Source: an uncultured Bacteroidales bacterium
Lineage (GTDB): Bacteria > Bacteroidota > Bacteroidia > Bacteroidales > P3
Direction of reading: 5' to 3'
DNA: 64,000 bases
Assembly (NCBI GenBank): GCA_900314925.1
Contig: OMXC01000006.1
Span: forward strand, 1 to 64,000
Shown: positions 1 to 64,000 of the stretch, piece by piece
Numbering within the stretch: position 1 is the stretch's first letter
How the letters are laid out: every line of letters starts with the position of its first letter
Notes under the pieces: model-generated
Told to the model about the DNA's origin: nothing
The model's database searches: none
Seen by the model: the letters and a program-made list of their open reading frames with translations, nothing else
Made by a program: the position numbers and the translations under genes

Positions 1-176
1 AATCTCCGCCCAAGAAAACTTTTGAACTTCTCCTCCCCGAAACAAAAATTCTTCCTATCTTTGCACAACGGTGTTGCACTTGGTAGTTGAGTCTACGCGG
101 TAGATAAATTGTTGCATCGGCACAATAAAAACCAAATGACGCCGTTACATATGCAGAGCACATAAAACGTACAGCT

Positions 177-383
177 ATGGCTACAATAACACTGGAATAC
201 GACGGACGCAACAGCGCAATCAAACAGCTGATTGGTGTGTTGCTCACTCTTGGCGCAAAGGTGATGACCGAAGACAATCCAAAGGAGGAGCAGACGAAGA
301 TGGTCAGAGAAAGTCTTACGACGGCGTTCAGCGAGATGCGGGCCGGCAAGACTATGAAAGACGCACGAAACCTCTTCGCCTGA
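177..383 (+). CDS. Small antitoxin-like hypothetical protein (68 aa)
   Basis: Function is not established. The protein opens with a beta-strand-like stretch (TITLEYDGRNS), followed by a helix carrying KQLIGVLLTLGA. This recalls the short Bacteroidetes proteins of the type 'TLxYDxRNxxAKK', which often sit beside toxin genes; I infer a possible antitoxin or DNA-binding role from that resemblance only. No membrane segment or catalytic motif is visible. The ATG at 177 is the only plausible start. A -7-like TATCTTTG lies at 56-63, but no TTTG sits at the right distance. The next gene has its own promoter, so this gene may be an independent unit. Confidence 0.55.
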   Translation: MATITLEYDGRNSAIKQLIGVLLTLGAKVMTEDNPKEEQTKMVRESLTTAFSEMRAGKTMKDARNLFA

Positions 384-390
384 AAATATT

Positions 391-421
391 TTTGTCAATC
401 CGATAATTCTTCCTAATTTTG
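391..421 (+). promoter_or_regulatory. Bacteroidetes-type promoter for the PIN module
   Basis: TTTG at 391-394 and TAATTTTG at 414-421 are separated by 19 bp, which matches the Bacteroidetes -33/-7 consensus. The first downstream ATG is at 443. It should drive the small ORF, the putative antitoxin and the PIN toxin as one transcript. Confidence 0.7.
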
Positions 422-442
422 CAAATCGAAAACAATAACAAA

Positions 443-637
443 ATGGAAACACAAGTAGCATACACAACGCCGACGAAAACTAATGTTTCGCACACTCGCA
501 AAGAGGTGCGGAAAGCGAAACCCATTCCCGAACTGTGGTCGGCGACTTTATGGAGCCAAGGCTATATGTCGCTGGACGAATTCGGAAGCATTTTCCACCG
601 CAAACTGGATGAGGCTTATGCAAAGCTACACGTTTAA
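443..637 (+). CDS. Small hypothetical protein (64 aa)
   Basis: I do not recognise the family. The start was set at the ATG at 443, because the upstream in-frame ATG at 419 lies inside the -7 promoter element. The product begins METQVAYTTPTKT and has a basic N-terminal half. The C-terminal half (ELWSATLWSQGYMSLDEFG) looks like a short helical pair. It is the first gene behind a good promoter and lies 34 bp ahead of the putative antitoxin gene, so it is probably part of the same accessory cassette. No signal peptide or membrane segment is visible. Confidence 0.5.
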   Translation: METQVAYTTPTKTNVSHTRKEVRKAKPIPELWSATLWSQGYMSLDEFGSIFHRKLDEAYAKLHV

Positions 638-671
638 TCCATATAAACATCAAAGATAAGGAGCTAAAGCA

Positions 672-902
672 ATGCAAACCGCGACAATCAACAATGCGAA
701 CAATCCTTCCACGCAGGGCGTTTACCTTAATGTGCCGATGTCCGACTGGTCGCTGCTGAAAGAACTTATCCGCAAATTCGGATGGCAGAGCGAGACACGC
801 GAGCAACTGCTCGACCGTTTCATTGCCAGCCGTCCGCAACAGCCCCCGCTTACCGAGCAGGAGATAATGGATGAAGTGAGTGCAGTTAGATACGGAATGT
901 GA
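672..902 (+). CDS. Putative antitoxin of a PIN toxin-antitoxin pair (76 aa)
   Basis: A 76-residue protein sits 77 bp upstream of a PIN-domain gene, which is the usual antitoxin position. The middle (VYLNVPMSDWSLLKELIRKFG) fits a short strand and helix of a DNA-binding dimer. The C-terminus (TEQEIMDEVSAVRYGM) closely matches the toxin-binding tail seen in many Bacteroidetes antitoxins paired with PIN toxins ('EIxxEVxxVR'). An AAGGAG ribosome-binding site at 658-663 lies 8 bases before the ATG and supports the start. I infer that it neutralises the PIN protein and probably represses the promoter at 391-421. Confidence 0.68.
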   Translation: MQTATINNANNPSTQGVYLNVPMSDWSLLKELIRKFGWQSETREQLLDRFIASRPQQPPLTEQEIMDEVSAVRYGM

Positions 903-979
903 AGAACGTTTTTACGTTAAGCTGAGTGCAAATAAACTGGTTTATTTGCCGAAGCGCGAAAAACGAACATATCGAAAAT

Positions 980-1417
980 ATGAAAGTAATCTTCGACTGC
1001 AATATCTGGGTCTCGTTCCTCATAGGCCATTATCTGACCGAAGTGCGAGAGATGCTCACCTCGCCGACGGTGGAGGTCTATAGTTGCCCACAGCTGATGG
1101 CAGAAGTGGTCGACGTTACAGGCCGTGACAAGATACGCCGCCACGTGACCCATACCGATGTGGAGGACTTGCTGCGCATCATCCGTGCCTATTGCCGCAA
1201 CGTCGAGCTCGTTCACAAGGCTACGTCAGCCGTCCGCGACCCCAAAGACCTCTACTTGCTTTCGTTGGCGGAAACTGTAGGCGCCGACTACCTTGTCAGC
1301 GGCGACTCCGACCTTCTCGTCCTCGGCCAGCACAAAAACACGCAGTTGATAAAGTTATCGGACTTCCGTAGGCTGACGGACAAAACAGAAAAAACGGATG
1401 AGAGTTTATATCAATAA
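980..1417 (+). CDS. PIN-domain ribonuclease toxin (145 aa)
   Basis: This is the toxin half of a type II toxin-antitoxin module, predicted to be a Mg-dependent ribonuclease. The start at 980 was chosen because the protein then begins MKVIFDCNIWVSFLIG, placing the first acidic residue (D6) at the end of strand 1 as in PIN domains. Further acidic positions are visible in AEVVDV, in RDPKDLYLL and in SGDSDLL, giving the four-carboxylate PIN arrangement. It resembles the COG1569/TIGR00305 group ('putative toxin, PIN family'). The spacer from 1418 to 1626 contains no gene I can support. Confidence 0.85.
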   Translation: MKVIFDCNIWVSFLIGHYLTEVREMLTSPTVEVYSCPQLMAEVVDVTGRDKIRRHVTHTDVEDLLRIIRAYCRNVELVHKATSAVRDPKDLYLLSLAETVGADYLVSGDSDLLVLGQHKNTQLIKLSDFRRLTDKTEKTDESLYQ

Positions 1418-1626
1418 CTCGTTGATTTTTACACCTTCCCCACGAATTGCACAAGTAATCGTCGGGAGGATTTCCTCTTTGTTTTTCTCTGTTCTCCGCT
1501 CGGCGGCACTCCGTTTGCCACCCTGCGGGTCGCAATCAAAAGCCACTGGCTTTCTTCGTGTGCCTGCACCTACTGCAGATTTGCGACGGGGCGGGATTGG
1601 TTTGTAATTTCTAAAATAAATTGAAT

Positions 1627-2871
1627 ATGAAGAAACTCTTTTTGCTCGGCGCGATGGTGTGTAGTTTCTTTCTTGGCACAGTAGCACATGGCCAAGATGT
1701 GAATACCTGCAAACCGATAGCTGAGCGCATATTGACTGCCGCACAAAACCATACCTCTGATGGCATTGATGAATTGCTGGCATCCGACTTTCATTATAAC
1801 AAAATCAAACAGCCGACGGCTGCCAAAGTGCTGAAACAGATTATTGCCCAAATGCCCGCCATGATGAGTTGGGAACTGACGGGCACTGAACAGAACAGCA
1901 TGGGACTGACGTTGCGTTACATCATAACGAAACCTGACAGCAGCACCTCGGAGGCAACAATCCTTTTCAGCGTCGATAACTTGGTTCTCGAGGCCAATTT
2001 ACTGTCGAGTAATGTCTCGCTTCTAAAAGCCAACCCCACGGCCAAGGTACAACCAGAAGTGAAAATGGTGCGCATCCCCGTGCATCTCTATGGCGGGCTA
2101 CCCATTGTGACCGTCATCATCGACGGCCAGCCGTGCAATATGTTCTTCGATACAGGTTCCCCTATCGTCGTTCTCAACAGCAAGTATTTCGACCACAACA
2201 TAGACGGCCAGGTGATGGGGAGCGGCGGTCGGGGTGCCGTCGGCACAGGTTCCGTCAGCGGTGTGCACCATGTGAAATTGATGGATATGGGCGGCGTTAT
2301 GCTCAACGAGACGGACATAATGACATCGGACTTGAGCAATCTGGAAACCGTCGGCGTGGCGGTGCACGGCATCTTGGGGCAGAGTTTCTACAAAGATTTT
2401 GACGTGCTGTTCGACTTCAAGGCTGGCGAGATAGTGCTGCTAAGCCCGGACACCACATACCAATGGCTGCTGAACGAGGGCTACCGCTGCCAAACGGCGA
2501 GCGGCGTGAAGAAAGGCCATCTGCTGACCTTCGACTGCCAAGTGGGTGGCGTGCCCGTAGTGCTGGCCTTCGACAGTGGGGCACAGACCAACCTGCTCGC
2601 CAGCGATTGGCCCCAACTGCATCCGTCCACGGTCAAGAGCCTCAAGAAAGACCATCTCACGGGCTATGGCGACGGAAGGGCATCGATTACAAAAGGCAAA
2701 ACCACCCTTACGCTCGGCGGTCGCAAGTTCAAGAAGCTGCAAACCGCTTTCTCCGACGTGTCTCACCTGCAAGAGAGCAAAGGCATAGACGGTCTCTTCG
2801 GCTGCGAGGTGCTTGCCAAGCAGAAGATGCTCGTCTCATACAAACGCCAAGAACTGATACTGATCGATTAA
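1627..2871 (+). CDS. Retropepsin-like aspartyl protease family protein, exported
   Basis: The product has 414 residues. A signal peptide (MKKLFLLGAMVCSFFLGTVAHG) directs export. Residues of roughly 25-130 form an unassigned domain that resembles an NTF2/SnoaL-like fold. Two pepsin/retropepsin-like lobes follow, each with a catalytic triad motif: FFDTGSPIVVLNS in the first and LAFDSGAQTNLLAS in the second. Both Asp residues are present, so activity is plausible. Such proteins are common in Bacteroidetes and their substrates are mostly unknown. I placed the start at the ATG at 1627 rather than the TTG at 1621. The gene is alone, followed by a 41-bp repeat array. Confidence 0.82.
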   Translation: MKKLFLLGAMVCSFFLGTVAHGQDVNTCKPIAERILTAAQNHTSDGIDELLASDFHYNKIKQPTAAKVLKQIIAQMPAMMSWELTGTEQNSMGLTLRYIITKPDSSTSEATILFSVDNLVLEANLLSSNVSLLKANPTAKVQPEVKMVRIPVHLYGGLPIVTVIIDGQPCNMFFDTGSPIVVLNSKYFDHNIDGQVMGSGGRGAVGTGSVSGVHHVKLMDMGGVMLNETDIMTSDLSNLETVGVAVHGILGQSFYKDFDVLFDFKAGEIVLLSPDTTYQWLLNEGYRCQTASGVKKGHLLTFDCQVGGVPVVLAFDSGAQTNLLASDWPQLHPSTVKSLKKDHLTGYGDGRASITKGKTTLTLGGRKFKKLQTAFSDVSHLQESKGIDGLFGCEVLAKQKMLVSYKRQELILID

Positions 2872-2881
2872 GGTCGCCAAG

Positions 2882-3110
2882 GTGTCGCATATCAATCGGT
2901 TTTGAAAACGGGTGAAAAGAGTGTCGCAAGGGCCAATCGATTTTGAAAACGACTGAAAAGAGTGTCGCGAAGGCCAAATGATTTTGAAAACGGGCAAAAA
3001 GGGTGTCGCGAGGGCCAAATGATTTTGAAAATGGCTAAAAAGAGTGTCGCAAGTCTCAATCAGTTTTGAAAACGGCCAAAAAGAGTGTCGCAAGGGTGTT
3101 TTGAAATTGA
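2882..3110. repeat. 41-bp direct tandem repeat, about 5.5 copies
   Basis: Units start at 2882 (39 bp), 2921, 2962, 3003 and 3044 (41 bp each), with a partial unit from 3085. Each begins GTGTCGCAAGGGCCAA, continues with an ATTTTGAAAACG core and ends in an A-rich AAAAGA. Units differ at several positions, so the array is old or under drift. There are no spacers, so it is not CRISPR. 41 is not a multiple of 3 and neither strand holds a believable gene. With the terminator and promoter that follow, it fills the 359 bp between the protease gene and obgE. Confidence 0.88.
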
Positions 3111-3142
3111 AACAAGGTTTCGCGATGTGCGTCGATGAAGAA

Positions 3143-3175
3143 AAAAACATGCTGTGTTTTCTCAGCATGTTTTTT
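3143..3175. terminator. Bidirectional intrinsic terminator
   Basis: A 12-bp perfect stem (AAAAACATGCTG at 3143-3154 paired with CAGCATGTTTTT at 3163-3174) encloses an 8-base loop. It has A-runs on the left and T-runs on the right, so it can act in both directions. It isolates obgE from the upstream repeat region. Confidence 0.75.
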
Positions 3176-3176
3176 A

Positions 3177-3208
3177 TTTGTCCATGTCGGAGATTTGTCG
3201 TATCTTTG
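3177..3208 (+). promoter_or_regulatory. obgE promoter
   Basis: TTTG at 3177-3180 and TATCTTTG at 3201-3208 are separated by 20 bp. The obgE ATG is at 3231, leaving a very short leader. The -33 element abuts the T-tract of the terminator. Confidence 0.75.
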
Positions 3209-3230
3209 CATTTTGAAAATAGGACAAGCA

Positions 3231-4220
3231 ATGATCTCTAACTTTGTAGACTACGTCAAGATACTGGTGCGGAGCGGCAAGGGCGGCGCGGGAAGTGCGC
3301 ACCTGCTGCGGGTTAAATACAACGCCAAGGCGGGTCCCGACGGCGGCGACGGCGGCCGCGGCGGCCACGTCATCCTGCGCGGCACCACGCAGCGGTGGAC
3401 CCTGCTGCATTTGAAGTACACCAAGCACGTCTTCGCCGAGGACGGCCAGAACGGCGGCGAGAATCTCTGCACCGGCCGCACGGGCAAGGACCAAGTGCTG
3501 GAAGTGCCGCTGGGCTGCGTATGTCGCGACGCCGAGACAGGCGAATACCTGGGCGAGGTGACCGAGGAGGGCCAGGAGCTCATCATCGCCAAGGGCGGCC
3601 GCGGCGGCCTGGGCAACGACCACTTCAAGAGCGCCACCAACCAGACGCCCCGCTACGCCCAGCCCGGCGAGCCCGCCGAGGAGCGGTGGGTGATCATAGA
3701 GCTGAAGGTGCTGGCCGACGTGGGCCTGGTGGGATTCCCCAACGCCGGCAAGAGCACCCTGCTGAGCGTCGTCAGCGCCGCCAAACCCGAGATAGCCAAC
3801 TACCCCTTCACCACCCTGGTGCCCAACCTGGGCATCGTGAAGTACCGCGACGACCAGTCGTTCTGCATCGCCGACATCCCCGGCATCATCGAAGGCGCCG
3901 CCGAGGGCAAGGGCCTCGGCCTGCGCTTCCTGCGCCACATCGAGCGCAACTCCATTCTGCTCTTCATGGTCAGCTGCGAACAGCTGGAGATCGCCAAGGA
4001 GTACCACGTGCTGCTCGACGAGTTGAAGAAATACAACCCCGAGCTGCTGGACAAGCAGCGCCTGCTGGCCGTCACCAAGTGCGACATGATGGACGAGCAG
4101 ATGCAGAAGCAGCTGAAGCGCCGCCTGCCCAAGGGCATCGAGGCGGTCTTCATCAGCGCCGTCAGCGGCCAGGGCATCACCGAGTTGAAGGACAAGATAT
4201 TTGCCATGCTGAATGCTTGA
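3231..4220 (+). CDS. obgE: GTPase Obg/CgtA (329 aa)
   Basis: Ribosome-associated GTPase involved in late 50S assembly and stress control. The glycine-rich Obg fold covers residues 1-160 ([32 protein letters not shown]). The G domain shows GFPNAGKST at 168-176, the switch I region YPFTTL, DIPG at 215-218, TKCD at 282-285 in place of NKxD, and SAVSG at 309-313. The protein ends right after the G domain and lacks the variable C-terminal extension found in longer homologues, as in some other Bacteroidetes. The start at 3231 fits the promoter and the conserved N-terminus; the ORF extends upstream into the terminator. It overlaps the next gene by 8 bp. Confidence 0.95.
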
Positions 4221-4791
4221 GACGCTGAAAGAGATAGACACCCTGTGGTTCCTGTGGATTAACAGCCACCACACCACCGCCCTCGACTGGACGATGTGGA
4301 CGCTCAGCCAGCACTGGAGCTGGGCGGTGGTCATCGTGCTGACCTTTGTGCTGCTCACCCTGCGGCAGGAGCCGCGCCGCTGGTGGCTGGTGGCCATCGG
4401 CGTCGTGCTCTGCTTCCTGCTGGCCGACCAAGGCAGCGTGCTCATCAAAGACACGGTATGCCGCCTGCGCCCCTGCCATGCACTGGAGGACGTACGCATG
4501 TTCCGCACCCACTGCGGCGGCCAGTACGGCTTCGTCAGCTCGCATGCCGCCAACGCCTTCGCTGTGGCGTTGTTCCTCGTGCTGAGGTACTGGAAGTGCG
4601 CGAAGAGACAATGGCCGCTGCTGCTATTGATTGTGTGGGCGTTGGCGACAAGCTACAGCCGCGCCTATTTAGGCAAGCACTACCCGGGCGACCTCGTCTG
4701 CGGCGCCATTTTGGGATGCATTATAGCGCTGATAGTGAGGTGGCTTACAGATACGATAGAAAAAAAGTTGCGCAAAAGTGAAACAAAATGA
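4213..4791 (+). CDS. PAP2-family membrane phosphatase
   Basis: Integral membrane phosphatase of 192 aa, related to undecaprenyl-diphosphate or lipid phosphate phosphatases. The three PAP2 signatures are visible: KDTVCRLRP (motif 1), SSHAANAF (motif 2, with Ser in place of the usual first Pro) and [12 protein letters not shown] (motif 3 with the catalytic His). Five or six hydrophobic segments surround them. In the family these enzymes recycle undecaprenyl pyrophosphate or act on lipid A; the exact substrate cannot be read here. The gene overlaps the end of obgE, so the two are probably co-transcribed and translationally coupled. Confidence 0.88.
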
Positions 4792-4864
4792 CGATTGTTG
4801 CGTTATATATGGCGTGCTTGCTTATTTCTATCGTGAAGATAGAAAAAGAAAATGTGTTATTCGA

Positions 4865-4896
4865 GCGTCTTGCATCAAACCGCAAGGCGCTTTTTT
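4865..4896 (+). terminator. Intrinsic terminator or attenuator upstream of cvpA
   Basis: GCGTCTTGC at 4865-4873 pairs with GCAAGGCGC at 4882-4890 (9 bp, one G-U), followed by six T residues at 4891-4896. A smaller hairpin (TTCTATC/GATAGAA) lies upstream at 4826-4844. The cvpA ATG is only 7 bases beyond the T-run and no TAnnTTTG promoter is visible in between. The structure is therefore either the terminator of obgE-PAP2 with read-through, or an attenuator of the following pyrimidine operon. Confidence 0.65.
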
Positions 4897-4902
4897 GTGC
4901 CT

Positions 4903-5427
4903 ATGAATCTGCTTGACATACTACTGGCTCTCCCCTTGTGCTTCCTCATGTATAAAGGATGGGTGCGCGGTCTTGTGCGCGAGGTGGCCACACTCCTCGG
5001 CGTCCTCGCCGGCATCTGGGCGGCGGTGCACCTCTCGCAGGAGGTGGCAGAATGGATAGGCCTTGAGAGCGAGAACGCCGTGCTGATAGCCTTCTTCGTC
5101 TGTTTCGTGGGGGCGATGGTTCTCGCCTACCTGCTTGGCCGTATGGTAGAGGGGTTCATGAAAGCTGCTCACCTCAGCTTTGCCAACCGTTTGCTCGGGG
5201 CCACCCTGGGGATGCTCAAGGCGCTGTGCGTGCTCGCCGTACTGCTCAACTACGTAGAGATGATAGACAAAAACGAGCTGGTGCTCAAAGCCGACCTCAA
5301 GGCTGGCAGCATACTCTACAAGCCTGTCCACAATACGGGCAACACCCTCACGGCATCGCTCAAACAGTTCATCGCCGACAACAAGGACCAATGGGAGGCG
5401 ACCATGAAAGAAACCCATAACTCGTAA
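4903..5427 (+). CDS. CvpA family membrane protein
   Basis: A 174-aa protein with four hydrophobic segments: LLDILLALPLCFLMYKGWVRGLVRE near the N-terminus, TLLGVLAGIWAAVHL, LIAFFVCFVGAMVLAYLLG and GMLKALCVLAVLLNYV. The spacing and the G-W/V-RG motif after the first helix match CvpA (colicin V production) proteins, whose molecular role is unclear. An in-frame ATG at 4852 would add 17 residues but would place the terminator hairpin inside the coding region, so I prefer 4903. It heads a run of codirectional genes with spacings of 3-28 bp that ends after pyrI and a membrane protein. Confidence 0.8.
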   Translation: MNLLDILLALPLCFLMYKGWVRGLVREVATLLGVLAGIWAAVHLSQEVAEWIGLESENAVLIAFFVCFVGAMVLAYLLGRMVEGFMKAAHLSFANRLLGATLGMLKALCVLAVLLNYVEMIDKNELVLKADLKAGSILYKPVHNTGNTLTASLKQFIADNKDQWEATMKETHNS

Positions 5428-5432
5428 CAGAA

Positions 5433-6428
5433 ATGATACTGGCACCAATGCAAGGACTTACCGAACTGCTCTTCCGGCGTGTGTACGAAGAGTGCTTCCC
5501 CGGTGCCATAGAGCGGGCGGTGACGCCGTTCCTGTCGCTAACACACAACCTGCACAACCTGTTGCAGAGCGACGGACAGACATCGACCCTAAGACAATAT
5601 CTGCGCGACGTGCTCCCTGAAGCCAACAAAGGCTCGATACCCATAACGCCACAGATACTCGGCAAGGAGCCCGACGAGTTCATCGCACTCGCCAACAAAC
5701 TGTATGACATGGGGTATGGGGAGGTGAACTGGAACATCGGATGCCCTATGCGCAACATCACAGGCAAACATCGCGGCAGCGGTATCCTGCCCTACCCCGA
5801 CGAGGTGCGCGGTGTACTCGACGCTGTTGTGCCGAGGATTAAACCGCTGCTGAGTGTGAAAATGAGGATAGGGCTGAGACAGAAAGAGGAGATAAAGGCT
5901 CTGGTGCCGGTAATCAACGACTACCCGCTGGCATCGGTGACCATACACCCGCGCCTCGGACGGCAGCAGTACACAGGTGTGCCTGACGTGGAGACCTTCG
6001 GTCAGGTACTACCTATGATCAACCACCCTGTAATATACAACGGCGACATTACAACACCGGAGGACGCGTGGCGCATCAAGGAGCGCTTCCCAGGAGTGGC
6101 CGACGTCATGGTGGGTCGCGGAATACTCTACCGCCCCACTCTGCCGCTCGAGCTCACATGGGGTGAAGGACGGGTGAAGGACGGGTTTAAGACGGGTGAA
6201 CCGATGAGCGACAGCGAGCGGCTGAGGTTGACAAAACACTTTATCGCCCGACTCATGACAAAGATAAGAAACAATGCAAAAAGCGACGAGTCGGCCCTCA
6301 GAAAGACAAAAGAATATTGGTGCATGCTGTGGAAAGGACTGCCAATCAGCGAGGCTGACGCACGGAAAGTGTTGAGAGAGCAAGAATTGACAGCTGTTGA
6401 TAACTTGATTTATTATTTCATACAATAA
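5433..6428 (+). CDS. tRNA-dihydrouridine synthase (Dus family)
   Basis: A flavoenzyme of 331 aa that reduces specific uridines to dihydrouridine in tRNA. The FMN-binding TIM barrel begins at once with LAPMQGLTELLFRR. The catalytic cysteine lies in NWNIGCPMRN (C104), followed by KHRGSG. KMRIGL and VTIHPRLGRQQYTG line the active site, and the GD and GRG phosphate-binding turns follow (YNGDI, MVGRGIL). Which uridine it modifies cannot be decided from the sequence. Five bases separate it from the CvpA gene. Confidence 0.9.
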   Translation: MILAPMQGLTELLFRRVYEECFPGAIERAVTPFLSLTHNLHNLLQSDGQTSTLRQYLRDVLPEANKGSIPITPQILGKEPDEFIALANKLYDMGYGEVNWNIGCPMRNITGKHRGSGILPYPDEVRGVLDAVVPRIKPLLSVKMRIGLRQKEEIKALVPVINDYPLASVTIHPRLGRQQYTGVPDVETFGQVLPMINHPVIYNGDITTPEDAWRIKERFPGVADVMVGRGILYRPTLPLELTWGEGRVKDGFKTGEPMSDSERLRLTKHFIARLMTKIRNNAKSDESALRKTKEYWCMLWKGLPISEADARKVLREQELTAVDNLIYYFIQ

Positions 6429-6456
6429 AAACGGCAAAACCACGTAATATAATGCG

Positions 6457-7359
6457 ATGAAGACAAAGTATGCCATATACCTTTTGATTGCAACCGTCGG
6501 TCTGATGTGGGGTTGCAAGCAGCAGATTGTCACCGACGACATGGACGACAAAGAGAAGCTTGAGATACTCGATCGTCAGATAGAGAAGCACCCAAACGAT
6601 GCCGCCCTGCTGGCTCAAAGGGCCCGTGTGCTACTCAACATGGGGAAAAGCAAAGAAGCTTCGTATGACATAAACAAAGCTGTTAAGACAGAGCCCGACA
6701 ACGACAAATATCTGATGCTGCAAGCCGATATATTCCTTGCCAACGGTGATGTCAGCAACAGCTACACAGCCCTTTCCAACGCCGAAAAGATTGCTCCGGA
6801 CAGCAAGGAAGTGCAGCTTAAGATGGGTGAACTGACATACTACAACCACGACTACGACCGCTCGCTGAAACACCTGACCAATGTCACGGACAAAGATCCG
6901 AACAATAGGACGGCGCTCTTTATGAAAGGCTTTATCTACAAGGAGAAAGGCGATACGGCCAGTGCGGTGACGCTGCTGCGCAAAGTTTGCGATATATATC
7001 CCGACTATGAACCGGCCTTTGAAGAATTGGGCGTATTATATGCCACCCACCACGACCCTATGGCTGTGGAATACCTATCGACAGCCCTGAGCCTGGAGCC
7101 CAGCAACACCAACGCCATGTACGCGTTGGCGATGTTCTATCAGGAAACCGAGAAATATGACGAAGCCGAGAAGCTATACCGCCAGATGCTTGATATCAAC
7201 CCCAACAGCGCCGACGCGTTGAACAACCTCGGTTGGCTTGAGAAAGAAGTATACAACGACCATGAACGCGCGCTGGAGTACTTCCAGAAAGCTCTGGAAG
7301 CCGACCCAAGCCATGAGGCCGCCAGCCAGAACGTGGCAATATACACAGACAAACGATAA
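6457..7359 (+). CDS. TPR-repeat lipoprotein
   Basis: The N-terminus (MKTKYAIYLLIATVGLMWGC) is a lipoprotein signal with a lipobox ending in WGC, so the mature protein should be membrane-anchored. The rest of the 300 residues is a chain of about seven tetratricopeptide repeats (for example PNDAALLAQRARVLLNMGK and NPNSADALNNLGWLEKEVY). Such proteins are scaffolds for complexes in the periplasm or outer membrane. No partner can be named. It lies 28 bp after dus and 19 bp before pyrB, so it is probably in the same transcript. Confidence 0.85.
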   Translation: MKTKYAIYLLIATVGLMWGCKQQIVTDDMDDKEKLEILDRQIEKHPNDAALLAQRARVLLNMGKSKEASYDINKAVKTEPDNDKYLMLQADIFLANGDVSNSYTALSNAEKIAPDSKEVQLKMGELTYYNHDYDRSLKHLTNVTDKDPNNRTALFMKGFIYKEKGDTASAVTLLRKVCDIYPDYEPAFEELGVLYATHHDPMAVEYLSTALSLEPSNTNAMYALAMFYQETEKYDEAEKLYRQMLDINPNSADALNNLGWLEKEVYNDHERALEYFQKALEADPSHEAASQNVAIYTDKR

Positions 7360-7378
7360 ACATAAATAACCAATCATT

Positions 7379-8296
7379 ATGAGCACATTAAAAGGACGCA
7401 ACCTCATCTCCATCACGGACTTCTCAAAAGAGGAGTACATCGAGGTGTTGGACATCGCCGAAGAGTTCGAGAAGAACCCGAAGCAGAAAATCTTATCAGA
7501 CAAGGTGGTCGCCACATTGTTCTTTGAGCCATCCACGCGTACCCGCTTGAGCTTTGAGAGCGCCGCCAACCAGCTTGGCGCACGCATCATCGGCTTCAGC
7601 GATCCCGGTGGAACGAGCGTCCAGAAAGGCGAGTCGTTGCACGACACCATAGTGATGGTCTCTTCATACAGCGACCTCATCGTCATGCGCAACCCCAAAG
7701 AAGGCTCCTCCCGTTATGCATCCGAGGTGGCTTCGGTGCCCGTCATCAACGCCGGCGACGGTGCCAACCAGCACCCAACCCAATGCATGCTCGACTTGTA
7801 TAGCATCCGTAAAACACAAGGCACTCTCGAGAACCTCAACATTGCAATGGTCGGCGACCTGAAGTACGGCCGTACCGTCCATTCTCTCGTTCAGGCAATG
7901 TGCAACTTCAATGCCACCTTCCACCTTGTATCGCCACAAGAGCTCAAGCTACCGTCATCAGTAAAAATGAGCATCAAAGACGCCGGCTTGAAATATTATC
8001 AATACACCGAGATTAAGGACATCATCCCGACAGCCGACATAATATACATGACCCGTGTGCAACGTGAACGATTCCCGGATCCTATGGAATACGAGCGTGT
8101 GAAAGACAGCTGCATTCTCACGGCGAACATGCTTGCCGGCTGCAAGAAGACCATGCGAATCCTGCACCCACTGCCCCGCGTCAACGAGATTACGACAGAT
8201 GTCGACAGCACGCCGTATGCCTACTACTTCCAGCAGGCCCAGAACGGTGTATACGTGCGCCAGGCTTTGATGGCCGCGATTCTGGGTGTAAGATAG
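7379..8296 (+). CDS. pyrB: Aspartate carbamoyltransferase catalytic chain
   Basis: Catalyses the committed step of pyrimidine synthesis: carbamoyl phosphate plus aspartate to carbamoyl aspartate. The 305-aa length is typical. The carbamoyl-phosphate loop FFEPSTRTRLSFE is at residues 48-60, HPTQ is at 132-135, the Lys-containing flexible loop is in DPGGTSVQKGESL, and the aspartate-binding HPLPRVNEI is near the C-terminus. It is followed 28 bp later by the regulatory chain, so the holoenzyme is expected to be the allosteric c6r6 type. Confidence 0.97.
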   Translation: MSTLKGRNLISITDFSKEEYIEVLDIAEEFEKNPKQKILSDKVVATLFFEPSTRTRLSFESAANQLGARIIGFSDPGGTSVQKGESLHDTIVMVSSYSDLIVMRNPKEGSSRYASEVASVPVINAGDGANQHPTQCMLDLYSIRKTQGTLENLNIAMVGDLKYGRTVHSLVQAMCNFNATFHLVSPQELKLPSSVKMSIKDAGLKYYQYTEIKDIIPTADIIYMTRVQRERFPDPMEYERVKDSCILTANMLAGCKKTMRILHPLPRVNEITTDVDSTPYAYYFQQAQNGVYVRQALMAAILGVR

Positions 8297-8324
8297 TTTT
8301 TATAAACCAATTAATTTAACAGCA

Positions 8325-8786
8325 ATGGAAAACAAGAAAGAGATGGTCGTTTCTGCAATTGAGAACGGCACCGTTATTGACCATATTCCCACCGAATCTG
8401 TCTACCAAGTCATCCGCATCCTTGGACTTGAGAAATACAAAGACGAGGTGCTCATCGGCAACTATCTAAACAGCCAGAAACTCGACAAAAAGGGCATTGT
8501 AAAGATCAAGAACAAACACTTCTCTGTGGATGAGGTGAGCAAGATTGCCTTGGTGGCCCCATTCGCCACCATCATCGACATTGAGAACTATAAGGTTGTC
8601 AAAAAATTCAACGCAGAAATTCCCGACCATATCGAGAACTTTGTCCGCTGCGCCAACCCCAAGTGCATCACCAACGCCGAGGTGGTACCTACCAAGTTCT
8701 ACGTTGTAGACAAGGAAAACCTGAAACTCCGCTGCCACTACTGCGAGAAGTTCACCACCAAGGAAACGATGAAGTTCTGCGAATAG
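8325..8786 (+). CDS. pyrI: Aspartate carbamoyltransferase regulatory chain
   Basis: Binds CTP or ATP and transmits allosteric control to PyrB. The 153-aa protein has the N-terminal nucleotide-binding domain (AIENGTVIDHIP, VLIGNYLNS) and the C-terminal zinc domain. The four zinc cysteines are at 109, 114, 137 and 140 (CANPKC and CHYC). All ligands are present, so assembly with PyrB should be normal. It directly follows pyrB. Confidence 0.97.
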   Translation: MENKKEMVVSAIENGTVIDHIPTESVYQVIRILGLEKYKDEVLIGNYLNSQKLDKKGIVKIKNKHFSVDEVSKIALVAPFATIIDIENYKVVKKFNAEIPDHIENFVRCANPKCITNAEVVPTKFYVVDKENLKLRCHYCEKFTTKETMKFCE

Positions 8787-8789
8787 ACC

Positions 8790-9176
8790 ATGCGTAGATA
8801 TTACATATCCTTGCTTCTTGTCAGCTTGGTGCTGATACTGGCGTCGTTCATGATGATGTGGTTTGCCCCTCAGGCTTTCATCGTCGCGATGCCGCTGCTT
8901 GTGCTGTATTTCGCCATACTGACACTTGTGCAACACACCATTGTTGTCAAAGCCATGCAACGCTCACCGAAGACATTTGTGCAGCTGTTCCTTGGCACAA
9001 CAGTAGGCGTGTTGTTCATACACCTGATAGTACTTGCGTCATTTCTGCTCACCACCCCTGCACAGGGGCGGAGGTTTCTCATTGCCTTCTGCATTGGCTA
9101 TGTCGTCTACCTCGTCTTCGAGACGGTGGCGCTGGTGCGCTATGTTGACAACGAGAAAAAGAAACGGCAAAATTAG
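8790..9176 (+). CDS. Four-helix membrane protein of unknown function
   Basis: 128 residues with four predicted transmembrane helices: YISLLLVSLVLILASFMMMW, AFIVAMPLLVLYFAILTLV, TTVGVLFIHLIVLASFLLT and FLIAFCIGYVVYLVFETVAL. There is a short charged C-terminus (DNEKKKRQN). I do not recognise a named family. It begins 3 bp after pyrI and is surely co-transcribed with it. Its stop codon overlaps the stop of the convergent M16 gene, at 9173-9176, with no room for a terminator. Confidence 0.7.
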   Translation: MRRYYISLLLVSLVLILASFMMMWFAPQAFIVAMPLLVLYFAILTLVQHTIVVKAMQRSPKTFVQLFLGTTVGVLFIHLIVLASFLLTTPAQGRRFLIAFCIGYVVYLVFETVALVRYVDNEKKKRQN

Positions 9177-10426
9177 ACGCCGGCGGTACAAACCGTCATT
9201 TCTTCTACTCTGAGCAACCGCTGCGCCAGTTCCTGCAACTCCGCGGCGGTTGTCTCATTAAGGGCCTTGCGTAGGTTGTCCGTCAGGCACTCATCGACGC
9301 CGTTGGCGAGCATGTCGCAATAACGTGACGAGAGTTCAAAGATGCCGTCTACCGACCGCAGGAAATCGCCAACCAAGACGTTCTTCACGAGTGCCAACTC
9401 TTCTTCCGACACCGGGCAGGCGGCGAGTTGTTCAAGTTCATGGAACACCTGGCGGACGGCATCATCGGCCGTGTTGGCTGCGACATCGGCGGTGATGTAG
9501 AAAACGATGCATCCGCGATAGATCTGTGTGCGGGCGTAAATGCCGTATGTGTAGCCTTTGTCTTCGCGGATGTTGCGCATAAGGCGGGATCCAAACCATC
9601 CACCGAGTACGGTTGTGAGGATGATGAAGCGTGCATAGTCGGAAGAGTCCCATGCTATTGGCAAGATACGCCCTATACGTATCGATGTCTGTGTGGCGGT
9701 AGGGATTTTTTGTGTCAGTGTGCGTCCGGCTGATGCGACTGTCGGCTTGGGAAGTGGGTGGGGTCTCTTTTTTTCTGCATTCTCTTTTTGTCCCGCGCCC
9801 AACATTTCCGACACTTTGGCACAGAGGCCTCCTTCCAGATTGCCAGCGAGCACGACGTTGCACTGAGGGAGGATGTAATGTTTTTTCCAATGGCTGACGA
9901 CGCTGTCCAACTGAAGTTTATATACATCGTCGGCTGTTGCATAGACACCAAGGGGATGAGCATTGCCGAAGAGCGCCTGGTAGAAGAGACGGCGTGCTAT
10001 GTGGGAGGTGCGCTGTTCGAGTGTCGCTATCTCCCCATGACGTTTCTGCTGCCATCGTACGTAATCCTCTTCTGCGAAGGCCGGCGAGAGGAACATCTCA
10101 TGGATGAGCGGCAGCAGCTCCGAGACGTGCCGACTGAGTGTATATACGGTTAGTGCACTTTGCTGCACTTCGCTTGCCGTTTCGGTTATTATGCCCCGGA
10201 AGTCCATGAATTCCGACACCTGCGCGGAGTTCATCCGTCTGGTGGCAAGTGTATACAGCTTGCTCGCCGACGATGCACAGAGTGGCTGCTCTTGATATGC
10301 GGAGCCTGCCTCGAAGAGGAAGTCCATCTTTACGAGGTCGGTGTTCCCTGTGTGGAAGAGGGCGATGCGGCCGTCTGTGTCGCAGGCTTTTGGCCTGAGC
10401 GTGTGTGTGTCAGGTATGGAGATCAT
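9173..10426 (-). CDS. M16-family protein lacking the zinc motif
   Basis: The 417-residue protein has the two-lobed pitrilysin/M16 layout (an N-terminal lobe around AGSAYQEQP and a second lobe around FIILTTVLGGWFGSRLMRNIREDKGYTYG split over conserved strands). The region that should contain HxxEH instead reads SSASKLYTLATRR, so no zinc can be bound and the protein is predicted to be catalytically inactive. Non-peptidase M16 subunits are common in Bacteroidetes. No signal peptide is visible. Its ATG overlaps the stop of the TonB-dependent receptor gene (TGATG), suggesting coupled translation and a shared role. Confidence 0.82.
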   Translation of the reverse strand: MISIPDTHTLRPKACDTDGRIALFHTGNTDLVKMDFLFEAGSAYQEQPLCASSASKLYTLATRRMNSAQVSEFMDFRGIITETASEVQQSALTVYTLSRHVSELLPLIHEMFLSPAFAEEDYVRWQQKRHGEIATLEQRTSHIARRLFYQALFGNAHPLGVYATADDVYKLQLDSVVSHWKKHYILPQCNVVLAGNLEGGLCAKVSEMLGAGQKENAEKKRPHPLPKPTVASAGRTLTQKIPTATQTSIRIGRILPIAWDSSDYARFIILTTVLGGWFGSRLMRNIREDKGYTYGIYARTQIYRGCIVFYITADVAANTADDAVRQVFHELEQLAACPVSEEELALVKNVLVGDFLRSVDGIFELSSRYCDMLANGVDECLTDNLRKALNETTAAELQELAQRLLRVEEMTVCTAGV

Positions 10427-12876
10427 CAGAAGAGTATTGTAAGCTTGAGGTTGATCTGGCGTGCTGTAAGGTAATTGGGCACGCGGTATGGGTGGTTGTC
10501 ATAGTCGGTCACCCATAGGTATGAGATGACGTTCTGTTTGTCGAAGAGGTTGAATATTTCCACTCCGACCTGTATGTCGTCGATATACCTGAACAGTTTC
10601 CAGTGTTTTATCTGTTGTATGCGTGCAAGCTGAACGGTGTTTCCCCAATCGACACGCAGGTAGTACGGGAGGCGCAATGCCACTTCCTGGTGTCCATAGG
10701 GGGCGGTGACGGGCATACCGGTTGCATATATAGCGCTGAGGCTCATACGCCACCACGGCATCGTGGGTATGTAGTCCTGTACGAAGAGCTTTACCGAGAA
10801 ACGCTGGTCGGTGGGGCGGTCGAGCCAGCCGAAAGCGTCACCCTCTATGTCTTCCTGTGTCTTCATCAGCGACAGGCTGATCCAAGACTCCAGCCCTTCC
10901 ATGAGTTCGCCGTTGACACGCAGACTGAATCCTGTGGCGTAGGCGACGGCCTGCTGGTCGGGATTGTAGTTTATGCGCAGGTTGTCTACGGTATATGGCA
11001 CAAGGTCTGTTATGTATTTGTAGTACAGGTCTGCTGTTATTTTGAACGGCTTGTCCCACAGGCGCAAGTTCCAGTCGGCGGTGCCCATGACCTGATAGGA
11101 TGTCTGCGGCTTGAGCTGTGGATTCAGCGTGCCGTCGAGACGTCGGTATTCGCGGTAGAACGGAGCCTGCTGGTATACGCCCGTGGCGAGCCTGAAGAGG
11201 AGGTCGCGCTGGGTGCGGGGCTTGTAGCTGACGCTGACTCGCGGGCTCACTAACGGGCGGAGGCCTGTCAGCTGTTGCCGGTCGTACCACTCCAGACGGC
11301 TTCCATAGAGCCCGCCGCGAATGCCGGCAAGGAGCTTTATCTGTGAGCCGCCCCGGGTTTCCCAGTCCACTTCCCGTTGGAGGAATGCTGTTGCACGCAT
11401 TGTCTGCAGACCGCCGTTACTGTTGGCGTATTGCTGCAGTATCGGGTTGACGGGCTGCGCATTGGTGTCTCCCGGCGTCGTGAACGTCGCAGGCATGGCA
11501 TACCCTGCCGAGTCGACCCATCGCCATTCGCGCAACCTGTCCGACACATTCTCATACTGCATCTTCACGCCTGCTATCCAGCTGCCCAGAGGGGCTTGTT
11601 TTATGGCTTTGACATCGAGAGCATAGATGCCGCTGCCGAGCCGGTTGCGCGCATGCTCGAGGAAGGTGCCTACACCTCGGTCAAAGCGTTCTGTCTCGCC
11701 CACCTGCTCACCCATACCAACCTGGTACAGCCAGTATTGGCTCTGTATGTCGTACCGCTCACTTTCGGCAATGTCCTGCACAGAGAGGTTGCCCATGATG
11801 TGCCAGTCGTCATCGGGTCGCCAATCCATGGTGAGGGCTCCGAGCAGGGTGCGGTATTTGTCTTCCTCAGCGCCGTCGAAGTAGACGTCAAGCTCCATGG
11901 TGCGCTGGCTGAATGCCGTCGTCTGGCTTTGCGGAACGAGACCGTAGACATTGTTGGTCCAGATGGCGAGGAGCGCCAGGTCAAGCCTGTCGTTGACCCT
12001 GTAGCCGAGTATCGCCTGCAGGTCGGTGTAGTGTGTCTTGTATGTCCCTTTGGTGTCAAGCGAGCGCAGCAGATAGCTGTTGCTGTGCCTGCGCAGCGAG
12101 ACGGCATAGCTCCACTTCTCCCCTATCCTGCCTTGCAGCGTGGCATTGCCACCGAGCAGGCTGACGCTCACCTTCCCCTTGTTTTCCAAGGGGCGGCTGT
12201 AGGTGATGTCAAGCACCGACGACATCTTGTCGCCATAAGTGGCCTGGAAGCCACCGGGCGAGAATAGTATGTAGTCCACCAGGTCGGGGTTGATAATGCT
12301 CATGCCTTCCTGCTGCCCGCTGCGTATCAGCATCGGACGGAAGACCTCCACGCCGTTGATGTAGACGAGGTTCTCGTCGAAGGAACCTCCCCTCACCGAA
12401 TACTGGCTGCTGAGCTCGTTGTTGGAGTTGACGTCCGGAAGCGTCTTTAGCAGGCTTTCCACCCCCGACGCGGGTCCCACGGCATTCTCGAGGCGCTGCA
12501 CGTCGATATGCGTGAAGGTGCTCTGACGCGTCTTCTCGTCGCTCACCTCCACCTCGTCAAGCCGTCTGGCCGAAGGCTTCAGGATGATGTCCTGCCGCTC
12601 TTCCCGCCCACCGGCAAGCCTGACGCGCCGTTCCTGCGGCTCGTAGCCCGTGAACGTGTATCGCACCGTGATGCTGTCGCCAGTCTTTATCTCAAGCCTG
12701 TAATGTCCGCGGCGGTCTGTCACAGCCCCCATCGGCGTGCCAGGCACACCGACATTGACGAGCTCAAGCGGAGCACCACTCCCCAGCTCGCTGACGGTGC
12801 CGCTGAGCACCCCCTGCCCTGCCGCCGTGAGGGCAAGCAGGGCCGTCGCCACGCACATTATAGCTTTCCTGATCAT
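10426..12876 (-). CDS. TonB-dependent outer-membrane receptor
   Basis: An 816-aa receptor for active uptake across the outer membrane. The start was set at 12876, where MIRKAIMCVATALLALTAAGQ forms a signal peptide. It is followed by a carboxypeptidase-regulatory-like domain (VLSGTVSELGSGAPLELVNVGVPG up to VRYTFTGYEPQERR), then a plug (SGVESLLKTLPDVNSNNE, YSVRGGSFDENLVYING), then a beta-barrel rich in aromatic residues that ends in LTILF. It is not obviously SusC: no SusD gene lies nearby. The ligand is unknown. The companion is the inactive M16 protein. Confidence 0.88.
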   Translation of the reverse strand: MIRKAIMCVATALLALTAAGQGVLSGTVSELGSGAPLELVNVGVPGTPMGAVTDRRGHYRLEIKTGDSITVRYTFTGYEPQERRVRLAGGREERQDIILKPSARRLDEVEVSDEKTRQSTFTHIDVQRLENAVGPASGVESLLKTLPDVNSNNELSSQYSVRGGSFDENLVYINGVEVFRPMLIRSGQQEGMSIINPDLVDYILFSPGGFQATYGDKMSSVLDITYSRPLENKGKVSVSLLGGNATLQGRIGEKWSYAVSLRRHSNSYLLRSLDTKGTYKTHYTDLQAILGYRVNDRLDLALLAIWTNNVYGLVPQSQTTAFSQRTMELDVYFDGAEEDKYRTLLGALTMDWRPDDDWHIMGNLSVQDIAESERYDIQSQYWLYQVGMGEQVGETERFDRGVGTFLEHARNRLGSGIYALDVKAIKQAPLGSWIAGVKMQYENVSDRLREWRWVDSAGYAMPATFTTPGDTNAQPVNPILQQYANSNGGLQTMRATAFLQREVDWETRGGSQIKLLAGIRGGLYGSRLEWYDRQQLTGLRPLVSPRVSVSYKPRTQRDLLFRLATGVYQQAPFYREYRRLDGTLNPQLKPQTSYQVMGTADWNLRLWDKPFKITADLYYKYITDLVPYTVDNLRINYNPDQQAVAYATGFSLRVNGELMEGLESWISLSLMKTQEDIEGDAFGWLDRPTDQRFSVKLFVQDYIPTMPWWRMSLSAIYATGMPVTAPYGHQEVALRLPYYLRVDWGNTVQLARIQQIKHWKLFRYIDDIQVGVEIFNLFDKQNVISYLWVTDYDNHPYRVPNYLTARQINLKLTILF

Positions 12877-12883
12877 TGTCCTT

Positions 12884-12920
12884 AAAAACGAGACGCCGTC
12901 GCATTTATTGTGCGACGGCG
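12884..12920 (-). terminator. Intrinsic terminator downstream of the gyrA-TPR unit
   Basis: A perfect 10-bp stem (CGCCGTCGCA at 12894-12903 with TGCGACGGCG at 12911-12920) has a 7-base loop. On the minus strand it is followed by T residues (AAAAA at 12884-12888 on plus). It separates gyrA-TPR from the receptor gene, whose start is only 8 bp away, so partial read-through may feed the receptor. Confidence 0.75.
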
Positions 12921-12949
12921 CCAATTTCGTCAAATCAACGGCCAGTGTC

Positions 12950-14176
12950 TTACTGGGCCTTCTGTATCTCGTCCATGCGGGCGTTGACAGCCTTCAGGTC
13001 GTCATACATCTCCAGGCGGGCATACACAGTCTTCAGCGCCGAGAGGCAGTTGAAGAGGTTCGGGCGCTGCGCTCCCTGGGCGTTGGTGGGCAGTGCGTCA
13101 ATGTAGGCGATGGCAGCCTTGAAGTACTGCACCGACTGGCGGAAGAATCCGTTGCTCTCCTCGAGCAGGCGGTCGTAGAGGCCAGACTCGTCCTCGGGGG
13201 GCACCGCGTTGGCGGCGTCGAGCTTGTCGACACCACGGTTGAAGATCATCTTGCCCATGCCGAAGTTGGCCTCAAACTGGTTAGGCGCCAGCGACAGGCT
13301 CTCGTTGTACTTGGCCTCGGCGCCAGCGTAGTCCTGCATGCTCTCGAGGATGGCGGCAGCCAGACCCAGTATCTGCGGGTAGAGGTTCACGCTGTCCTTC
13401 GTCAGGTCAAGGGCCGAATTGATCATCTCCTTGCCCTTCTCCAGATTGTTGTTCAGCAGGTAACCCTCAGCCATCAGCAGATAGGCGTTGTAGTCGTTCT
13501 TGCGGTTCTTCATGTAGCTCGTCGCCACCTTCATAGCACCGTCGTTGTTCTTCTCCTCCTTGTAGAGGTTGAAGAGCGTGCGGTAGACATACTGCTTGTC
13601 GGTGCGCTTGCGAATAAGCTGGTTGAAGTACTTCTTAGTGTTCTCATTGTCGTTCATGGCCTTAGCGCTGATACCGGCTATGTACAGGCTCTCGCCGGCA
13701 AACTTGGCGTCACCGCTGTTGTTGAACATCTCCACTGCCTTCTCGGCGTTCTGCAGACCCTCGCTGAAACGCTTGGCGTTGTAAGCCTCCGTAGCGCGGC
13801 TGTAGTACTCGTTGCCCACAAAGCGGAACACCGAGTTGTTCTCGTCGGCAAACTCGTTCTTCGTGTCCAGGCGCTTGCACTCCAGGGCGGCGGCGTATGC
13901 CTCCTCGACCCAGTTGGGGGCCAGATCCTTGAACTTCGACTTGGGGTTGCTCGACTCGCCACCGATGCGCGCATAGATGAGTCCCTTGTAGCACCACGTC
14001 TTCGCGTCGTCCTTCGTGCTCTCATGCTCGCAGGCAAGGTCGATCTCGGCCTTCGCCTTCTTCAGGTAGTTCTTCTTCAGGTCCTGTATGGCGCTCTGCA
14101 CGTTCACCGTCTGGGCGCTGGCGCCGAAAGCGATGGCCGTGAAGGCCAGAACCATGCTGATTTTCTTCAGTTTCAT
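12950..14176 (-). CDS. Exported TPR-repeat protein
   Basis: 408 residues beginning with a clear signal peptide (MKLKKISMVLAFTAIAFGASAQ). The body consists of helical tetratricopeptide-like repeats (for example EEAYAAALECKRLDTKNEF and YLLMAEGYLLNNNLEKGKE). A periplasmic scaffold role is likely, but the partner is unknown. The gene starts 21 bp after the gyrA stop on the same strand and ends before a strong terminator, so gyrA and this gene appear to form one transcription unit. This pairing is seen in other Bacteroidetes, with no obvious mechanistic link. Confidence 0.8.
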   Translation of the reverse strand: MKLKKISMVLAFTAIAFGASAQTVNVQSAIQDLKKNYLKKAKAEIDLACEHESTKDDAKTWCYKGLIYARIGGESSNPKSKFKDLAPNWVEEAYAAALECKRLDTKNEFADENNSVFRFVGNEYYSRATEAYNAKRFSEGLQNAEKAVEMFNNSGDAKFAGESLYIAGISAKAMNDNENTKKYFNQLIRKRTDKQYVYRTLFNLYKEEKNNDGAMKVATSYMKNRKNDYNAYLLMAEGYLLNNNLEKGKEMINSALDLTKDSVNLYPQILGLAAAILESMQDYAGAEAKYNESLSLAPNQFEANFGMGKMIFNRGVDKLDAANAVPPEDESGLYDRLLEESNGFFRQSVQYFKAAIAYIDALPTNAQGAQRPNLFNCLSALKTVYARLEMYDDLKAVNARMDEIQKAQ

Positions 14177-14197
14177 ATCTTTTCTGTTTTATTGGTT

Positions 14198-16780
14198 TTA
14201 CTCTTCTGTTGTATTAGTATCGCCAGCCTCGGTATTATTGCTTTCGGCCTGCATTTTTTCTTCTTCCATGCCTTCCGCACCCGTCACCTCGGCTTCCTCG
14301 TCCTCAGTGGGCACCTTGGTGATGGAGGCAATGTAGTCCTTGCCGCGCAGGTCTATGAGCTTCACACCCTGTGTGGCGCGGCCCAGCACGCGCAGGTCGG
14401 CGACCTTCATGCGTATGGTGATGCCGGAGCGGTTGATGATCATCAGATCCTCGTCCTCCGTGACATTCGTCACAGCCACCAGCGGACCAGTCTTCTCCGT
14501 TACCTGCATAGCCTTCACACCCTTGCCGCCGCGGTGCAGCGTGGCGCGGTATTCGCTCAGGGCGCTGCGTTTGCCGTAGCCGTGCTCCGTGACCACCAGC
14601 AGGTTCTCCTCCTCGCTCGGCAGGCACAGCATGTCGATGGCGGCATCGTCCTCGCCGTCAAGGTCCATGCCCTTCACGCCGCTCGCTCCGCGTCCCATAG
14701 TGCGGAACTCCTTCTCCGGGCATATCATCACCTTGCCCTTCTTCGACGCTATCAGCATGTAGCTCTCGCCGTCGGTCAGGCACGCCGTCAGCAGCTCGTC
14801 GCCTTCGCGGATGCCGATGGCTATGATGCCGTTCTGGCGCGGACGCGAGTAAGCCTCCAGTGTGGTCTTCTTCACCACACCGTTCTTCGTGCACATCACT
14901 ATGTAGTGGTTGCCCACATACTCAGCGTCGCTCAGCGTCTCCACGTTCACGTAGGCCTTCACCTTGTCGTCGGGCTCTATGTTGATGCAGTTCAGTATCG
15001 GGCGTCCCTTGGTGTTCTTCTCACCCTCAGGCACCTCGAAGGCGCGCATCCAGTAGCAGCGACCCTTCTCCGTGAACAGCAGCAGGTAGTTGTGGTTCGT
15101 GCACGTGAAGATGTGCTCCACGAAGTCCTCGCTCCTCACAGCACTGCCCTTCGAGCCCACTCCGCCGCGGCTCTGCGTGCGGTATTCCGTCAGCGGCGTG
15201 CGTTTGATGTAGCCCTTGTGGCTGATGGTGATGACCACCTGCTCGTCGGGTATCGTGTCCTCGATGCGGAAGCCCGCGGCATCATACTTGATGGCCGTGC
15301 GGCGCTCGTCGCCGTACTTCTCGCGAAGCTCCTGCAGCTCGCCCTTGATGACCTGCATCAGCACGTTGTGGTCGCCAAGTATCTCCTTGCAGCGCTCTAT
15401 GAAACGCATCTTCTCGTCATACTCGTCCTGCAGCTTCTGGTGCTGCAGACCGGTGAGCTGCGCCAGGCGCATGTCGACGATGGCGCGAGCCTGCAGGTCG
15501 CTGAACTGGTAGCGGTCCATCAGCCCCTGGCGTGCCTCGTCGGGAGTCTTGCTCGCGCGGATCAGGGCCACGATCTCGTCGATGATGTCTATGGCGCGCA
15601 GCAGACCCGCCAGTATGTGGGCACGCTTCTCGGCCTCGGCCATATCGAAGCGCGTCCTCCGCGTGACGACCTCCTCGCGGTGCTCGATGAAGTAGCCCAC
15701 AAGCTCCTTCAGGTTAAGCAGCTGCGGACGCCCGTGCACCAAGGCTATGTTGTTCACAGCAAAACTGCTCTGGAGCTCCGTCAGCTGGTACAGCTTGTTC
15801 AGTATCACATTAGGCACCACATCGTTGCGCAGCACGTAGACCACGCGGATGCCGTCCTTGTCGCTCTCGTCGCGGATGTCGAGGATGCCCTCAATTTTGC
15901 CCTCCTTGGCCAGGTTGGCGGTCTTCTTGATCATCTCGCTCTTGTTGACGCCGTAGGGTATCGTCGTCGCCACGATGACGTTGTGCCCCTTCGCGTCCTC
16001 TTCTATCGCCGTGTCGGCACGCAGTATGATGCTGCCGCGACCAGTGGTGTAGGCCTCGCGCACCCCGTTGTAGCCGTAGATGGTGCCGCCCAGCGGGAAG
16101 TCGGGAGCCTTGATATACTGCATCAGCTCCTCTATCGTGATGTCAGACACCCACTTGCCGTCCGTCTCCGACTTGTGGCCCTTGTCGATGTAGGCCATGC
16201 AGCCGTCCAGACACTCGCGCAGGTTGTGCGTCGGCATATTGGTGGCCATACCCACGGCGATGCCGTTGCTGCCGTTGACCAGCAGGTTCGGTATCTTGGC
16301 AGGCAGCACACTCGGCTCCTCACCCTCGTTGTCGTAGGTGGGCACCATGTCCACAGTGTCCTTGTCGATGTCAGCCACCAGCTCGTTGCTGATCTGCTTC
16401 AGGCGCGCCTCCGTGTAACGCATGGCAGCCGGCGAGTCGCCGTCGATGCTGCCGAAGTTGCCCTGCCCGTCAACCAACGTATAGCGCATCGACCAGTCCT
16501 GCGCCAGGCGCACCAGGGCGCCGTAGATGCTTGAATCGCCGTGCGGGTGGTACTTACCCATGACGTCACCAACTATGCGGGCCGACTTCTTGGTGGGCGT
16601 ATTGTACAGAATGCCGTTCTCGTTCATCGAGTAGAGGATGCGGCGGTGCACAGGCTTGAAGCCGTCGCGCACATCCGGCAGGGCTCGCGCCACGATGACA
16701 GACATGGCATAGTCGATATAGGCAGTCTTCATCGTCTGCTCTATATCAACGCGTGTGATTTTTTCATTGTCGGATACCAT
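14198..16780 (-). CDS. gyrA: DNA gyrase subunit A
   Basis: Breaks and reseals DNA in the A2B2 gyrase that introduces negative supercoils. The 860-aa protein has the catalytic tyrosine at Y122 (MRYTEARL), the quinolone pocket [14 protein letters not shown] at 78-91, and a C-terminal beta-pinwheel with a GyrA box of the form [10 protein letters not shown]. The last ~35 residues are acidic ([15 protein letters not shown]). The residue aligning with E. coli Asp87 is Gly; Ser83 is retained. The start at 16780 gives the usual N-terminus. The overlapping ORFs on the other strand are shadows. Confidence 0.97.
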
Positions 16781-16848
16781 CAGTCGTATGATATTATATT
16801 ATTGTATTCTAATTTATTATGCCGACACTGTGCCGACATGTCAAAGTA

Positions 16849-16856
16849 CAAAGATA
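16849..16856 (-). promoter_or_regulatory. Putative gyrA -7 element
   Basis: CAAAGATA on plus reads TATCTTTG on minus, the Bacteroidetes -7 consensus, 69 bp before the gyrA ATG. No TTTG is visible at the -33 distance. The 524-bp spacer 16781-17304 otherwise holds two tandem-repeat arrays, a terminator and about 150 bp with nothing recognisable. Confidence 0.55.
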
Positions 16857-16924
16857 CGATTTTTTTTCCATCTGTACATCCTCGCACCCCACTTTTTTCA
16901 CTTTTCTTTCAACAGCCCGACAGG

Positions 16925-16980
16925 AAATGAGAAAGAAAAAATGAGAAATGAAAAATGAGAAATGGGAAATGAAAAATGAT
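16925..16980. repeat. Heptanucleotide array, 8 units (AAATGAG type)
   Basis: Eight contiguous 7-base units, mostly AAATGAG, AAATGAA, AAATGGG and AAATGAT, with one AAAGAAA. The register is kept without a break for 56 bp. The same unit family recurs at 38585-38612 and 44066-44114. Confidence 0.9.
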
Positions 16981-16993
16981 TAAATGCACCCTC

Positions 16994-17092
16994 CTCGGCC
17001 CCCCTTCGGCCCTCCTACGGCCCCTGTACGGCCTTCCACTGAAGAACGGCCGAAGGGGGTCCGTAGGGGCTCCGTAGGGGCTCCGTGTCGGA
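16994..17092. repeat. Period-11 dyad array, 9 units
   Basis: Nine contiguous 11-base units, e.g. TTCGGCCCTCC and TACGGCCCCTG on the left, ACTGAAGAACG at the axis, and GCCGAAGGGGG and TCCGTAGGGGC (twice) on the right. The right units are approximate reverse complements of the left ones, so the whole can fold into a long hairpin. The segment 17027-17074 is identical in reverse complement to 37570-37617. Confidence 0.9.
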
Positions 17093-17120
17093 GCCATCAC
17101 TTTTTTATCTTAAATTTAAC

Positions 17121-17153
17121 AAAAAAGGCAGCCGATCATGTAGGTCGGCTGCC
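17121..17153 (-). terminator. Intrinsic terminator of the yfcC operon
   Basis: GGCAGCCGA (17127-17135) pairs with TCGGCTGCC (17145-17153), and six A residues precede it on plus, giving a T-run after the stem on minus. It lies 150 bp beyond the stop of the YfcC-type transporter gene. Confidence 0.75.
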
Positions 17154-17304
17154 GGTTGTCTTGCGTGGCCATGGGCATCACTTGACCGCTACCACGCGAC
17201 GCGCTGCAGCGCCCTCGACGCAAACGAGGCAGGCGCCTGCCGGCGACGGGCAGCTGGACTGCGAGGATGGCGACAAGGGGGTGTAATGGATGATGTCTCA
17301 ACGA

Positions 17305-18711
17305 CTAAAAGCCGGGCAGCGACAGCCAAAGGGTTGGCAGCATCAGCAGGAAGCCGACGACGATGAGGCCGACAATGAAGCGCCACACCCATTTGAGCCA
17401 TGTGCCGTAGGGGATGCGGGCGATGCCCAAAACACCTATCAAGACACCGCTTGTCGGCGTGAGCATGTTGGTAAAACCGTCGCCGAACTGGAAGGCCAGC
17501 ACCGTGGTCTGCCGTGAGACACCTATGAGGTCGGCAAACTGGGTCATGATGGGCATGGTGAGGGCCGCTTTGGCGCTGCCGCTGGGCATGACGATATTGA
17601 GCAGGGTCTGGAAGACATACATGACGCCGAGCGAGGCCACCTCGCCGGTGTGCGCCAGCGAGCGGCTGAGGCCGTAGAGGAGGGTGTCCATGATGCGGCC
17701 GTCGCGCAGTATGAAGATGATGCCCGAGGCAAGACCCACGACGAGGGCTGCGGAGAGGATGTCCTTGCAGCCGGCGAGGAAGAGCTTGGCGATGTCGTCA
17801 GCCGTCTGGCGGTCGATGATGCCCGCCAGGATGCCCATGGCCAGGAAAAGGGCCGAGATCTCGGCTATGTACCAATCCCACGCGAGCACACCTACGACAA
17901 GGGCGACGATGGTGAGCAGCAGCAGGATGAGTATCAGGATATGGCGGACGGTGAGCGTGGACTGCTCGGTCGAGGAGGCGCGCTCGCGCCAGTAGTCGTC
18001 GAGTTTGTGCACGGGACTGCGGTCGGGCTTAGCTTTCACGCGGGCGGCATACCAAAGGACGAAGGCTATGCCTATGACTGTCAGCACCACCCAGCAGAAG
18101 AGGCGGTATTCGAGACCCGAGAAGAGCGGTATGCCGGCGATGCCCTGCGCTATGCCGACAGTGAAGGGATTGAGCATGGCTCCGGCAAAACCCACATGGG
18201 CAGCCACATAGCACATGCAGACGCCCACGATGCTGTCGTAGCCCATCTGGATGGCCAGCGGGATGAACACCACGACGAAGGCTATCGTCTCCTCGCTCAT
18301 GCCGAAAACGGCGCCGAAAAGGCTGAAGAGCAGCATGACGAGGGTGATGATGATATTGTTCACCCCCAGCTTGCTGACAAGCTTGTAGCGGCTCAGGCGT
18401 TGCACCCGGCGCAGGAAAGCCATCACGCCGACGTCGATGGCGTGGCTGTTGTTGAGTATCCAGAAGGCGCCGCCGACCATGAGGATGAAGATGATGATGT
18501 CGGCCTTGTCCACGAAGCCGTTGAACAGGGCGCTGAAGACCTGCCACGTCTGCGGCGCGGCGTCGACGCGATGGAAGGAGTCGTTCAGCACCACCTCTCT
18601 CCCACCCTCCACGACACGGGTGTATTCGCCTGCCGGCACCACCCAGGTGAGAACAGCGGCCAAGACGATGAGGCCGAAGACTATGGTGAAGGTATGCGGT
18701 ATTTTCTTCAT
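17305..18711 (-). CDS. YfcC family membrane transporter
   Basis: A 468-aa polytopic carrier with about 11-12 hydrophobic segments. It begins KKIPHTFTIVFGLIVLAAVLTWVVPAGEY, the characteristic start of YfcC-type proteins (C4-dicarboxylate/basic amino-acid anaerobic carriers). Conserved features include FGMSEETIAF in the middle and MPSGSAKAAL with LTPTSGVLIG in the second half, which resemble paired re-entrant substrate loops. The substrate is uncertain: family members have been linked to dicarboxylates and amino acids. Its ATG overlaps the stop of the CYTH gene (ATGA), and it is the last gene of the operon. Confidence 0.85.
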   Translation of the reverse strand: MKKIPHTFTIVFGLIVLAAVLTWVVPAGEYTRVVEGGREVVLNDSFHRVDAAPQTWQVFSALFNGFVDKADIIIFILMVGGAFWILNNSHAIDVGVMAFLRRVQRLSRYKLVSKLGVNNIIITLVMLLFSLFGAVFGMSEETIAFVVVFIPLAIQMGYDSIVGVCMCYVAAHVGFAGAMLNPFTVGIAQGIAGIPLFSGLEYRLFCWVVLTVIGIAFVLWYAARVKAKPDRSPVHKLDDYWRERASSTEQSTLTVRHILILILLLLTIVALVVGVLAWDWYIAEISALFLAMGILAGIIDRQTADDIAKLFLAGCKDILSAALVVGLASGIIFILRDGRIMDTLLYGLSRSLAHTGEVASLGVMYVFQTLLNIVMPSGSAKAALTMPIMTQFADLIGVSRQTTVLAFQFGDGFTNMLTPTSGVLIGVLGIARIPYGTWLKWVWRFIVGLIVVGFLLMLPTLWLSLPGF

Positions 18712-19166
18712 ATTGAGGCCAGGTAACTGTTGCGGTAGCGGGGGTCGCCGCTGACGTCGTCGCCGAACCAGGCTGGCGCCACGAAGGCGTCGGCGCCCTC
18801 CTCGGAGGGGAACTCCACCTCGACGAGGCGCAGACCCTCGTGCACGCCGTGGAAGATATCAAGTTCTGCAGTGAGACCGCCGGAAAGCGGTATGCGGTAG
18901 CGCGTCTTGCAGACCATTATCCCTTCGCACTTTGCCTTCAGCGACGTATAGCTGTCGGCGGTCATGGCGAACTCCTCTTCGCGGTTGACTATCGCCGTGG
19001 TCGACGTGCGGCGCCGCTCCTTGACGGTGAGAATATAAGAATCGCCCATCCTGCGGATACGCAGGGTGGGCGATGTGATTAGATATCCTTGCTCTATCTC
19101 CGTGTGCGGATAGCTGTCGAGGTTGTCCGGCAGCTCACGCACAAGGTATTTGCGCTCTATCTCCAT
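18708..19166 (-). CDS. CYTH-domain phosphohydrolase
   Basis: The start was set at 19166, where the protein begins MEIERKYLV, the conserved ExExK signature of CYTH/triphosphate tunnel enzymes. The 152-aa protein keeps the alternating charged strands: TLRIRRMG, YILTVKER, EEEFAM, KTRYRIP, AELDIFHG and LVEVEFPSEE. Small bacterial CYTH proteins usually hydrolyse inorganic triphosphate or nucleotides with Mg2+. The substrate here is not known. The longer ORF upstream overlaps purC and is spurious. It shares one base with the purC stop (TGATG) and four with the transporter start. Confidence 0.88.
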   Translation of the reverse strand: MEIERKYLVRELPDNLDSYPHTEIEQGYLITSPTLRIRRMGDSYILTVKERRRTSTTAIVNREEEFAMTADSYTSLKAKCEGIMVCKTRYRIPLSGGLTAELDIFHGVHEGLRLVEVEFPSEEGADAFVAPAWFGDDVSGDPRYRNSYLASI

Positions 19167-20113
19167 CAGAGCGTCTTGAGATAATCGGTGACGTTCTTCT
19201 CGATGCGGGCGGCAACATCGGCGCAGTCGTCGGCTTTCTGGAAGCGCTCGCCGGTGATGTGCTCGTAGAGCTCTATGTAGCGGTCGCTGATGCTGTTGAC
19301 AATCTCGTCGGTCATCTCGGGCACCTTCTGGCCTTCCTTGCCCTGGAAGCCGTTGGCCATCAGCCACTCGCGCACGAACTCCTTGCTGAGCTGGCGCTGG
19401 TGCTCACCCTTCTTCAGGCGCTCCTCGTAGCCCTCGGCGTAGAAGTAGCGGCTGCTGTCGGGAGTGTGTATCTCGTCGATGAGGTATATCTTGCCGTCGC
19501 GCTTGCCGAACTCATACTTGGTGTCGACAAGGATGAGGCCCTTCTCGGCTGCAATCTTGGTGCCGCGCTCAAAGAGCTGCAGGGCATACTTCTCCAGCTG
19601 GTCGTAGTCCTCTTTTGCCACAAGGCCCGTGCGGATGATCTCCTCGCGGCTGATGTTCTCGTCGTGACCCTCGTCGGCCTTGGTGGTGGGGGTGACGATG
19701 GGCGTGGGGAACTTCTGGTTCTCCACCATGCCCTCGGGCAGCTGCACGCCGCAGAGGGTGCGGGCGCCGGCCTTGTACTCGCGCCAGGCGCTGCCGGCGA
19801 GGTAGCCGCGCACAATCATCTCCACACGGAATCCTTCACACTTGAGGCCCACGGTGACCATGGGGTCGGGCGTGGCGAGCTTCCAGTTGGGCAGGATGTC
19901 GGCGGTGGCGTCAAGGAACTTGGCGGCAATCTGGTTCAGCACCTGACCCTTGTAAGGTATGCCTTTGGGCAGCACCACGTCGAAGGCCGAGATACGGTCG
20001 CTGACGACCATGGCCATATACTTGTCGTCGATGTTGTACACATCGCGCACTTTGCCCACATAGAGGCTCTTCTGCTTCGGGAAGTTGAAGTTTGTCTTAA
20101 CTACTGCTTTCAT
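19166..20113 (-). CDS. purC: SAICAR synthetase
   Basis: Joins CAIR and aspartate with ATP in de novo purine synthesis. The 315-aa protein has the ATP-binding start ([14 protein letters not shown]), [12 protein letters not shown], the signature [13 protein letters not shown], and [11 protein letters not shown] with [11 protein letters not shown] near the C-terminal active site. Length and motifs match the longer, yeast-like PurC type. It lies within a tight minus-strand run between rsmD (6 bp away) and the CYTH gene. Confidence 0.96.
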
Positions 20114-20119
20114 GATATG

Positions 20120-20665
20120 TTATTCTTCTAATTTGTTTGCAAAAAAGGTGAAGTTCACTTTGCCGTAATTACGGTGTTGCCAGAAGTGCGGATGCACCTC
20201 GAAGGAATAATCGCGCGGATGCTCGAGCACGAAGATGCCGTCTTCGGTCAGCACCTGACGCTCGAAGACCATGTCGGGCAACGTGGTCAGACCCACGAGC
20301 GCATAAGGGGGGTCGGCAAAGACTATGTCGAACTTACGGTTGGCGCGCTTCAGCAGGTCGAAGACGTCGGCACGTACGACATGCATGTTGCGCACACCCA
20401 TACGTACACACTCGGCCTTTATATAGTCGGTGCATTGGGCGTTGATGTCGATGCTTGTCACTTCGCGAACACCACGCGACACGAACTCAAAGCTCACCGC
20501 CCCTGTGCCGGCAAAGAGGTCCATCACCGAGCACTCCTCATAGTCCACATAGTTATTCAGAATATTGAACAGACTCTCGCGCGCCATATCGGTGGTGGGG
20601 CGCACAGGCAGGTTCTGTGGCGGATTGAGCCGCCTTCCTCTGAGGCTACCGGCAATGATGCGCAT
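20120..20665 (-). CDS. rsmD: 16S rRNA (guanine966-N2)-methyltransferase
   Basis: Methylates G966 in 16S rRNA during 30S assembly. The 181-aa protein opens with MRIIAGSLRGRRL, continues with RPTTDMARESLFNIL, the SAM-binding DLFAGTGAVSFE, and the catalytic FADPPYAL. All of these are standard RsmD features. It follows the DUF3822 gene by 2 bp, a pairing typical of Bacteroidetes. Confidence 0.95.
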   Translation of the reverse strand: MRIIAGSLRGRRLNPPQNLPVRPTTDMARESLFNILNNYVDYEECSVMDLFAGTGAVSFEFVSRGVREVTSIDINAQCTDYIKAECVRMGVRNMHVVRADVFDLLKRANRKFDIVFADPPYALVGLTTLPDMVFERQVLTEDGIFVLEHPRDYSFEVHPHFWQHRNYGKVNFTFFANKLEE

Positions 20666-20667
20666 AT

Positions 20668-21480
20668 CTACATCAGGATTAAGGCGTACCTGTAGGTGCG
20701 CAGTTTCTTGAACTCGTCGTTGGCGAAACGTGTCGCCTCACCGCCATAGAGCGTGATCTTTGGGAAATAAGGCCTCATCGCGGCGTAGAGCTCACGGTCC
20801 ACATTGCCGCAAAGCATCAGCTCGGTGTCACCACCATCTATCTCGCAAGCCTTCACCACCTCCATCAGGCGGAACATGGCCTCTTCGTTACTGCCGCAGC
20901 GCAAGGTGTTGCCAAAGAGATAGCGACCATCCTTGCAGGCAGCGATATCCACCATGTTTCCGCGCCAGTGGGCGAACAGCAGCGGGTGGCTCTTGCTGCG
21001 CTCCATAAGCTTCACCATCTTGGCGTGCTGGTTTATCACCGTCAGCCCTGGCAGGGCAACCTTGAAGGCCATTGCCAGCTGGTCGTTGCCGGCGAATACC
21101 GCCGTAGAGCCCAGTGCCTTGCTGTGGCATGTCATCACCGACAGCGCACTTCCGCCCACAAGCTTCAGGTACTGCCTGTTGGCGGCAACCGAATAAAGCT
21201 CGTCGGGCACCCAGGTGTTTTCGTCACTCAGCACTATCAGCTCCATGGACTTGTATGCCAGCGGCTGTATGCCCACTTCGGCAAAGAAAGCCTTGACCTG
21301 GCGCGTGGCGTCGGTTATGGTGGCAGCATGCTCACCTTCGGCCTCGCCGAACGTCAGCAGCATGTCTGTCGCTGTCGTCACCGAAAAAGAAAATCCATTG
21401 GCCCCAAGGCAAATGGATAATCTTTTATCTTGCGCGACAGTGTCGCCAGCAGTGGCAATCAGTGTCTTGCAACTATACAT
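20668..21480 (-). CDS. DUF3822 family protein
   Basis: 270 residues without signal peptide or membrane helix. The order of strands and the placement just upstream of rsmD identify it as the Bacteroidetes DUF3822 family, thought to have an actin/RNase-H-like fold in two halves. I see FSFSVTTATDMLLTFGEAEG and CGNVDRELYAAMRPYFPKITLYGG. Its function is unknown. It overlaps no gene, lying 2 bp from rsmD and 3 bp from the upstream membrane-anchored protein. Confidence 0.82.
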   Translation of the reverse strand: MYSCKTLIATAGDTVAQDKRLSICLGANGFSFSVTTATDMLLTFGEAEGEHAATITDATRQVKAFFAEVGIQPLAYKSMELIVLSDENTWVPDELYSVAANRQYLKLVGGSALSVMTCHSKALGSTAVFAGNDQLAMAFKVALPGLTVINQHAKMVKLMERSKSHPLLFAHWRGNMVDIAACKDGRYLFGNTLRCGSNEEAMFRLMEVVKACEIDGGDTELMLCGNVDRELYAAMRPYFPKITLYGGEATRFANDEFKKLRTYRYALILM

Positions 21481-21483
21481 TGG

Positions 21484-22182
21484 TTACTCGAAATTACCGT
21501 CCGTAACGGCCTGCGTCATATCGCCAACTTTCCAGCCGGCGTAGCGGCCATTCACTTTGTTTATCTCGGCGATTTTGTTCACCACCTGCTGGTGGTCCAT
21601 ATCGCTCAGCAGCTTTGCCAGCGGCACCTTGCACTCGAACACGGGCACCATGAAGCCGCTCTTGTCGATCATGCCGGCCTGAAGCTCAAATTCATACTTC
21701 TCGCTCTTGGGATAGGGCACATAGCGAAGGTTCTTGATCTGCTCATCGGTCATCTGCACGGTGTGGCCGGTAGCGTCTATGGTGTTGAGCTTCTTGTCCT
21801 CACGAAGCTTGGCGATGGGGTTGATAAACATCTCCTGGCGGCTGACATAGCCTTTCTCAACAGCCTCTTTCTCGGGCACCTCGTTGATGTCGACGTCGGC
21901 GGGAATCTTGTCGTAGTTGGTCACCTTGACGATCGTCTTCATGCTGTCCTCGTTCATCAAGCGGTTGATGAGGGTGTCGAAGCTGCCGGTATAGGTGCCG
22001 TAGGTCACCTTGTAGGCCTCTTCGAGGGATCGGATGGCTTTCAGCTTCTCGGCGCAAGCATCGCGACGCTTGTTGTACTCGTTCTCGAAACGCACGGGTT
22101 TCTGGATGCTGTTGTACAGCAGATAAGCCAAGGCGACAATGACGACGCCCAACAGAATCTGAATGATAGTTCTACCTTTCAT
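21484..22182 (-). CDS. Membrane-anchored protein of unknown function
   Basis: 232 residues. One N-terminal transmembrane helix (TIIQILLGVVIVALAYLLYNSI) is followed by a soluble, probably periplasmic, domain. That domain begins with a long helix (NEYNKRRDACAEKLKAIRSLEEAYK) ending in TYGTYTGSFDTLI. This resembles pilin-like or type II secretion G-type folds only superficially, so I make no functional claim. It is the first gene of the operon that runs through DUF3822, rsmD, purC, CYTH and YfcC. Its promoter element is at 22227-22234. Confidence 0.7.
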   Translation of the reverse strand: MKGRTIIQILLGVVIVALAYLLYNSIQKPVRFENEYNKRRDACAEKLKAIRSLEEAYKVTYGTYTGSFDTLINRLMNEDSMKTIVKVTNYDKIPADVDINEVPEKEAVEKGYVSRQEMFINPIAKLREDKKLNTIDATGHTVQMTDEQIKNLRYVPYPKSEKYEFELQAGMIDKSGFMVPVFECKVPLAKLLSDMDHQQVVNKIAEINKVNGRYAGWKVGDMTQAVTDGNFE

Positions 22183-22226
22183 CTTTCTTTATAGTTATTT
22201 TGTTTATTACACATTAAAATCGGGTG

Positions 22227-22234
22227 CAAAGATA
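22227..22234 (-). promoter_or_regulatory. Putative -7 element of the purC-rsmD operon
   Basis: CAAAGATA on plus is TATCTTTG on minus, 45 bp before the ATG at 22182. No well-placed -33 TTTG is visible. It would serve the six-gene operon ending at 17305. Confidence 0.55.
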
Positions 22235-22321
22235 CGAAGAAAAAATCAATCCGCACACATTATTTTTCAAAAAAAAATACCGTCGGCGTCAATAACACTG
22301 TCATACAAACACATATACACA

Positions 22322-23083
22322 TCACAGCTGTCCCTCGCGCACAGCGTCGTGCAGCGACAACGCCCCGCTCCGGGGGTCGTATACGGCGTAGTTGCGGTTA
22401 AGCAGCCAGTCGCCCGTGTTCACATACACACAGCCGTCGGCGATCTCGCGCGTCAGCGGCGTGTGGCGGTGCCCGAAGACACAGAAGTCCACCTTCTCCC
22501 GCTGCAGCATCTCCTTGCAGTAGACGACAATCCCTTCGCGGTCGTCGCCCATATAGTGCAGACAGTCCTCGCGGGCGTGCTTCTCCTTGTTGCTGTCGCT
22601 CCAACGGTTGGCTATGGGGAAGGTCCACGACTGCGGCAGCATGGCGAAGAGACGCTGGTTGAGCCTGCAGCGGAACACCTTGCGCAGCATGTCGAACTGC
22701 CTGTCCAGATGCCCGAGGCCATCGCCGTGCCCTATGAGGAAACGCTTGCCGCCGATGTCGAACACCTCCGGTTCGTCGTGCATCTGCACCCCGCACTCCT
22801 CGTGCAGGTAATCGAACAGCCACATGTCGTGGTTGCCGATGAAGAAATGCAACTCCACGCCCGCGTCGCACATCTCGGCCAGCTTGCCCAGCAGTCGCAC
22901 ATGGCCGCGGGGCACCACGTAGCGGTAGGTGAACCAGAAGTCGAACATATCGCCCAGCAGGAAGAGCGCCTTGCAGTCGTCCTTGATGCCGTCGAGCCAA
23001 CGGCATAGCTGCCGCTCGCGCTCCCGCGAGTCGGCGCCGCTGCCCAGATGCGCGTCCGATATGAAATAAACCTTGTCCCTCAC
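22322..23083 (-). CDS. lpxH: UDP-2,3-diacylglucosamine diphosphatase
   Basis: Fourth step of lipid A synthesis, at the inner membrane face. The calcineurin-like metal site is complete: SDAHLGS, LLGDMFDFWF, FIGNHDMW, LIGHGDGLG and VFGHRHTP. No ATG is available; the reading frame begins with TTG at 23086 or GTG at 23083, at the edge of a heptanucleotide array. I chose GTG, giving 253 aa. It is the last gene of pfp-envC-lpxH. The segment 22183-22321 downstream holds nothing beyond the next operon's promoter. Confidence 0.92.
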   Translation of the reverse strand: MRDKVYFISDAHLGSGADSRERERQLCRWLDGIKDDCKALFLLGDMFDFWFTYRYVVPRGHVRLLGKLAEMCDAGVELHFFIGNHDMWLFDYLHEECGVQMHDEPEVFDIGGKRFLIGHGDGLGHLDRQFDMLRKVFRCRLNQRLFAMLPQSWTFPIANRWSDSNKEKHAREDCLHYMGDDREGIVVYCKEMLQREKVDFCVFGHRHTPLTREIADGCVYVNTGDWLLNRNYAVYDPRSGALSLHDAVREGQL

Positions 23084-23084
23084 C

Positions 23085-23126
23085 AACTCAAAACTAATAA
23101 CTCATAACTAATAACTCACAACTACC
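23085..23126. repeat. Heptanucleotide array, 6 units (AACTCAT type)
   Basis: Units are AACTCAA, AACTAAT, AACTCAT, AACTAAT, AACTCAC and AACTACC in unbroken register. The array fills the spacer between the envC and lpxH genes. It contains the TAG stop codon of envC (23122-23124) and touches the lpxH start. Confidence 0.9.
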
Positions 23127-24333
23127 TCAGCCAGTTGCGCGGATTCTGCGACGAGGTGCCCTTCCACAGCTGGAAGCTGAACTCCGCCACACCGTCGCTG
23201 TTGGTATACACCGTGCCGAGGTTCTGCTTCGTGTTCACCTTGGCGCCCTCGCGCACCGTGACGCTGCCCATGTTGGTATACACCGTCATGTATTCGCCAT
23301 GGCGCACAATGATGCCCTTGGTGCCGTTGGGGCAAGTGAACACGCGGCTCACCGTGCCCTCAAAGACACATTGCACCGCCGCGCCGGTCTTGCAGACGAC
23401 GTCGATGCCGTTGTTCATGTTCTGTCCGCCCGACGAATGCGTGTAGCGTCCGTACTCGCGCACCACCTTGGTGAAGCCCACCGGCCACGGCAGGCGCCCC
23501 TTGTTGGAGGCGAAATCGGAGCTCAGCGCCACATCCACCGCTGCCGGCTTCGTCGCGCCGCCGCCCGTCACATTGGCCTTGCGGGCTTTGGCTATCTCCT
23601 CGTTGATAATCTTCTGTATCTGCTGCTGCAGCTGGCGTTTCTGCTTCTCTTTCCTGTTGATCTGCGCCTGCAGGTCTTTCTCCTGCTGCTTGCTCTTCTT
23701 CAGGTTCTGCCGACGCTCGTTCTGCTCGCGCGCCAGCTCGTCCTTGTGCCGTTTCTCCTGGGCCAGCAGGGTCGTGGTCTCGCGCTGCTGGCGCGCCAGG
23801 TCCACACCGGCGCTGTGCAGCTCCTCCTCCTTCTGGCGTATGAAGGCGGCCTGGCGGCGGCGGTAGCGGCTGTAGTCGCGGAAATACTTGGTGCGCAGGT
23901 AGGCGGTGTTGTAGCTCTTGGTGTCGAGCAGCAGCACCATCTTGTCGAGGGCGCCGCGCTCGCCGTAGAGCACACGCACCACATGGGCGTACTCGCGCTT
24001 CATCGAGTCCACCTGGCTCTGCATCAGCGTGATGCTGTCCTGCGTCTGCGTCATCTGCAGCCCCAGCAGGTTCAGCTGTCCGTTGATGTTGTTTATCAGC
24101 TTGGTGCGCTCGCCTATCTTCTTGTCCAGCAGGTTGATCTGCTGCTGGTTGTTGCGGCTGTTCTTCTTGGCCTTGCTCAGGTCGCCCGAGAGCTTCTTCA
24201 GCTCCTGTTCCACCTTGGCCTTGTCCTTCTCCAGCTGCTGTTTCGACTGGCCGAAGGCCGGGGTGGAAGGCAGAACGCAAAGGGCCACAAGCAGCGCTGT
24301 CAGCGCCACGCGGCGGCGGCCTTTGGCATTCAT
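23122..24333 (-). CDS. EnvC-like murein hydrolase activator
   Basis: The start was set at 24333, giving a signal peptide (MNAKGRRRVALTALLVALC up to AFGQ) and 403 aa. A long coiled coil rich in Lys, Glu and Gln covers about residues 25-270. A C-terminal LytM/M23 domain follows, but its zinc ligands are replaced: the first His of HxxxD is Asn (NNGIDVV) and the HxH motif reads EFSFQ. It is therefore predicted to be an inactive activator of amidases during septum splitting, as for E. coli EnvC. It lies between pfp (22 bp away) and lpxH. Confidence 0.87.
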   Translation of the reverse strand: MNAKGRRRVALTALLVALCVLPSTPAFGQSKQQLEKDKAKVEQELKKLSGDLSKAKKNSRNNQQQINLLDKKIGERTKLINNINGQLNLLGLQMTQTQDSITLMQSQVDSMKREYAHVVRVLYGERGALDKMVLLLDTKSYNTAYLRTKYFRDYSRYRRRQAAFIRQKEEELHSAGVDLARQQRETTTLLAQEKRHKDELAREQNERRQNLKKSKQQEKDLQAQINRKEKQKRQLQQQIQKIINEEIAKARKANVTGGGATKPAAVDVALSSDFASNKGRLPWPVGFTKVVREYGRYTHSSGGQNMNNGIDVVCKTGAAVQCVFEGTVSRVFTCPNGTKGIIVRHGEYMTVYTNMGSVTVREGAKVNTKQNLGTVYTNSDGVAEFSFQLWKGTSSQNPRNWLR

Positions 24334-24355
24334 CCTTTCACCCCTCACCTCGTTC

Positions 24356-25585
24356 TTACCAGTTGAGAATCTTCTTGAAGTCATACTCCTCGGGGTTGGG
24401 CAGGTACTTCTTCGCCGCCTCGTAGTCGGCGGGCGTGATGTAGTCCATGATGTCGTTCACGTAGCTCTGCACCTTGTTGGAGTTCACGTTGACCAGGCGC
24501 GGCGGTATCTTGCCGGTCTCGGGGTCTTGCAGGTCTTTGAGGTACAGCGGCTTCACGCCACCCTGATGGTCCACATACACCATGCAGCCCGTGCAGCCTT
24601 GGTTGAAGAGCGTGTGCACACCCATGCCCATCAGCGAGCAGTAGGTCAGGTCGAAGGCGATGGGAGTGTGGCAGCGTATCTCGTAGCCTATCTCCACAGG
24701 GCGCGTCTTCACCTTCAGGCCTATCTCCTTGGCCTTGCGCTCCAGCAGGTCGTTGAAGATGTGGGCCTTGCTGACCTTGCCGAGCTCGGGGTGGCCGTGC
24801 TCGTCGTAGCTGAAGTGGATGCCGCTGTTCTTGATCTCCTCGTCGCTCAGCGAGTGGAACACACCCTCCGAGATCATGGCGGCGCCGTAGTTGATGCCCA
24901 TCAGCTTGCGCTTCACGATGCAGCTGACAACCATGTTGATGATCTTGTCGACGGTGATCTCAGTCTTGTTGAAGAACTCCGGTATGATGACCATCGGGTA
25001 GTGGCAGGCGCCGGCGATGCCGAGGGCCAGATGGCCGGCCGAGCGGCCCATGGCGCTCACCACGAACCAGTTCTCGCTGGTGCGGGCATCTTCCATCACG
25101 GCGGTGGCCAGCACACACCCCTGCGCCTTCGCCGAGTTGTAGCCGAAGGTGGGACTGCTGTTGGGCAGAGGCAGGTCGTTGTCGATGGTCTTCGGCACGT
25201 GGATGTTGGCTATCGGATAGTGCTTGTCGGCCAGGAACTTGGCTATGCGGTTAGCTGTAGAGGCGGTGTCGTCGCCACCGACAGTGACAAGCAACTTGAT
25301 CTCGTTCTCCGTGAAGAGCTTCAGGTTGAAGCGCTGCTCGAAGTCTTCGGGCGTCGGTTTGAAGCGGCTCATCTTCAAGATGCTGCCACCTTTGTTGAAA
25401 ATCTCGTCCGCCGTCAGGAAGTCGAGGTCCTGCATGCGAGGCTTGTCAGTAAACAGGGCGCTGTAGCCGCCGTGCAGACCTATCACGCGATAGCCGTCAC
25501 GCAAAAAAGTCTTGGCCACCGAGGCCACCACAGTGTTCATTCCCGGCGCAGGACCGCCACCAGTGAGTATTGCTATGCTTTTCAT
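24356..25585 (-). CDS. 6-phosphofructokinase, PPi-type
   Basis: Phosphorylates fructose 6-phosphate in glycolysis. The 409-aa protein begins MKSIAILTGGGPAPGMN; the longer ORF start at 25642 is not supported. VTVGGDDTAS has Asp where ATP-dependent enzymes have Gly (GGDGS). PKTIDNDLP carries the Lys typical of pyrophosphate-dependent enzymes, so PPi is the predicted phosphoryl donor. SAMGRSAGHLAL and EIRCHTPIAFD are further family motifs. No clear promoter is seen in the divergent 376-bp spacer, which holds the period-11 array at 25684-25837. Confidence 0.92.
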   Translation of the reverse strand: MKSIAILTGGGPAPGMNTVVASVAKTFLRDGYRVIGLHGGYSALFTDKPRMQDLDFLTADEIFNKGGSILKMSRFKPTPEDFEQRFNLKLFTENEIKLLVTVGGDDTASTANRIAKFLADKHYPIANIHVPKTIDNDLPLPNSSPTFGYNSAKAQGCVLATAVMEDARTSENWFVVSAMGRSAGHLALGIAGACHYPMVIIPEFFNKTEITVDKIINMVVSCIVKRKLMGINYGAAMISEGVFHSLSDEEIKNSGIHFSYDEHGHPELGKVSKAHIFNDLLERKAKEIGLKVKTRPVEIGYEIRCHTPIAFDLTYCSLMGMGVHTLFNQGCTGCMVYVDHQGGVKPLYLKDLQDPETGKIPPRLVNVNSNKVQSYVNDIMDYITPADYEAAKKYLPNPEEYDFKKILNW

Positions 25586-25683
25586 ACCTTTATAATTAAA
25601 ATTTATGTCTTTAACGCCACTGGATATATAATATTGTGTCAACCTTCAAAAAAAAAATCAACACCAACTTTCCTCCCTTTCCA

Positions 25684-25837
25684 TACGCCCTCGATATGGA
25701 GTTGGTACGGCATTTCTTCAGTAGTTCTTCAGTAGTATTTCAGTGGTCCACTGAAGAAATACTGAAGAAATACTGAAGAACTACTGAAGAAATGACGGAG
25801 GGGATACGGTGGGGAGACGGAGGGACGCCGAGAAGAG
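25684..25837. repeat. Period-11 dyad array, 14 units (ACTGAAGAAAT type)
   Basis: Fourteen contiguous 11-base units. Left-arm units are TACGGCATTTC, TTCAGTAGTTC, TTCAGTAGTAT and TTCAGTGGTCC. Right-arm units are ACTGAAGAAAT (three times), ACTGAAGAACT, GACGGAGGGGA, TACGGTGGGGA and others. The axis lies near 25747, so a stem of over 40 bp with a tight turn is possible. It sits between divergent pfp and the TolC gene. Confidence 0.92.
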
Positions 25838-25930
25838 GCTGTAAGATGTCAGTCGGGACTGACATCCTGTCATGCAACAGTTAAAAAAAATTAATGTTAT
25901 CTTTTGGCATGATTTTTGTTAAAAAAAGCG

Positions 25931-25938
25931 TATCTTTG
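25931..25938 (+). promoter_or_regulatory. Promoter -7 element of the TolC-HlyD-ABC operon
   Basis: TATCTTTG lies 24 bp before the TolC ATG. A TTTG at 25903-25906 is 24 bp upstream, slightly beyond the usual spacing. This weakens the -33 assignment but not the -7. Confidence 0.65.
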
Positions 25939-25961
25939 CAATCCGATTTTAACATTTGACT

Positions 25962-27425
25962 ATGGTAAAGAAAACACATTTACTAATTGGCATACTGTTA
26001 CTTGCAACGACGGCAAGTGCGCAGCAACCACTAACAATAGAGAAATGTCGCGAGCGCGCCCTGCAGAACAACCGCGCACTGAAGCAGGCAGAGATGAAGC
26101 GCGAGCAGACTGACGCTATGGAGAAGGTGGCCCTGATGCAGATGTTCCCTAAGGTGAGCGCCAACGGCGGTTACACGTGGATGGAGAAGAGCGTCAACCT
26201 CCTCAGCGATGAGCAGAAGGAACGCATCAACCACATGGGCGACAAGGTGCAGAGCGACATCAGCGCCTCACTGCACGAGCAGCTGGGTACCCTGCCCATC
26301 GGCGGCGACCTGCTGGCCAACCGCCTCGACGGTGTGCTGGCAAACAGCAGTCTCTCCACCAACCTCAACAACGTGGGCAGCGAGATTGTGCAGGGCCTCG
26401 AGACCGACACTCGCAACGCTGGCTTCGGCGTGGTCACCCTCACACAACCTATTTATATGGGCGGCAAGCTTCTCGCTGCCTACCGCACTGCCCGCCTCCT
26501 CGACGAGCTCAGCGGCATAGAGTACGACAAGAAACGCGAGGAGACGCTAGTGGCCGTCGACGAGGCCTACTGGCAGGTGGTGAGCGTGCAGCACAAGCAG
26601 CAGCTGGCCACCCAGTATGCAGCCCTGCTCGACACCCTCGAGCACAACGTGCAGATGGCCGTCGATGCCGAGGTGGCCACAAACGGCGACCTGGCGAAGG
26701 TGCGTGTGAAGCGTAACGAGGCCCAGATGTCGCTGACGAAGGCCAACAACGGCCTGCGCCTCTCGAAGATGCTCCTGGCACAGCGCTGCGGAATGCCGCT
26801 GGACACTGTGTTCGATGTGGCAGAGTCGCAAAACGGGAACCTCGGCGAGTATTCCAAGGTGGAGTACAACATGGATGAGGTCTACGCCCACCGTAGTGAG
26901 ATGCGGATGCTGCGCATAGCCGACAGCATCGCCGGTGAGGGTGTGCGTATGGCAGCAAGCACGCTGAAACCCAATATCGTGGTTACTGGCGGCTACCTGT
27001 TCAGCAACCCCAATGTTTTCGACGGCTTCAGCAACACGTGGGGCGGCACCTGGATGGCAGGTGTGGCGGTCAACGTGCCGCTGGTACATCCGGGCGGCAT
27101 CTTCGCCGTGAAGGCGGCAAAGGCCAAACGCCGCGAGGCCGAGTACAAGCGCCAGGAGGCCGAAGAGCTGATAGAGCTGCAGGTGAACAAGCTGAGCTGT
27201 GAGCTCGAGTTGGCCTACAAGCATCTTGCCGAAGCGGAGAGCAACATCGATATGGCCAACAGAAACCTCGAGCTCGCCGACGAGAGCTTCAAGGCCGGCC
27301 TCTGCAGCAGCAGCGACGTGATGGCGGCTCAGACGGCATGGATGAAGGCTCAGAGTGAAGTGATCGACGCCAAAATAGAGATTGAGATGAGCAAGGTGTA
27401 CCTCAATCAGGCGCTGGGAAAGTAA
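25962..27425 (+). CDS. TolC-family outer-membrane efflux protein
   Basis: Outer-membrane channel of a tripartite exporter. A signal peptide (MVKKTHLLIGILLLATTASAQ) is followed by two outer-membrane-efflux repeats of alternating coiled helices and strands. These include LTIEKCRERALQNNRALKQAE, a GFGVVTLTQPIYMGGKLLAAY strand region, and FKAGLCSSSDVMAAQTAWMKA in the second half. The start is the ATG at 25962 rather than the TTG at 25956; it gives 487 aa. The stop codon lies at the edge of a heptanucleotide array, and HlyD follows 38 bp later. Confidence 0.92.
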   Translation: MVKKTHLLIGILLLATTASAQQPLTIEKCRERALQNNRALKQAEMKREQTDAMEKVALMQMFPKVSANGGYTWMEKSVNLLSDEQKERINHMGDKVQSDISASLHEQLGTLPIGGDLLANRLDGVLANSSLSTNLNNVGSEIVQGLETDTRNAGFGVVTLTQPIYMGGKLLAAYRTARLLDELSGIEYDKKREETLVAVDEAYWQVVSVQHKQQLATQYAALLDTLEHNVQMAVDAEVATNGDLAKVRVKRNEAQMSLTKANNGLRLSKMLLAQRCGMPLDTVFDVAESQNGNLGEYSKVEYNMDEVYAHRSEMRMLRIADSIAGEGVRMAASTLKPNIVVTGGYLFSNPNVFDGFSNTWGGTWMAGVAVNVPLVHPGGIFAVKAAKAKRREAEYKRQEAEELIELQVNKLSCELELAYKHLAEAESNIDMANRNLELADESFKAGLCSSSDVMAAQTAWMKAQSEVIDAKIEIEMSKVYLNQALGK

Positions 27426-27427
27426 AG

Positions 27428-27448
27428 TTTAAAGTTTAAGGTTTAAAG
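27428..27448. repeat. Heptanucleotide array, 3 units (GTTTAAA type)
   Basis: GTTTAAA, GTTTAAG and GTTTAAA in exact register, directly after the tolC stop. The reverse complement of this unit family recurs at 38702-38736. Confidence 0.85.
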
Positions 27449-27463
27449 ATTATAGAAAAGAAG

Positions 27464-28453
27464 ATGAAAGAGACGAACAAATCGCTTTTGGCAGGATTGG
27501 CAGTTCTGATAGCCACAGTGGCTATTGTGGCCATTGTGGGCCTCTTGGCCATCAAGCCGCAGAAGGAGATGATTACCGGCGAAGCCGACGCTTCGGAGTA
27601 CAGGGTGAGCAATATGGTTCCCGGCCATATCGACAGCATCTATGTGAAAGAGGGCGACCGCGTGCGTCGCGGAGACACCTTGGCGCATATCGGCAGCAAG
27701 CAGGTGAATGCCAAGATGATGCAGGCCACTGCCGCCCACGATGCCGCCAGTGCACAGAACCGCAAAGCCATTCACGGCGCCCGCTCGCAGCAGGTGCAGA
27801 TGGCTTATCATGTGTGGCAGAAGGCTCAGGCTGCCGAAGAGGTGTACCGCAAGAGCTACGAGCGTGTGAAAGGCCTGAAGGAGAAAGGTGTGGTGAGCGC
27901 ACAGCAGTACGACGAGGTGGAGGCCAAATACAAGGTGGCACAGGCCGACTGTGCCGCTGCCGAGCAGCAGTACCTGATGGCCAAAGAGGGCGCACAGGTA
28001 GAGGACAAGGACGCTGCCGCCGCCCTCGTGGGCAGAGCCACAGGTGCTGTGGCCGAGGTGCAGAGCTATCTCGACGACAGCTACCTCATTGCCCCGTGCG
28101 ACGGTGAGGTGGTGGAGATTTTCGCCAAACTGGGCGACCTGATTGGTACCGGAAGCCCCGTGCTCTCCATTCTCGACATGAGCGACTGCTGGTTCTTCTT
28201 CGCCGTCAGGGAAGACCGCCTGAAGGACATTGCCACAGGCTCCACGGTGCAGGTGCGCATACCGGCTCTCGGTGAGCAGACCTACCCCTGTGCCGTCAGC
28301 CGCGTGCAGGCTATGGCCAGCTACGCCACTTGGCGCGCCACCAAGACAAACGGACAATACGACGTGAAGAGCTTCGACGTGAAGGTGGTGCCGCTGCTGA
28401 ACATCGAAGGGCTGCGTCCCGGAATGACAGCAATAATTGTTGACAACGAATGA
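27464..28453 (+). CDS. HlyD-family membrane fusion protein
   Basis: Periplasmic adaptor linking the permease to the TolC channel. The 329-aa protein has an N-terminal membrane anchor (SLLAGLAVLIATVAIVAIVGLLA). The first biotinyl-lipoyl half has GHIDSIYVKEGDRVRRGDTL. A helical hairpin rich in Ala, Gln and Glu follows, then the second lipoyl half (APCDGEVVEIFAKLGDLIGTG), and a beta-barrel domain with RIPALGEQTYPCAV. It overlaps the permease gene by four bases (ATGA), which implies coupled translation. Confidence 0.92.
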   Translation: MKETNKSLLAGLAVLIATVAIVAIVGLLAIKPQKEMITGEADASEYRVSNMVPGHIDSIYVKEGDRVRRGDTLAHIGSKQVNAKMMQATAAHDAASAQNRKAIHGARSQQVQMAYHVWQKAQAAEEVYRKSYERVKGLKEKGVVSAQQYDEVEAKYKVAQADCAAAEQQYLMAKEGAQVEDKDAAAALVGRATGAVAEVQSYLDDSYLIAPCDGEVVEIFAKLGDLIGTGSPVLSILDMSDCWFFFAVREDRLKDIATGSTVQVRIPALGEQTYPCAVSRVQAMASYATWRATKTNGQYDVKSFDVKVVPLLNIEGLRPGMTAIIVDNE

Positions 28454-30813
28454 TTCGTGTATTCAAACGTGAACTGAGCCTCATCTGGCACAATCCCCGC
28501 TATGTGATACTGCTCACATTGGGGGTGGTGCTGGCGTTCACTTTCTTTGCCACATTGACGCGAGAAGGGATGCCGGAGAAGCTGCCCGTAGGGGTGGTGG
28601 ACCTGGACCACAGCTACCTCTCGCGCCGCTTGTGTCACGAACTGGAGGCCACGCAGGGGGTCACCGTGGTCGCCGTCTACGACAACCACACGCAGGCCCG
28701 CCAGGCGATACAACGGGGCGAGATTTTCGCCTTCTACGAAATACCGAAAGGCACGTACAACGAGCTGCTGCAGTTCCACGCCCCGCATTTCGGCCTCTAC
28801 ACCAACACCTCGTACCTGCTGGCCGGAATGCTGAGCTACAAGCAGTTGGCCACCATGGGCATGCTGGCTGCCGGCGCCGTACAGCGCGAGGTGTTCCGCA
28901 AGAAGGGCTACGACGAGGAGAAGGTCATGGGTCTGATAATGCCGGTGGAATTCGACACCCACCTCGTGGGCAACCCACTCTCAAGCTACAAGATATACTT
29001 GATGACGACCCTCATACCGGCCCTCATCTCGTTTATTGCTTTGCAGCACTCTATATATGTACTTGTGCGCGAACGCGAGAAACGCACAGTACGCAACCTG
29101 ATGCGGAAAGCCAAAGGTAACCGCCTGCACGCATTCATGGGGAAACTGCTGCCCTACACGATACTCTATAGCCTGCTGCTACTGATTGCCAACCTGCTGA
29201 TGTTCGGCCCGATGCACTTCCCATTCGAGGGCAGCTGGCTGATGATGATGGCCAACTCGGTGATGCTTATCGCCGCCGTACAGTGTGCAGCGGTGCTCAT
29301 CGTGAGTCTCGTACCGGAGATAGCCCTAGGTATCGGCGCCGTCTATGGAGCTCTGTGCTTCTCGCTGAGCGGCTTCTCGTTCCCCATAGAGGCGATGCCG
29401 CGAGTCTTTACGGGTATCAGCTGGCTCTACCCTATCCGCCACTACTACCTGAACTATTGCGACATAGCCATCTTCGGCAACGGACTCGAGCACACGTGGC
29501 CGCACTTTGTGGCGCTGCTCGCCTTTGGGCTTGCCGGGCTTGCGGGAGTATGGGCCGGCAGGCATTACACGGAGGATCCCGTGGAGGATGAAGGTTTTAA
29601 GAGTATGCAACCTCCGACCGGAAGTATCAAATCGAGACTGTCGATACTGGTGGACATCTGGGATGTCTTCACGGCCGAGATACGGCGTGTCTTCAGCAAC
29701 AAGATGGTGATGCTGGCCTTCTTTGTGGCCACGGTGCTCTACCCTGTAGTCTTCTGCCTGATATACAGTACCGAATACATGCACAACATGCCGGTTGCGG
29801 TGGTCGACGAGAGTCATTGTGAAGCGAGCAAGCGCTTCGCCCACAAGATAGACGCCACGCCGGAAGTCGACGTGCACTACCGCTGCAATACGCTGGCGGA
29901 GGCTCAACAGCTGATGCGCGACCACAAGATACACGCCATCTACTATATACCGGCCGACTTCAGCGAGAAGATTGCAGAGATGCGTACCGCCCGTATAGGA
30001 GTGTTCTGCGACATGAGCTCGTTCTACTATTACAAGAGTGCGGCCACTGGCGGCAGCTTTGTGCTAATAGACGAGATGCACACCATAGAGCTGGAACGCA
30101 TGGGGATGGCCGGCACCACTGGGCAGCAGGCTGTCGACATGATGCAGCCGGCCGTCTATGACGACATCAGGATGTACAACCCCAGCGGCGGCTTTGCGTC
30201 GTTCTTTGTGCCGGCGCTACTGATACTGGTGATACACCAGTCACTCTTCTTCGGTATCACCATCCTGTGTGGCGAGTCGAACGAAAACAAGAAGGCGCTG
30301 AGGCTGATACCGGCGCGCCTGCGGTCGCGCAGTATCCACCGCGTCACCGTAGGGCGCACGCTCTGCTTCCTGATGCTGTATGTGCCGATAACACTGATGG
30401 ACCTGTGGATAATACCGCGCCTCTTCGGGCTGCCGCAGTTGGGCAACCTGCACGACATACTGCTGTTCATCCTGCCGCTGCTCATCGCTGTGGTGAGCAT
30501 GGGGCTGACGATAGGCAACTTCTTCGTCCGCGAGCAGCTCTCCGGACTGTTGGGACTACTGTGGTTCAGTGTGTTGCTATTCTTCATGAGTGGCATCGTG
30601 TGGCCACACAGCAACATGCCTACCTTCTGGAACGCCCTCTCCTATCTCTTCCCGTCGACGCCAGGAATACAGGGATTTGTAGGGATAACCTCTATGGGAG
30701 CCACTTTAGCCGAAGTGCGCCAGCACTACCTCACCCTGTGGATACAGGCTGGAGCATGGTTCACAGCAGCGTGCCTGTCGTTGAGATTCATCAAGAAGTT
30801 CCGCAAACCCTGA
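28450..30813 (+). CDS. Fused double ABC-2 type permease
   Basis: 787 residues made of two tandem ABC2-type permease halves. Each has an N-terminal membrane helix (VILLTLGVVLAFTFFATL; MLAFFVATVLYPVVFCLI), an extracytoplasmic domain (PVGVVDLDHSYLSRRL; PVAVVDESHCEASKRF) and five or so C-terminal helices. The arrangement resembles YhhJ/YbhR-type drug exporters joined in one chain. No ATP-binding protein gene is adjacent. Such three-gene sets without ATPase are frequent in Bacteroidetes, and the energising subunit is either encoded elsewhere or absent. The gene ends one base before the convergent chromate-transporter stop, with no terminator. Confidence 0.88.
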   Translation: MIRVFKRELSLIWHNPRYVILLTLGVVLAFTFFATLTREGMPEKLPVGVVDLDHSYLSRRLCHELEATQGVTVVAVYDNHTQARQAIQRGEIFAFYEIPKGTYNELLQFHAPHFGLYTNTSYLLAGMLSYKQLATMGMLAAGAVQREVFRKKGYDEEKVMGLIMPVEFDTHLVGNPLSSYKIYLMTTLIPALISFIALQHSIYVLVREREKRTVRNLMRKAKGNRLHAFMGKLLPYTILYSLLLLIANLLMFGPMHFPFEGSWLMMMANSVMLIAAVQCAAVLIVSLVPEIALGIGAVYGALCFSLSGFSFPIEAMPRVFTGISWLYPIRHYYLNYCDIAIFGNGLEHTWPHFVALLAFGLAGLAGVWAGRHYTEDPVEDEGFKSMQPPTGSIKSRLSILVDIWDVFTAEIRRVFSNKMVMLAFFVATVLYPVVFCLIYSTEYMHNMPVAVVDESHCEASKRFAHKIDATPEVDVHYRCNTLAEAQQLMRDHKIHAIYYIPADFSEKIAEMRTARIGVFCDMSSFYYYKSAATGGSFVLIDEMHTIELERMGMAGTTGQQAVDMMQPAVYDDIRMYNPSGGFASFFVPALLILVIHQSLFFGITILCGESNENKKALRLIPARLRSRSIHRVTVGRTLCFLMLYVPITLMDLWIIPRLFGLPQLGNLHDILLFILPLLIAVVSMGLTIGNFFVREQLSGLLGLLWFSVLLFFMSGIVWPHSNMPTFWNALSYLFPSTPGIQGFVGITSMGATLAEVRQHYLTLWIQAGAWFTAACLSLRFIKKFRKP

Positions 30814-31389
30814 TTATATCGAATAGACTATCAATCCCACAAGGCCCGATGCCACAATCAGTAGTATCGGGCTTTTCTTATAGCGCCAACTGAATATGAA
30901 GACCGCTGCAAAGATGGCCACAGAGACGATAAACTGTTTGTTTAAGCCGACGCTACCAAAGCTCTCTACACCAACAAGTCCCAGAGCGGCAGCGGCAATT
31001 AGGCCTACTACAGCCAGTCGCACCACCTTCATCAATGTGGCCACTCGCGGCTCCTCCTTGTGGCTCAGCAGCCAGCTGCCGACGAGCATCACCAGCGTCA
31101 CCGGAATGATGATGACGGCCAGCGAAGCTAGCAGCGATCCGCACACTCCGGCCCATGCTGGGTATCCGGCATTCACGACGGCGGTGTATCCAGCATAGGT
31201 GGCGGTGTTGATGCCTACGGGGCCGGGCGTCATCTGGCTAACGGCCAGCAGGTCGGTGAACTCCTGCGCCGTCATCCAGCCCCAATGGCCAACCACCTCG
31301 CCCTGTATCAGCGCTATCATCGAGTAGCCGCCGCCGAAGGTGAAAGCGCCGATGATGAGGAAGGTGTAGAAGAGCTGGAAGAATATCAT
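30814..31389 (-). CDS. Chromate transporter, second half-size subunit
   Basis: A 191-aa half-size CHR protein. The start at 31389 gives MIFFQLFYTFLIIGAFTFGGGYSMI; the ORF upstream of it is out of context. GAFTFGGGYSMI and AVSQMTPGPVGINTATYAG are the paired motifs of the chromate transporter (CHR) family. Six or so membrane helices are visible. Short CHR proteins work as heterodimers, and here the partner gene overlaps by ATGA at 31386-31389. Export of chromate or sulfate-like anions is known for the family; the natural substrate here is not proven. Confidence 0.9.
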   Translation of the reverse strand: MIFFQLFYTFLIIGAFTFGGGYSMIALIQGEVVGHWGWMTAQEFTDLLAVSQMTPGPVGINTATYAGYTAVVNAGYPAWAGVCGSLLASLAVIIIPVTLVMLVGSWLLSHKEEPRVATLMKVVRLAVVGLIAAAALGLVGVESFGSVGLNKQFIVSVAIFAAVFIFSWRYKKSPILLIVASGLVGLIVYSI

Positions 31390-31928
31390 GAATTGCGAGT
31401 TATGAGTGAATAGATATAGCCGAGGAGCGCTGCTGCCAATACGACGACTATGGGGCTGACGCCGAAGAGCCAGATGAGCAGGGCGCTGGCCACGGGTATC
31501 CACACGTTGCTCCAGCGGACCTTGGCGTTGCGGGCCATCGTGAATACCGGGGCCGCTATCAGCGCCACCACCGCGGGACGCAAGCCCATGAAGATGCGAT
31601 CCACAATGGGGTTCCCACGAAAAGTGCGGAAAAACATCGCCAACAGAAGTATGAACACTATAGGCACAAGCACGTTGCCCACTATCGCCGCTGCGGCGCC
31701 GCGCACTCCGCGCAGCCGGTAGCCTGTCATCGAGGCCATATTGACGGCAAAGACGCCCGGCATGGCCTGCGAGAGCGCCACCTCGTCCAAGAATTCCTCT
31801 TCGCTGAGCCAGCGGTGGCGCTCCACCAGCTCGCGCTGCATCAGCGGTATCATGGCGTAGCCGCCTCCGATGGTGAAGGCTCCCACTCTGAGAAAACTCC
31901 AGAATATGTCACAATATTTAGCCGTCAT
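31386..31928 (-). CDS. Chromate transporter, first half-size subunit
   Basis: A 180-aa partner of the preceding subunit. The start was set at 31928 (MTAKYCDIFWSFLRVGAFTIGGGYAMI). The CHR motifs GAFTIGGGYAMI and LSQAMPGVFAVNMASMTGYR are present and differ from those in the sister protein, as expected for the two pseudo-symmetric halves. It is transcribed away from terC with only 39 bp between the starts, so the two promoters must overlap there. Confidence 0.9.
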   Translation of the reverse strand: MTAKYCDIFWSFLRVGAFTIGGGYAMIPLMQRELVERHRWLSEEEFLDEVALSQAMPGVFAVNMASMTGYRLRGVRGAAAAIVGNVLVPIVFILLLAMFFRTFRGNPIVDRIFMGLRPAVVALIAAPVFTMARNAKVRWSNVWIPVASALLIWLFGVSPIVVVLAAALLGYIYSLITRNS

Positions 31929-31967
31929 CGTCGTTATTAACACCGAACAGAACAAAATATTGTGCAA

Positions 31968-32921
31968 ATGAATACATTATTCTTCACACTCTTCATGATC
32001 TTCGTGGTGGTAATGCTCACCCTCGACCTCTTCGTCTTCCATAAAAAAGACCACGTTGTCGGCGTCAAGGAAGCGGCCATCTGGACGGCCATCTGGGTCT
32101 CCATGGCCATGGGCTTCGCAGTCCTCATCCTCTTCTTCGGCGACTGGATGATACCGCCCGCCGACGCCACCGTCGACCTCGGCGCCTACCGCCGCGAGAT
32201 GATGTCGGAGTTCCTCGCCGGCTACTTCCTCGAAGAAAGCCTCTCCATTGATAACATCTTCGTGATGATCATGATATTCGTCTCCTTTGGCATCAAGAAA
32301 GAATACTACCACCGAGTGCTCTTCTGGGGCATCTTCGGCGCCATCGTGCTGCGCTTCATCTTCATCTTCGCCCTCGGCGCCCTGGTTACCAAGTTCTCCT
32401 GGATGCTGGCCGTCTTCGGCGTGATACTCTTATACAGCGGCGTCAAGATGTTCCGCCCGCAGAGCGAAGAGCATATAGACACCGCCAAACACCCTGTGGT
32501 ACGCTTCGCCTCCAAGCACTTCCCCGTCACGCAGGAGAGCCACGGCCACGACTTCTTCCACGCCGGCAAGATGACCCCCCTCTTCCTCGTGCTGCTGGTG
32601 ATAGAGTTCAGCGACATCGTCTTCGCCGTCGACTCCATCCCCGCCGTCTTCTCCGTCACACAGAACCCCGTCATCGTCTACACCTCCAACATCTTCGCCA
32701 TCATGGGCCTCCGCTCGCTCTTCTTCCTGCTCTCCGACATTGCCGACCGCTTCTGGCTCCTCCACTACGGCCTCGGCGCCCTCCTCTGCTTCATCGGTCT
32801 CAAGATGATAGGCGGCGAATTCTTCGGCTGGCATATGCCAACCCTCGCCTCCCTCGCCGTCATCCTCGGCATCCTGGTGTTCAGCATACTGCTCTCGATG
32901 CTGATCAAGAAGAAAGCTTGA
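31968..32921 (+). CDS. TerC/Alx family membrane protein
   Basis: A 317-aa membrane protein with about eight helices. Conserved TerC motifs are visible: LFVFHKKDHVVGVKEA, EESLSIDNIFVMIMIFVSFG and IVFAVDSIPAVFSVTQNP, with acidic residues inside membrane helices that fit metal (manganese/calcium) binding. Family members are linked to Mn2+ export and tellurite resistance. A GTG at 31962 is also in frame, but the ATG at 31968 is preferred. The convergent spacer downstream carries a bidirectional terminator. Confidence 0.9.
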   Translation: MNTLFFTLFMIFVVVMLTLDLFVFHKKDHVVGVKEAAIWTAIWVSMAMGFAVLILFFGDWMIPPADATVDLGAYRREMMSEFLAGYFLEESLSIDNIFVMIMIFVSFGIKKEYYHRVLFWGIFGAIVLRFIFIFALGALVTKFSWMLAVFGVILLYSGVKMFRPQSEEHIDTAKHPVVRFASKHFPVTQESHGHDFFHAGKMTPLFLVLLVIEFSDIVFAVDSIPAVFSVTQNPVIVYTSNIFAIMGLRSLFFLLSDIADRFWLLHYGLGALLCFIGLKMIGGEFFGWHMPTLASLAVILGILVFSILLSMLIKKKA

Positions 32922-32932
32922 TTGTAGAAGCA

Positions 32933-33010
32933 AAAGAAGGTAAGGAGTTAAGGAGTTAAGGAGTTAAGGCAAACCACCTGTCGGCATTGCCTTAACACCT
33001 TACCTTCTTT
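32933..33010. terminator. Bidirectional terminator built on an 8-bp repeat
   Basis: AAAGAAGGTAAGG (32933-32945) pairs perfectly with CCTTACCTTCTTT (32998-33010). An inner stem GTTAAGGCAA/TTGCCTTAAC lies at 32962-32971 and 32986-32995. Between the left halves sit three 8-base AGGAGTTA units. It separates the convergent terC and outer-membrane protein genes. Confidence 0.75.
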
Positions 33011-33031
33011 ACTCCTCAACTACCTGCTTGT

Positions 33032-33796
33032 TCAGAAGCTTATACCGAACCTGATGGCCAGGTTGGAGGGCGTGATTTTGCCACCCTTGAACTTCGGCGG
33101 GTTGCTCTGCTCAAAACCGTTGATTTCCGTGTAGGTGGTACCGTCGGCTTTGGCCATACCAAGTCCGTAGTAGTCCAGACCAATGGAGAACTTCTTGTTG
33201 AGCATTATGCCTGCACCTATACGGTAGGCAAATGTGCCCGTGGTGTTGTATGTGGTGGTGTTAATCACCTCGTTGTTGGTGGCGGGCACATAACGGTATT
33301 CCTCAAACTTGGAGATAATACGTATGTTGACACCCAAACCGGCCTCAGCGAAGATGCCGAGGTTGTGCGTGGGCTCGTACATGTAGCCCAACCCCACCAT
33401 GATGGGGATGTTGATGTACGAAGGCAGGGTGACGGCAAACTCGCTGGTGGTGCCGTCAAGGTCGTCAACCTTGTCGTCAAAGTAGCCCTTCACATCCCTG
33501 CTGAGACTGTTGTACATACCGTCCACCGACGCGATGACGCCCAACCCTTTCACGCTGGGAATGTCGAACTTGAGCTGCACGCCCACGTTGATGCCCAGTC
33601 CGGCGCCGCCTTTCTTCGACTTGTCCGAGAGACCCCAGTTTATGGGGCCTGCGCTGTAGTCGCCCGTCGCTTCGGCGAAGCTGCCCGTAGGAATGTTGCC
33701 ACCCACCTTCAGGGTGAAGTGCGTTGTCTTCTGTGCCTGTGCGGCACCCATGCCCAGCAGTGCAAGCACTGCGATTGTCAATAATGTTTTTTTCAT
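33032..33796 (-). CDS. Outer-membrane beta-barrel protein
   Basis: 254 residues with a signal peptide (MKKTLLTIAVLALLGMGAAQAQ). Alternating amphipathic strands follow (FTLKVGGNIPTGSF, GINVGVQLKFDIP, IFAEAGLGVNIRI, AYRIGAGIMLNKKFSIGLDYYG). The final strand ends LAIRFGISF, with the aromatic terminus expected for BAM-dependent insertion. It resembles the small 'outer membrane beta-barrel protein' group of Bacteroidetes (OmpX/PorT-like). Its ligand or partner is unknown. It starts 20 bp after the stop of the upstream lipoprotein gene and is probably co-transcribed with it. Confidence 0.85.
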   Translation of the reverse strand: MKKTLLTIAVLALLGMGAAQAQKTTHFTLKVGGNIPTGSFAEATGDYSAGPINWGLSDKSKKGGAGLGINVGVQLKFDIPSVKGLGVIASVDGMYNSLSRDVKGYFDDKVDDLDGTTSEFAVTLPSYINIPIMVGLGYMYEPTHNLGIFAEAGLGVNIRIISKFEEYRYVPATNNEVINTTTYNTTGTFAYRIGAGIMLNKKFSIGLDYYGLGMAKADGTTYTEINGFEQSNPPKFKGGKITPSNLAIRFGISF

Positions 33797-33816
33797 AATG
33801 TTGTGTTTATAAGTGA

Positions 33817-34941
33817 TTATTGCATTATGTAAAAGACTAATCCTTCAAGTGTAAGAGTATTGCCATTAACCACAAAACTGGAGACAGTATTGTTTAAGGT
33901 AATCGTTCCGCTGCCATTTGCATAACTGTATGTAAAAGGATACGTGCTATGCAAAGTCCTTGTCCCGTCATTATTGTATTCATAGTACGCCAGATTTCCT
34001 TCTGTCGTAGTGGTGAAGTACAAAATATCATCATAATTTCCTTCTGCCATCTTCCATGAGGTACATACCAGAGATGTGTTATTATCAGGTGTGGGTGCAG
34101 GAGTGACACCACCACCGCCACCTGTGCCACCGCCGTTTCCGCCACCATTTGCCGGCCCTGTGCTGCCTTCGCCGTCGGCGTAGAGGTAGTAGATGAAGCC
34201 CACATCGCTGCGTCCGTTGCTGGCAGGGTAGCCGTCGGCAGTGTAGGTCCAGTTAATCACACGGCTCGAACGGCCGGCGGAATCCACGCGGCTCACGTTG
34301 TTGAGCGACGCATACTCCGGTGTCTGGAACACGAGGAATATCTCCTTGGAGAAGTCAAGCGTGTATGGCGTCGGATGGTTGTCATACTGGTAACTCACCG
34401 ACGTGCCATAGTTGTCCCATTTCTGTATCAGGTTGCCGTTGCTCCACGACAGGTGGGTTGTGTTGACCACAGGGTAGCCCATCACCGTCATCGTGCTGTT
34501 GATGGCCGTCACGTCGTTCCCCGACCACACATACTCAAAGGTCTGCTCCATGCCCGACATCGGAGAGCCCACCCCTGACGTGGTCGCGCTAACCGTCGAC
34601 AGCTTCCCATCCCTGTACTGGAGCGTGTAATCCATCGTGTAACCTGCAAAATCGCACCGCATCGTCGACAGCTTGCCGTCACTGTAGCCGAAGGCCACTT
34701 CCATGCTGTCCATGATGGACATCTTCACCAGCCGCGTGTCGTTCCACTGGTAGCGCACCTCCACCTTGTCGCCGTTGGTGTTCACTGCCGTCTCCTGCAC
34801 CAGATGCTTCCCTGTGGCAGTGCCATAGTCGAAGCCACTGCCGGAGGTTGAAGCTCCCGTCCTGTGGTGACGCTCCTTTTCGCACGAGGCCAGACAGATC
34901 GCTATGGCCGCTGCAAGCATGCAGAGTGTTCTTGTTTTCAT
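33817..34941 (-). CDS. Lipoprotein of unknown function with Gly-rich linker
   Basis: The start was set at 34941, giving a lipoprotein signal (MKTRTLCMLAAAIAICLASC) and 374 aa. The first part (about residues 45-260) has repeated beta-hairpins such as YQWNDTRLVKM, FGYSDGKLSTM and LQYRDGKLSTV. These recall the YD/RHS-like repeats of DUF4595-type Bacteroidetes lipoproteins. A glycine linker (NGGGNGGGTGGGGG) joins a C-terminal domain with SWKMAEGNYDDILYFTTT, similar to lipocalin-like domains in the same group. No substrate can be proposed. Confidence 0.78.
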   Translation of the reverse strand: MKTRTLCMLAAAIAICLASCEKERHHRTGASTSGSGFDYGTATGKHLVQETAVNTNGDKVEVRYQWNDTRLVKMSIMDSMEVAFGYSDGKLSTMRCDFAGYTMDYTLQYRDGKLSTVSATTSGVGSPMSGMEQTFEYVWSGNDVTAINSTMTVMGYPVVNTTHLSWSNGNLIQKWDNYGTSVSYQYDNHPTPYTLDFSKEIFLVFQTPEYASLNNVSRVDSAGRSSRVINWTYTADGYPASNGRSDVGFIYYLYADGEGSTGPANGGGNGGGTGGGGGVTPAPTPDNNTSLVCTSWKMAEGNYDDILYFTTTTEGNLAYYEYNNDGTRTLHSTYPFTYSYANGSGTITLNNTVSSFVVNGNTLTLEGLVFYIMQ

Positions 34942-35273
34942 AGACTGAGTACCCTGCATACGTGTCGGGCGCAACTTCTTGACAGTTTGTGCCACGGGCC
35001 CGCGCAGCGATAAGGACAAATAAACAATGTGGAGCCATCCATGAGCCACTCTATTCTCCAATAGTAGGGTCTCGACTCCCTGTGAAATAAAAATAAAGGT
35101 CTGGTGAATCGCTCCACTTCGGTATAGCAATCACACATAGTGAAGCATTCTACCAATAGCGGTAATTCATCTTCTCTTTATTCCTGATTTCACTTGGTGA
35201 GTTGTCGAGACACACTATTGTCGGAATAAGGCGAAAATGCACATTATTTAGACACAGCCACCTGTCGGCTATG
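34942..35273 (-). other. Long transcribed leader of the lipoprotein gene (inferred)
   Basis: If the promoter at 35280-35310 is used, about 330 bases of untranslated RNA precede the lipoprotein ATG. No convincing ORF is present on either strand. Several short stem-loops can be drawn (for example GCCACCTG against CAGGTGC near 35257-35279). I do not recognise a riboswitch class. Confidence 0.35.
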
Positions 35274-35279
35274 CAGGTG

Positions 35280-35310
35280 CAAAAATACACAAAAAAAACA
35301 TACCGCCAAA
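35280..35310 (-). promoter_or_regulatory. Minus-strand promoter overlapping the pepO terminator
   Basis: On minus, TTTG (35307-35310) and TATTTTTG (35280-35287) are separated by 19 bp, a good Bacteroidetes promoter. The -33 box lies inside the hairpin of the upstream gene's terminator. Confidence 0.6.
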
Positions 35311-35328
35311 ATTATTTTTGGCGGTATG
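35291..35328 (-). terminator. Intrinsic terminator of the M13 peptidase gene
   Basis: A 13-bp perfect stem (CATACCGCCAAAA at 35299-35311 with TTTTGGCGGTATG at 35316-35328) and a 4-base loop. Eight A residues on plus give a T-run on minus. It is 22 bp past the stop codon. Confidence 0.85.
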
Positions 35329-35350
35329 TATTATATTGCTGATAGTCAGA

Positions 35351-37408
35351 CTACCAGAGCACGACGCGTTTCTCGGGGGCGAGCCACATGCCGTCGCCTT
35401 CCTTGATGCCGAAGGCGTCGATGAACTCGGTGACCTGCGGCAGGGCCACGTTGACGCGGTTGCGGCCCAGCGAGTGGACGTCCATCTGGGTGAGCTGCAG
35501 GGCAGCTGCGGGGCGGATGTTGCTGGCCCACACAGCGGCGTAGGCCAGGAAGAAGCGCTGCTCGGGGGTGAAGCCGTCCATCTGCTCCTTGTTGACCTGC
35601 TTCTTAGCCATGGCGTTCTGCATGGCGAGGTAGCTGACGTGGAGACCGCCATTGTCGGCGATGTTCTCGCCAAGGGTGAGTTCACCATTGCCGTTCATCT
35701 TGCCCAGCTCGGGGTCGTCGAGGGCGACACAGTTGTTGAAGGCATCGATGAGGACCTGCTTGTTGGCGTCGAAGTTCTTGGCGTCCTCTTCGGTCCACCA
35801 GTCGTTGAGGTTACCCTTCTCGTCGTACTGGCGGCCCTGGTCGTCGAAGCCGTGGGTCAGCTCGTGGCCGATGACCACACCGATGGCGCCGTAGTTGGCG
35901 GCATCGTCGGCGTCAAACTGGAAGAACGGGGGCTGCAGGATGGCGGCGGGGAAGCAGATTTCGTTGGTCGTGGGGTTGTAGTAGGCGTTGACGGTCTGCG
36001 GGGTCATGAGCCACTCGTCCTTGTCGACGGGCTTGTTGATCTTGCTGAACATGTAGGCCATGTCAAACTCGTTGCTGCGGATGACGTTGGCATAGTAGCT
36101 GTCGTCCTTGATTTCAAGGCCGCTGTAGTCACGCCACTTGTTGGGGTAGCCGATCTTCACATAGATGGTGCTGAGCTTCTTGTGAGCGTTGGCCTTGGTG
36201 GCGTCGGTCATCCAGGTGGCCATATCGATGCGCTGACCCAGAGCCTCGATCAGGTTGTTGACGAGGGTCTCCATGCGGGTCTTGGCCTCGGCGGGGAAAT
36301 ATTTCTCCACGTAGAGCTGGCCCAGGGCCTCGCCCATGGCGCCCTCGACGGTGGAGGTGACGCGTTTCCAGCGCGGACGGTTCTCCTCGCGGCCGCTCAT
36401 CAGCTTGCCGAAGAAGTCAAAGTTGGCGTTCACGAAGTCATCGCTCAGGTAGCTGGCGGCGCTGACAATCTCGTGCCAGGCGAAGTAGGCCTTCATGGTC
36501 TCCACGTCGGTGTCGGCCAGCACTTTGTTGACCTCGGCGAAGTACTTGGGCTGGGCAATGTTGAAGCTCTTCATGCCGTCCATGATGCCGACGGTCTCGA
36601 AGTAGCCCTTCCAGTCGATGTTGGGAGCGAAAGCGGCGGCCTCCTCAACGGTGTAGCGGTTGAAGGTGCCCTGCGGGTCGCGGTTCTCAAGCTTGGTGTT
36701 CATGGCCTTGGCCAGACGGGTCTCGAAGGCCATCACAGTCTGCGCCAGCTTGTCGGCTTTCTTGCCGCTCAGCTTGTCGTAGCCGGCCATGGCGAACTCC
36801 TTGGTCATGAGGTCGATGTAGCCCTCGCGGATCTTCTTGTTGTTGCCCTCGTCGAGGAGGTAGTAGTCGCGGTCGCCAAGACCGAGGCCGCCCTGGTAGG
36901 CCCAGGCGATGCACATGCTGGCATCGTCCTTGTCGGCCTCGCCGAAGATGCCGAAGAGCACGGTGTTGCCGCGCTGGTGCATCTTCAGGATCTCGGCCCA
37001 CACATCCTCGCGGCTCTTGAGGGCGTTGATCTCCTCAAGGTAGGGCATCAGAGGGGCGGCACCCTGCTCCTGCAGACGGGCGCTGTCCATGCCGATGTTG
37101 TACATCGTGGCGATCTTGTCGGCCAGCGAGCCGGCAGCGTTCTCGTTCTTCGAGACGCTGTCGATGATGCCGTTGATGTTCTTCAGGGCGTTCTCCGCCA
37201 GCACGTCGAAGGCGCCGTAGCGCGAGTGCTCGGCGTCGAGCGGGTTCTTGGCCATCCAGCCGCCGCAGGCGTACTGGTAAAAATCGTCCTCAAGACGGGC
37301 CGTGGTGTCGAAATTGTCAGCGTTGACGCCCGACGTGAGCTGGGCCTTGTGCTGGCAACTGGTAGCGATAACTGCCATAGTAGCAATTGTTAATAAGGAT
37401 TTTTTCAT
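35351..37408 (-). CDS. M13 family zinc metallopeptidase (PepO/neprilysin-like), lipoprotein
   Basis: 685 residues. The N-terminal MKKSLLTIATMAVIATSC is a lipoprotein signal. The mature protein starts in the M13 manner (DFYQYACGGWMAKNPL). The zinc site is VVIGHELTHGFDDQG with the downstream glutamate in LGENIADNGGL. NAYYNPTTNEICFPAAIL matches the NAYYxPxxNxIxFPA substrate-binding motif. All catalytic residues are present. Expected role: degradation of short peptides in the periplasm or at the outer membrane. A TATCTTTG element lies at 37446-37453. Confidence 0.95.
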   Translation of the reverse strand: MKKSLLTIATMAVIATSCQHKAQLTSGVNADNFDTTARLEDDFYQYACGGWMAKNPLDAEHSRYGAFDVLAENALKNINGIIDSVSKNENAAGSLADKIATMYNIGMDSARLQEQGAAPLMPYLEEINALKSREDVWAEILKMHQRGNTVLFGIFGEADKDDASMCIAWAYQGGLGLGDRDYYLLDEGNNKKIREGYIDLMTKEFAMAGYDKLSGKKADKLAQTVMAFETRLAKAMNTKLENRDPQGTFNRYTVEEAAAFAPNIDWKGYFETVGIMDGMKSFNIAQPKYFAEVNKVLADTDVETMKAYFAWHEIVSAASYLSDDFVNANFDFFGKLMSGREENRPRWKRVTSTVEGAMGEALGQLYVEKYFPAEAKTRMETLVNNLIEALGQRIDMATWMTDATKANAHKKLSTIYVKIGYPNKWRDYSGLEIKDDSYYANVIRSNEFDMAYMFSKINKPVDKDEWLMTPQTVNAYYNPTTNEICFPAAILQPPFFQFDADDAANYGAIGVVIGHELTHGFDDQGRQYDEKGNLNDWWTEEDAKNFDANKQVLIDAFNNCVALDDPELGKMNGNGELTLGENIADNGGLHVSYLAMQNAMAKKQVNKEQMDGFTPEQRFFLAYAAVWASNIRPAAALQLTQMDVHSLGRNRVNVALPQVTEFIDAFGIKEGDGMWLAPEKRVVLW

Positions 37409-37445
37409 CTTTTTATTTAAATTATATTGTTCTCAATACAAAATG

Positions 37446-37453
37446 CAAAGATA
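37446..37453 (-). promoter_or_regulatory. Putative -7 element of the M13 peptidase gene
   Basis: CAAAGATA on plus reads TATCTTTG on minus, 38 bp before the ATG at 37408. No clear -33 partner is seen. Confidence 0.55.
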
Positions 37454-37556
37454 CAAACAATCTCCGACATGGAAAAATTAATAATTGTGAATTACGGCGC
37501 CCTCTCCCCCACTGCGCGGCACTGCCGCGGAACCGGTGTTAAAAAGTCTTAATCGG

Positions 37557-37655
37557 GATAGAGCCGGTACGGAGCCCCTACGGACCCCCTTCGGCCGTTC
37601 TTCAGTGGAAGGCCGTAGAACGGCCGAAGGGGGGCCGAAGAGGGGCCGTAGGGGG
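37557..37655. repeat. Period-11 dyad array, 9 units
   Basis: Nine contiguous units, including TACGGAGCCCC, TACGGACCCCC, TTCGGCCGTTC, an axis unit TTCAGTGGAAG, then GCCGTAGAACG, GCCGAAGGGGG, GCCGAAGAGGG and GCCGTAGGGGG. Its 48 bases at 37570-37617 are the exact reverse complement of 17027-17074. It ends 7 bp before the stop codon of the next minus-strand gene. Confidence 0.92.
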
Positions 37656-37661
37656 ACGGTG

Positions 37662-38642
37662 TCAGCGGAGGGTGTGCTTGAGGACTTTCTCGTAGCCGTG
37701 GAAGGAGCGCCTGGTGCCGTCGGTGAAGTGGAAGGTTATGGAGTTGATACGCATGAACTTGATGCGGCCGCGGTCGTTCCAGAAGAGCTCGTCGAAGGTG
37801 TACTGCGCCGGCGATTCGGGCGCTATGGGGCCCATGCATCGCATGGTGCGCACGGTGCGGTGGAACTTGTCTTCTTGCACCTGGCCGCGGTCGTTGTATG
37901 GCGCGACGTTGAATTCGAGCATGGAGATGGTCTTGCCGAAGGGGTTGTAGAGGTTGAGTTCGAGGCCGAACATGTACTCAGAGCGCGCTGTTTTCACGTT
38001 GAGTATGAATATCTGGTCGCGGTTCATGCGCTGTTTGGCCTGTGCTATCTCTTCGGCGCGCTGGCGGCTGACGGTCTCGAGGGAGTCGGCAGTCAGCGAG
38101 GCCTGTATGGAGTCGGCCTCGATGCGGAGGGCGCGTGCGATGGCGTCGAGGGAGTCGAGCTGCTGCCGGAGGAGGGAGTCCTGCCGCAGTGTTTCGTCGC
38201 GCTGTCTGATGGTGGCGAGGCGGAGACGGCGGTGGTCGTCGTTGGTGAGGAAGGCGCCCCACTGCGCGAGCTGCTGGAGGGCGGCGAGGGTGAGGGTCTG
38301 CTCGGGGCCGTCGCCGATGGCCACATGGAAGACGACGGGCCACTGGTCGGAGGGCAGGAAGCTGTAGCCGTACCAGTGGAGGGGCAGGTAGTTTTGAGTT
38401 TTTAGTTGTGAGTTTTGAGTTTTTAATTGTGAGTTGGTGTCATCAACCCCTGACTCATAACTCCTGACTCCTAATTCATAAGGGAGGTAGATGGTTGCGA
38501 GGGAGGAGTCGACGTAGGTCCAGCGCAGGAGCTGGAGGAAGCGTGCGTTCCAGTAGGCGGAGTCGGTCTGCGCTGAGAGACTGGAAATGAGAAATGAGAA
38601 ATGAGAAATGAGAAGGAGGAGTAGTATGAGCGGTTTTTTCAT
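37662..38642 (-). CDS. Exported protein of unknown function carrying repeat-derived segments
   Basis: 326 residues; no family recognised. The signal peptide (MKKPLILLLLLISHFSFLIS) has its hydrophobic core encoded by four AAATGAG heptamers. Residues of about 55-88 are an in-frame repeat-derived insertion (TNSQLKTQNSQLKTQ region) flanked on both sides by YLP. A helical segment follows (ETLRQDSLLRQQLDSLDAI to EEIAQAKQRMN), then a C-terminal beta domain (FILNVKTARSEYMFGLELNL, EDKFHRTVRTMRCMGP). The C-terminal part looks like a DUF-type periplasmic domain with no known role. polA lies 100 bp upstream on the same strand. Confidence 0.72.
   Translation of the reverse strand: MKKPLILLLLLISHFSFLISSLSAQTDSAYWNARFLQLLRWTYVDSSLATIYLPYELGVRSYESGVDDTNSQLKTQNSQLKTQNYLPLHWYGYSFLPSDQWPVVFHVAIGDGPEQTLTLAALQQLAQWGAFLTNDDHRRLRLATIRQRDETLRQDSLLRQQLDSLDAIARALRIEADSIQASLTADSLETVSRQRAEEIAQAKQRMNRDQIFILNVKTARSEYMFGLELNLYNPFGKTISMLEFNVAPYNDRGQVQEDKFHRTVRTMRCMGPIAPESPAQYTFDELFWNDRGRIKFMRINSITFHFTDGTRRSFHGYEKVLKHTLR
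38392..38490. repeat. 99-bp in-frame heptanucleotide insertion with flanking direct repeats
   Basis: GAGTTTT/TAGTTGT-type heptamers run from about 38392 to 38446. An inverted set of TAACTCC/TGACTCC-type heptamers covers 38450-38481. The insert is bounded by GGCAGGTAG (38383-38391) and GGGAGGTAG (38482-38490), which match at 8 of 9 positions. 99 bp is 33 codons, so the reading frame is kept. Confidence 0.8.
38585..38612. repeat. Heptanucleotide array, 4 perfect AAATGAG units, coding
   Basis: Four identical heptamers in register, encoding on minus the hydrophobic core of the signal peptide of the 37662-38642 gene. The same unit occurs in the non-coding arrays at 16925 and 44066. Confidence 0.92.
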
Positions 38643-38646
38643 GAGC

Positions 38647-38736
38647 AGTGATGAGTGATAAGTGATAAGTGATGAGTGATAAGTGATAAGTTGTGAACTA
38701 AAACTTTAAACCTTAAACCTTAAACTTTAAACCTTA
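38647..38736. repeat. Heptanucleotide arrays, two adjoining unit families
   Basis: First six units alternate AGTGATG and AGTGATA (38647-38688) plus AGTTGTG. From 38702 come AACTTTA and AACCTTA units (five). They fill the whole spacer between polA and the downstream gene. Confidence 0.9.
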
Positions 38737-38742
38737 AATGTT

Positions 38743-41454
38743 TTAGTGTGCGTCGAGCCAGTTGTCGGCGACGTCGACGGAGACTTTGGCGGTGAGGCCG
38801 TCGAGGGGGAGCGCGTTCTGCATGCGGTTGGTGACGAGGTCGCGGAGCTGCTGTTCTTCGGGGCGGTAGAGGTCGAAGACGAGTTCGTCGTGGACCTGGA
38901 TGAGGAGGCGTGAGCGGAGGTTGAGGCGCTGTATGTCGTTGTGTATGCGCACCATGGCTATCTTTATCATGTCGGCGGAGGTGCCTTGCACGGGCATGTT
39001 GACAGCGTTGCGTTCGGCGAAGGAGCGTGCGTTGTTGTTGCGCGAGTTGATGTCGGGGAGGTAGCGGCGGCGACCGAGGAGTGTGCGTGCGTAGCCGTGA
39101 GTGCGTGCGAACTGTTTGCACTGCTCGATGAAGTCGGCGATGGCGGGATATTGGGCGAAGTATTCGTCGATGAGCGCGGAGGCTTCCTTGCGTGGGATGG
39201 AGAGTTGCTGGGAGAGGCCGAAGGCGGAGATGCCGTAGACAATGCCGAAGTTGACGGACTTGGCGTTGCGGCGCTGGTCAGGTGTGACCTGTTCGACGGG
39301 GATGTGGTAGACGCGGGCGGCGGTGGCGGCGTGGATGTCGAGGCCTGAGTTGAAGGCGTTGAGCATGTGGGGGTCTTGCGAGAGGGAGGCTATGATGCGG
39401 AGCTCTATCTGGGAGTAGTCGGCGGCGAGGATGAGGTGGTCGTTGTCGGCTGGTACGAAGGCGCGCCGTATCTCGCGGCCGCGCTGTGTGCGGACGGGTA
39501 TGTTCTGTAGGTTGGGGTTGGAGGACGAGAGGCGTCCGGTGGCTGTGACGGTCTGGTTGAAGACGGTGTGGAGGCGGTGGTCGACGGGGCTGATGAGTTT
39601 TGGGAAAGTGTCGAGGTAGGTGCCTACGAGTTTGGAGATGGAGCGGTGTTCGAGGATGAGGCTCACGATGGGCTGCGAGGCTGCGAAGCGCTGCAGGATG
39701 TCTTCGGAGGTGGAGTATTGCTTGGTGGCTGTGAGGGGCGGCCGGTCGGTGATGTGCATTTCGTCGTAGAGCACTTGGCCGAGCTGGCGGGGGGAGTTGA
39801 TGTTGAAGGGGTGGCCGGCGAGGGTGTATATCTGCTGTTCGATGTCGGCGCGCTGGGCGGCGAGCTGCTGTGCATAGTCGGCGAGGGCCGCTGTGTCGAT
39901 GCGTATGCCGGCGCGTTCCATGGAGTAGAGAACGTCGACGAGCGGTAGTTCGACGTCGTGGTAGAGGCCGAGGAGGTTGGCGTCGTTGAGGCGTGCCGAT
40001 ACGAGCGGGTAGAGCTGCCAGAGGGAGGCGGCTTGCGCTTCGGTGGTTTCGGGGATGAAGCCGAGGAGCGAGGAGCAGATGTCGTCGAGCGAGTGTCGCA
40101 GTTCGGGGTCGACGAGGTAGTGTGCGAGCTGTATGTCGAAGCAGGTTTCGGTGTTCGGTTGGCTTTCGGCGTTGAGTTCGGCGAGTATGTATTTGAGGTT
40201 TTTGAGGTTGTGGCAGAGTTTGAGTGTCGAATTGTCGGCGAGGAGTTGCGAGAGGAATGCTGGGTCGACCTCGGAGACTGGCGCCGAGTAGACGGTGTCG
40301 GCGTCGAGGGCTATGGCGAGGGTGGTGCCGGAGATGTGTATGGCGATGTCGCGGTTGAGTGTCAGGTGCCGGGTGCCGGGTGTCAGCGGCTGTATGTTGA
40401 GTGTTGTGTTGTGGGTTGTGGGTTCTGCGGCGTGGGTGTCGGGGGTGTCCTGCGGTGTGTCGAAGAGTGTCGGCTGCGCGATATGTTCTTTCTGTGTTTT
40501 GTGTTCCTGGGGTTGTGTGTTCGTCTGCCTGCCCGATGCTTTGTTCCACTGTTGTGCGAGGGAGGGGTCGGAGACGGAGAGGTCGGTGAAGATACGTTTG
40601 GCGAGCTGCCGGAATTCGAGCTGGTCGCAGATCTCCCTCAGCGAGGGGTAGTCGGGCTGCTGCAGCTGCAGTGCGTCGGGGTCGAAGGCTATGGGTGCGT
40701 CGAGGCGTATGGTGGCGAGCTGTTTGGAGAAGAGAGCGTCGTCGGCGTGTGAGCGTATGTTTTCGCGGAGTTTGTCGTTTTTGATGTCGTCGACGTTGGC
40801 CACGAGGTTTTCAATGGAGCCGAACTGTGCGATGAGTTTTTTTGCTGTCTTCTCCCCTATTCCGCGTATGCCGGGTATGTTGTCTATGGCGTCGCCCCAG
40901 AGGCCGAGGAGGTCGATGACCTGCGAGGGTTGCGACACGTCGAAGCGCTCGCATATTTCTGCCGGGCCGAGGATGGCGTCGGGTGTTTTGCCGCGGCCGT
41001 AGCGGTACATGGTGACGCAGGGTGTTACGAGCTGTGCGAAGTCTTTGTCGGGAGTGACCATGAGGACTTGGTCGAAGCCAGCGAGCTCGGCGGCGTGTGC
41101 GAGGGTGCCGATGACGTCGTCGGCCTCGAAGCCTTCACAGGTGAGCTGGGGTATGCGGAAGGCGTCGATGACGCGCCGGATCCATGGGAGGTTGGACTGG
41201 ATGTCCTCGGGCATGGGGTCGCGGTTGGCTTTGTAGTCGGGGTATATCTGGTGACGGAATGTCGGCGCCGGGAGGTCGAAGGCGACGCCGACGTGTGTGG
41301 GGCGCTGGGAGCGGAGGAGGTCGTAGAGGGAGTTGGAGAAGCCGAGTGCGGCAGAGGTGTTGAAGCCGGAGGAGTTGATGCGCGGCGAGTTGGACATAGC
41401 GTAGTAGCCGCGGTATACGGCTGCCATTCCGTCGATGAGGAGTAGTTTTTTCAA
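38743..41454 (-). CDS. polA: DNA polymerase I with degenerate proofreading domain
   Basis: Repair and Okazaki-fragment polymerase of 903 aa. The 5' nuclease domain is intact (KLLLIDGMAAVYRGYYAM, DYKANRDPMP, EADDVIGTLA, TPDKDFAQLV, IRGIGEKTAKKLI). The polymerase domain is intact: DYSQIELRIIASLS (motif A), RRNAKSVNFGIVYGISAFG (motif B) and QVHDELVFD (motif C). The central 3'-5' exonuclease domain is shortened and has lost its metal carboxylates: no DxE motif I (IAIALDADTVYS instead), motif II reads CHNLKNLKYIL with Leu for Asp, and motif III lacks YxxxD. Proofreading is predicted to be absent. The interdomain linker contains heptanucleotide repeats. Confidence 0.95.
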   Translation of the reverse strand: MKKLLLIDGMAAVYRGYYAMSNSPRINSSGFNTSAALGFSNSLYDLLRSQRPTHVGVAFDLPAPTFRHQIYPDYKANRDPMPEDIQSNLPWIRRVIDAFRIPQLTCEGFEADDVIGTLAHAAELAGFDQVLMVTPDKDFAQLVTPCVTMYRYGRGKTPDAILGPAEICERFDVSQPSQVIDLLGLWGDAIDNIPGIRGIGEKTAKKLIAQFGSIENLVANVDDIKNDKLRENIRSHADDALFSKQLATIRLDAPIAFDPDALQLQQPDYPSLREICDQLEFRQLAKRIFTDLSVSDPSLAQQWNKASGRQTNTQPQEHKTQKEHIAQPTLFDTPQDTPDTHAAEPTTHNTTLNIQPLTPGTRHLTLNRDIAIHISGTTLAIALDADTVYSAPVSEVDPAFLSQLLADNSTLKLCHNLKNLKYILAELNAESQPNTETCFDIQLAHYLVDPELRHSLDDICSSLLGFIPETTEAQAASLWQLYPLVSARLNDANLLGLYHDVELPLVDVLYSMERAGIRIDTAALADYAQQLAAQRADIEQQIYTLAGHPFNINSPRQLGQVLYDEMHITDRPPLTATKQYSTSEDILQRFAASQPIVSLILEHRSISKLVGTYLDTFPKLISPVDHRLHTVFNQTVTATGRLSSSNPNLQNIPVRTQRGREIRRAFVPADNDHLILAADYSQIELRIIASLSQDPHMLNAFNSGLDIHAATAARVYHIPVEQVTPDQRRNAKSVNFGIVYGISAFGLSQQLSIPRKEASALIDEYFAQYPAIADFIEQCKQFARTHGYARTLLGRRRYLPDINSRNNNARSFAERNAVNMPVQGTSADMIKIAMVRIHNDIQRLNLRSRLLIQVHDELVFDLYRPEEQQLRDLVTNRMQNALPLDGLTAKVSVDVADNWLDAH
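40365..40423. repeat. Coding heptanucleotide repeats in the polA linker
   Basis: GGTGCCG occurs twice in tandem at 40365-40378, followed by GGTGTCA. GTTGAGT, GTTGTGT and two TGTGGGT units run from 40396 to 40423. They encode a Thr/Asn/Pro-rich linker between the 5' nuclease and the degenerate exonuclease domain. Confidence 0.7.
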
Positions 41455-41478
41455 GGGGTTGCGATTATAGGTGTTGTT

Positions 41479-42522
41479 TTATTTAAGGGGGTTGGCGTTG
41501 AGGAGGTCGTATTCCTGGCGGTTGCGGAGTATGTTGCAGGCGAGGTAGACGGCGGAGCGGAAGGACTGTTCGGAGGCGCGGTCTTTGCCTGCGATGTCGT
41601 AGCCGGTGCCGTGTGCGGGGGAGGTGCGGACGTAAGGGAGGCCTGCGGTGTAGTTGACGCCTTCGGTGAATGACATGAGTTTGAAGGGTATGAGGCCTTG
41701 GTCGTGGTAGAGAGCGAGGACGCCGTCGAATTTGTTGAATTGCTCGGAGCCGAAGAAGCCGTCGGAGGGGAAGGGGCCGTAGGCGAGGATGCCGTTGGCT
41801 TGTGCTTCGTCGATGACGGGCATGATGACGCGAGCGTCGAAGTCGCCGATGACGCCGTTGTCGCCGGCATGGGGGTCGAGGGCCAGGACGGCGATTTTGG
41901 GGCGTGTGATGCCGAAGTCGCGCTTGAGGCTCTGGTTGAGGAGTGTTATTTTGTTGATGAGGAGGTCGTGGGTCAGTGCTGCCGGTACGTCTTTGAGGGC
42001 GAGGTGGTTGGTGACGATGCCGATGCGTATGCGGTCGCAGACCATGAGCATGAGGGAGGAGGCGCCGAACTGGTGGGAGAGGTATTCGGTGTGGCCTGGG
42101 AAGTCGAAGTCGGGGGCCTGGATGTTGCGTTTGTTGATGGGAGCTGTGACGAGGACGTCGACTTTGCCGGCTTTGAGGTCTTCGCAGGCGCGGTCGAGGC
42201 TTTTGCGTGCGAGGGCGCCGGCTATCTCAGTGCTTTTGCCGAGGTCTATCTTTATTTCGTCCTGTGTAAGGTTGAGGACGTTGTAGCGGTTGTCGAGGGC
42301 TTCCGCCGCGTCGTGGATGACGTTGAAGTTCATCTCCTGCGTTACGGAGGTGAGGAGTTTTTTGTGGTAGGAAGCGACTTTGGAGGAGCCGTAGAGCACG
42401 GGGGTGCAGAGGTCGAACATGCGGCTGTCGCTGAAGGTTTTGATGATGACTTCGTAGCCGACGCCGTTGATGTCGCCGTGGGTGATGGCGACGCGTATTT
42501 TCTTTTCTTCGTTGTTGTCCAT
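41479..42522 (-). CDS. pdxA: 4-hydroxythreonine-4-phosphate dehydrogenase
   Basis: NAD-dependent oxidation of 4-phosphohydroxy-threonine in the DXP-dependent pyridoxal-phosphate pathway. The 347-aa protein has THGDINGVGYEVI at the start. The metal-binding histidines lie in FPGHTEYLS, DPHAGDNGVIGD and SPAHGTGYDIAG, and LYHDQGLIPFK is also present. All are standard PdxA motifs. It lies 24 bp downstream... on the minus strand it precedes polA by 24 bp and follows pepA by 17 bp, so these genes are likely co-transcribed. Confidence 0.95.
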   Translation of the reverse strand: MDNNEEKKIRVAITHGDINGVGYEVIIKTFSDSRMFDLCTPVLYGSSKVASYHKKLLTSVTQEMNFNVIHDAAEALDNRYNVLNLTQDEIKIDLGKSTEIAGALARKSLDRACEDLKAGKVDVLVTAPINKRNIQAPDFDFPGHTEYLSHQFGASSLMLMVCDRIRIGIVTNHLALKDVPAALTHDLLINKITLLNQSLKRDFGITRPKIAVLALDPHAGDNGVIGDFDARVIMPVIDEAQANGILAYGPFPSDGFFGSEQFNKFDGVLALYHDQGLIPFKLMSFTEGVNYTAGLPYVRTSPAHGTGYDIAGKDRASEQSFRSAVYLACNILRNRQEYDLLNANPLK

Positions 42523-42539
42523 ATTGTTTGTTTTATTGT

Positions 42540-44003
42540 TTACTGGTTATCTTTATGGGTAAGCATGTCCTGCATCTGCAAAAAAGCGTAGAGGAGGCGG
42601 ATTCCGAAGCCGGAGGCGCCGGGGCGGTAGAAGTGCTGGGCTTTGGAGAAGTAGGCGACGCCTGCGATGTCGAGGTGGATGTATGGGGTGTTTTTTGCGA
42701 AGTGGGCGAGGAATTTGGCGGCGGTGATGGTGCCGGCCTGTGGTGTGGTGCCGCAGTTGCGGAGGTCGGCGAAGTCGCTGCGTATAAGTTCGTTGTATTC
42801 GTCCCACATGGGGAATTGGACGAGGCGTTCGTAGAGTTGGTTGCCGAGGAGTGAGAGGAGTGTGTATGGGTTGTCGGCGTTTTGCTGCATGGCTGCGATG
42901 CCGAATGTGGAGATGGCGCGGACGGCGGCGCCGGTGAGTGTGGCTGCGTCTATGATGAGAGAGGGGTTGTAGTTAGCTACGGCGTAGGCGATGGCGTCGG
43001 CGAGGATGAGACGTCCTTCGGCGTCGGTGTTGACGATTTCGACTGTGGTGCCGTCGTACATGGTGATGATGTCGTCGGGTGCGTAGGCGTTGAAGCCGGG
43101 GCGGTTGTCGGTGAGGGGGAGTATGGCGACGATGTGAACGGGGAGGTTGTTGTCGGCGGCGGCGAAGAGTACGGAGGCCATGGTGGCTGCGCCGGCCATG
43201 TCTGATTTCATTTCCTGCATGTAGTCGTCGGGTTTGATGTTGAGTCCGCCGGTGTCGTACATGATGCCTTTGCCTACGAGGCAGATGGGCTGGGAGTGGG
43301 TTGAGGGTTGCGGGTTGTATTCGAGGACTACGAGCCGTGGTTCGTCGAGAGAGCCGCGGTTGACGGCGAGGAGACCGCCGAGCCTGAGGCTTTGGATTTG
43401 TTTTTTGTCCATTACGGAGCATGTGACGCCGTGGAGGTCGCTGGCTATGGAGCTGAGTTCGTCGGCGAAGGCGGGTGCGTTGAGGTCCTGGACTGGGAGG
43501 TTGACCCATTCGCGGCACCAGAGGATGCGGTTCCAGAGACGGCGGTCGGCTTCGAGTATGTCGGGTTTGAGGAAGGGGCTGTCGATGGTGAGCGACTGGA
43601 GGTGGTAGGTGTCGGCGGAGCGGTAGCGGTCGAAGGAGTAGTCGGCGAGTGTGAGTCCTTCGACGAGTGCTTCGACTTCTTCGGGGAGGACGCCTTCGCC
43701 TGTGACGGCGAGGGACTGGACGTTATGTGCTTCGAGGAGGCGTAGGAGGTCCATTGCTTTGCGGCGTAGGTGTTCTTGGCAGAGTGGTGCGGGCTGTTCG
43801 CTGTCGAAGGAGAGGAGGAAGAGGTGGAAGGGCAGTCGGTCGAAGACGAGGAGCTGGTCTTTTTTCAGGGAGCGGCGTTGGTTGAGGTGTTCTATTTCTT
43901 TTTTTGCGAGGGGGAGAGCGCGAGCGGCGGTGTCGTCGCCGTAGAGGAGTAGGATGTCGCCCTGGTGCTGTTTGGCGTTTATGGGTTGGAGGTTGTAGAT
44001 CAT
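42540..44003 (-). CDS. Leucyl aminopeptidase (M17)
   Basis: Cytosolic dinuclear-metal aminopeptidase of 487 aa. The start was set at 44003 (MIYNLQPINAKQ), as the ORF upstream runs into repeats. The catalytic C-terminal domain shows GKGIMYDTGGLNIKP, MKSDMAGAATM and NTDAEGRLILADA, containing the metal ligands and the bicarbonate-binding Arg. A loop just before the first metal motif (EYNPQPSTHSQPICLVGKG) is encoded by three heptamers at 43296-43316. It is longer there than expected, but the metal motifs are unaffected. Confidence 0.93.
   Translation of the reverse strand: MIYNLQPINAKQHQGDILLLYGDDTAARALPLAKKEIEHLNQRRSLKKDQLLVFDRLPFHLFLLSFDSEQPAPLCQEHLRRKAMDLLRLLEAHNVQSLAVTGEGVLPEEVEALVEGLTLADYSFDRYRSADTYHLQSLTIDSPFLKPDILEADRRLWNRILWCREWVNLPVQDLNAPAFADELSSIASDLHGVTCSVMDKKQIQSLRLGGLLAVNRGSLDEPRLVVLEYNPQPSTHSQPICLVGKGIMYDTGGLNIKPDDYMQEMKSDMAGAATMASVLFAAADNNLPVHIVAILPLTDNRPGFNAYAPDDIITMYDGTTVEIVNTDAEGRLILADAIAYAVANYNPSLIIDAATLTGAAVRAISTFGIAAMQQNADNPYTLLSLLGNQLYERLVQFPMWDEYNELIRSDFADLRNCGTTPQAGTITAAKFLAHFAKNTPYIHLDIAGVAYFSKAQHFYRPGASGFGIRLLYAFLQMQDMLTHKDNQ
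43296..43316. repeat. Coding heptanucleotide repeat in the M17 peptidase gene
   Basis: GTGGGTT, GAGGGTT and GCGGGTT in exact register (21 bp, seven codons). They encode the PQPSTHS part of a surface loop just before the first metal-binding motif. Confidence 0.7.
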
Positions 44004-44018
44004 TTTAAGGTTATTTAA

Positions 44019-44114
44019 ACAATTAACAATTAACAATTAACAATTAAAAATTAACAATTAACAAATTCTCATTTTTCATTTCTCATTTTTCATTTCTCAT
44101 TTTTCATTTCTCAT
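44019..44114. repeat. Heptanucleotide arrays between the M17 and ABC genes
   Basis: ACAATTA-type units fill 44019-44065, followed without a gap by alternating CTCATTT and TTCATTT units to 44114. The array fills the spacer and includes the stop codon of the ABC exporter gene (44111-44113). Confidence 0.92.
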
Positions 44115-45805
44115 GTGTGGGTTATGATGATGATGATTTTGTTGTGGCTGAGTTTTTCGATGGTGTCGATGAAGGGTTGCCGTGTGGGTATGTCCATCCA
44201 GGCCATGGGTTCGTCGAGGACGAGTATGGGTGCGTCGGTGTAGAGGAGGCGCGCGATGGCGAGGCGCTGCCACTGTCCCATGCTGAGTTCGGCGCCGCGG
44301 TCGAATGTGCGTCCGAGCATGTTGTTGTAGTTTTCGGGTAGTTGAGAGATGAAGGAGTGGGCGTTGGCGAGTGTAGAGGCGTGCCTGATTCTGTCATCGA
44401 TTAATGCTTTATCGTGTAAATGTGTTGATGTGTCAGTACTAACGCTATCACGCATTACCGCATTAACACATTCAGAATCTCCAAAGGCGATGTTTTCCGC
44501 GGCGGTGAGCGCGTAGCGCCCGAAGTCCTGGAAGAGGACGCCGACGGCGGAGCGCAGCTGCCGGAGGTCGAGGTTGCGTATGTCGATGCCGTTGATGAGG
44601 ACGGAGCCTTGCTGTGGGTCATAGAGTCTGAGGAGTAGTTTGACGAGGGTGCTTTTGCCGAAGCCGTTCTGTCCCTGGATGCGTGTGATGTGGCCGACGT
44701 GTGCTGTGAGGCTGTAGTGCTGCAGGAGGTCGCGCTGCATGTCTGGGTAGCGGAATGTGACGTCGCGGAATTCGATGGTTTCTATCTTGTCGGGCATTGG
44801 CAGGGGGTTGGCGGGGGAGGTGATTTGCGGCTTGAAGTCGAGGAAGTCGAAGAGGTTGGTGACGAAGAGGCGGTTGTCGTAGAGGGAGGCTATGGAGGCG
44901 ACGAGGGCTGAGAGGCTGCCCTGTCCGCGGCGGAAGGCTTCGAAGAGCATGACGAAGGTGCCAATGGTTATTGCTGCAGCGAGTGCTTGATGGATGAGGA
45001 GTGCGACGACGGCGAACATGGCTGCCGCTTCGACGAGGGCGCTGAGTATGTCGAGAGCGCCGAGTTTGCGTGAGATGGCTATGAGCTGGCGGACGAGGCC
45101 GCTGCGAGTGGCGACGAAGCGCCGGCGGAAGAAGTCGGTGAGGTTGTAGGCGCGCATTTCTTTGGCGAAGTCGCGCGAGGAGAGTATGGCGGAGTAGTAG
45201 GCGGTGCGGCGATAGAGCTGTGTGTTGTCGCGACGGAAGGTGTAGATACGTCGTGCTTTGTAGAGGCGGACGGCGAATCCTGGCATTACGGCGACGATCA
45301 TGACGGCTATTATCCAGATGGAGGCTGTGGTGAGCATGGCGACGATGCCTGCGATGGAGAGTGCGGAGCCGAAGAGCGACATGAAGTTGCCCATTATGAC
45401 GAGAGGCCGCGAGGTGGCTTCCTGCTGCGCGCGGTGGAGGGAGTCGTAGTAGTCGGGGTTGTCGTAGTAGGCCATGTCGAGTCTGGCGGACTGCCTCTGC
45501 ATGATGTCGGCCATGTAGTCGACGAGTTTCTGGGCGAGGATGTCGTTGTTTACGGCGTTGAGGGTGCCGACGATGCGGTTGAGGAGGAAGATGGCGACCA
45601 TGGCCAGGAGGAGCGCGAGCGGCGAGGGGTCAGCGGCCGTCGCCGGGTTGGTGACGGCTGCGGTCACTGCGTCGACGAGGAGTTTGAGTATGTAGAGGTT
45701 GAGCAGCGGGAGGAGGCTCTGGAGGACGACATAGAGGATGCGCAGGCGGAACGAGCGCGGGTCGCAACGCCTTACGAGGATGAGTGCCTGCCAGAGTTTT
45801 TTCAT
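44111..45805 (-). CDS. ABC exporter (fused permease-ATPase), C-terminally truncated
   Basis: 564 residues. An N-terminal six-helix permease (VVLQSLLPLLNLYILKLLVDAV; LLLAMVAIFLLNRIVG; further helices to about 290) is fused to an ATPase domain. Visible motifs are GQNGFGKST (Walker A), LFQDFGRY (Q-loop), ELSMGQWQRLAIARLL (signature), ILVLDEPMAWMD (Walker B) and THT (H-loop His). The protein stops one residue after the H-loop, so the last helix and strand of the domain are missing; the stop lies in a heptanucleotide array. About 27 extra residues (SECVNAVMRDSVSTDTST region) sit between Q-loop and signature. The substrate is unknown. Confidence 0.85.
   Translation of the reverse strand: MKKLWQALILVRRCDPRSFRLRILYVVLQSLLPLLNLYILKLLVDAVTAAVTNPATAADPSPLALLLAMVAIFLLNRIVGTLNAVNNDILAQKLVDYMADIMQRQSARLDMAYYDNPDYYDSLHRAQQEATSRPLVIMGNFMSLFGSALSIAGIVAMLTTASIWIIAVMIVAVMPGFAVRLYKARRIYTFRRDNTQLYRRTAYYSAILSSRDFAKEMRAYNLTDFFRRRFVATRSGLVRQLIAISRKLGALDILSALVEAAAMFAVVALLIHQALAAAITIGTFVMLFEAFRRGQGSLSALVASIASLYDNRLFVTNLFDFLDFKPQITSPANPLPMPDKIETIEFRDVTFRYPDMQRDLLQHYSLTAHVGHITRIQGQNGFGKSTLVKLLLRLYDPQQGSVLINGIDIRNLDLRQLRSAVGVLFQDFGRYALTAAENIAFGDSECVNAVMRDSVSTDTSTHLHDKALIDDRIRHASTLANAHSFISQLPENYNNMLGRTFDRGAELSMGQWQRLAIARLLYTDAPILVLDEPMAWMDIPTRQPFIDTIEKLSHNKIIIIITHT
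44396..44475. repeat. Coding AT-rich octamer-like insertion in the ABC ATPase domain
   Basis: CGCATTAC, CGCATTAA and CACATTCA (44451-44474) and, in inverted orientation, AAATGTGT and TGATGTGT (44418-44433). The segment is AT-rich against GC-rich flanks and encodes the extra residues between Q-loop and signature. Confidence 0.55.
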
Positions 45806-46086
45806 ACGATGACTATTTTTTTGACGACGTCGCCGTGCAGTTCGCTGTTGATTTTGAGTCTGAGGCTTTCGCGGCGCATCATCATCTCGTGCCTGAGAGC
45901 CGCTGCCGAGAAGCGCAGGCGGAGGGTGCCGTTGCGGAACGACACTGTGGGGGTGAGTTTGTAGATGAGGTCGCCTGCGAGTTGGCGGTAGGTGCGCTGG
46001 ACTTCCATCTCGGTGGCAAACTCGGCCTTGTCCAGCTGGCTGAACAGGCGGTTGATGTAGTAGTCGAGAGGGCGGTCGGGCTGCAT
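45802..46086 (-). CDS. DUF721 domain protein (DciA-like)
   Basis: 94 residues matching the compact DUF721 fold: a helical start (YYINRLFSQLDKAEFATEMEVQRTYRQLAG), then strands LTPTVSFRNGTLRLRFSAAAL and a helix (RHEMMMRRESLRLKINSEL). In other bacteria DUF721/DciA proteins assist the replicative helicase. Its place beside recF fits a replication or repair context. The reading frame overlaps the ABC gene by four bases. Confidence 0.82.
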   Translation of the reverse strand: MQPDRPLDYYINRLFSQLDKAEFATEMEVQRTYRQLAGDLIYKLTPTVSFRNGTLRLRFSAAALRHEMMMRRESLRLKINSELHGDVVKKIVIV

Positions 46087-46088
46087 GG

Positions 46089-46144
46089 GAGTTATGAGTT
46101 ATGAGTTATGAGTTATGAGTTAGGAGTTAGGAGTTTTGAGTTAC
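46089..46144. repeat. Heptanucleotide array, 8 units (GAGTTAT type)
   Basis: Four GAGTTAT, two GAGTTAG, one GAGTTTT and one GAGTTAC in unbroken register (56 bp). It fills the spacer between DUF721 and recF. It contains the recF stop codon and encodes the last RecF residues (TQNS). Confidence 0.93.
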
Positions 46145-47221
46145 GGTACCGGCGTGGACGTTGAAGAGTTTGTGTTCGAGGGTGGGCAGTTCGTCGAAGA
46201 TGGCTTGCACGCGGCCGGGCTGTGTGTCGGTGAGGAGCACCTGTCCGAAACGGTCGCTGCCGACGAGGGCTATCAACTGTTTGACGCGCAGCATGTCGAG
46301 TTTGTCGAAGATGTCGTCGAGGAGGAGTATTGGTTTTTGTCCTTTAAGGTTCACCATGTACTGGAACTGTGCGAGCTTGAGGGCCAGTGCGAAGCTTTTC
46401 TGCTGTCCCTGCGAGCCGAAGCGTTTGACGCTCATCTCGTTGCCGAGTTGCAGAATGAGGTCGTCCTTGTGAGGGCCGACGGTGGTGTATTGCGCGTATT
46501 TGTCGGCCTGACGGGCATCGGCGAGCTGTTCGCCGAGGGGACGAGTGTCGGCGGAATAGTCGATAACCGCTTGTTCGCCATCGCCGGCAATCCAGCGGTA
46601 GTACTCTTCAAACAGAGGCCTGAAGTCGGCGATGAAGCGGCGGCGGGCGTCGTAGAGGCTCTCGCCGTGGATGGTCAGCTGGGTGTCGTAGACGGCGACC
46701 ATGCTTTCATCCCAGAGGCGGTCGTCCCACATCTGCTTGAGGAGGCGGTTGCGCATCTCGAGGGCTTTGTTGTACTGCAGCAGATGCTGCAGGTAGCCGC
46801 CGTCGGTCTGCGCGAGGATGCCGTCGACGAAGCGACGGCGCATGTCGCTGCCGCCGGTGATGATCTGCTGGTCGGCCGGCGACACCATGACGAGTGGCAG
46901 CTTGCCAATATGTTCAGCCAATGTCTTGTAAGGCTTCTTGTTCCAGCGCATCTCCTTGCCTTTCCCGCGGCGGAGGACGCAGCTTGCCACGTCGTCGCCA
47001 TAGTGGCCGTGGATGGCGAAGAAGTCGTCGCCCATGCGTATGTTCTGCACGTCGACGGGATTAAAGTAGCTTTTGCAGAACGAGAGGTAGTAGACGGCGT
47101 CGAGGAGGTTGGTCTTCCCCGCCCCGTTGTTGCCGACGAAGCAGTTGACATTGCCGCAGAGGGCAATGTCGGCTTCGGTATAGTTCTTGAAGTTGGTCAA
47201 TATCAGTCGTTCCAGGGTCAT
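46127..47221 (-). CDS. recF: DNA replication and repair protein RecF
   Basis: SMC-like ATPase that loads RecA at gaps. The start at 47221 gives 364 aa and MTLERLILTNFKNY, the standard RecF beginning. Walker A is GNNGAGKTN, Walker B is ILLLDDIFDKLD, and VGPHKDDL and SQGQQKS (signature) are present. The ATG lies at the edge of a heptanucleotide array, and the last four residues plus stop are encoded by another. The upstream extension of the ORF runs through ispH and is spurious. Confidence 0.95.
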   Translation of the reverse strand: MTLERLILTNFKNYTEADIALCGNVNCFVGNNGAGKTNLLDAVYYLSFCKSYFNPVDVQNIRMGDDFFAIHGHYGDDVASCVLRRGKGKEMRWNKKPYKTLAEHIGKLPLVMVSPADQQIITGGSDMRRRFVDGILAQTDGGYLQHLLQYNKALEMRNRLLKQMWDDRLWDESMVAVYDTQLTIHGESLYDARRRFIADFRPLFEEYYRWIAGDGEQAVIDYSADTRPLGEQLADARQADKYAQYTTVGPHKDDLILQLGNEMSVKRFGSQGQQKSFALALKLAQFQYMVNLKGQKPILLLDDIFDKLDMLRVKQLIALVGSDRFGQVLLTDTQPGRVQAIFDELPTLEHKLFNVHAGTVTQNS

Positions 47222-47247
47222 AACTCTTAACTCATAACTCTTAACTG
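47222..47247. repeat. Heptanucleotide array at the recF-ispH junction
   Basis: AACTCTT, AACTCAT, AACTCTT and a partial AACTG. It contains the ispH stop codon (47227-47229) and ends at the recF start codon. Confidence 0.88.
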
Positions 47248-48087
47248 AACGGCCACCTCTTCCATCAGCCACCTCGGGGTCGATGTGGCGCCGCTGATGC
47301 CTATGCTCGCGGCTCCCTGGAGCCATTCACGTCGCACGTCGTCGGCGCCGCCGACGAGGTAAGTACGCGGCTGCACGCTGCGGCAATATTCATAGAGGTA
47401 GTGTCCGTTGCTGCTGTTGGCCCCGGCCACGAAGAGCAGCACGTCGACCTCGCGGGCGAAAGCCGCCAAAGCCTTGGTGCGGCCGGCAACGCTGTTGCAT
47501 ATAGTGTCGTAGGCCGTGAAGTCGGCACCTGCGGGCAGCCGTTTCTGTATGTTGGCCGTCAGGCGCATGTAGTCCTCGCGGCTCTTGGTGGTCTGTGAAT
47601 AGAGGCGTATGGGGCGGCAGAAGTCTATGGCGTCTATCTCGTCGGGGTTGCTGACGATGATGGCCGTGCCGTCGGTCTGCCCGTTGAGGCCTATGACCTC
47701 GGCGTGGCCGGGCCGGCCGAAGATGACCACCTGTCCGCCGCATTCCTTCATCTCCTCGTAGCCCCGTTTGATGCGGCTCTGGAGGGCAAGCACTATGGGG
47801 CATGTAGCGTCAACGAGGTGAATGCCCAGTTCGTCGGCGGTGCGGTAGGTCGACGGCGGCTCGCCATGGGCGCGTATGAGCACCTTCTTGCCGCCGAGGT
47901 GCCGCATGGTGTCGTGGTCGATGACATGCAAGCCCTTCTGCGACAGGCGCTCCACCTCGGCGCTGTTGTGCACAATGTCGCCCAGGCAGTATAGGCTCCC
48001 ATCGCGGCGCAGTTCCTCCTCGGCGGCGCCGATGGCCTTCACCACCCCGAAACAATAGCCTGCATTATCGTCAATCCTTATATCCAT
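47227..48087 (-). CDS. ispH: 4-hydroxy-3-methylbut-2-enyl diphosphate reductase
   Basis: Last step of the MEP isoprenoid pathway; a 4Fe-4S enzyme. The three cluster cysteines are in NAGYCFGVVKAI (C12), DATCPIV and TICNSVAGRT. Also present are LIRAHGEPPST, GRPGHAEVIGLNGQ, QTTKS and ANSSNG. The 286-aa length is typical. The final residues (LRVMS) are encoded by a heptanucleotide array, so the natural C-terminus has probably been overwritten. Confidence 0.95.
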   Translation of the reverse strand: MDIRIDDNAGYCFGVVKAIGAAEEELRRDGSLYCLGDIVHNSAEVERLSQKGLHVIDHDTMRHLGGKKVLIRAHGEPPSTYRTADELGIHLVDATCPIVLALQSRIKRGYEEMKECGGQVVIFGRPGHAEVIGLNGQTDGTAIIVSNPDEIDAIDFCRPIRLYSQTTKSREDYMRLTANIQKRLPAGADFTAYDTICNSVAGRTKALAAFAREVDVLLFVAGANSSNGHYLYEYCRSVQPRTYLVGGADDVRREWLQGAASIGISGATSTPRWLMEEVAVQLRVMS

Positions 48088-48090
48088 CTT

Positions 48091-48114
48091 TCAACTTATC
48101 AACATATCAACCTT
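48091..48114. repeat. Octamer-like repeat upstream of ispH
   Basis: TCAACTTA, TCAACATA and TCAACCTT: three 8-base units in the spacer between ispH and the M23 gene. Confidence 0.6.
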
Positions 48115-48121
48115 AGACCGT

Positions 48122-49108
48122 TCAGCTCATGCTCTGGTTCTCCTGGCGGGCCAGTTCGAGCACCTCCTCATACTCCTGCGGCGTGAGGTCGCCGCCGAAG
48201 TAGTAGACGGGGTCCACCTTCTTGCCGTTGATGATGACCTCGTAGTGCAGATGTGAGCCGCTGCTCATACCCGAGCTGCCCACGGTGCCTATCTGCTCGC
48301 CGCGTTTCACCTTCTGCCCCACCCTCACCTTGGTGCTCTGCATGTGGGCATAGAGTGTCTGGAAGCCGTAGCCGTGGTCTATCAGCGTCACCACGCCGTA
48401 GCCCGACAAGCCTTTCTGGTTGCGGCCCGCCACGCGCACCACGCCGTCGCCGGTGGCGTAGATGGGGGTGCCGGGACGCGCCGTGAGGTCGATGCCTGAA
48501 TGCAGGCGGCGGTATTTCAGTATCGGGTGGAAGCGCATACCGAAGCCGCTAACCACCTTGCACTGGTTCTTGGCCAACGGCATGATGGCTGGCATCGAAG
48601 CCAGGCGCTCGTTCTTGGTGCGGGCCATCTCGTACACCTCGTCCAGCGACTTCGACTCCACGTAGAGGCGCTTCGTCAGGTCGTCCACCTTCATGGTGGT
48701 CTGCTTCAGCAGGGCGCCGTTCTCCATCTTGTCAAACTCCTCGTAGCGTTCCACGCCGCCTATGCCGCTGTGTCTTGTGGCCTCGCTCACCGGTTCGCTC
48801 TCGAAGATGGTGCGGTAGAGCACGTCGTCGCGTTCCTCGAGGTCGGTGAGCACCGCCTCGGCCCTCTCCACACGGTCGCCCAGGACACGCAGCTGACGCT
48901 TGTACTGCGCCACCTCGCGCCGCAGGGCCCTCTCGCGCGGAGCCTCCATGAACTGGAGCGTCACGACGACGACCACCACGCCGAGCACCACACCGAAGAG
49001 GACGCTGAAACTGATGCGCTTCACGCGGTCGCGCAACGTCACCAGCACCTTCTCATAGCGCAGCGTGTGCGGGTTGAACCGGTAGGTATGTTTCTGAATC
49101 TTTTTCAC
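48122..49108 (-). CDS. M23 family peptidoglycan endopeptidase
   Basis: 328 residues. One N-terminal membrane anchor (SFSVLFGVVLGVVVVVVTLQF) is followed by a coiled-coil linker (APRERALRREVAQYKRQLRVLGDR to DLEERDD) and a C-terminal LytM domain. Zinc ligands are present: RRLHSGIDL (HxxxD) and SHLHYEV (HxH), with DHGYGFQTLYAHM between. Unlike the EnvC-like protein in this window, it should be an active DD-endopeptidase cutting peptide cross-links in the periplasm. Confidence 0.93.
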   Translation of the reverse strand: MKKIQKHTYRFNPHTLRYEKVLVTLRDRVKRISFSVLFGVVLGVVVVVVTLQFMEAPRERALRREVAQYKRQLRVLGDRVERAEAVLTDLEERDDVLYRTIFESEPVSEATRHSGIGGVERYEEFDKMENGALLKQTTMKVDDLTKRLYVESKSLDEVYEMARTKNERLASMPAIMPLAKNQCKVVSGFGMRFHPILKYRRLHSGIDLTARPGTPIYATGDGVVRVAGRNQKGLSGYGVVTLIDHGYGFQTLYAHMQSTKVRVGQKVKRGEQIGTVGSSGMSSGSHLHYEVIINGKKVDPVYYFGGDLTPQEYEEVLELARQENQSMS

Positions 49109-49119
49109 TAAAAACTAAA

Positions 49120-49192
49120 CACTTAACACTTCTCACTTCACACTTCTCACTTCTCACTTCTCACTTCTCACTTCTCACTTCACACTTACCAC
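49120..49192. repeat. Heptanucleotide array, 10 units (CACTTCT type)
   Basis: CACTTAA, CACTTCT, CACTTCA, five CACTTCT, CACTTCA and CACTTAC in unbroken register. It reaches the stop codon of the next minus-strand gene (49192-49194). Confidence 0.93.
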
Positions 49193-50169
49193 TAAAGCGT
49201 CGCCTGCAGCTCCTCGTAGGCGCCCACGAAGTGCATGATGGGCCTCACGTGGTTGAAGTACCAGGTGAGGTTCAGCTCCGGTATACGCACCATGCTCGCG
49301 GCGTCGCCCAGACGGCTGCTGATGACATCCACGGTCTCCTGTATGGCCAGCTCCTGGCACACGATAGTGAGCCCCTTCAGCGGCACGATGTCGAAGTCCA
49401 CGCTGTCGCGCGCCACTATCATCACCGTGGGCAACAGGTAGTAGTTCACGCCGTTGGAGTCGCGCAGCATGGGCAGGAAGTCGTCGGAGCGTATGAAATC
49501 GAAGATACCCATGTCGAAGAACACCTGCTGGTACACCTCGCGGGTGTTCTCGTTGGCGTGCCACACACGGCGGCAGTCGGCCACCTTGCGGTAAGCCTCC
49601 ACCATCCGCAGGTAGGCCTCGTACTGCTCCTCGTTGCACGTGTCCTTCACGTGGAGCTCCACCGAGCGCATGTCGTGCCCCAGCTGGCTTATCTTGTTCT
49701 TGTAGTGGCTCATCACGCTCACCAGGAACTTGTTGCTCTTGTGCCCTATCTTGTCCTTGATGCCGCGCACGATGCGCTCCAGTCGCTCCTCGGTGGCGCC
49801 CACCGTCAGGGCGTTGACGTAGCAGTCGAGGATCTGACGCTTCATCGGGTCGCTGGCCGTCGCCAGCGCCGTCTTGGCACGCTTGAGTTCCTTCTGGTAG
49901 CTCGGCTCCATGTTCAGCAGCAGGCGCCAGTATTTGGGCTTCTGCCTGGCAACAATCGAGCGCACAAAGTTGTGGTAGCTGTGGCTGTCGCTCTCTCGCT
50001 CGAGGAAGCCCGTGCCGGGCACTCCGCTGTTGATGTAGCGGCGTCCGCTGTAGTGGTGTTCCCCACCGTCGCGCACACCGAAGTCCGTGTAGTAGAAATG
50101 GTTGCTGAGATTTATAAACAGCCCCTCAGTGACCTTGAACCGTTTGTATGGGAAAATTGCCATAATCAT
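49192..50169 (-). CDS. Protein with DUF4236-like N-terminus, otherwise unknown
   Basis: 325 residues. The first ~55 residues resemble DUF4236: a basic strand, EGLFINLSNHFYYTDFG, then SGRRYINSGVPGTGF, matching the LNLSxxG..VxxGxxGxxxxxGxPGTG pattern. The remaining 270 residues are helical and charged (LKRAKTALATASDPMKRQI, HVKDTCNEEQYEAYLRMVEAYRKV) and end with a more beta-like section (TVMIVARDSVDFDIVPLKGLTIV). No known domain is recognised there. No signal peptide is visible, so it is probably cytoplasmic. An ATG at 50163 is an alternative start two residues later. Confidence 0.68.
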   Translation of the reverse strand: MIMAIFPYKRFKVTEGLFINLSNHFYYTDFGVRDGGEHHYSGRRYINSGVPGTGFLERESDSHSYHNFVRSIVARQKPKYWRLLLNMEPSYQKELKRAKTALATASDPMKRQILDCYVNALTVGATEERLERIVRGIKDKIGHKSNKFLVSVMSHYKNKISQLGHDMRSVELHVKDTCNEEQYEAYLRMVEAYRKVADCRRVWHANENTREVYQQVFFDMGIFDFIRSDDFLPMLRDSNGVNYYLLPTVMIVARDSVDFDIVPLKGLTIVCQELAIQETVDVISSRLGDAASMVRIPELNLTWYFNHVRPIMHFVGAYEELQATL

Positions 50170-50174
50170 TATTT

Positions 50175-50260
50175 TAGTTTTGAGTTAGGAGTTTGGAGTT
50201 TTGAGTTACAGTTACCTGAGCCAATGTTTTTACAACCCCAAACTCCTAACTCTTAAACTC

Positions 50261-50262
<2 letters not shown>
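50175..50262. repeat. Inverted pair of heptanucleotide arrays
   Basis: Left arm TAGTTTT, GAGTTAG, GAGTTTG, GAGTTTT and GAGTTAC (50175-50209). Right arm AACTCCT, AACTCTT and AAACTCTT (50241-50262), in reverse orientation with about 30 bases between. The pair fills the spacer and supplies the lpdA stop codon (TAA). Confidence 0.85.
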
Positions 50263-51640
<1,378 letters not shown>

Positions 51641-51682
51641 AATGTGTATGTTCTGTATTTTATATGAAATATTAACAAAATG

Positions 51683-51690
51683 CAAAGATA
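51683..51690 (-). promoter_or_regulatory. Putative -7 element of lpdA
   Basis: CAAAGATA on plus is TATCTTTG on minus, 43 bp before the ATG. No -33 TTTG is found at the usual distance. The 434-bp divergent spacer 51641-52074 otherwise contains repeat arrays at 51762-51957. Confidence 0.55.
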
Positions 51691-51761
51691 CACATTTTTT
51701 TGCATCCGGAGAAAAAAAATTGAAAAAAAAGCCATTTTCCACCCCTCCGGCGCGTATCCGG

Positions 51762-51880
51762 TACGGCATTTCAACGATACTTCAACGATACTTCTTCAGT
51801 AGTTCTTCAGCGTGGCACTGAAGAACTACTGAAGAACTACTGAAGAAATGCCGTAGGGACTCCGTAGGGAAGCCGTAGGA
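51762..51880. repeat. Period-11 dyad array, 10-11 units
   Basis: TACGGCATTTC, AACGATACTTC (twice), TTCAGTAGTTC, TTCAGCGTGGC, ACTGAAGAACT (twice), ACTGAAGAAAT, GCCGTAGGGAC, TCCGTAGGGAA and a partial GCCGTAGGA. The axis lies near 51816. It combines units of the 25684 array (ACTGAAGAAAT) with those of the 16994 array (TCCGTAGGG). Confidence 0.92.
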
Positions 51881-51916
51881 GTTAGGAGTTTGAAATTGGG
51901 AGTTAGGAGTTATGAG
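51879..51916. repeat. Heptanucleotide array next to the period-11 array
   Basis: GAGTTAG, GAGTTTG, AAATTGG, GAGTTAG, GAGTTAT and a partial GAG, starting within the last unit of the period-11 array. Confidence 0.85.
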
Positions 51917-51924
51917 GTGTTGTG

Positions 51925-51957
51925 GCCGTTTAGTAGCCGTTTAGTAGCCGTTTAGGT
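51925..51957. repeat. Period-11 array, 3 units (GCCGTTTAGTA)
   Basis: GCCGTTTAGTA twice, then GCCGTTTAGGT, in exact register. Same period as the larger array 45 bp away, with the heptanucleotide array between them. Confidence 0.88.
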
Positions 51958-52042
51958 GGGGTTAAGGGATGGAGTATTAGAGGCAGAAAATCGGAAAAAG
52001 AGAAAAATTATTCGCGCATGTGTGCATATTGATTTTTTTGTG

Positions 52043-52050
52043 TAACTTTG
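52043..52050 (+). promoter_or_regulatory. -7 element of the GroES-like gene
   Basis: TAACTTTG lies 24 bp before the ATG at 52075. A TTTG at 52037-52040 is too near to be the -33 box. Confidence 0.6.
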
Positions 52051-52074
52051 CACTTTCAAGAGTATAGCAAAAAA

Positions 52075-52434
52075 ATGGATAACGCAAATATAGACAAACT
52101 GATAGTGATTGGCGACCGCGTGCTTGTGGAGCCCGCTGTGGCCACCCACAAGACCAAAGGCGGCCTGCTGCTGCCCGCCGGCTACCAGGAGAAGGAGGAG
52201 ATACAGACGGGCTACATAGTGAAATGCGGACCCGGCTATCCCCTGCCCTCGTCGGACAGCGACGAGAGCTGGAAGCCCGGCGACGGCGAGCCCAAGTACC
52301 TGCCGCTGCAGGTGCGCCCCGGCGACATGGCCATCTTCATGCTCAAAAACGCCGTGGAGCTCAAGTACGACGGCAAGAAATACTTCATCGTGCCGCAGAA
52401 CGGCATACTGATGGTTGAAAGAGAGGAATTTTAA
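52075..52434 (+). CDS. GroES-like (Cpn10 family) protein
   Basis: 119 residues with the Cpn10 fold: LIVIGDRVLVEPAVATHKTKGGLLLPA, then a variable loop (KEEIQTGYIVKCGPGYPLPSS), then VRPGDMAIFMLKNAVELKYDGKKYFIVPQNGILMV. It differs from canonical GroES in a longer acidic insertion (DSDESWKPGDGEPKYLPL) and has no groEL neighbour. It is best read as the second, GroES-like paralogue found in many Bacteroidetes, with an undefined role. The start at 52075 agrees with the -7 element at 52043-52050. Confidence 0.83.
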   Translation: MDNANIDKLIVIGDRVLVEPAVATHKTKGGLLLPAGYQEKEEIQTGYIVKCGPGYPLPSSDSDESWKPGDGEPKYLPLQVRPGDMAIFMLKNAVELKYDGKKYFIVPQNGILMVEREEF

Positions 52435-52494
52435 AGCTGTGAGATGTGAGTGATGAGTTTTCAGTAGGCTGACGCGGCCTGCGCAAGCCACTTA

Positions 52495-52536
52495 AAACTC
52501 AAAGCTTAAAGCTTAAAGCTTAAAACTAAAAACCAA
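52495..52536. repeat. Heptanucleotide array upstream of alaS
   Basis: AAACTCA, three AAGCTTA, AAACTAA and AAACCAA. It ends 14 bp before the alaS ATG, inside the leader. The region 52435-52494 contains GTGAG/GATGAG-like fragments of the same type. Confidence 0.85.
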
Positions 52537-52550
52537 ACAGAAACAGGATT

Positions 52551-55145
52551 ATGACAAGCAACGAGATACGCAAAGCCTTTTTAGACTATTTTGAAAGCAA
52601 AGGCCATCATGTGGTGCCCAGCGCGCCGATGGTCATCAAGAACGACCCGACGCTGATGTTCACCAACGCCGGCATGAACCAGTTCAAGGACATCTTCCTT
52701 GGCAACCAGCAGCGCCAGTGGCCACGGGCCACCGACAGCCAGAAGTGCCTCCGCGTCAGCGGCAAGCACAACGACCTCGAGGAGGTGGGCCACGACACCT
52801 ACCACCACACGATGTTCGAGATGCTGGGCAACTGGTCGTTCGGCGACTACTTCAAGAAGGAGGCCATCGCCTACGGCTGGGAGTTCCTCACCGAGGTGAT
52901 GAAGATCAACAAGGACTGGCTCTACGTCACCGTCTTCGGCGGCGACGAGAAGGAAGGCCTGGGCATGGACACCGAGGCCTACGACTTCTGGAAAGAGCAC
53001 ATCAGCGAGGACCGCATACTGAAGGGGTCGAAGAAAGACAACTTCTGGGAGATGGGCGACCAAGGCCCCTGCGGCCCCTGCTCGGAGATACACGTGGACA
53101 TACGCCCCGACGAGGAGAAGGCCAAGGTGCCGGGCAAAGAGCTGGTGAACAAGGACAACCCGCAGGTGATAGAGATATGGAACCTCGTGTTCATGCAGTA
53201 TAACCGCAAGGCCGACGGCAGCCTGGAGCCGCTGAAGGCCAAGCACATCGACACGGGCATGGGCTTCGAGCGCCTCTGCATGGTGATGCAGGGCAAGCGC
53301 AGCAACTACGACACCGACGTCTTCCAGCCCCTCATCCAGGAGCTCGCCGCCAAGGCCGGCAAGACCTACGGCAAAGACGAGGAGACGGACATTGCGCTGC
53401 GCGTCTGCGCCGACCACCTGAGGGCCGTGAGTTTCAGCATCGCCGACGGGCAGCTGCCGAGCAACGTCAAGGCGGGCTACGTCATTCGCCGCATCCTGCG
53501 CCGCGCCGTGCGCTACGGCTACACCTTCCTCGGCTTCACAGAGCCGTTCATGAACAGCCTCGTGCCCACCCTCGTGGGACAGATGGGGCACCAGTTCCCC
53601 GAGCTGCAGAAGCAGCAGGAGCTGATACAGCGCATCATACTGGAGGAGGAGCAGGCCTTCCTGCGCACCCTCGCCGGCGGCATCAAGCGCTTCGAGGAGT
53701 ACGCCGCCAAGTGCTCCGGCAAGGTGGTGGACGGCGCCTTCGCCTTCGAGCTGTTCGACACCTACGGCTTCCCCATAGACCTCACGCAGCTCATAGCCTC
53801 GGAGAAAGGCCTCACCGTAGACATGGAAGGCTTCCAGAAAGGCCTCGCCGAGCAGAAAGAGCGCTCGCGCGGCGCCGCCAAGGTGGAGAGCGACGACTGG
53901 CAGGAGCTGCTGCCGGGCACGGAAGAGGAGTTCGTGGGCTACGACACGCTGGAGGCCGACGTACGCATTGCCCGCTACCGCCACGTGAAAGCCAAGGACA
54001 AGGAGTTCTACCAGCTGGTGCTGGACCGCACGCCTTTCTACGGCGAGAGCGGCGGCCAGGCAGGCGACACGGGAAAGTTGAGAGTTAAGGATTATGAGTT
54101 AAGAGTTCGTAACACCAAGAAGGAGAACGGCCTCATCGTCCACATCGTCGATGAACTGCCCGAAGACCTGACGGCGACGTTCCACGCCTCGGTGGACGCC
54201 GACAAGCGCCAGGCCACGGCCTGCAACCACTCGGCCACCCACCTGATGCACTACGCACTGCGCCAGGTGCTGGGCGAGCATGTGGAGCAGAAAGGCTCGA
54301 GCGTAGACCCGCAGCGCCTGCGCTTCGACTTCAGCCACTACGAGAAGATGAGCCCCGAGCAGATACGCGACGTGGAGCGACGTGTCAACGAGATGATACG
54401 TGCCTGCATGCCCCTCGAGGAGCACCGCGCCATGCCCATAGAAGAAGCCCGCAAGCTCGGCGCCATGGCCCTCTTCGGCGAGAAATACGGCGACAAGGTG
54501 CGCGTGGTGAAATACGGCCCCAGCACGGAGTTCTGCGGCGGCACCCACGTGCAGAACACCGGCATGATAGGCACGTTCCGCATAGTCAGCGAAGGCGCCA
54601 TAGCCGCCGGCATGCGCCGCATCGAGGCCATCACCGCCAAAGCCGCCACCGACTACGCCGACGCGCAGCAGGAACAGCTGGCAGCCCTCGCCGACATGTT
54701 CAAAGGCACCAAAGACCTCACGGCCTCCATAGCCAAACTGCAGGAAGACAACGCCGCGCTCAAAGCCACGGTGGAACAGCTGCAGAAAGAGAAGGCCCAG
54801 AGCGTGGTGCAAGGCCTGGCCTCGCGCATGAAGGCTTCACCCGTGATCATAGAACGCATGGATGCCGACGTCAACACGCTGAAAGACGCCGTCATGGCGC
54901 TCCGCAACGAGTGCCCCGACATGGCCGTGGTGCTCGGCAGCGTGACCGCCGGCAAGCCGGCCCTGCTCATCGTGCTCGGCCAGAACCGCTTGGACGCCGG
55001 CCTCAACGCAGGCCAGATGGTGCGCACCCTCGGCAAGGAGATACAGGGCGGCGGCGGCGGCCAGGCCCACTTCGCCACCGCCGGCGGCCGCAACGCCGAC
55101 GGCCTCGACAAGGCCCTCAGCCTGGCAAAAGAACTGATTGGATAA
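52551..55145 (+). CDS. alaS: Alanyl-tRNA synthetase
   Basis: Charges tRNA-Ala; 864 aa. The catalytic core has MVIKNDPTLMFTNAGMNQFKD (ATP binding), the helical tRNA-recognition part follows, and the editing domain has the zinc motif HSATH (CNHSATHLMHYAL) with FCGGTHV further on. The C-terminal coiled coil (LQEDNAALKATVEQLQKEKAQ) and the oligomerising C-Ala domain ending in GGGGGQAHFATAGG are present. At 54075-54109 five heptanucleotide units encode KLRVKDYELRVR at the start of the editing module. The local length seems unchanged relative to homologues, and the essential residues are intact. Confidence 0.95.
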   Translation: MTSNEIRKAFLDYFESKGHHVVPSAPMVIKNDPTLMFTNAGMNQFKDIFLGNQQRQWPRATDSQKCLRVSGKHNDLEEVGHDTYHHTMFEMLGNWSFGDYFKKEAIAYGWEFLTEVMKINKDWLYVTVFGGDEKEGLGMDTEAYDFWKEHISEDRILKGSKKDNFWEMGDQGPCGPCSEIHVDIRPDEEKAKVPGKELVNKDNPQVIEIWNLVFMQYNRKADGSLEPLKAKHIDTGMGFERLCMVMQGKRSNYDTDVFQPLIQELAAKAGKTYGKDEETDIALRVCADHLRAVSFSIADGQLPSNVKAGYVIRRILRRAVRYGYTFLGFTEPFMNSLVPTLVGQMGHQFPELQKQQELIQRIILEEEQAFLRTLAGGIKRFEEYAAKCSGKVVDGAFAFELFDTYGFPIDLTQLIASEKGLTVDMEGFQKGLAEQKERSRGAAKVESDDWQELLPGTEEEFVGYDTLEADVRIARYRHVKAKDKEFYQLVLDRTPFYGESGGQAGDTGKLRVKDYELRVRNTKKENGLIVHIVDELPEDLTATFHASVDADKRQATACNHSATHLMHYALRQVLGEHVEQKGSSVDPQRLRFDFSHYEKMSPEQIRDVERRVNEMIRACMPLEEHRAMPIEEARKLGAMALFGEKYGDKVRVVKYGPSTEFCGGTHVQNTGMIGTFRIVSEGAIAAGMRRIEAITAKAATDYADAQQEQLAALADMFKGTKDLTASIAKLQEDNAALKATVEQLQKEKAQSVVQGLASRMKASPVIIERMDADVNTLKDAVMALRNECPDMAVVLGSVTAGKPALLIVLGQNRLDAGLNAGQMVRTLGKEIQGGGGGQAHFATAGGRNADGLDKALSLAKELIG
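54075..54109. repeat. Coding heptanucleotide array inside alaS
   Basis: AAGTTGA, GAGTTAA, GGATTAT, GAGTTAA and GAGTTCG in register within the open frame. The flanks are GC-rich coding sequence. It is the same unit family as the non-coding arrays at 46089 and 50175. Confidence 0.8.
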
Positions 55146-55171
55146 TTATCAACCTTATAAATATAGACATT

Positions 55172-55417
55172 ATGGACCTCCAGACCATCACCACCCTGAT
55201 GCTTTCCCAGGACTACAAGGAAAGAATGAAAGGCGAATACTACCACCTGCTGAACCGCAAGGAGAACCTCGAGGCCGTGCTCAAGCTGTGGGACAGCGGC
55301 AAGCTGACCTTCACGCCCGACTGCCCGCGCAGCATCTACGACCTGCAGATGCGTGCCATGAACGACTACAAGGCAGTCCTCGAGGCCCGCGCCAAGATTG
55401 AGAAGATTGAGCTGTAA
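55172..55417 (+). CDS. Small phage-type protein (crAss001_48-like)
   Basis: 81 residues starting at the ATG at 55172; ORFs extending upstream overlap alaS and are spurious. The sequence has TLMLSQDYKERMKGEYYHLLNRKENLE, then FTPDCPRSIYDLQMRAMNDYKAVLEARAKIE. I recognise this pattern from small phage proteins of the 'crAss001_48 related' type and their prophage homologues; this is recall, not a search. The predicted fold is an all-helical pair. It lies between alaS (26 bp) and tgt (5 bp) in the same direction, in an otherwise housekeeping setting. Its function is unknown. Confidence 0.65.
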   Translation: MDLQTITTLMLSQDYKERMKGEYYHLLNRKENLEAVLKLWDSGKLTFTPDCPRSIYDLQMRAMNDYKAVLEARAKIEKIEL

Positions 55418-55422
55418 GCCTG

Positions 55423-56529
55423 ATGCCTCTCACCTTTGACCTCAAAGCCGTCTGTGGCGACGCTCGCGCCGGTGTCATACACACCGACCACGGCGACATA
55501 CAGACACCTATATTCATGCCTGTCGGCACCGCCGGCAGCGTGAAGGCTGTGCACCAGCAAGAGCTTAAAGACGAGGTAAAAGCACAGATCATCCTCGGCA
55601 ACACATACCACCTCTACCTGCGGCCCGGCTGCGACATACTGCGGCAGGCCGGAGGCTTGCACAAGTTCAATGCCTGGGACCGTCCGCTGCTCACAGACAG
55701 CGGCGGCTTCCAGGTGTTCTCGCTGGCCGCCAACCGCAAGCTCAAAGAAGAGGGCGTTACCTTCCGCAGCCATATAGACGGGAGTCGCCACCTCTTCACA
55801 CCGGAGGGGGTGATGGACATCGAGCGAGTCATCGGCGCCGACATCATGATGGTGTTGGACGAGTGCTGCCCGGGCGACGCCGACTACCGCTACGCCAAGA
55901 AGAGCATGGAGTTGACACACCGCTGGCTCGACCGCTGCATTACGCGTTTCGCGGAGACGGAGCCTCTCTACGGCCACCACCAGGCACTCTTCCCCATCGT
56001 GCAGGGATGCCAGTATGCCGACCTGCGCCGCATATCGGCAGAATACATAGCCTCGAAAGAGCCCGAAGGCTGCGCCATCGGCGGCCTTGCCGTCGGCGAG
56101 CCCACGGAGGTGATGTACGAGATGATAGAGGTGGTGAACGCCATACTGCCCAAAGACCGCCCGCGCTACCTGATGGGCGTGGGCACACCGCAGAACCTCT
56201 TGGAAGCCATAGAGCGCGGCGTGGATATGTTCGACTGTGTGATGCCCACACGCAACGGCCGCAACGGACTGCTCTTCACAGCCGAAGGCACCATCAACAT
56301 CAAGAACAAGAAGTGGGAGACATGCTTCGAGCCCATCTATAAGGACTACACCCTCGCCTACCTGCACCACCTCATACGCGCCGAAGAGATACTGGGTCTG
56401 CAGATATGCTCAATAGTGAATTTGAGGTTCTACCTGTGGCTTGTCGGTGAAGCCCGCAACCACATCGTCGCGGGCGACTACGCGGCATGGAAGGGCGGCA
56501 TGGTGGCCAAGCTGGGCCGCAGACTGTAG
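55423..56529 (+). CDS. tgt: tRNA-guanine transglycosylase lacking the zinc cysteines
   Basis: Exchanges guanine 34 for preQ1 in tRNAs with GUN anticodons; 368 aa. Substrate motifs LTDSGGFQVFSL (catalytic Asp), CAIGGLAVGEP and DCVMPTRNGRNG (nucleophile Asp) are intact. The C-terminal zinc site CxCxxCx25H is absent: the region reads KWETCFEPIYKDYTLAYLHHLIRAEEI with a single Cys. Loss of these cysteines is seen in other Bacteroidetes Tgt proteins, so it is probably still functional. Confidence 0.93.
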   Translation: MPLTFDLKAVCGDARAGVIHTDHGDIQTPIFMPVGTAGSVKAVHQQELKDEVKAQIILGNTYHLYLRPGCDILRQAGGLHKFNAWDRPLLTDSGGFQVFSLAANRKLKEEGVTFRSHIDGSRHLFTPEGVMDIERVIGADIMMVLDECCPGDADYRYAKKSMELTHRWLDRCITRFAETEPLYGHHQALFPIVQGCQYADLRRISAEYIASKEPEGCAIGGLAVGEPTEVMYEMIEVVNAILPKDRPRYLMGVGTPQNLLEAIERGVDMFDCVMPTRNGRNGLLFTAEGTINIKNKKWETCFEPIYKDYTLAYLHHLIRAEEILGLQICSIVNLRFYLWLVGEARNHIVAGDYAAWKGGMVAKLGRRL

Positions 56530-56576
56530 CCTGTTGGCGGCGTGTTGATTACTTGTTGATATTTTGCACGTCACAC

Positions 56577-56609
56577 TTTGACGCCGTTGTGCTTTATTAT
56601 GTATTTTTG
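56577..56609 (+). promoter_or_regulatory. Promoter of the glycosyltransferase operon
   Basis: TTTG (56577-56580) and TATTTTTG (56602-56609) are separated by 21 bp. The first ATG is 24 bp downstream. It should drive the glycosyltransferase, sigma factor, outer-membrane protein and GNAT genes. Confidence 0.75.
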
Positions 56610-56632
56610 TACCCTAAAATAATAGTGTACAA

Positions 56633-57799
56633 ATGATAGACTTTCACGCTTTTGTATCTGATACATACGCCGTTGCGCTGGCAGCGGTACTGCTCGTGAC
56701 ACTCATATACCTATGCCTTTACTACGGTCTGTACCACTTCCGCATAGGCCGCTACGGGCTCAGGAAGAAGCATCAGGCAGACGACACGGCCGACGGGAAG
56801 GCGCTGCCGAAGGTGTCCGTGGTATTGACAGCCCACAACGACGCCGAATGGCTCCGCGAAAACCTCGTATACCTGCTTGAACAAGACTATCCGGACTTTG
56901 AGGTTGTGGTGGTCGACTACCTAAGCCAGGACGACACGCAGTTTGTGCTCAAGCTCCTCAAAGACTACTACAGACACCTCAAGATTGTGCCTTTCAAGGA
57001 GGACGTGAACCTCTTCCAAGGCAAGAAATACCCGCTAAGCATCGGCATCAAGTCTGCCGCCAACGACATCCTGATGCTCGCCGACCCCGACTGTACACCG
57101 AAGAACCTCAACTGGCTGCGCGGCATAGTGCGCGGCTATGACAGCAAAGAGACCCAGATAGTGCTTGGCTATTGCGGCATCAAACGCACCAAGACCCTGC
57201 TGGGCTGCCTGCAGCAGTATGACGCCCTCTCCTACGGCGCGCAGTATCTCGGCAACGCGCTCCTCGGCCACCCCTACACAGGCTCCGGGCGCAACCTCAG
57301 CTACCGCCGCTCCTTCTTCTTCAAGCAGGGTGCCTTCATCAGCCACTACGACGTCGCCGACGGCAGCGACGACCTCTTCATCTACCAGAACGCCGAGCGC
57401 CACAACACAGCCATCTGCATAGACGCCGACGCCTGTCTGACGGCTGAGCCCAAGAAGACCTACGCCCAGTGGCGCGACGAACGCCGCCACCGTGTGGCCA
57501 CACGCAACCGCCACTCCCTCGCCAGCCGTCTCGGCGAGCAGATGCTTCCTGCCGCGAACCTCGTCTTCTACGCCGCTGTAGCGGCACTTCTGGTCAGACA
57601 TACCGAGATATGGCCCGTTGTGGCCGCCGCCGCAATCATCAAATGGGCTTGGCAGATTGTCTGCTTCTCCCGTCTCACAAAGCGTTTCGACGGTGGTCAC
57701 ATCCACTTCGCCGCACCGCTGCTCGAAATTTATTTTATCGTCGCAAATACTATTTTGATACTATTGCCGTTATATAACAACAGAAAGTTCAAAAAATAA
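56633..57799 (+). CDS. Family 2 glycosyltransferase, membrane-bound
   Basis: 388 residues. One N-terminal membrane helix (VALAAVLLVTLIYLCLYYGLY) precedes the GT-A domain. Nucleotide-sugar motifs are KVSVVLTAHNDAEWLRENL, VVVVDYLSQDDT and MLADPDC (DxD-type). An acceptor-site acidic motif (DGSDDLF) and QWRDERRHR resemble QxxRW. Two or three C-terminal helices follow (LVFYAAVAALLVRHTEIWPVVAAAAI, IYFIVANTILILLPLY). The topology is that of a processive or lipid-linked GT2. The sugar and acceptor are unknown. Confidence 0.87.
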   Translation: MIDFHAFVSDTYAVALAAVLLVTLIYLCLYYGLYHFRIGRYGLRKKHQADDTADGKALPKVSVVLTAHNDAEWLRENLVYLLEQDYPDFEVVVVDYLSQDDTQFVLKLLKDYYRHLKIVPFKEDVNLFQGKKYPLSIGIKSAANDILMLADPDCTPKNLNWLRGIVRGYDSKETQIVLGYCGIKRTKTLLGCLQQYDALSYGAQYLGNALLGHPYTGSGRNLSYRRSFFFKQGAFISHYDVADGSDDLFIYQNAERHNTAICIDADACLTAEPKKTYAQWRDERRHRVATRNRHSLASRLGEQMLPAANLVFYAAVAALLVRHTEIWPVVAAAAIIKWAWQIVCFSRLTKRFDGGHIHFAAPLLEIYFIVANTILILLPLYNNRKFKK

Positions 57800-57813
57800 C
57801 GCCACCGAGGGCA

Positions 57814-58422
57814 ATGGACAACACAGCGACAATGAACGAACGCATGCGGCACGACTATGAACTGGTCTGCGCCGCCCGCGACCGCGGCAACAGCCAGGCC
57901 TATGCCGACCTCATGGCCGCCTATCGCGCGCCGCTATACTCATTGCTGCTCCGCATGACGCGCAATACCGTCACCGCCGACGACCTCACCATAGAGACCT
58001 TCGCCAAAGCCTTCCTCCAGCTCAACCGCTACTCCCCTACCGGCACCTTCAGCTCCTGGCTCTACACCATAGGCACCAACACCTACATAGACCACCTGCG
58101 CCGCCAGCGGCTGCAGGTCATACCCCTCAGCGACGCCACCCGCACCCCCGAAGGCGAGACCATAGAGTTGCAGATACCCTCCGGCCAGCCCAACCCCGAA
58201 GAAGCCCTCATCCGCGTAGAACGCGACGAGGCCCTCAAAGCCATCGTCGACCAACTCAAGGAGCCGTACCGCCAGATTGTGAGCCTGCGCTACTACGAAG
58301 ACCTCAGTTACGAGGAGATAGCCACACGCCTGCATATCCCCATGGGCACCGTAAAAATCAGGCTGCTGCGCGCCAAGGAGCTCCTTGCCGCCACCGTCAA
58401 AGAAAAAGGAGGCATAGTGTGA
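57814..58422 (+). CDS. ECF-type RNA polymerase sigma factor
   Basis: 202 residues with a sigma-70 region 2 (YSLLLRMTRNTVTADDLTIETF to FSSWLYTIGTNTYIDHLRRQR) and a region 4 helix-turn-helix (YRQIVSLRYYEDLSYEEIATRLHIPMGTVKIRLLRAKELL). No anti-sigma gene is adjacent, so control is either by another mechanism or at a distance. It may regulate its own neighbours. The stop overlaps the next gene start. An ATG at 57832 is an alternative start. Confidence 0.92.
   Translation: MDNTATMNERMRHDYELVCAARDRGNSQAYADLMAAYRAPLYSLLLRMTRNTVTADDLTIETFAKAFLQLNRYSPTGTFSSWLYTIGTNTYIDHLRRQRLQVIPLSDATRTPEGETIELQIPSGQPNPEEALIRVERDEALKAIVDQLKEPYRQIVSLRYYEDLSYEEIATRLHIPMGTVKIRLLRAKELLAATVKEKGGIV
58407..58412 (+). promoter_or_regulatory. 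Strong Shine-Dalgarno site for a GTG start
   Basis: AGGAGG lies six bases before the GTG at 58419. Full-length Shine-Dalgarno sites are rare in Bacteroidetes. Here it decides the non-ATG start, which overlaps the sigma factor stop. Confidence 0.75.
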
Positions 58423-59318
58423 AGCATGCCGCCGTCATATTAAGCGCACTACTGCTTGCCGTATCGGCCAACGCCGACGACGGCAAGCCCCCCAGTAGCA
58501 CGCTGCGCAACACAGGCCTCGCCGTCTTTGCCGGGGCCAACGCCTACTGGGCCTCCGACGCCACAGCCAACTTCTATTCCGGCGCCCCTACAGCCACCGA
58601 CAACACCGGCGGCATCTACCGTATACTCCACAGCAACACCTACGGCCGACAGATATGGGAAGACCTGCGCAACAACCGCCTCATCACCGACGCCGTGGGA
58701 GACTACACCGGGCTCACCGTCGCCGAGTACCCGCAGATGCACTACCGCATCTCCTACCAGATAGGCTTGGGCATACGCTACGACTACGCGAGCGGTTTCG
58801 GCTGGCTGCTGCGTTTCGACCTCGCCAGGCTGCGCGCCCAAGGCCAGTGGAACCTCGACGCCACCAACGGCACCGGGCCGCTCGGCTACAACCGTTACCT
58901 CCCCTGCGGCATCACAGGCCAGGAAGACCGCATCAACATAGACCTCGCCGTCACACACACCGTGGCCCTCACCCGGGCCATCGACCTCGAGCTCAACTTA
59001 GGCGCCAGCCTCATCAACACCAAGGTCAAAGACAACATCATAGAAATCAACGGTCACACCTATTCCATCCTCGACCGCTGGGACGGCAACATACCCGACG
59101 ACGGCGTTGCCGCCTACGAATACATAAACCAGGGCGGCATAGGCTACGGCGTCTTCGCATCCCTGCTCCTCGGCTACCGGGTGCAGGGCATCGGCGCCAT
59201 AAAAGCCGGGTACACCTGCGCACAGACCAAGACCGTCCTGCAGAACTACACAGCCTGGGGGTGGCAGCACACGCTCGGCATAAGAATAGAAATAAACAAT
59301 TTTAGTTTCATACAATAG
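58419..59318 (+). CDS. Predicted outer-membrane beta-barrel protein
   Basis: 299 residues from a GTG start supported by AGGAGG. A signal peptide (MKHAAVILSALLLAVSANA) is followed by alternating strands typical of a barrel: TGLAVFAGANAYWASD, MHYRISYQIGLGIRYDYA, WLLRFDLARLRAQGQW, DLELNLGASLINTK and YGVFASLLLGYRVQGIGAIKAG, ending LGIRIEINNFSFIQ. I recognise no specific family. Placed behind an ECF sigma factor and before GNAT, it may be a regulatory target or a co-expressed partner. Confidence 0.72.
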   Translation: MKHAAVILSALLLAVSANADDGKPPSSTLRNTGLAVFAGANAYWASDATANFYSGAPTATDNTGGIYRILHSNTYGRQIWEDLRNNRLITDAVGDYTGLTVAEYPQMHYRISYQIGLGIRYDYASGFGWLLRFDLARLRAQGQWNLDATNGTGPLGYNRYLPCGITGQEDRINIDLAVTHTVALTRAIDLELNLGASLINTKVKDNIIEINGHTYSILDRWDGNIPDDGVAAYEYINQGGIGYGVFASLLLGYRVQGIGAIKAGYTCAQTKTVLQNYTAWGWQHTLGIRIEINNFSFIQ

Positions 59319-59837
59319 ATGATTACATTCACAAACCTCGCAGACAGCGACCATTCGCACTTTGCGCAAAACCTTTTCGAAGAGGCGTTTCCGGAACAGG
59401 AACGCCCGCCCTTCTCTATCATCCGGCAGCGTGATGCCGGCAAATTCCATTTCCTCGTTGCCGAAAACGGCGACGAACCCGTAGGCATACTCACCTACTG
59501 GACTTTCGACGACCTCGTCTACGTAGAGCACTTCGCCATCGACGAAGAACTCCGCAACCAGGGACTCGGCAAAGCCGTCTTCCTCAACTTCCTCTCGCAG
59601 CAGCACGACCAGGTGGTCCTTGAGATCGAACTGCCCAACACCGAAGAGGCCGACCACAGGCTTGAGTTCTACCAGAGCATGGGGTTCTTCCAGAACCCGC
59701 AGCCCTACATCCAGCCATCATACCACAACGACGGCCGCACAGTGCCCATGATACTCATGTCAAAATACGAGCTCGACGACGACGAATTTTGCGAAATAAA
59801 GCAGCTTCTCTACCGCGAAGTGTACGGCGTAAATTGA
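59319..59837 (+). CDS. GNAT family N-acetyltransferase
   Basis: A 172-aa acetyl-CoA-dependent acyltransferase. The fold begins FAQNLFEEAFPEQERPPF; the strand FHFLVAENGDEPVGILTYW is followed by VEHFAIDEELRNQGLGKAVFLNFL with the RxxGxG/A acetyl-CoA loop, and LEFYQSMGFFQNPQPY. The acceptor molecule is unknown. It starts one base after the stop of the outer-membrane protein gene. Its own stop codon is at the edge of the heptanucleotide array that follows. Confidence 0.87.
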   Translation: MITFTNLADSDHSHFAQNLFEEAFPEQERPPFSIIRQRDAGKFHFLVAENGDEPVGILTYWTFDDLVYVEHFAIDEELRNQGLGKAVFLNFLSQQHDQVVLEIELPNTEEADHRLEFYQSMGFFQNPQPYIQPSYHNDGRTVPMILMSKYELDDDEFCEIKQLLYREVYGVN

Positions 59838-59920
59838 GAATTGAAAATTGAAAATTAAAAATTTTTACCATACAACTTATTGATTAACAATTTCAACTTT
59901 CATTTTTCAACTTTCAATTC
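59836..59920. repeat. Inverted pair of heptanucleotide arrays after the GNAT gene
   Basis: Left arm GAGAATT, two GAAAATT and AAAAATT (59838-59868); right arm TTTCAAC, TTTCATT, TTTCAAC and TTTCAAT (59891-59918) in reverse orientation. The stop codon of the GNAT gene lies in the left arm. The arms could pair as a terminator-like structure. Confidence 0.75.
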
Positions 59921-59929
59921 AAAAAAAAA

Positions 59930-59961
59930 TTTGGCCAGTATTCAAAAAGTTCGTACTTTTG
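59930..59961 (+). promoter_or_regulatory. tRNA-Arg promoter
   Basis: TTTG at 59930-59933 and TACTTTTG at 59954-59961 with exactly 20 bp between: a full Bacteroidetes consensus 40 bp before the tRNA. Confidence 0.8.
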
Positions 59962-60001
59962 CACCCGCTTTCAAGGGATAGAGACCTTGAAAAGAGCAGA
60001 T

Positions 60002-60075
60002 GGCTCCTTAGCTCAACTGAATAGAGCATCTGACTACGGATCAGAAGGTTGCAGGTTTGAATCCTGCAGGAGTCA
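60002..60075 (+). tRNA. tRNA-Arg (anticodon ACG)
   Basis: All arms pair: acceptor GGCTCCT (60002-60008) with AGGAGTC (60068-60074, one G-U), D stem GCTC/GAGC, anticodon stem TCTGA/TCAGA around loop CTACGGA with ACG at 60036-60038, and T stem GCAGG/CCTGC with loop TTTGAAT. The discriminator is A75 followed by an encoded CCA (60076-60078). The first anticodon A is presumably deaminated to inosine to read CGU, CGC and CGA. Confidence 0.95.
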
Positions 60076-60080
60076 CCAAA

Positions 60081-60105
60081 AGAGGACATCAGTCCTCTTT
60101 TTTTA
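60081..60105 (+). terminator. Intrinsic terminator of the tRNA gene
   Basis: AGAGGAC (60081-60087) pairs with GTCCTCT (60092-60098) across a 4-base loop, followed by a T-run to 60105. Confidence 0.85.
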
Positions 60106-60181
60106 TTGCCCGTACAATAATTTCCACTTTCTTTCGTTATCCAAATGTTACGCGTGCGAAGAGAACCGCCGCCGCTTTCCA

Positions 60182-60280
60182 ACGGCGCCTCTACCGCCCC
60201 GCCACGGACTTCCTACGGCCTTTCTATCGCCTCTGGCCGATGCACGGCCGAACCAAGGCCGAGGAGGGGCCGAAGGGACT
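60182..60280. repeat. Period-11 array, 9 units, GC-rich
   Basis: ACGGCGCCTCT, ACCGCCCCGCC, ACGGACTTCCT, ACGGCCTTTCT, ATCGCCTCTGG, CCGATGCACGG, CCGAACCAAGG, CCGAGGAGGGG and CCGAAGGGACT. The register holds although the units are more diverged than at the other loci. The dyad is weaker. It lies between the tRNA terminator and the T9SS-protein gene, in a spacer (60106-60375) with nothing else recognisable. Confidence 0.82.
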
Positions 60281-60375
60281 CCATCAAAAGCGCTGACCAT
60301 CAACAAAATAGCGCACAACTGTACATATACAACACTGAAAGACAAACAGATACAAAACACACAAAAAGCCGTCTG

Positions 60376-63300
60376 ATGACAAAAAAAATCACCATAATAG
60401 CCCTGCTGATGCTTGTGGCGCTGCAGGCCCTGGGGCGCAACGAGCGCGACACCCTCGGCATCGGCACGCAGGTGGTCTTTGTACGCAACGACGGCCAGTG
60501 GGACAGCCGTGTGCGCTACGAGGCGCAGCTCCACGATGCCGCCCTCTTCCTTGAGGACGACGGCCTCACGGTGGCCCTGCGCACCCCCCAGCGCCACCCC
60601 GCCCCAGGCACCGGACGCCGCACGCCCATGCACGCCTACAAGATGCTTTTCGCCGGAGCGTCGGCGACACCCGCCGGCGAGGCGCAGCAGCCGGGCTACA
60701 GCAACTATTTCCTCGGCAGCAACCCTGCACGCTGGCGCTCGCGGGTGCCGAGCTACGCCGTGGCCCGATACAGCAACCTGTATCCCGGCATCGACCTTGA
60801 GCTGTACACCGCTTCCAACGCCTTGAAGTACAACCTCATCGTCCATCCCGGCGCCGACCCGTCGACCATCGCCATCGAATACCTCGGCACCGACGGCGTC
60901 AGCATCGTCGGCGACGGCAACCTGCGCATCCGCACCACGGTGCGCGACATCGTGGAGCTGAAGCCCTACGTCTACCAGGAAGAGAAAGGCGACGGCCGCG
61001 TGGAGCGCGAGGTGAAGAGCCGCTGGCGGCTGAGCAAGACCGACGGAGGCTACCGCGCCACTGTTGAGATCGGCGACTACGACCGCACGCGCGACCTTGT
61101 GATAGACCCCGTGGTGCAGCTCCGCTTCTCCACCTACACGGGCTCACTGGCCGACAACTGGGGCACCACGGGCACCTACGACTCGCACAAGAACACTTAC
61201 ACCGCGGGCCTCGTCTTCGGCATCGGCTACCCCACCTCGCTGGGCGCCTACGACACCACCTTCAACAGCACGGCGGGCATCGCGGACATAGGCATCTTCA
61301 AGTTTGACTCCACCGGCAGCCAGCGCCTCTACGCCACCTACCTCGGCGGCGCGCAGGCCGATATGCCGCACAGCCTCTATGTCAACAACTTCGACGAGCT
61401 GCTCATCCTCGGCACCACCGGGAGCAACGACTTCCCCACGACGGCCGACGCCTACCGGCGCGGGCTTGCCGGCGGCACCGGCATCAACTACGAGAACGCC
61501 CAGACGATAGCCTTCCCCAACGGGAGCGACATCTTCGTGGCGCGCCTCAGCCCCGACGGCACCACGCTGCAGGCCTCCACGCTCATTGGCGGCAACGACA
61601 ACGACGGCCTCAACTACAAAAGGCACTACAACAGAAGCAGCCAGGTCATCATGCAGGGCAACGACACCCTGTACCACAACTACGGCGACGGCGCACGCGG
61701 CGAGATTATCAGCGACATCTTCGGCAACACCTACGTCAGCAGCACCACCATGAGCGCCAACTTCCCCACCACGGCCGGGGCCGCCCAGCGCAACTACGTG
61801 TACAAGCAGGACGCCGTGGTCTTTAAGCTCGACTATGCACTCCACACGCTGCTCTGGAGCACCTACCTCGGTGGCAGCGGCGACGACGCGGCCTATTCCA
61901 TAGACCTCGACGACGACCGCAACCCTGTGGTCTGCGGCGGCACCGCGAGCAGCGACTTCCCCGTCACCGCCGGCACCCATCAGACCACCTACGGAGGTGG
62001 CACCGCCGACGGCTTCGTGGCAAAGCTCTCCACCGACGACGGCAGCCTGATAGCCTCCACCTTCACCGGGTCGGCGGCCTACGACCAGGCCTACTTCGTG
62101 CGTGTGGGCAACGACGGCGAGACCTTCATCTTCGGGCAGACCAAGGCCCAGGGGTCCGCCATGATACACAACGCGGGCTACAGCGTGCCCTCGTCGGGCA
62201 TGCTGCTGCAACGCCTCTCGCCGGCCCTCGACACCCTGCGCTGGAGCACCGTCTTCGGCACCCCCGGGCGCATCAACCTCTCCCCCACGGCTTTCGCCGC
62301 CGACATCTGCAACCGCGTCTATGCCGCCGGCTGGGGGCGTGATTTCGTGGTGTACAACGGCGTGCAGTGGTACACCATGGGCACCACGGGCATGCAGACC
62401 ACCCCGGACGCCTACGCCGATTCCACCGACGGACAGGACTTCTACATCATCACCATCGACGCCGATGCCAACCAGCTCGACTATGCCACCTTCTTCGGCG
62501 AGCTGCACCGCACCGACGGCTACAGCCTCAACGGCGCCGACCATGTGGACGGCGGCACCTCGCGCTTCGACCGCCTCGCCACGCTCTACCAGTCTGTCTG
62601 CGCCTCATGCGGCGGCACGCAGAACTTCCCCACCACCGCCGGTGCCTGGAGCGACACCAACCGCTCCTCCAACTGCAACAACGCCATCTTCCGCTTCAAC
62701 GTAAGGGACGACTTTCCGGTGGCCGAGTTTCTGGCGCCGCAGGCCGGCTGCGCCCCCTACACCGTCAACCTGCGCCACACAGGGCGCGGCACGTCGTTCC
62801 TGTGGGACTTCGGCGACGGCACCACGTCCACCGACCCCAACCCCACCCACACATACACCGCCGCCGGCACCTACACCATCACCTTGACGGCCTACATGGC
62901 CGGCGGATGCAGCAATGCCGACGTGCAGAGCCGCCAGCTCCTCGTCATAGAGCCGTCGGAGGGGTTCACGCACCCCGTGATCATAGCCTGCAACGGCGCC
63001 GCAGTGCCCATAGGCGTCACGCCGCAGCCGGGGGCCACATACACATGGCTCGGCGGCAACATCGAGACGCCCAACATAGCCAACCCCTCGGTGTCGCAGG
63101 CTGGCACCTATATACTTCGCACACAGGCGCAAGGCTGTTCGCAGACCGACACCTTCAAGGTCACGGTGCAGCATGTCATCGTGGCCGACAGCCTGATAGG
63201 CAACAGCTGCCGCGACAGCGCCGACGGCCGCCTCATACTCACCGTGGAGGCTGGCATCAGCCCTGCCGCGCTCACCTACCACTCCTCGCCCACCCTGCCC

Positions 63301-64000
63301 ACGCACACCACAGACACCACCATAGTCTTCGACAGCCTCGCCCCGGGCGTGGAGTACACCGTCACGGTGATAGGCCCCAACTGCGAATACACACACCGCT
63401 ACACCCTTGCCAACAAGCCGCGTCCGAATATAGAGCGGCAAGAATCGCAGCCTTTGTGCCACGACACGTGCGCGGGGTGGTACCGCATCACCCTTGACGG
63501 ACACGACACCCTCTTCTCAGGCCTCTGCGAAGGGACATACTACGACACCCTCATCGACGCCGACGGATGCCCCGTGGCCCTCACCACACACATACGGCGC
63601 AACCACGCCCTCGACAGCCTACGCGCGTGGGCCGACGACAGCCTGCTCTGGGACGGCGAGAGCACCATGCTCCACGCCACGGTGAGCAGCAGCGAGGCTG
63701 TCGGCTACCTGTGGAGCCCCGCGGCGACCCTCGAGAGCCCCGATGCCGCCGACGCTCTGGCCACGCCGACAGACAGCGTGACAGTATACACCGTCACGGC
63801 CACTTCCGGCGGATGCTCGCGGACGGCCAAAGTGACCGTGCGCTGCAACCCCGTAGTCTGCGGAGCGCCGCTCTTCACCATACCCAACGCCTTCACCCCC
63901 AACGGCGACGGCACCAACGACGCCGTGTGCTTCAACAGCGAGCAGATCGCCGAGTTCACCATAGTCATCTTCAACCGCTGGGGCGAGGCCGTCTACCGCT
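60376..64000 (+). CDS. Large secreted protein with PKD domain and T9SS/gliding C-terminal domain (cut by window end)
   Basis: At least 1,208 codons, open at the right edge. The frame is continuous wherever I checked it. A signal peptide (MTKKITIIALLMLVALQALG) is followed by an N-terminal DUF7948-like region (VVFVRNDGQWDSRVRYEAQ, YSNLYPGIDLELY). SBBP-type beta-propeller repeats come next (YLGGAQADMPHSLYV, WSTYLGGSGDDAAYSIDLD, DFPTTADAYRRG). A PKD domain follows (FLWDFGDGTTSTDPNPTHTY), then Ig-like parts. It ends in a gliding-motility-associated C-terminal domain (FTIPNAFTPNGDGTND, VIFNRWGEAVY). The last domain is the sorting signal of the type IX secretion system, so cell-surface display is expected. 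Confidence 0.93.
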   Translation, partial: MTKKITIIALLMLVALQALGRNERDTLGIGTQVVFVRNDGQWDSRVRYEAQLHDAALFLEDDGLTVALRTPQRHPAPGTGRRTPMHAYKMLFAGASATPAGEAQQPGYSNYFLGSNPARWRSRVPSYAVARYSNLYPGIDLELYTASNALKYNLIVHPGADPSTIAIEYLGTDGVSIVGDGNLRIRTTVRDIVELKPYVYQEEKGDGRVEREVKSRWRLSKTDGGYRATVEIGDYDRTRDLVIDPVVQLRFSTYTGSLADNWGTTGTYDSHKNTYTAGLVFGIGYPTSLGAYDTTFNSTAGIADIGIFKFDSTGSQRLYATYLGGAQADMPHSLYVNNFDELLILGTTGSNDFPTTADAYRRGLAGGTGINYENAQTIAFPNGSDIFVARLSPDGTTLQASTLIGGNDNDGLNYKRHYNRSSQVIMQGNDTLYHNYGDGARGEIISDIFGNTYVSSTTMSANFPTTAGAAQRNYVYKQDAVVFKLDYALHTLLWSTYLGGSGDDAAYSIDLDDDRNPVVCGGTASSDFPVTAGTHQTTYGGGTADGFVAKLSTDDGSLIASTFTGSAAYDQAYFVRVGNDGETFIFGQTKAQGSAMIHNAGYSVPSSGMLLQRLSPALDTLRWSTVFGTPGRINLSPTAFAADICNRVYAAGWGRDFVVYNGVQWYTMGTTGMQTTPDAYADSTDGQDFYIITIDADANQLDYATFFGELHRTDGYSLNGADHVDGGTSRFDRLATLYQSVCASCGGTQNFPTTAGAWSDTNRSSNCNNAIFRFNVRDDFPVAEFLAPQAGCAPYTVNLRHTGRGTSFLWDFGDGTTSTDPNPTHTYTAAGTYTITLTAYMAGGCSNADVQSRQLLVIEPSEGFTHPVIIACNGAAVPIGVTPQPGATYTWLGGNIETPNIANPSVSQAGTYILRTQAQGCSQTDTFKVTVQHVIVADSLIGNSCRDSADGRLILTVEAGISPAALTYHSSPTLPTHTTDTTIVFDSLAPGVEYTVTVIGPNCEYTHRYTLANKPRPNIERQESQPLCHDTCAGWYRITLDGHDTLFSGLCEGTYYDTLIDADGCPVALTTHIRRNHALDSLRAWADDSLLWDGESTMLHATVSSSEAVGYLWSPAATLESPDAADALATPTDSVTVYTVTATSGGCSRTAKVTVRCNPVVCGAPLFTIPNAFTPNGDGTNDAVCFNSEQIAEFTIVIFNRWGEAVYR

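Follow-up and report, generated by a model that had tools for sequence, protein, structure and literature searches.

Arrays of 11-bp words about a dyad axis in a Bacteroidales genus, a candidate landing track or boundary element found chiefly between divergent promoters

The dispersed palindromic repeats known from bacteria usually have a conserved sequence as their defining feature and are interpreted as parasites driven by RAYT transposases. The unit of the REP/BIME/REPIN elements is an imperfect palindrome or stem-loop of 20-40 bp, and CRISPR loci are composed of identical repeats with unique spacers. In plasmid centromeres of the parC type, iterons of about 11 bp, which offer one protein contact per helical turn, form two clusters around a centre. 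The BrickBuilt element of Porphyromonas gingivalis has 23-nt direct repeats, a leader, a tail, and small terminal inverted repeats, and is present in 19 copies per genome (PMC4596501). Heptamer direct repeats of the TAACTGA type have a period of 7 and are located mostly just upstream of start codons (PMC4679880).

The arrays presented in this study were found in a 64-kb stretch of DNA from an uncultured Bacteroidales bacterium (contig OMXC01000006.1, positions 1 to 64,000; hereafter, the window), and they lie outside the REP/BIME, BrickBuilt MITE, CRISPR, and Rfam families. Similar to REP/BIME/REPIN elements, they are dispersed, intergenic, palindromic, and numerous, with species-specific sequence; however, their units are 11-bp tandem words, no GTAG/CGTC tag family was noted, several carriers lack a Y1/RAYT gene, and the arrays prefer divergent gaps and persist at orthologous positions while their words are replaced. 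They share with BrickBuilt the order Bacteroidales, the intergenic location, and the tandem units (PMC4596501), whereas their words are 11 nt long and arranged about a central dyad, leader and tail are absent, and half of one genome holds 73 of them. The heptamer repeats also form intergenic short-period arrays of patchy distribution but have a period of 7 and no dyad (PMC4679880). Unlike CRISPR repeats, the words are contiguous and spacer-free, and unlike parC-type centromeres, the arrays occur in many chromosomal copies by housekeeping genes, with species-specific words and no ParR-like partner shown. At the Rfam 15 gathering score, only a tRNA-Arg was matched in the window, and none of the arrays. 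No description of 11-bp dyad arrays in this group was found among the open-access papers searched. The analysis suggests that they represent a DNA landing track or boundary element of a kind not described before.

Each of the five window loci listed in the preliminary description contains 11-base words that follow one another without gaps and in register. Array 1 (16991 to 17090, plus orientation) is a type B array of 9 words with the axis TTCCACTGAAGAA, and it is flanked by the gyrase subunit A gene (14198-16780, minus strand) and a dcuC-like gene (17305-18711, minus strand). Array 2 (25705 to 25835, unstranded) is of type A with the loop GGTCC, and ACTGAAGAA(A/C)T words flank its axis (near 25747) on both sides; it occupies the divergent gap between a phosphofructokinase gene (minus) and an outer-membrane efflux gene (plus). 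Array 3 (37565 to 37655), which is of type B in minus orientation, lies 8 bp past the stop of the minus-strand gene at 37662-38642 and upstream of a peptidase M13 gene (minus). Array 4 (51759 to 51880, unstranded), of type A, has ACTGAAGAACT as its inner word, ATCGTTGAAGT in the left arm, and CCGTAGGG as its outer word; it is located in the divergent gap between a flavin disulphide oxidoreductase gene (minus) and the Cpn10 (GroES) gene (plus), and a short direct period-11 run of GCCGTTTAGTA (51925 to 51955, plus) adjoins it. Array 5 (60182 to 60285, unstranded) is a degenerate dyad of CCGTAGG/GGCCGA-type words between the tRNA-Arg and a CHU_C (type IX secretion) protein gene (plus). The neighbours of the window arrays are housekeeping genes (gyrA, phosphofructokinase, peptidase M13, flavin disulphide oxidoreductase, and Cpn10).

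Arrays 1 to 4 form stable folds both as RNA (z = -3.8, -7.2, -5.7, and -6.7) and as DNA (z = -3.1, -10.7, -5.9, and -7.3), which agrees with the dyads first seen at these loci, although the arms are inexact rather than exact reverse complements. The dyads had been limited to these four loci; the array at 60182 is also a dyad, with a weaker fold (RNA z = -3.0; DNA z = -1.5, equalled by 14 of 200 shuffles). Both word classes of the preliminary description, CCGTAGGG and ACTGAAGAA, are present, but they are ordered and not freely mixed, and ATCGTTGAAGT at the 51762 locus is a third word.

The genome of the window (G000) is a Bacteroidales MAG of 2.4 Mb with a GC content of 58% in the DNA read. An array detector built from the words of this genome found 73 arrays in 1.264 Mb, about half of it, and none of them is inside a gene as called by a simple self-trained Markov model, in line with the intergenic placement reported initially. 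Among 443 successive same-arm core spacings, 438 (98.9%) are multiples of 11 and 417 are exactly 11, so the register holds computationally. Double-word patterns matched 194 times for CCGTAGGG and 210 times for ACTGAAGAA in the whole genome, and the reversed control did not match. Lag analysis of 464 kb gave 9 strong segments at period 11, compared with none in Markov-simulated sequence; periods 10 and 13 gave none and period 12 gave one. Apart from a separate period-7/14/21 family, the lag peaks were at 11 and its multiple 22. The arrays are therefore not unique to the contig of the window; they are found across the genome and, as described below, the genus.

The preliminary description had overlooked both the association with divergent promoters and the persistence at orthologous sites with word change. 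Among G000 gaps that measure 150 bp or more after subtraction of the array, 46 of 71 divergent ones carry an array, compared with 20 of 175 that are tandem or convergent (odds ratio, 14; p = 1.3e-16). Divergent arrays are on average midway between the flanking genes, and TAnnTTTG boxes (the Bacteroidetes -7 box) around them point outward in 75 cases versus inward in 7, with no such box within the arrays. Of 37 type A arrays, 32 are in divergent gaps. Type B arrays are found also close behind stop codons, where about 9 of 11 are oriented with transcription, a weak tendency. The preference recurs in G088, another genome of the genus (5 of 8 arrays in divergent gaps), and is not visible in G028, where dyads are mainly in tandem or convergent gaps.

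These positions bear on the reading of the arrays as RNA hairpins, i.e., bidirectional terminators or mRNA 3'-end stabilisers that halt antisense or read-through transcripts. The very stable RNA folds, the type B arrays and some arrays of G012 near stop codons, and the weak tendency of type B arrays in tandem gaps to follow the direction of transcription are all in its favor; however, most arrays are between outward promoters, where there is no sense transcript, and no Rfam family is matched. A T-tract within 22 nt, as in an intrinsic terminator, was found at 9 of 138 array ends, and the mismatches between arms show no GU-type (wobble) excess; these two results argue against RNA hairpins and intrinsic terminators, and we consider this reading possible yet disfavoured and quite unlikely.

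Each array is built from 11-bp words, up to about 7 in each arm, about a single axis of one of two types: type A, CAGT-5 nt-ACTG, or type B, TTCCACTGAAGAA. In word order, ACTGAAGAACT adjoins the axis and TCCGTAGGGGC and its variants (GCCGTACCGGG and GCCGAAGGGGG) are further outward; by class, ACTGAAGAA words are inside near the axis and CCGTAGGG words outside. Word identity is mostly lost by word 7. The G at position 4 occurs in 100, 100, 100, 99, 92, 94, 85, 62, and 47% of words 1 to 9 from the axis in G000, and other word phases have 8-45% G. Its enrichment ranges from p = 1e-84 at word 1 to p = 4e-3 at word 9, and in the relative RGIG6226 it persists at words 11 to 14, where word identity is gone. 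Such axis locking over about nine turns (11 to 14 in the relative) indirectly supports the earlier proposal that every 11-base unit presents the same helical face. As read from the sequence, it is conservation in phase and does not by itself demonstrate a protein contact; common ancestry of the words could partly account for it instead.

Conservation does not extend to pairing between the arms. Two arms of the same array match at 42.4 of 61 positions versus 43.3 of 61 for arms taken from different arrays, i.e., without excess, and same-array arms match worse than cross-array arms at words 4 and 5. The arms of G000 type A arrays often differ at word 4 (GCCGTACCGGG versus GCCGTAGGGAC), a pattern that would fit avoidance of perfect palindromes; in contrast, perfect palindromes are present in G028. 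A wedge model gave no additional bend for the arrays (0.973, compared with 0.971 for shuffles and 0.35-0.65 for an A-tract control), and intrinsic curvature was rejected as an explanation. The extrusion of long hairpins, as proposed initially, is physically possible, but arm complementarity is not the conserved property. The corresponding reading is that of cruciform or supercoil sinks, in which the long imperfect palindrome extrudes and absorbs negative supercoils between divergent promoters and no dedicated protein is needed. The strong DNA hairpins and the perfect 45-bp arms in G028 are consistent with it, as is the location between divergent promoters, where twin-domain supercoiling is expected (PMC4469952). 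However, extrusion requires neither an 11-bp period nor a phase-locked G, complementarity within arrays does not exceed that between arrays, and the perfect palindromes of G028 are mainly outside divergent gaps. We therefore regard cruciform sinks as possible, yet disfavoured and unlikely.

Orthologous gaps were compared in two relatives, RUG377 (G008) and RGIG6226 (G094; from sheep rectum), with approximately 85-88% nucleotide identity to G000 in aligned DNA. Of 22 gaps with an array in G000, about 20 also hold a period-11 array in a relative, a count that includes one array judged by eye under the automatic threshold and one of a different word family; of 33 gaps with no array in G000, none holds one in a relative. 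Because the RGIG6226 loci were chosen for carrying an array, the test runs in one direction only for that genome. In all 15 gaps seeded by an array of one or the other relative, G000 has an array. The orthologue of array 4 is an array in RUG377 (L035), beside which the GCCGTTTAGTA run is also kept. No clean empty site was seen among the orthologous gaps, and one gap resembles a partial deletion with array remnants.

Within these persistent sites, the words turn over. At one divergent site the word family is swapped, with a TTCGACCATCG dyad in RUG377 (L214:8153-8363) and GTTCTTCAGTA in G000 (L111:16796), and words of both families coexist in register inside single RUG377 arrays. Arrays of RGIG6226 hold a 44-bp (4 x 11) insert with the register kept, and the 44-bp unit GCCGTCGCGGAGGCGACGGAACTACGCCCCTCGGCGGAAGAAAT is amplified at L056:501-757, L079:6403-6623, and L053:1706-1992 of that genome, again without a break in register. 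Unit number and word order differ between orthologous arrays. Two of the three species have homogenised axis loops, GCNGC in 31 of 40 G000 arrays and CAAAC in 48 of 52 RGIG6226 arrays; 11 different loops were found in RUG377. The variation in unit number and word order would also be given by a purely mutational origin, in which functionless arrays arise at quasi-palindromes through slippage and template switching; nevertheless, local slippage alone would not explain why many species have the specific 11-bp step with differing words, why dispersed loci share words, and why arrays persist at orthologous positions, and such an origin is very improbable.

The genus belongs to the ruminant gut, and the dyads of its further species consist of different 11-mers: ATCGAAGAACA in G028, with perfect 45-bp arms, a mirrored variant word, and near-identical copies of about 95 bp; CCGTAATACTA and TAAAAGAACAG in G012; and ACTGAAGAACA in G088. 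In G001, runs of TTGTTCTTCGG were found. The GTTCTTC core recurs at period 11 at least five times in 19 of 120 genus genomes, and 70 genomes from eleven sister genera have one occurrence or none; the axis geometry GTTCTTC-11-GAAGAAC is present in 24 of the 120 genus genomes; the distribution within the genus is patchy. The extended dyad pattern was absent from 294 other genomes of the order, and a sequence-agnostic scan of about 290-307 kb, all of it from 24 other Bacteroidales families, found no period-11 arrays. The maximum in the genus was 536 matches of GTTCTTC-4-GTTCTTC in G119. Several matches in G119 and G088 are at contig ends, so assemblies are probably broken by arrays.

The strongest rival explanation is that the arrays are selfish dispersed palindromes (REP/BIME- or MITE-like), spread by a transposase or by recombination and surviving where insertion is harmless, which would be the untranscribed stretch between divergent promoters, with conversion between copies homogenising loops and arms. 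The many copies, all of them intergenic, the loops homogenised within species, the near-identical copies in G028, and the patchy distribution all fit. On the other hand, about 20 of 22 orthologous sites are occupied with no clean empty site, and the word family can switch at a site while the array remains. Nor was the transposase link suggested initially found for the Y1/RAYT class: the PF01797 domain has a single copy in G000 and is missing from the array carriers G008 (88% complete), G098 (83%), G028, and G088 (97% each), and RAYT/Y1 was rejected as the driver. We consider selfish dispersal somewhat doubtful.

The reading that we tentatively prefer, and find quite possible, is that the arrays are DNA-level architectural elements at which a protein would read the helix once per turn and insulate neighbouring transcription units. 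We infer the protein and its function from the observed geometry, position, orthologous persistence, word turnover, and phase-locked G. The absence of a GU-type excess, the rare T-tracts, the silence of Rfam, and the lack of unusual curvature and of excess arm pairing point to readout at the DNA level once per turn and not to RNA pairing. From the dyad axis, the words would form a track outward to both sides, placed in DNA that is untranscribed or marks the boundary of transcription units, chiefly between back-to-back promoters. A sequence-reading protein would load symmetrically from the axis and make one contact per helical turn at the core G of position 4, usually in the context CCGTAG, CTGAAG, or TCGAAG, and the resulting nucleoprotein block would separate the two promoters topologically and transcriptionally. 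Words could then drift or be exchanged, since the protein would read no more than the 11-bp step and a minimal core. In a more specific and doubtful version, the arrays are chromosome-wide, promoter-insulating nucleoprotein tracks on which a genus-specific protein would polymerise outward from the dyad, making one minimal contact every 11 bp, which would let each species rewrite the words without changing position or step. The functional claim is limited by the use of MAGs, half of one genome, simple gene calls, and a detector built from G000 words, and by the G028 dyads without divergent preference.

In these arrays, the length (11 bp), the symmetry, and the address between divergent promoters are conserved while the sequence turns over, as expected for the readout of a single helical face. 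The insulation of divergent promoters in bacteria and the concerted rewriting of about 70 or more dispersed sites are thereby made testable.

Carriage of the arrays by phages was rejected; eight viral contigs match GTTCTTC three times at period 11, and none of them has the array dyad. The only viral contig with mixed 11-bp words (CGTTCTTCCTT, CGTTGTAAGTC, and CTCTTATGCTG) is L261 (IMGVR_UViG_3300037400_002597), where the words are at 414-560 and come after a terminator-like T-run; this contig is possibly a phage or prophage of the genus.

Two other kinds of repeat were observed in the window. Separate AT-rich arrays of period 7/14/21 are located at 16924-16979, 38584-38691, 44018-44114, 46089-46143, 49119-49193, and 52490-52533; period-7 segments number 73 in 864 kb of G000 and are also found in other species of the genus. 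At 2892-3096, a 41/82-bp tandem repeat in five copies lies between two plus-strand genes.
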